Of a DNA stretch of 9,753 nucleotides, positions 1 through 9,753 are shown piece by piece. The position numbers were made by a program, and so were the translations under genes. Position 1 is the stretch's first letter, and each line of letters opens with the position of its first letter. The stretch is from Saprospiraceae bacterium (lineage in GTDB: Bacteria > Bacteroidota > Bacteroidia > Bacteroidales > JAIPBB01): contig JAIPBB010000206.1 of assembly GCA_021739805.1 (NCBI GenBank), positions 1-9,753 on the forward strand, written 5' to 3'. Under the pieces are notes generated by a model. That model did no database searches, was not told the DNA's origin, and worked only from the letters and a program-made list of their open reading frames with translations.

Positions 1-2
1 TT

Positions 3-56
3 AAAGTGAAAGTTCATAGAATAATCCAAAAAATGAAAACCAGTCTAAACTCATAA
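3..56 (+). CDS. 3' end of an upstream gene (partial, product not identifiable)
   Basis: Of the three forward frames at the left edge, only this one is open. It encodes about 17 residues (KVKVHRIIQKMKTSLNS) and ends in TAA four bases before the ATG at 61. The basic, helical tail and tight spacing suggest a gene co-transcribed with the next one. Bacteroidota proteins with a short cytosolic start and one membrane helix, like the one downstream, often follow an ECF sigma factor gene, so a sigma factor C-terminus is a guess. The fragment is too short to prove that, or even to prove it is coding. Confidence 0.4.
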   Translation, partial: KVKVHRIIQKMKTSLNS

Positions 57-60
57 TGCT

Positions 61-1866
61 ATGAAAAAAATAAAAATTAATCATCCTGAATTAACTGATA
101 GTCAAATCTTAAAACATAAAAACTTTAATAATATTGCAAATGCAATTAATGCAAACCCGGTTTCAATATTCAAAACTTTTAAATTCTGGGGGTTCACAAG
201 TATGTCAGCGGTTGCTGTTACAGCTATAATCATAGGTTTAACAAGTATAAATAAAAAAGAAAATATAGCTGAAAAGATAACAACTGAAGAAATTTCTAAA
301 TCAGTTATTATACCTCCAATCCCGGAAGGAGATATTCCTTATGAATCACATTCAATAGATAACTCAAAAGACACTACAATTCAATCTGAAAACGGTTCAC
401 TAATTTTTATTCCTGCAAATGCTTTTATCGATGGAAATGGAATTGCATTAAATGACGATATTATTAAAATTAAATACAGGGAATTTCATAATCCTTATGA
501 CTTATTTGTTAGTGGAATTCCAATGGACTACGATTCAGCCGGGCAAAAATACACTTTCGAAACGGCAGGAATGCTTGAGATTCTAGCTTATAAAGATGGA
601 AATCCTTTATATCTTAAAGAAAATAAAGAACTCTATATTGATTTAATTTCAAGTAGTTCAGAAACTGATTTTAATCTTTATTTATTGGATACAAATACTG
701 GTGTTTGGAGCTATGAAGGTAAAGACGAAATAATACCCATTAATAATTCACAAACTGAGATGAATAAGCTTATTAGTAAACTACAGAATAATTCATCCCA
801 AACAATTCCAATAGAGCCAATTAAACCCAAGATACTTGATAAAGACAAATATTCATTTGAAGTGAAAGTTAATGATAATTTGAGAAGCAATTTTGTAAAT
901 GTTGACAAAGTTCTATTTGAAGTAGATGAAAGCAAATGTGAATTTGACCCAGTCTATTATACAATAAGTTGGGAAAATATAGATGTTAATAAAAACAGAG
1001 ATGGAAGCTTTAATATTGAGCTCTCCAGAAGTGATAAAAGTGTAAATCTAGTAGCAAATCCTGTTTATAAAAAGGAAGACTATGAACAAGCAATGAAGAA
1101 TTACAATAAAACTATAGAGGAAATTAATAGGCAAAAGGCTGAAATATTATCACAAAGAGAAAGCAGAGTAAGCGATGATATAAGTGATTTAAACTCTGAT
1201 TTTATAGATGGTAGATTTACTCCATCATCATTCCGCAGATTAGTTATACCATCAATGGGGCTATGGAATTGCGACAGACCAATGCTACCTCCGGGAACAA
1301 GAATAATGACATCCTTTATAAATAATTCAAACGAAAAACTTAAAAGCAATGAAACTTATGTCGTTAATAAAGACAAAAATCAAATCTTTAGGTACTTAGG
1401 TAATAATCCAACTATAAGTGTAGAAACTAAATCAGAAAATATTATTTGGACCATTACTGATGAAAACAAATTAGCTATCACAAAGAAAACGCCTTCCAAT
1501 AGCCTTAGATATTCTAATCCCTATAGCAAAAAGACCTTTAAAACAACAGAATATGAAAGTCTGGAAGGATTGAAAAAACTTAACTCAATGATTGAAGGAA
1601 CGGATGAGATTGCAATTGAAAAGAAAGAAGTAACAGCTAAAACCTACCCTAATCCAACAACTGATTATGTAAACATTAAGCTATCAGATGAACATAATTG
1701 CATACTACAACTATTAAATGAAAATGGTCAAATGATAGATAATATCAAATTTTCCGGAAGTGAGTACAAATGGGAAATAAACCAACATCCAAGTGGAAAT
1801 TATTTTGTTGTGGTTTTGATTCCATCAATTAAATATAAAAAATCATTTAAAATTGTTAAGATATAA
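61..1866 (+). CDS. Membrane-anchored protein with beta-rich extracytoplasmic region and C-terminal type IX secretion (type A) sorting domain
   Basis: The 601-residue product has a 42-residue basic N-terminus without a signal peptide, then one hydrophobic helix at about 43-63. Next is a beta-rich region at about 104-220 containing GSLIFIPANAF (112-122) and a GIPM...GM pattern; this resembles ZU5-like domains of uncharacterised Bacteroidota proteins, but the assignment is tentative. A charged, probably coiled-coil stretch lies at about 341-370. A GLWNCD motif sits at 400-405. The C-terminus (about 528-601) starts TYPNPTTDYVNIKL and ends SFKIVKI, which matches the type A sorting domain of the type IX system. 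The predicted topology is cytosolic N-terminus with the rest in the periplasm or beyond. It follows an upstream reading frame by four bases, so it is probably in an operon. Its function is unknown. A sensor or anti-sigma-like partner role is possible only by analogy with similarly placed proteins. Confidence 0.8.
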   Translation: MKKIKINHPELTDSQILKHKNFNNIANAINANPVSIFKTFKFWGFTSMSAVAVTAIIIGLTSINKKENIAEKITTEEISKSVIIPPIPEGDIPYESHSIDNSKDTTIQSENGSLIFIPANAFIDGNGIALNDDIIKIKYREFHNPYDLFVSGIPMDYDSAGQKYTFETAGMLEILAYKDGNPLYLKENKELYIDLISSSSETDFNLYLLDTNTGVWSYEGKDEIIPINNSQTEMNKLISKLQNNSSQTIPIEPIKPKILDKDKYSFEVKVNDNLRSNFVNVDKVLFEVDESKCEFDPVYYTISWENIDVNKNRDGSFNIELSRSDKSVNLVANPVYKKEDYEQAMKNYNKTIEEINRQKAEILSQRESRVSDDISDLNSDFIDGRFTPSSFRRLVIPSMGLWNCDRPMLPPGTRIMTSFINNSNEKLKSNETYVVNKDKNQIFRYLGNNPTISVETKSENIIWTITDENKLAITKKTPSNSLRYSNPYSKKTFKTTEYESLEGLKKLNSMIEGTDEIAIEKKEVTAKTYPNPTTDYVNIKLSDEHNCILQLLNENGQMIDNIKFSGSEYKWEINQHPSGNYFVVVLIPSIKYKKSFKIVKI

Positions 1867-2073
1867 AAGTTAAATTCAAATTTAATTTCTAAAGACGTGA
1901 CAATTTTCGGTTCAAATATTATCTAAATTTTATTTTGATGTGCTGTGAGGATATTAATAAATTTAATGTGTTATGTTTATAGTCAATAGAAATAATATCT
2001 TTTTGTGTTAAATCCTCCAAATATCCATTGCCTATCAATAATTACTTAAAACCACGAATTGGTTAAATTAGAA

Positions 2074-2098
2074 TAGCCATAGGTGAAACCTGTGGCTA
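2074..2098. repeat. Inverted repeat (hairpin)
   Basis: TAGCCATAGGT and ACCTGTGGCTA flank a GAA loop. Ten of eleven pairs are Watson-Crick, with one A-C mismatch. The compact GC-rich palindrome in AT-rich DNA resembles dispersed intergenic palindromes of Bacteroidota. It lies upstream of two further hairpins. Confidence 0.65.
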
Positions 2099-2119
2099 AG
2101 AAGTAAAAATCCTATCAAG

Positions 2120-2136
2120 GAATCCTAACAGGATTC
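2120..2136. repeat. Inverted repeat (hairpin)
   Basis: GAATCCT and AGGATTC form a perfect 7-base stem around the loop AAC. It is part of the cluster of small palindromes in this gap. Confidence 0.65.
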
Positions 2137-2171
2137 AATACTAATTACAATTAAAATATTTCAAATCAAGA

Positions 2172-2260
2172 ATTTAACCCCTTCAGGGTTGGCTACTCTT
2201 TGCTATTTTGTTCCCCTGCACTTAGTACAAGGCTATTCATATTTAATCCTTTCAGTATTG
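2172..2260. repeat. Diverged direct repeat pair carrying a small palindrome
   Basis: The 20 bases at 2172-2191 (ATTTAACCCCTTCAGGGTTG) recur at 2241-2260 with 16 of 20 identical. The first copy can fold (AACCC with GGGTT); the second has lost that pairing. Between them, CCTGCACTTAGTACAAGG (about 2214-2232) is an imperfect palindrome. This looks like a decayed copy of a dispersed intergenic repeat. No reading frame is supported. Confidence 0.5.
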
Positions 2261-2390
2261 TTAAGTTCATGTAAGTTTTGTTATTAAATACAAAAAAAAT
2301 CACATTTAATTCGGTTTTGCAATAAAAAACCCAAATAAAATTTTTCCGGAACATCAAAATAAAATTTAGTCTTTATATCTGAATTACACC

Positions 2391-2419
2391 TTGCTTTTCG
2401 TAGAAAACTGTATATTTAC
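2391..2419 (+). promoter_or_regulatory. Possible Bacteroidota-type promoter
   Basis: TTG at 2391-2393 is followed after 17 bases by TATATTTAC at 2411-2419, one base off the TAnnTTTG -7 consensus. It lies only 4 bases before the ATG at 2424, so transcription from it would give an almost leaderless mRNA. The match is imperfect, and such AT-rich motifs arise easily by chance. Confidence 0.3.
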
Positions 2420-2423
2420 ACCT

Positions 2424-3551
2424 ATGAAAAGAGTATTCATAATAATTCTTATACTTCTCTCGTTTCGTGGCTTTTCACAAGTTAAATCAAACTATCAAAC
2501 CGCAACAAGTTTAGGTTTAAACCTAGGTGCAAATTATTCCCAGCTTGAAATTGATACAATTTATAATTTAGCAACAATGCTACCTTTTATGGGCTTAAAT
2601 CTTAATTATGAAGCATCGAAGAAATTTAATATAATAGTCGGAGGTCAATTATCATACAGAGGTTCAAATACAATTAGCCCGGTTTACAAATACCGTAATG
2701 AATATGTTGATGTTCAACTGTTAGGTCAATACAAACTTGCTGACAACCTGGCTCTTGAATTTGGAATTCAAAGGTCAACACTTTTATCATCATATAAAAA
2801 AAATCCAACATCAGCCTACGCATCAGAATTGACAACAGGCTTTTCATCACATAATGAATTTATTACAGGATTAGAAATTAAATTTCATAAAAATGTTTAT
2901 TTATCAGGACGATATACTCTCCCGACAAAGGAGCTTGAGTATTCAAATCTTCAGTTTTTAGTTAATATTCGCCTTCGTCCATGGTTAAAAGAAAATAAAC
3001 TTAAAATATATTATGATTTAAAAAGTGCAGCTAAGGAACCATTATTAGTTGAAAAACTTGTTTTACATCGAAAAGACTTGATTGAATTTCCTATGGAAAT
3101 TCTTGAAATGAAAAATCTTCAGGAACTGGTTTTGGATGCCAATAAAATAATCAGTATTCCCCCAGAAATTGACGAACTAATAAATCTTACTTATTTATCA
3201 GTAAAATTTAATGATTTAGATAGTATTCCAAAAGAAATCGGCAACCTTAAAAACCTTAAAGAACTTCACCTCGAAAACAATGATTTAAAGAAAATCCCGC
3301 CTGAAATAGGTAATCTGGAAAATCTGGAATTTCTTTATATCGAAAAAAATGATTTAAACTATCTGCCACCTGAAATAGGCAAACTTGAGAATCTTAAAGA
3401 ACTTAATATTGCAAAAAGTGGAGTAGCTCTAACAATTCCAATTGAGTATAAAAACCTAAAACAACTCGATGTTTTAACAATAGATTATTCTCTTATAACA
3501 ACTTTTAATCTTAAATCGATAAGTTCGAATTTGAGAATTATTGTGAAGTAA
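2424..3551 (+). CDS. Outer-membrane beta-barrel protein fused to C-terminal leucine-rich repeats
   Basis: I start at ATG 2424, giving 375 residues, because it opens directly onto a signal peptide (MKRVFIIILILLSFRGFSQ, cut after about residue 19). The upstream TTG at 2391 would add 11 residues ahead of it. Residues about 20-190 alternate polar and hydrophobic strands (GLNLGANY, IIVGGQLSYRG, YVDVQLLGQYKL, VYLSGRYTL, FLVNIRLRPW) like the small PorT/OmpA-like barrels of Bacteroidota. Residues about 206-375 hold five or six leucine-rich repeats of roughly 23 residues, with the pattern LxxLxLxxNxLxxIPxEIGxLxN. The fold implies an outer-membrane protein displaying a binding domain on one face; the ligand is unknown. 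No catalytic motif is seen. The gene stands alone and is convergent with the DUF2147 gene. The repeat consensus is sure, the barrel assignment less so. Confidence 0.87.
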   Translation: MKRVFIIILILLSFRGFSQVKSNYQTATSLGLNLGANYSQLEIDTIYNLATMLPFMGLNLNYEASKKFNIIVGGQLSYRGSNTISPVYKYRNEYVDVQLLGQYKLADNLALEFGIQRSTLLSSYKKNPTSAYASELTTGFSSHNEFITGLEIKFHKNVYLSGRYTLPTKELEYSNLQFLVNIRLRPWLKENKLKIYYDLKSAAKEPLLVEKLVLHRKDLIEFPMEILEMKNLQELVLDANKIISIPPEIDELINLTYLSVKFNDLDSIPKEIGNLKNLKELHLENNDLKKIPPEIGNLENLEFLYIEKNDLNYLPPEIGKLENLKELNIAKSGVALTIPIEYKNLKQLDVLTIDYSLITTFNLKSISSNLRIIVK

Positions 3552-3552
3552 A

Positions 3553-3790
3553 GAAGTCCGAAGCACGAAGTCGGAAGACAGAAGACAGAAGTCGGAAGAC
3601 AGAAGACAGAAGTCGGAAGTTCAAAGCTTTGTGTTTACTGGTTTCTCGTTACTGGTTTCTCGTTACTGGTTTCATTTCGACTCCGCTCAATGACCCAAAA
3701 ATGGACACTGAGCGGAGTCGAAGTGCAGGTTTCAAGTTTAAGGTTTAAGGTTTGACAAAAGCAAATACCGAAAACCGCTTACCGAATACC
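3553..3790. repeat. Composite heptamer-register tandem repeat block
   Basis: The 238 bases between two convergent stop codons divide into 34 successive 7-mers in one phase. At 3553-3622 there are ten GAAGnnn units, with order TCG, ACA, ACA giving a 21-base higher-order repeat. At 3637-3671 ACTGGTT alternates with TCTCGTT (14-base unit, 2.5 copies). At 3672-3727 eight heptads carry a long hairpin. At 3728-3755 there are four GGTTTAA-like units. At 3763-3790 there are four nnnnACC units (AAATACC, GAAAACC, GCTTACC, GAATACC). The block starts one base after the stop at 3551 and ends four bases before the stop codon of the opposing gene. Heptanucleotide short tandem repeats are known from heterocystous cyanobacteria; I infer a similar slippage-type or dispersed element here. 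Confidence 0.85.
3673..3725. repeat. Long GC-rich inverted repeat, possible bidirectional terminator
   Basis: TTCGACTCCGCTCA (3676-3689) is the exact reverse complement of TGAGCGGAGTCGAA (3709-3722). Three more pairs, one of them G-U, extend the stem to 17, around a 19-base loop. It sits between convergent genes, so it could stop transcription from both sides, but no T-tract follows the stem on either strand. It lies inside the heptamer block. Confidence 0.7.
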
Positions 3791-3794
3791 GACA

Positions 3795-4277
3795 TTACTT
3801 CTTACTAACTTTCCTCGTCCAGGTAGTTGTTCTTCCTATTAACGAAAAGCCAAGATATCCTCTTAAATCTAATTTATTTTTACTCGAATTAAGCCAAGCT
3901 TTACATGAATAAGTATTTCCACTTTCAGGGTCATAAATATCTGCATCTACCCATTCATCATCACCATCAAATTTAAATCCCTGGATAATTTCTAATCCAA
4001 CAATTGGTCTTGAACGAAGTTTTGAGTCAGGATTTTCACGGTCATGCTTTTCCTTACCTTCTTCTTTGTCACCCTTTTCATAAACTTTATCCTTTATCCA
4101 AATAATCTTCCCGTAATACTTATTTCCTTTTTTATAGATTTGTATTATGCTCTCATTCTTATCGGTCCACCATTTCCCGACAATATCATCAGCTTTGAAA
4201 GTTTGACAAAATAAAATATTAGAACTAAAAACAAATAAACTCAACATAAAAACTGCAAGCAATCCGGTCTTTCTCAT
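3795..4277 (-). CDS. DUF2147 family secreted protein
   Basis: I start at 4277, giving 160 residues with a clean signal peptide (MRKTGLLAVFMLSLFVFSSN, cut near residue 25). The upstream in-frame ATG at 4349 would prefix an unlikely 24-residue hydrophobic stretch and reach into the opposing promoter. The mature part matches DUF2147 throughout: DIVGKWWTD (31-39), the NPD..LR.RPIVGLEII segment (82-98), W109, IYDPESGNTY (114-123), LRGYLGFSLIGRT (138-150) and TWTR (152-155). The family is a small beta-rich periplasmic or secreted fold of unknown function, common in Bacteroidota and Proteobacteria. Cys24 near the cleavage site is not in a proper lipobox, so I do not call a lipoprotein. It is divergent from the potassium channel across 100 bases. 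Confidence 0.92.
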   Translation of the reverse strand: MRKTGLLAVFMLSLFVFSSNILFCQTFKADDIVGKWWTDKNESIIQIYKKGNKYYGKIIWIKDKVYEKGDKEEGKEKHDRENPDSKLRSRPIVGLEIIQGFKFDGDDEWVDADIYDPESGNTYSCKAWLNSSKNKLDLRGYLGFSLIGRTTTWTRKVSKK

Positions 4278-4293
4278 AATTTTGATTTTGGTT

Positions 4294-4302
4294 GTAAATA
4301 TA
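4294..4302 (-). promoter_or_regulatory. Possible -7 element for the DUF2147 gene
   Basis: The minus strand reads TATATTTAC here, 16 bases before the start codon at 4277. It is the same nonamer seen before the leucine-rich-repeat gene and one base off TAnnTTTG. A TTTG (minus strand, 4317-4314) lies only 11 bases upstream, closer than the usual -33 position, so the call is weak. Confidence 0.25.
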
Positions 4303-4349
4303 AAAATATTTATCAAATTCATAAAAAGACTGATTTGAAAAAAAAACAA

Positions 4350-4357
4350 TATCTTTG
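4350..4357 (+). promoter_or_regulatory. Bacteroidota -7 promoter element for the channel gene
   Basis: TATCTTTG matches the TAnnTTTG consensus exactly and ends 20 bases before the ATG at 4378, a sensible position for a short 5' leader. A TTTG at 4334-4337 is only 12 bases upstream, rather than about 19, so the -33 element is absent or poorly spaced. This would drive the channel and methyltransferase genes. Confidence 0.5.
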
Positions 4358-4377
4358 ACTATCCATTTACTCATTTC

Positions 4378-5208
4378 ATGAAAGATAATAACAAAGGAAT
4401 TAAACCCATAAAAGGCTGGAAACTCAAGCTTCACGATATAATATTTGAAGCTGACACCCCAGCAGGCAAAGCTTTCGATGTTGCATTATTGATTTTCATT
4501 TTAATAAGTGTTATTGTTGTTATGCTTGACAGTGTTAAAAGTATTAACATCAAAATTGGCAATTATCTTTTTATTGCTGAATGGATTCTTACAATACTGT
4601 TTTCTATAGAATATATATTAAGAATTATCACAACAGGTAAGCCATCCAAATATATTTTCAGTTTTTTTGGTATAATTGATTTTCTTGCAATAGTTCCCAC
4701 TTATCTAAGTGTAATAATGGTTGGCGGTCATTATTTAGTTGTTATAAGGATTTTGAGATTATTAAGAATTTTCAGAGTTTTAAAACTTGTCAGATTTGTT
4801 GGAGCATCCACCTATCTAATGGTTTCATTGAAAGAAAGTCGGCATAAGATTGGAGTCTTTCTTGGTGCTGTGCTTACAATAGTAACGATAATGGGTTCTT
4901 TAATGTACCTAATCGAAGGACCTGAAACAGGTTTTACAAGTATCCCCATGAGTATTTACTGGGCAATTGTTACACTTACAACTGTCGGCTATGGTGACAT
5001 TGCACCCGCAACAGTTTTAGGTCAGGCAATTGCATCGGTGATTATGATAATGGGTTATGCAATTATAGCTGTGCCAACCGGTATAATTACTGTTGAAATG
5101 GCAAAGGCAAAAAAACAAAACACTAACACTCAGGTTTGCTCACACTGCAATCTCGAAAATCATGATGATGATGCAATTTATTGTAAAAATTGCGGAACAA
5201 AACTTTAA
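4378..5208 (+). CDS. Voltage-gated potassium channel subunit with C-terminal zinc ribbon
   Basis: The 276-residue product has the full six-helix layout of a Kv-type channel: S1 about 32-52, S2 about 62-84, S3 about 94-113, S4 about 119-141, S5 about 158-179, pore loop, and S6 about 213-237. S4 carries a basic residue at every third position (R124, R127, R130, R133, K136, R139), the hallmark of a voltage sensor. The selectivity filter TTVGYGD is at 201-207, and S6 has a glycine hinge (G226) and P233. It should form a tetramer in the inner membrane passing K+ in response to voltage. Past S6 a basic linker leads to CSHC (254-257) and CKNC (269-272), a two-knuckle zinc ribbon in the cytosol, in place of an RCK or cyclic-nucleotide domain. 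The methyltransferase gene begins five bases downstream. Metal or redox control through the ribbon is inferred. Confidence 0.95.
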   Translation: MKDNNKGIKPIKGWKLKLHDIIFEADTPAGKAFDVALLIFILISVIVVMLDSVKSINIKIGNYLFIAEWILTILFSIEYILRIITTGKPSKYIFSFFGIIDFLAIVPTYLSVIMVGGHYLVVIRILRLLRIFRVLKLVRFVGASTYLMVSLKESRHKIGVFLGAVLTIVTIMGSLMYLIEGPETGFTSIPMSIYWAIVTLTTVGYGDIAPATVLGQAIASVIMIMGYAIIAVPTGIITVEMAKAKKQNTNTQVCSHCNLENHDDDAIYCKNCGTKL

Positions 5209-5213
5209 TCCAG

Positions 5214-5924
5214 ATGGCTGAACAATTTCATGATATTTTCGGAATAGCATTTCATGATTATCTTAATGGAGAAAAAGATGCAGAAATTATTGTTGCCACT
5301 AATGTAGGCGATGATGATGTAATGCCTATAAAATATTTCTTCAGGAATTATGATGAATTGCCTGAAATGGAGCAAATTGCTTTATCGCTTTGCAATGGAA
5401 AAATCCTGGATATTGGAGGCGGTTCGGGTTGTCATTCCATTCTCTTACAAAAAAAAGGCTTAGATATTTCTGCAATAGATATTTCGGAAGGAGCTGTTGA
5501 AATAATGAAGAAAAGGGGAATTCAAAACGCCAGACATCTTGATTTTTATAAAATTGAAAACGAAAAATACGACACTCTCCTACTTCTTATGGACAGCATT
5601 GGGCTTGTGCAAACTATTGATGGTTTAAATTCTTTTTTTAAAAAAGCAAAACAACTCTTAAATCCAGGCGGTCAAATCATACTCGACTCTGCTGACCTAA
5701 TGCACCTTTTCGTTGATAAAAATGGTTCTTTTGAAATCAATCTTAACTCCAACTATTATGGTGAAGTAGTTTATCAGCTAAAATACAAAGACCTTTTAGG
5801 CGAACCATTCAAATGGATTTTCATCGACTTTGGCAACCTAAGCGACATTGCCATGCAAAATGGTTTCGATTGCGAAATGCTTTATGAAGATGATAGGTTT
5901 AATTATTTGGCGAGGATTTATTGA
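5214..5924 (+). CDS. Class I SAM-dependent methyltransferase
   Basis: I start at ATG 5214, giving 236 residues. An in-frame TTG at 5190 would overlap the channel gene and add nothing family-like. Motif I, the SAM-binding glycine loop, is KILDIGGGSGCHS (63-75). The acidic residue ending the second strand is D89 in AIDIS. A strand YDTLLLLMDSIG and a later NPGGQIILDSAD segment match motifs II-III of the methyltransferase 11/25 type. An extra N-terminal region of about 60 residues (FHDYLNGEKDAEIIVATN...) probably forms part of the substrate pocket. The substrate cannot be told from sequence; small molecules are commonest in this group. The protein is cytosolic. The five-base gap to the channel gene points to co-transcription, though a functional tie is unproven. 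Confidence 0.87.
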   Translation: MAEQFHDIFGIAFHDYLNGEKDAEIIVATNVGDDDVMPIKYFFRNYDELPEMEQIALSLCNGKILDIGGGSGCHSILLQKKGLDISAIDISEGAVEIMKKRGIQNARHLDFYKIENEKYDTLLLLMDSIGLVQTIDGLNSFFKKAKQLLNPGGQIILDSADLMHLFVDKNGSFEINLNSNYYGEVVYQLKYKDLLGEPFKWIFIDFGNLSDIAMQNGFDCEMLYEDDRFNYLARIY

Positions 5925-5954
5925 AATAATATTGTTCTTTGAAAATTATAATTC

Positions 5955-6043
5955 TACAAATATTTAGTCCCTACGGGACAATCCCTTTAGGGATATAATA
6001 TTTGTAAAAACGATAAATCAAAAGCAATAAGTCCCGTAGGGAC
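5955..6043. repeat. Nested palindromic intergenic repeat between convergent genes
   Basis: TACAAATATT (5955-5964) and AATATTTGTA (5997-6006) are exact reverse complements. They enclose two small stems, GTCCC-TAC-GGGAC (5967-5979) and ATCCCT-TT-AGGGAT (5981-5994). A further GTCCCGTAGGGAC at 6031-6043 is the exact reverse complement of the first stem sequence. The style is that of dispersed extragenic palindromes in Bacteroidota, some of which are tied to RAYT-type transposases. It may act as a transcription barrier between the channel and ktr units, but no clear T-tract supports a standard terminator. Bases 6044-6196 show only a minor GGTA-CGC-TACC palindrome at 6152-6162. Confidence 0.75.
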
Positions 6044-6196
6044 GTGATATTATTAAACATTTTATTGGTGATTTACAATTCATAACCAAAATATTAAATC
6101 TTCACAAAATCCAATAATATCAAGCCTTGCCAGCATTATCAAGCTCCATATGGTACGCTACCCACCTACAAAATCAGAATTTTAAGACTAATATAT

Positions 6197-7378
6197 TTAC
6201 ACCGGATATTTTGTTTTTGTTTTATTCAGCATATTGCCGGGCGACAACAACAATATGGAAATAAATATAACTTGTGTAACAACTCCGTCATTAATAATAT
6301 CAAGTCGGTATATTTCAGGGATGCTTAAAAACAATAGAATCGTAATAAGCCCTCTTGGGGCATAAAAAAGCAAAGGAATTACAGGCTTTTTTATTACTTG
6401 CCTGAAAAACAACCAGCGTAAAAGGATAATAAATAGAACAATGCCTGCTGAAAGAAAAAGGTTTTGAAAATTTAAAAGTTCGTCCAATTTTGTCAGGTAA
6501 CCGAACATGATAAAGAAAAACGAACGTACAAGGAAGGTCAACTCACCTGAAATATGTTTAAATGAATCAATATCTTTCCCGAATTTTTCAAAATTTATAA
6601 ACCTTCCTGTAAAAGGAAAATCAAGGAATCTGAAATTGGCAAGGATAAGCCCAAATATTAAAACGAATAATAATGCCGGAAGGTGGATTAATTTTGCCAG
6701 TGTGTAAATCAATACAATAAAGGTCATTATTATCACATAATTAACATGATGTGTGGTTTTATGTAACAACAATGCTAAAACAGTTGTTATTAGAACCGAA
6801 ATAATTAGTGTAATAATACTGTCGAACAAAAGGTTCGAAAAGCTGTTCGAAAAAGAAACAAAGTCAGCCAGGATAAAATCGAAAACTAAAATCCCTAAGA
6901 TATCTGAGAATGAACTTTCATAAATCACAAATTCTTTATCGGCAGCTTTGAAATTTGCTGCTGCCGGAATAGCAACAGCACTACTGATTATTCCTAATGG
7001 GATGGCATTTAATAAGGATGTTTTCCAACTGATTAAAAAAAAGAAATTTAAACAATAAGAGAAAATTGCAACAAACAGTATAAATAAAACAATGGCTGAC
7101 GAAATAGATTTTATTATTATTTTTTTCTTTTCCGAACTTAGTTTCAGGTCGAGGCTGGCTTCCATTACAATTAGTATCAGCCCAAGTGTCCCTATGACTG
7201 GCAATACTGGACCCAGATCAGGAACAATCAATCCAGCCCGTGTAACTAATAACCTTATTCCAATTCCAAGCAGTATTAGAAGCAATACACCTGGTATTTT
7301 TGAATATTTACCTGTAATGTCGAATAAGTACGACAATAAAATTATAATACAAAATGCAATAATAACCTGGTAAGCCAT
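6197..7378 (-). CDS. CPA-family monovalent cation/proton antiporter
   Basis: The 393-residue product is almost all hydrophobic, with about 12-13 membrane helices and a very short tail (KTKTKYPV). Family signs in order are: the inner-helix start KYSKIPGVLLLILLGIGI (24-41), a helix-break segment SSAVAIPAA (132-140), the cation-site pattern ESSFSD (154-159), RSFFFIMFG (285-293), and APRGL (340-344) with the conserved arginine R342. E154 and D159 keep the five-residue spacing of the NhaP-type ExxxND motif, but the Asn before the Asp is serine (S158). It should exchange Na+ or K+ for H+ across the inner membrane; which ion cannot be told. It has no regulatory C-terminal domain of its own. It is the last gene of the ktrB-ktrA operon, 19 bases after ktrA. 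Confidence 0.9.
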   Translation of the reverse strand: MAYQVIIAFCIIILLSYLFDITGKYSKIPGVLLLILLGIGIRLLVTRAGLIVPDLGPVLPVIGTLGLILIVMEASLDLKLSSEKKKIIIKSISSAIVLFILFVAIFSYCLNFFFLISWKTSLLNAIPLGIISSAVAIPAAANFKAADKEFVIYESSFSDILGILVFDFILADFVSFSNSFSNLLFDSIITLIISVLITTVLALLLHKTTHHVNYVIIMTFIVLIYTLAKLIHLPALLFVLIFGLILANFRFLDFPFTGRFINFEKFGKDIDSFKHISGELTFLVRSFFFIMFGYLTKLDELLNFQNLFLSAGIVLFIILLRWLFFRQVIKKPVIPLLFYAPRGLITILLFLSIPEIYRLDIINDGVVTQVIFISILLLSPGNMLNKTKTKYPV

Positions 7379-7397
7379 AAAATTTCAGAATTTAGAA

Positions 7398-8081
7398 CTA
7401 AGATTCAGTAAACTTCTTTATATCATTTATTTTTCCGGCAACCACTAAAATATCGTTCTCATTCAACAATCTTTCCGAATTGATGTTATACTCGACCTTG
7501 CACCTTTCATCCGTCAAGAAGTCTGGCTCATGATTATCAGGATGAATTTTAATTGCCACCAAATTTAATTTAAAACGCCCTTTAATATTTACGCTTTCAT
7601 GTGAATGACCAATGTATTTTTCAGGAACCCTAATTTCGGCAACAGCATTATCCTTGTTAAATTCCATAACCTTTTTAGCATATTTTATCTGAAGAATAGA
7701 GGAAACCATTAAGGCTGAATCTTCCTCAGGCATGGTTATTTCTTTAATGCCCAATTGTGTGAGAATGCTTCGGTGGATGGGTGTGATTGCCCGCCCGATA
7801 ATTCTTTTTACTTGAAAATCTTTTAGAAGTGACAATGCAAGTACCGATGAAGCGATGTCTTCGCCAATAGCAACGATAACTGCATCCACATCGTTAAGTG
7901 GTAATGTTTTTATGGCATGTGGATTTGTCGCATCCATTTCCATAACTAAGGAAATAGAATCTTTTAATTCGTCAATTTTTTCGGATCTGTTATCAATGCC
8001 AATAACTTCATGTCCCTGGCTTGTTAAATTCGATGCAAGTGTGCTTCCAAAATAGCCTAATCCAATAACAATATATTTCAT
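7398..8081 (-). CDS. ktrA: KtrA-type potassium uptake regulatory subunit (RCK domains)
   Basis: The 227-residue product is a typical stand-alone KtrA/TrkA-like subunit. Residues 1 to about 135 form the Rossmann-fold RCK-N domain. They show the dinucleotide loop GLGYFG (7-12), acidic D30 ending the second strand, which favours NAD(H) over NADP(H), and D50 in MEMDATN. Residues about 143-225 match the RCK-C ligand-binding domain (EIRVPEKYIGHS..., ending with ENDILVVAGKINDIKKF). In characterised systems KtrA forms an octameric ring under the KtrB dimer and gates it by ATP/ADP, with further ligands such as c-di-AMP at RCK-C in some bacteria. The gene starts ten bases after ktrB and is followed by the antiporter 19 bases on, so the three are one transcription unit. 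Confidence 0.95.
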   Translation of the reverse strand: MKYIVIGLGYFGSTLASNLTSQGHEVIGIDNRSEKIDELKDSISLVMEMDATNPHAIKTLPLNDVDAVIVAIGEDIASSVLALSLLKDFQVKRIIGRAITPIHRSILTQLGIKEITMPEEDSALMVSSILQIKYAKKVMEFNKDNAVAEIRVPEKYIGHSHESVNIKGRFKLNLVAIKIHPDNHEPDFLTDERCKVEYNINSERLLNENDILVVAGKINDIKKFTES

Positions 8082-8091
8082 GATAGTGATT

Positions 8092-9714
8092 TTAGTTTAT
8101 AATTATATCCTGTACAGGGTATTTATAATATTTTTTTCGATGTGAAATAAAAATGCCGCTTAATAAAGTTATCGGGCCAATTCTTCCAATAAACATCATA
8201 AAAATGACAATCCATTTGCTGTGGTCATTAAGAGTGGATGTATTTACTAAGCTAAGCCCCACTGTGCCGAATGCTGAAAAACTTTCAAAAAGCAGGTGAA
8301 CCGGATTTTTATCAGGCTCAAAAATCAGGAGCCCTAAAAATCCCAGGAAAATTATTAGTATCGAAAGGATAATTACAACGGTTACTCGAAGAAGAGTGTC
8401 TGTGCCAATTTCCCTATGTCGGATTTCCAAACTTCTTTTCCCCCTGACAAAATTATAGGCTGCTCTTATTGCAACTGCAAATGTTGTGGTTTTAATACCC
8501 CCACCAGTTGACCCTGGAGAAGCACCGACCCACATCAAAAAAATCATTATAAAAATTGTTGGGTAGCTCCATAAGGAAATATCGACAGTGTTAAATCCGG
8601 CAGTTCTGGCACTTACACTTCCAAAAAATGTTGTAACTGCTTTTTGCCAGGGCGTCAGGTTTGCAAGACTATTATCTTTTTCGAGCCAATAATACGAAAT
8701 AGCACCTATAATTAAAAGTATCAGCGTAGTAGTTATAACCATTGATGTGTTCATGTCGCGGCTGCCATAATAAAGTTTCTTTTTATTTTGTAATCTTCTG
8801 GCAAAGGAAATAAAAAAGCGTGTAAAATTTTTATATAGGCTCAACAATACAGGAAATCCAATTCCTCCCATAATAATCAGGAAAGCAACAACTAAATGGA
8901 TATTATAACTAAAACGCATAATATTTGTATTTAATCCTTGAGGTAAGGTTGAAAAACCTGCATTGCAAAAGGCTGAAATAGCATGAAAAATCGAAAAAAG
9001 GAATTTATCTGCTACCTCGTCAGGAGTATTGAAATAAATAAAAACTGCACCAATTATTTCAGTTAAAAACGTTATTAACAGGATTTTAATTAATACCGTA
9101 AACAGGCTGCCAAGGTTCTCCGAAGAAAGAATATCTTTTAGCAAAACTCTTTCACGGAAGGAGGCTGTGCCTGTAAAAATATAGGCAAAAAACCCGGTAA
9201 AGGTCATAATTCCTAAACCTCCTATCTGAATGAGCGATAAGATAATAATTTGACCGGTTGTTGTAAATGCGGTGGAGGTATCTAGCACAATTAGACCGGT
9301 AACACAAACCGCACTGGTGGATGTAAACAAGGCATCGAGGTATGAAATAGGTATGGTGTGTACTTTAGGGAGCATTAACAATCCTGAGCCAATCAGGATT
9401 ATAAACAGAAAACTCAAAACAAATAAAAGAGCCGGATTAATTTTAAATGAATTTAAACCCTCAAAAATTATATTTGCTTCTGTAATTATCAATAAAAAAC
9501 AAGCCAGAATTAACGGAGCTTTACCTGTGAAAAAAACATCTGACTGTTGAAACAAAGGAAAAGTGCTGCCATGGAAAAACAAAATTCCAACACTAAAAAG
9601 GAAAACAATACCATCAAAAATCAATATATAGAGTTTCTTTTTTTTAAAATTTAAAAAAAAGCGGGTATATTTTGAGTAAAACAGTGCCAGGAAAATTATT
9701 TTATAACTTCTCAT
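8092..9714 (-). CDS. ktrB: KtrB/TrkH-type potassium (or sodium-coupled potassium) transporter membrane subunit
   Basis: The 540-residue inner-membrane protein has the four-fold membrane-pore-membrane layout of the TrkH/KtrB/HKT superfamily. The four selectivity-filter glycines are visible: CVTG (G140), CNAG (G253), RTAG (G373) and GTVG (G486). The gating-loop segment SPGSTGGGIKT is at 399-409, and the conserved GRIGP, with arginine R511, is at 510-514. It takes up K+, in known Ktr systems coupled to Na+. The N-terminal about 50 residues carry a basic KKKK patch. Its length exceeds short KtrB proteins (about 450), mainly through extra N-terminal helices at about 29-48 and 66-86. The start at 9714 overlaps the stop of a possible upstream frame by one base. 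The frame itself stays open to the window edge, but without a usable earlier start codon in view. Confidence 0.95.
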   Translation of the reverse strand: MRSYKIIFLALFYSKYTRFFLNFKKKKLYILIFDGIVFLFSVGILFFHGSTFPLFQQSDVFFTGKAPLILACFLLIITEANIIFEGLNSFKINPALLFVLSFLFIILIGSGLLMLPKVHTIPISYLDALFTSTSAVCVTGLIVLDTSTAFTTTGQIIILSLIQIGGLGIMTFTGFFAYIFTGTASFRERVLLKDILSSENLGSLFTVLIKILLITFLTEIIGAVFIYFNTPDEVADKFLFSIFHAISAFCNAGFSTLPQGLNTNIMRFSYNIHLVVAFLIIMGGIGFPVLLSLYKNFTRFFISFARRLQNKKKLYYGSRDMNTSMVITTTLILLIIGAISYYWLEKDNSLANLTPWQKAVTTFFGSVSARTAGFNTVDISLWSYPTIFIMIFLMWVGASPGSTGGGIKTTTFAVAIRAAYNFVRGKRSLEIRHREIGTDTLLRVTVVIILSILIIFLGFLGLLIFEPDKNPVHLLFESFSAFGTVGLSLVNTSTLNDHSKWIVIFMMFIGRIGPITLLSGIFISHRKKYYKYPVQDIIIN

Positions 9715-9752
9715 TAGGTCAATGGGAAATAACTCCGGTTGAAAAACCCCAA
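9714..9752 (-). CDS. Possible 3' end of a gene upstream of ktrB (partial)
   Basis: On the minus strand one frame encodes LGFFNRSYFPLT and stops with TAA sharing one base with the ktrB ATG (TAATG), the usual sign of translational coupling. With only 12 codons visible, coding status and product cannot be judged. Confidence 0.25.
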   Translation of the reverse strand: MGFFNRSYFPLT

Positions 9753-9753
9753 T

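Follow-up and report, generated by a model that had tools for sequence, protein, structure and literature searches.

The window (the whole stretch of 9,753 nucleotides that was analysed) contains a block of repeats at 3553-3790, made up of four tandem heptamer stretches and one hairpin. This block wholly occupies the gap (3552-3794) between the stop codons of two convergent genes, a plus-strand leucine-rich repeat (LRR) gene and a DUF2147 gene on the opposite strand, and a single base separates the first array, F1, from the stop codon of the upstream gene. The closest named relatives of the ion channel encoded in the window come from Bacteroidetes and Bacteroidales genomes, which marks the window as Bacteroidota DNA. 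The features are as follows.

2424..3551, plus strand: upstream gene, outer-membrane beta-barrel with leucine-rich repeats (PF23598, PF13505)
3553..3622, plus strand: array F1, ten GAAGnnn heptads (GAAGTCG, GAAGACA and variants), recognised by its own lag-7 test and by arrays in relatives
3623..3634, no strand: junction lacking a significant period
about 3635..3674, plus strand: array F2, GGTTTCT/CGTTACT (written ACTGGTT/TCTCGTT in an earlier note on this DNA) with a 14-base higher unit; putative left piece of a GGTTnnn array
3668..3674, plus strand: GGTTTCA unit left of the palindrome, whose last two bases double as the foot of the palindrome stem
3673..3692, plus strand: palindrome half-element 1, stem CAT, core TTCGACTCCGCTCA (3676-3689), stem ATG
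3706..3725, minus strand: palindrome half-element 2, inverted, reading CAC, TGAGCGGAGTCGAA (3709-3722), GTG on the plus strand
3727..3753, plus strand: array F3, GGTTTCA/AGTTTAA/GGTTTAA/GGTTTGA; putative right piece of the GGTTnnn array
3728..3734, plus strand: GGTTTCA unit on the right-hand side of the palindrome, at a distance of 60 bases (4 mod 7) from its left-hand counterpart
about 3764..3792, no strand: array F4, AATACCG-like heptads, reading GGTATTC/GGTAAGC/GGTTTTC/GGTATTT on the minus strand
3795..4274, minus strand: downstream convergent gene, DUF2147 protein (PF09917, E 1.3e-37)

The seven-base period of the block is real. Identity at lag 7 over 3553-3790 was 0.576, compared to 0.254 (sd 0.029) in 1000 dinucleotide shuffles, none of which reached the observed value, and the signal was echoed at lags 14, 21 and 28. 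Each of the four tandem stretches was significant alone by the same measure (p about 0.001), and the 34 heptads listed in the earlier note, comprising ten GAAGnnn units and the ACTGGTT/TCTCGTT, GGTTTAA-like and nnnnACC units, are present as described. The period sits in these four stretches; it is absent from the hairpin (3672-3727; 0.265, p 0.45) and from the junction ahead of the ACTGGTT units (3620-3637; 0.364, p 0.36).

It had further been claimed that the different motif families keep one unbroken heptamer phase, even across a hairpin of 56 bases, or 8 x 7. That 238 bases give 34 heptamers is arithmetic and true of any stretch of this length, and because each of the seven phases is an equally valid way to cut a tandem repeat, a common frame can always be chosen for two unrelated tandem families. 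Phase is testable solely where two families share letters; F2 and F3 qualify, since both consist of GGTT-like units with three variable bases. Six hand-picked tetramers were compared across the hairpin. GGTT lies at residue 3 to its left (3640, 3654, 3668) and at residue 0 to its right (3728, 3742, 3749), GAAG lies at residue 0 in ten units and at residue 6 at 3720 inside the hairpin, TTAC passes from residues 5, 5 and 5 to 2, and GTTT, TTTC and AAGT likewise switch residue. When the profiles of F2 and F3 are compared, their similarity is 4.28 of 7 at a shift of 4 and falls to 1.12 in the genomic register, and F1-F2 and F3-F4 are also off their best register (ranks 5 and 2 of 7). The figure of 56 bases depends on where the hairpin is cut, and the paired element itself, 3673-3725, is 53 bases long, or 4 mod 7, as is the distance between the two GGTTTCA units. 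We conclude that the common phase arises from the way the block was cut, and that the hairpin is a separate element which breaks the register of the surrounding array. A frame picked by eye can thus produce a phase that is absent from the DNA, and the letters common to two families are the test.

Register was near chance in other loci as well. Of the seven possible registers, the one present in the genome scored best for 7 of 44 pairs of neighbouring heptamer arrays, three of the pairs being from the window (6.3 expected), and for 8 of 50 pairs (7.1 expected) of a second set, drawn from 264 loci and 2.9 million bases, which excludes the window and loci L245-L421 and overlaps largely with the 44. 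Similar arrays (score 4.5 or more) were in register in none of 8 cases at 61-300 bases and in 1 of 2 at 7-60 bases. Of five pairs with at most 6 bases between them, three had the best register, with 0.7 expected; these are too few to judge and may include pieces of one array. The core-to-core lengths of eight palindromes outside the window, one of which (L111) is the shortest of three nested readings, left residues of 3, 0, 6, 1, 6, 4, 0 and 0 mod 7, and that of the window palindrome left 5; three zeros among eight exceed one in seven but establish no rule.

These results make it very improbable that one process, adding DNA in 7-base steps, made all the families and the hairpin and thereby gave them a common phase, as the earlier note supposed. 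Such a process would fit the period of 7 in all four tandem stretches, the equal residue of the GAAG and right-hand GGTT units in the frame used by that note, and the three closely spaced pairs and three palindrome lengths divisible by 7 just described. However, letters common to both sides of the hairpin differ in residue, none of the three neighbour pairs in the window is in its best register, the hairpin carries no lag-7 signal, and in other loci neighbouring arrays are in phase about as often as chance predicts and palindrome lengths are mixed mod 7. Motif families out of phase at other sites are an outcome that the earlier note had itself named as refuting its view.

An orthologous gap was not found: of 326 relatives 80 loci were kept, in which the best ion channel identity was 71%, and 393 genomes of the order yielded nothing closer; ion channel relatives of 83-85% identity lie on metagenome contigs. 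At a tblastn threshold of E 1e-8, the LRR, DUF2147, TrkH, exchanger and T9SS-tail proteins had no match in the loci searched, and the methyltransferase was found in 17 loci. Viral contigs contained neither an exact 20-mer of F1 nor a 25-mer of F2, and Rfam at gathering scores gave no match anywhere in the window.

Heptads of the same kinds were found in related genomes, where the earlier note had suggested looking for them. Four GAAG in a row at spacing 7 gave 196 matches in 15 of 30 genomes chosen by hand from the 80 loci, 103 of them in genome G001, compared to 15 matches at spacing 8 (6 of 30 genomes) and 15 at spacing 6 (9 of 30 genomes), overlapping matches within one array being counted repeatedly. 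The favoured GAAG spacing is clearly 7. The spacing-7 pattern was present in 28 of 148 sampled genomes of the phylum, a sample that includes the centre genome G001, and the ACTGGTT family, within 3 mismatches, occurred in 5 of the 30 genomes and in none of the 30 with the reversed control. At one locus, L240, ACTGGTT-type units pass into GGTTTCG/AGTTTCG (GGTTACT, GGTTTCG, AGTTTCG) with no palindrome between them.

Tandem Repeats Finder, whose counts include coding repeats, returned multiples of 7 for 69 of 227 arrays in the 80 loci (period 7, 19 arrays; 14, 29; 21, 20; 42, 1), together with 32 arrays of period 12 alone and 22 of period 15; the corresponding fractions were 15 of 55 in 400 kb of genome G002 and 11 of 29 in 200 kb of G004. 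Most heptad arrays lay outside ORFs (27 of 142 were inside), and they were rarer in divergent gaps, with 11 of 98 compared to a background of 52 of 191 (p 0.0015). In this survey the arrays were deduplicated by exact sequence alone, many loci had been chosen for holding GAAG arrays, and two arrays, both counted as convergent, were the window's own; background gaps came from G002, G004 and, for the palindrome comparison below, G235, by a simple ORF rule.

In the STRR heptanucleotide repeats of heterocystous cyanobacteria, seven-base units are gained and lost. The comparison with these arrays made in the earlier note is apt, 7 being favoured for GAAG (196 matches versus 15 and 15), and the block has the characters of heptanucleotide simple-sequence (STRR/LSSR-type) repeats: a unit length of 7 beyond chance, an intergenic position and dispersal in related genomes. 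The note's statement that the composite has no named equivalent is too strong, as mixed heptamer arrays in intergenic regions of Bacteroidetes have been published (MacGregor 2015, PMC4679880). That paper describes TAACTGA and mixed heptamer direct repeats in Beggiatoaceae, Cyanobacteria and Bacteroidetes, and reports that indels between two Cyanothece strains occur mostly in 7-base steps. Like the block, its repeats are intergenic 7-base units with other heptamers mixed in (in some Bacteroidetes and Microcystis), and some Microcystis sets lie between stop codons, as the block does. They differ in their units, which in the block are GAAGnnn, GGTTnnn and AATACCG, and in the main case described, which lies just ahead of start codons; TAACTGA, in any rotation, is absent among the 34 heptads of the block. 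Many bacterial genomes are known to favour heptamers, a preference for which slippage at the polymerase has been put forward (Mrazek 2007, as quoted in both PMC4679880 and PMC4692102). The GGGAATC and GGGGA(C/T)T repeats of Xanthomonas and Nostoc are, in the parts of PMC4692102 used here, mostly intergenic and variable in length among related genomes; like those of the block, they are heterogeneous heptads with conserved and variable positions, whereas they are G-rich and studied as quadruplex formers and the arrays of the block have no such G runs. Outside these sources, the literature searched held no further account of heptamer arrays, or of the palindrome family of the window, in Bacteroidetes. 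The block thus adds Bacteroidota units, and for one motif a spacing count that favours 7 over 6 and 8, to a little-studied class of bacterial repeat.

In the P6b heptads of the Nostoc tRNA-Leu intron, units are gained and lost and two unit classes pair into a stem (PMC4476775, cited in part). By analogy, the heptad arrays might matter as inverted arrays that fold back into RNA or DNA stems. Among 109 heptad arrays in the survey, 24 had an inverted partner within 120 bases that exceeded all 20 shuffles, about 5 being expected; the p of 3e-10 assumes independent arrays, whereas the 24 include several cases in which both members of a pair were counted. Clear fold-backs include GAAGnnn-AGATTTTA-CTTC elements in genome G001. 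In the block, unlike the P6b heptads, folding of F1-F2 does not surpass that of shuffled sequences (z 1.15), and that of F3-F4 does so only weakly (z -1.13, matched by 22 of 200 shuffles). F1 and F2 have no partner, as 19 of 20 and 20 of 20 shuffles, respectively, reach theirs, and F3 and F4 scored too low to enter the partner test. We consider this role unlikely for the block, and fold-back of F1 and F2 in particular was rejected.

By eye, nine G001 loci (L143, L145, L146, L147, L151, L152, L153, L155 and L157) show a GAAGnnn array, a short A/T-rich loop and a CTTC array, both arrays on one strand and some of the elements reversed. In genome G029, L209 10425-12921 contains several GTGTTCG / AACACAA heptad arrays in inverted orientation, which alternate with GCTGGAAGTTAGAA arrays over 2.5 kb.

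A protein or RNA that recognises a four-base anchor at 7-base intervals could also bind the arrays, in which GAAG or GGTT is kept while three positions vary and whose unit vocabulary recurs across genomes. However, the constancy of GAAG is partly selected, because it was fixed by the search pattern, and duplication of variant units would look alike. We consider this reading unlikely and give it slightly less credit than a fold-back role.

The palindrome is the more interesting part of the block. The hairpin folds at -33.1 kcal/mol (z -8.35) and consists of two inverted copies of TTCGACTCCGCTCA, at 3676-3689 and 3709-3722, each in a short stem; the core of the family to which they belong is TTCGACTNCGCTCA. 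The full palindrome with exact arms was found in just 1 of 198 genomes of the order, and later searches were therefore made by half-site. The 15-mer TTTCGACTCCGCTCA was present in 30 of 395 genomes of the phylum, compared to 2 for the reversed control. TTCGACTNCGCTCA matched in 51 of 148 sampled genomes, at least five times in 22 of them and up to 192 times in one; single matches are partly chance, because the reversed control also gives one match apiece in 10 of the 148. In all ten genomes selected for having the palindrome, 19 to 67 half-sites were counted per genome, with reversed controls at 0. GAAG arrays occurred in 8 of the 22 genomes with at least five matches and in 20 of the 126 others (p 0.036, counted by hand).

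The stem varies and still pairs. In 47 distinct instances, which include that of the window, leave out viral contigs and contain some related copies within one genome, the outward flanks pair over a mean of 3.36 bases, compared to 1.08 (sd 0.15) when flanks are re-dealt. Stem positions 2 and 3 are each paired in 42 of 47 instances, with about 16 and 17 expected, and 13 different three-base stems occur. Constancy of the core is no evidence by itself, because the core was fixed by the search; stem positions 2 and further are free evidence, because the first stem base was prescribed in a search that supplied part of the instances. With 165 instances, 115 of them from viral contigs that include chance matches and were kept out of the 47, stem pairing was 1.69 at offset 0, compared to 0.64 shuffled, and none was seen at offsets 1 and 2. 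The stem thus changes in a compensatory manner, while the loop that it encloses is nearly invariant.

Short, dispersed and many to a genome, the palindrome resembles the REP and BIME elements, GTAG- or CGTC-tagged palindromes that likewise occur singly or as inverted pairs (PMC3733652, cited in part), and CGTC repeats have been reported in Bacteroidetes in the same paper. Unlike these, the window copy has neither GTAG nor CGTC at its feet, and the foot in the family is often followed by TGACA: this string is the commonest (8) among the 20 commonest five-base strings after the stem on the 3' side, which account for 33 of 37 instances and include neither GTAG nor CGTC. Y1 genes are present in 8 of 10 palindrome-bearing genomes, but, unlike REP elements, the family mostly does not flank them: 1 of 27 Y1 (RAYT) transposase loci had a half-site, ~160 bases from the gene, and density alone gives about 0.8 (by hand). 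A RAYT link of the palindrome is not supported. Neither Rfam nor the literature searched gave a name for the family; a 12-mer of the palindrome turns up in two papers, both apparently on other subjects.

We tentatively suggest that the hairpin may be a copy of an undescribed, Bacteroidota-wide element, with a 14-base near-invariant loop (TTCGACTNCGCTCA) on a freely varying paired stem, present singly or as inverted pairs and mostly at the 3' ends of genes. If this is true, a conserved loop on a drifting stem is the trace expected of a protein that reads the loop on single-stranded DNA or RNA. In any case, a common palindrome family with compensatory stem changes, nameless in Rfam and the literature searched, is brought to attention. 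Members at window 3673-3725, L113-L141 and L392-L421 were seen as single copies or inverted pairs, often with TGACA next.

Palindromes were commoner in convergent gaps (14 of 45, compared to a background of 32 of 261; p 0.003) and rarer in divergent gaps (3 of 45 versus 71 of 261; p 0.002), the 45 being what remained of 58 loci once those inside ORFs (9) or at the edge of a contig (4) had been removed. This enrichment and the strength of the stem raise the possibility that the hairpin came first and has a function, as a 3'-end signal that serves both convergent genes in either direction, and that the heptads grew on its two sides. Against it, a scan of 3400-4000 that requires a loop of 3-8 found 0 terminator-like sites (0.4 in shuffles), no T run follows the stem on either strand, and the GGTTnnn unit on both sides favours a split array. 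We regard this as possible though doubtful. The hairpin does not have the form of an intrinsic terminator, a GC-rich stem with a T run.

The block is a composite of known repeat kinds in a convergent gap. Our preferred reading, to which we give a probability of about 0.75, is that the 3'-to-3' gap between two convergent Bacteroidota genes has been filled by independent repeats. The repeats themselves are established: three or four heptanucleotide arrays, with the units GAAGnnn, GGTTnnn (split into two pieces) and AATACCG (GGTnnnn when read from the opposite strand), and a single palindrome that belongs to a dispersed family. In favour of independent repeats we count that the period is confined to the arrays, that the block is the entire convergent gap, that the L240 array runs through without a palindrome, that few palindromes elsewhere have heptads, and that divergent gaps contain fewer arrays and fewer palindromes than the background. 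With one detector for both, heptads were found beside palindromes in 2 of 30 loci and in 0 of 30 at the control place; this slight excess counts against it, as does a short heptad run near a palindrome in L124, visible by eye and missed by the detector. A further set gave 2 of 30, both entries being one place of genome G430.

The split of the GGTTnnn array is supported by joining its pieces. Out of 14 joins of the left piece (end 3674) to the right, the best starts at 3728, with 7 of 7 lag-7 matches, and the next best (5 of 7) starts at 3735, in a register identical to that of 3728; this second join yields eight consecutive GGTTnnn-like units. The units through which F2 and F3 are linked are short, and the link is to that extent a probable one. 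A target-site duplication was considered for the GGTTTCA pair and set aside, since the pair is indistinguishable from array units.

Because no orthologous gap was found, we infer both slippage and insertion. Each array would gain and lose entire units through strand slippage as the DNA is replicated, and point changes would collect at a few variable positions of the unit. The palindrome would have come to sit within the GGTTnnn array, between two GGTTTCA units, displacing the right piece by 4 bases. The gap presumably tolerates repeats because no promoter is needed there, and the stem may additionally protect or end both transcripts.

Other intergenic stretches of the window also carry palindromes. 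At 5955-6050, the inverted repeats GTCCCTACGGGAC / GTCCCGTAGGGAC and ATCCCTTTAGGGAT form another palindromic repeat 3' of the methyltransferase gene, and several small palindromes (TAGCCATAGGTGAAACCTGTGGCTA, AATCCTAACAGGATT and AACCCCTTCAGGGTT) were read by eye at 2060-2200.
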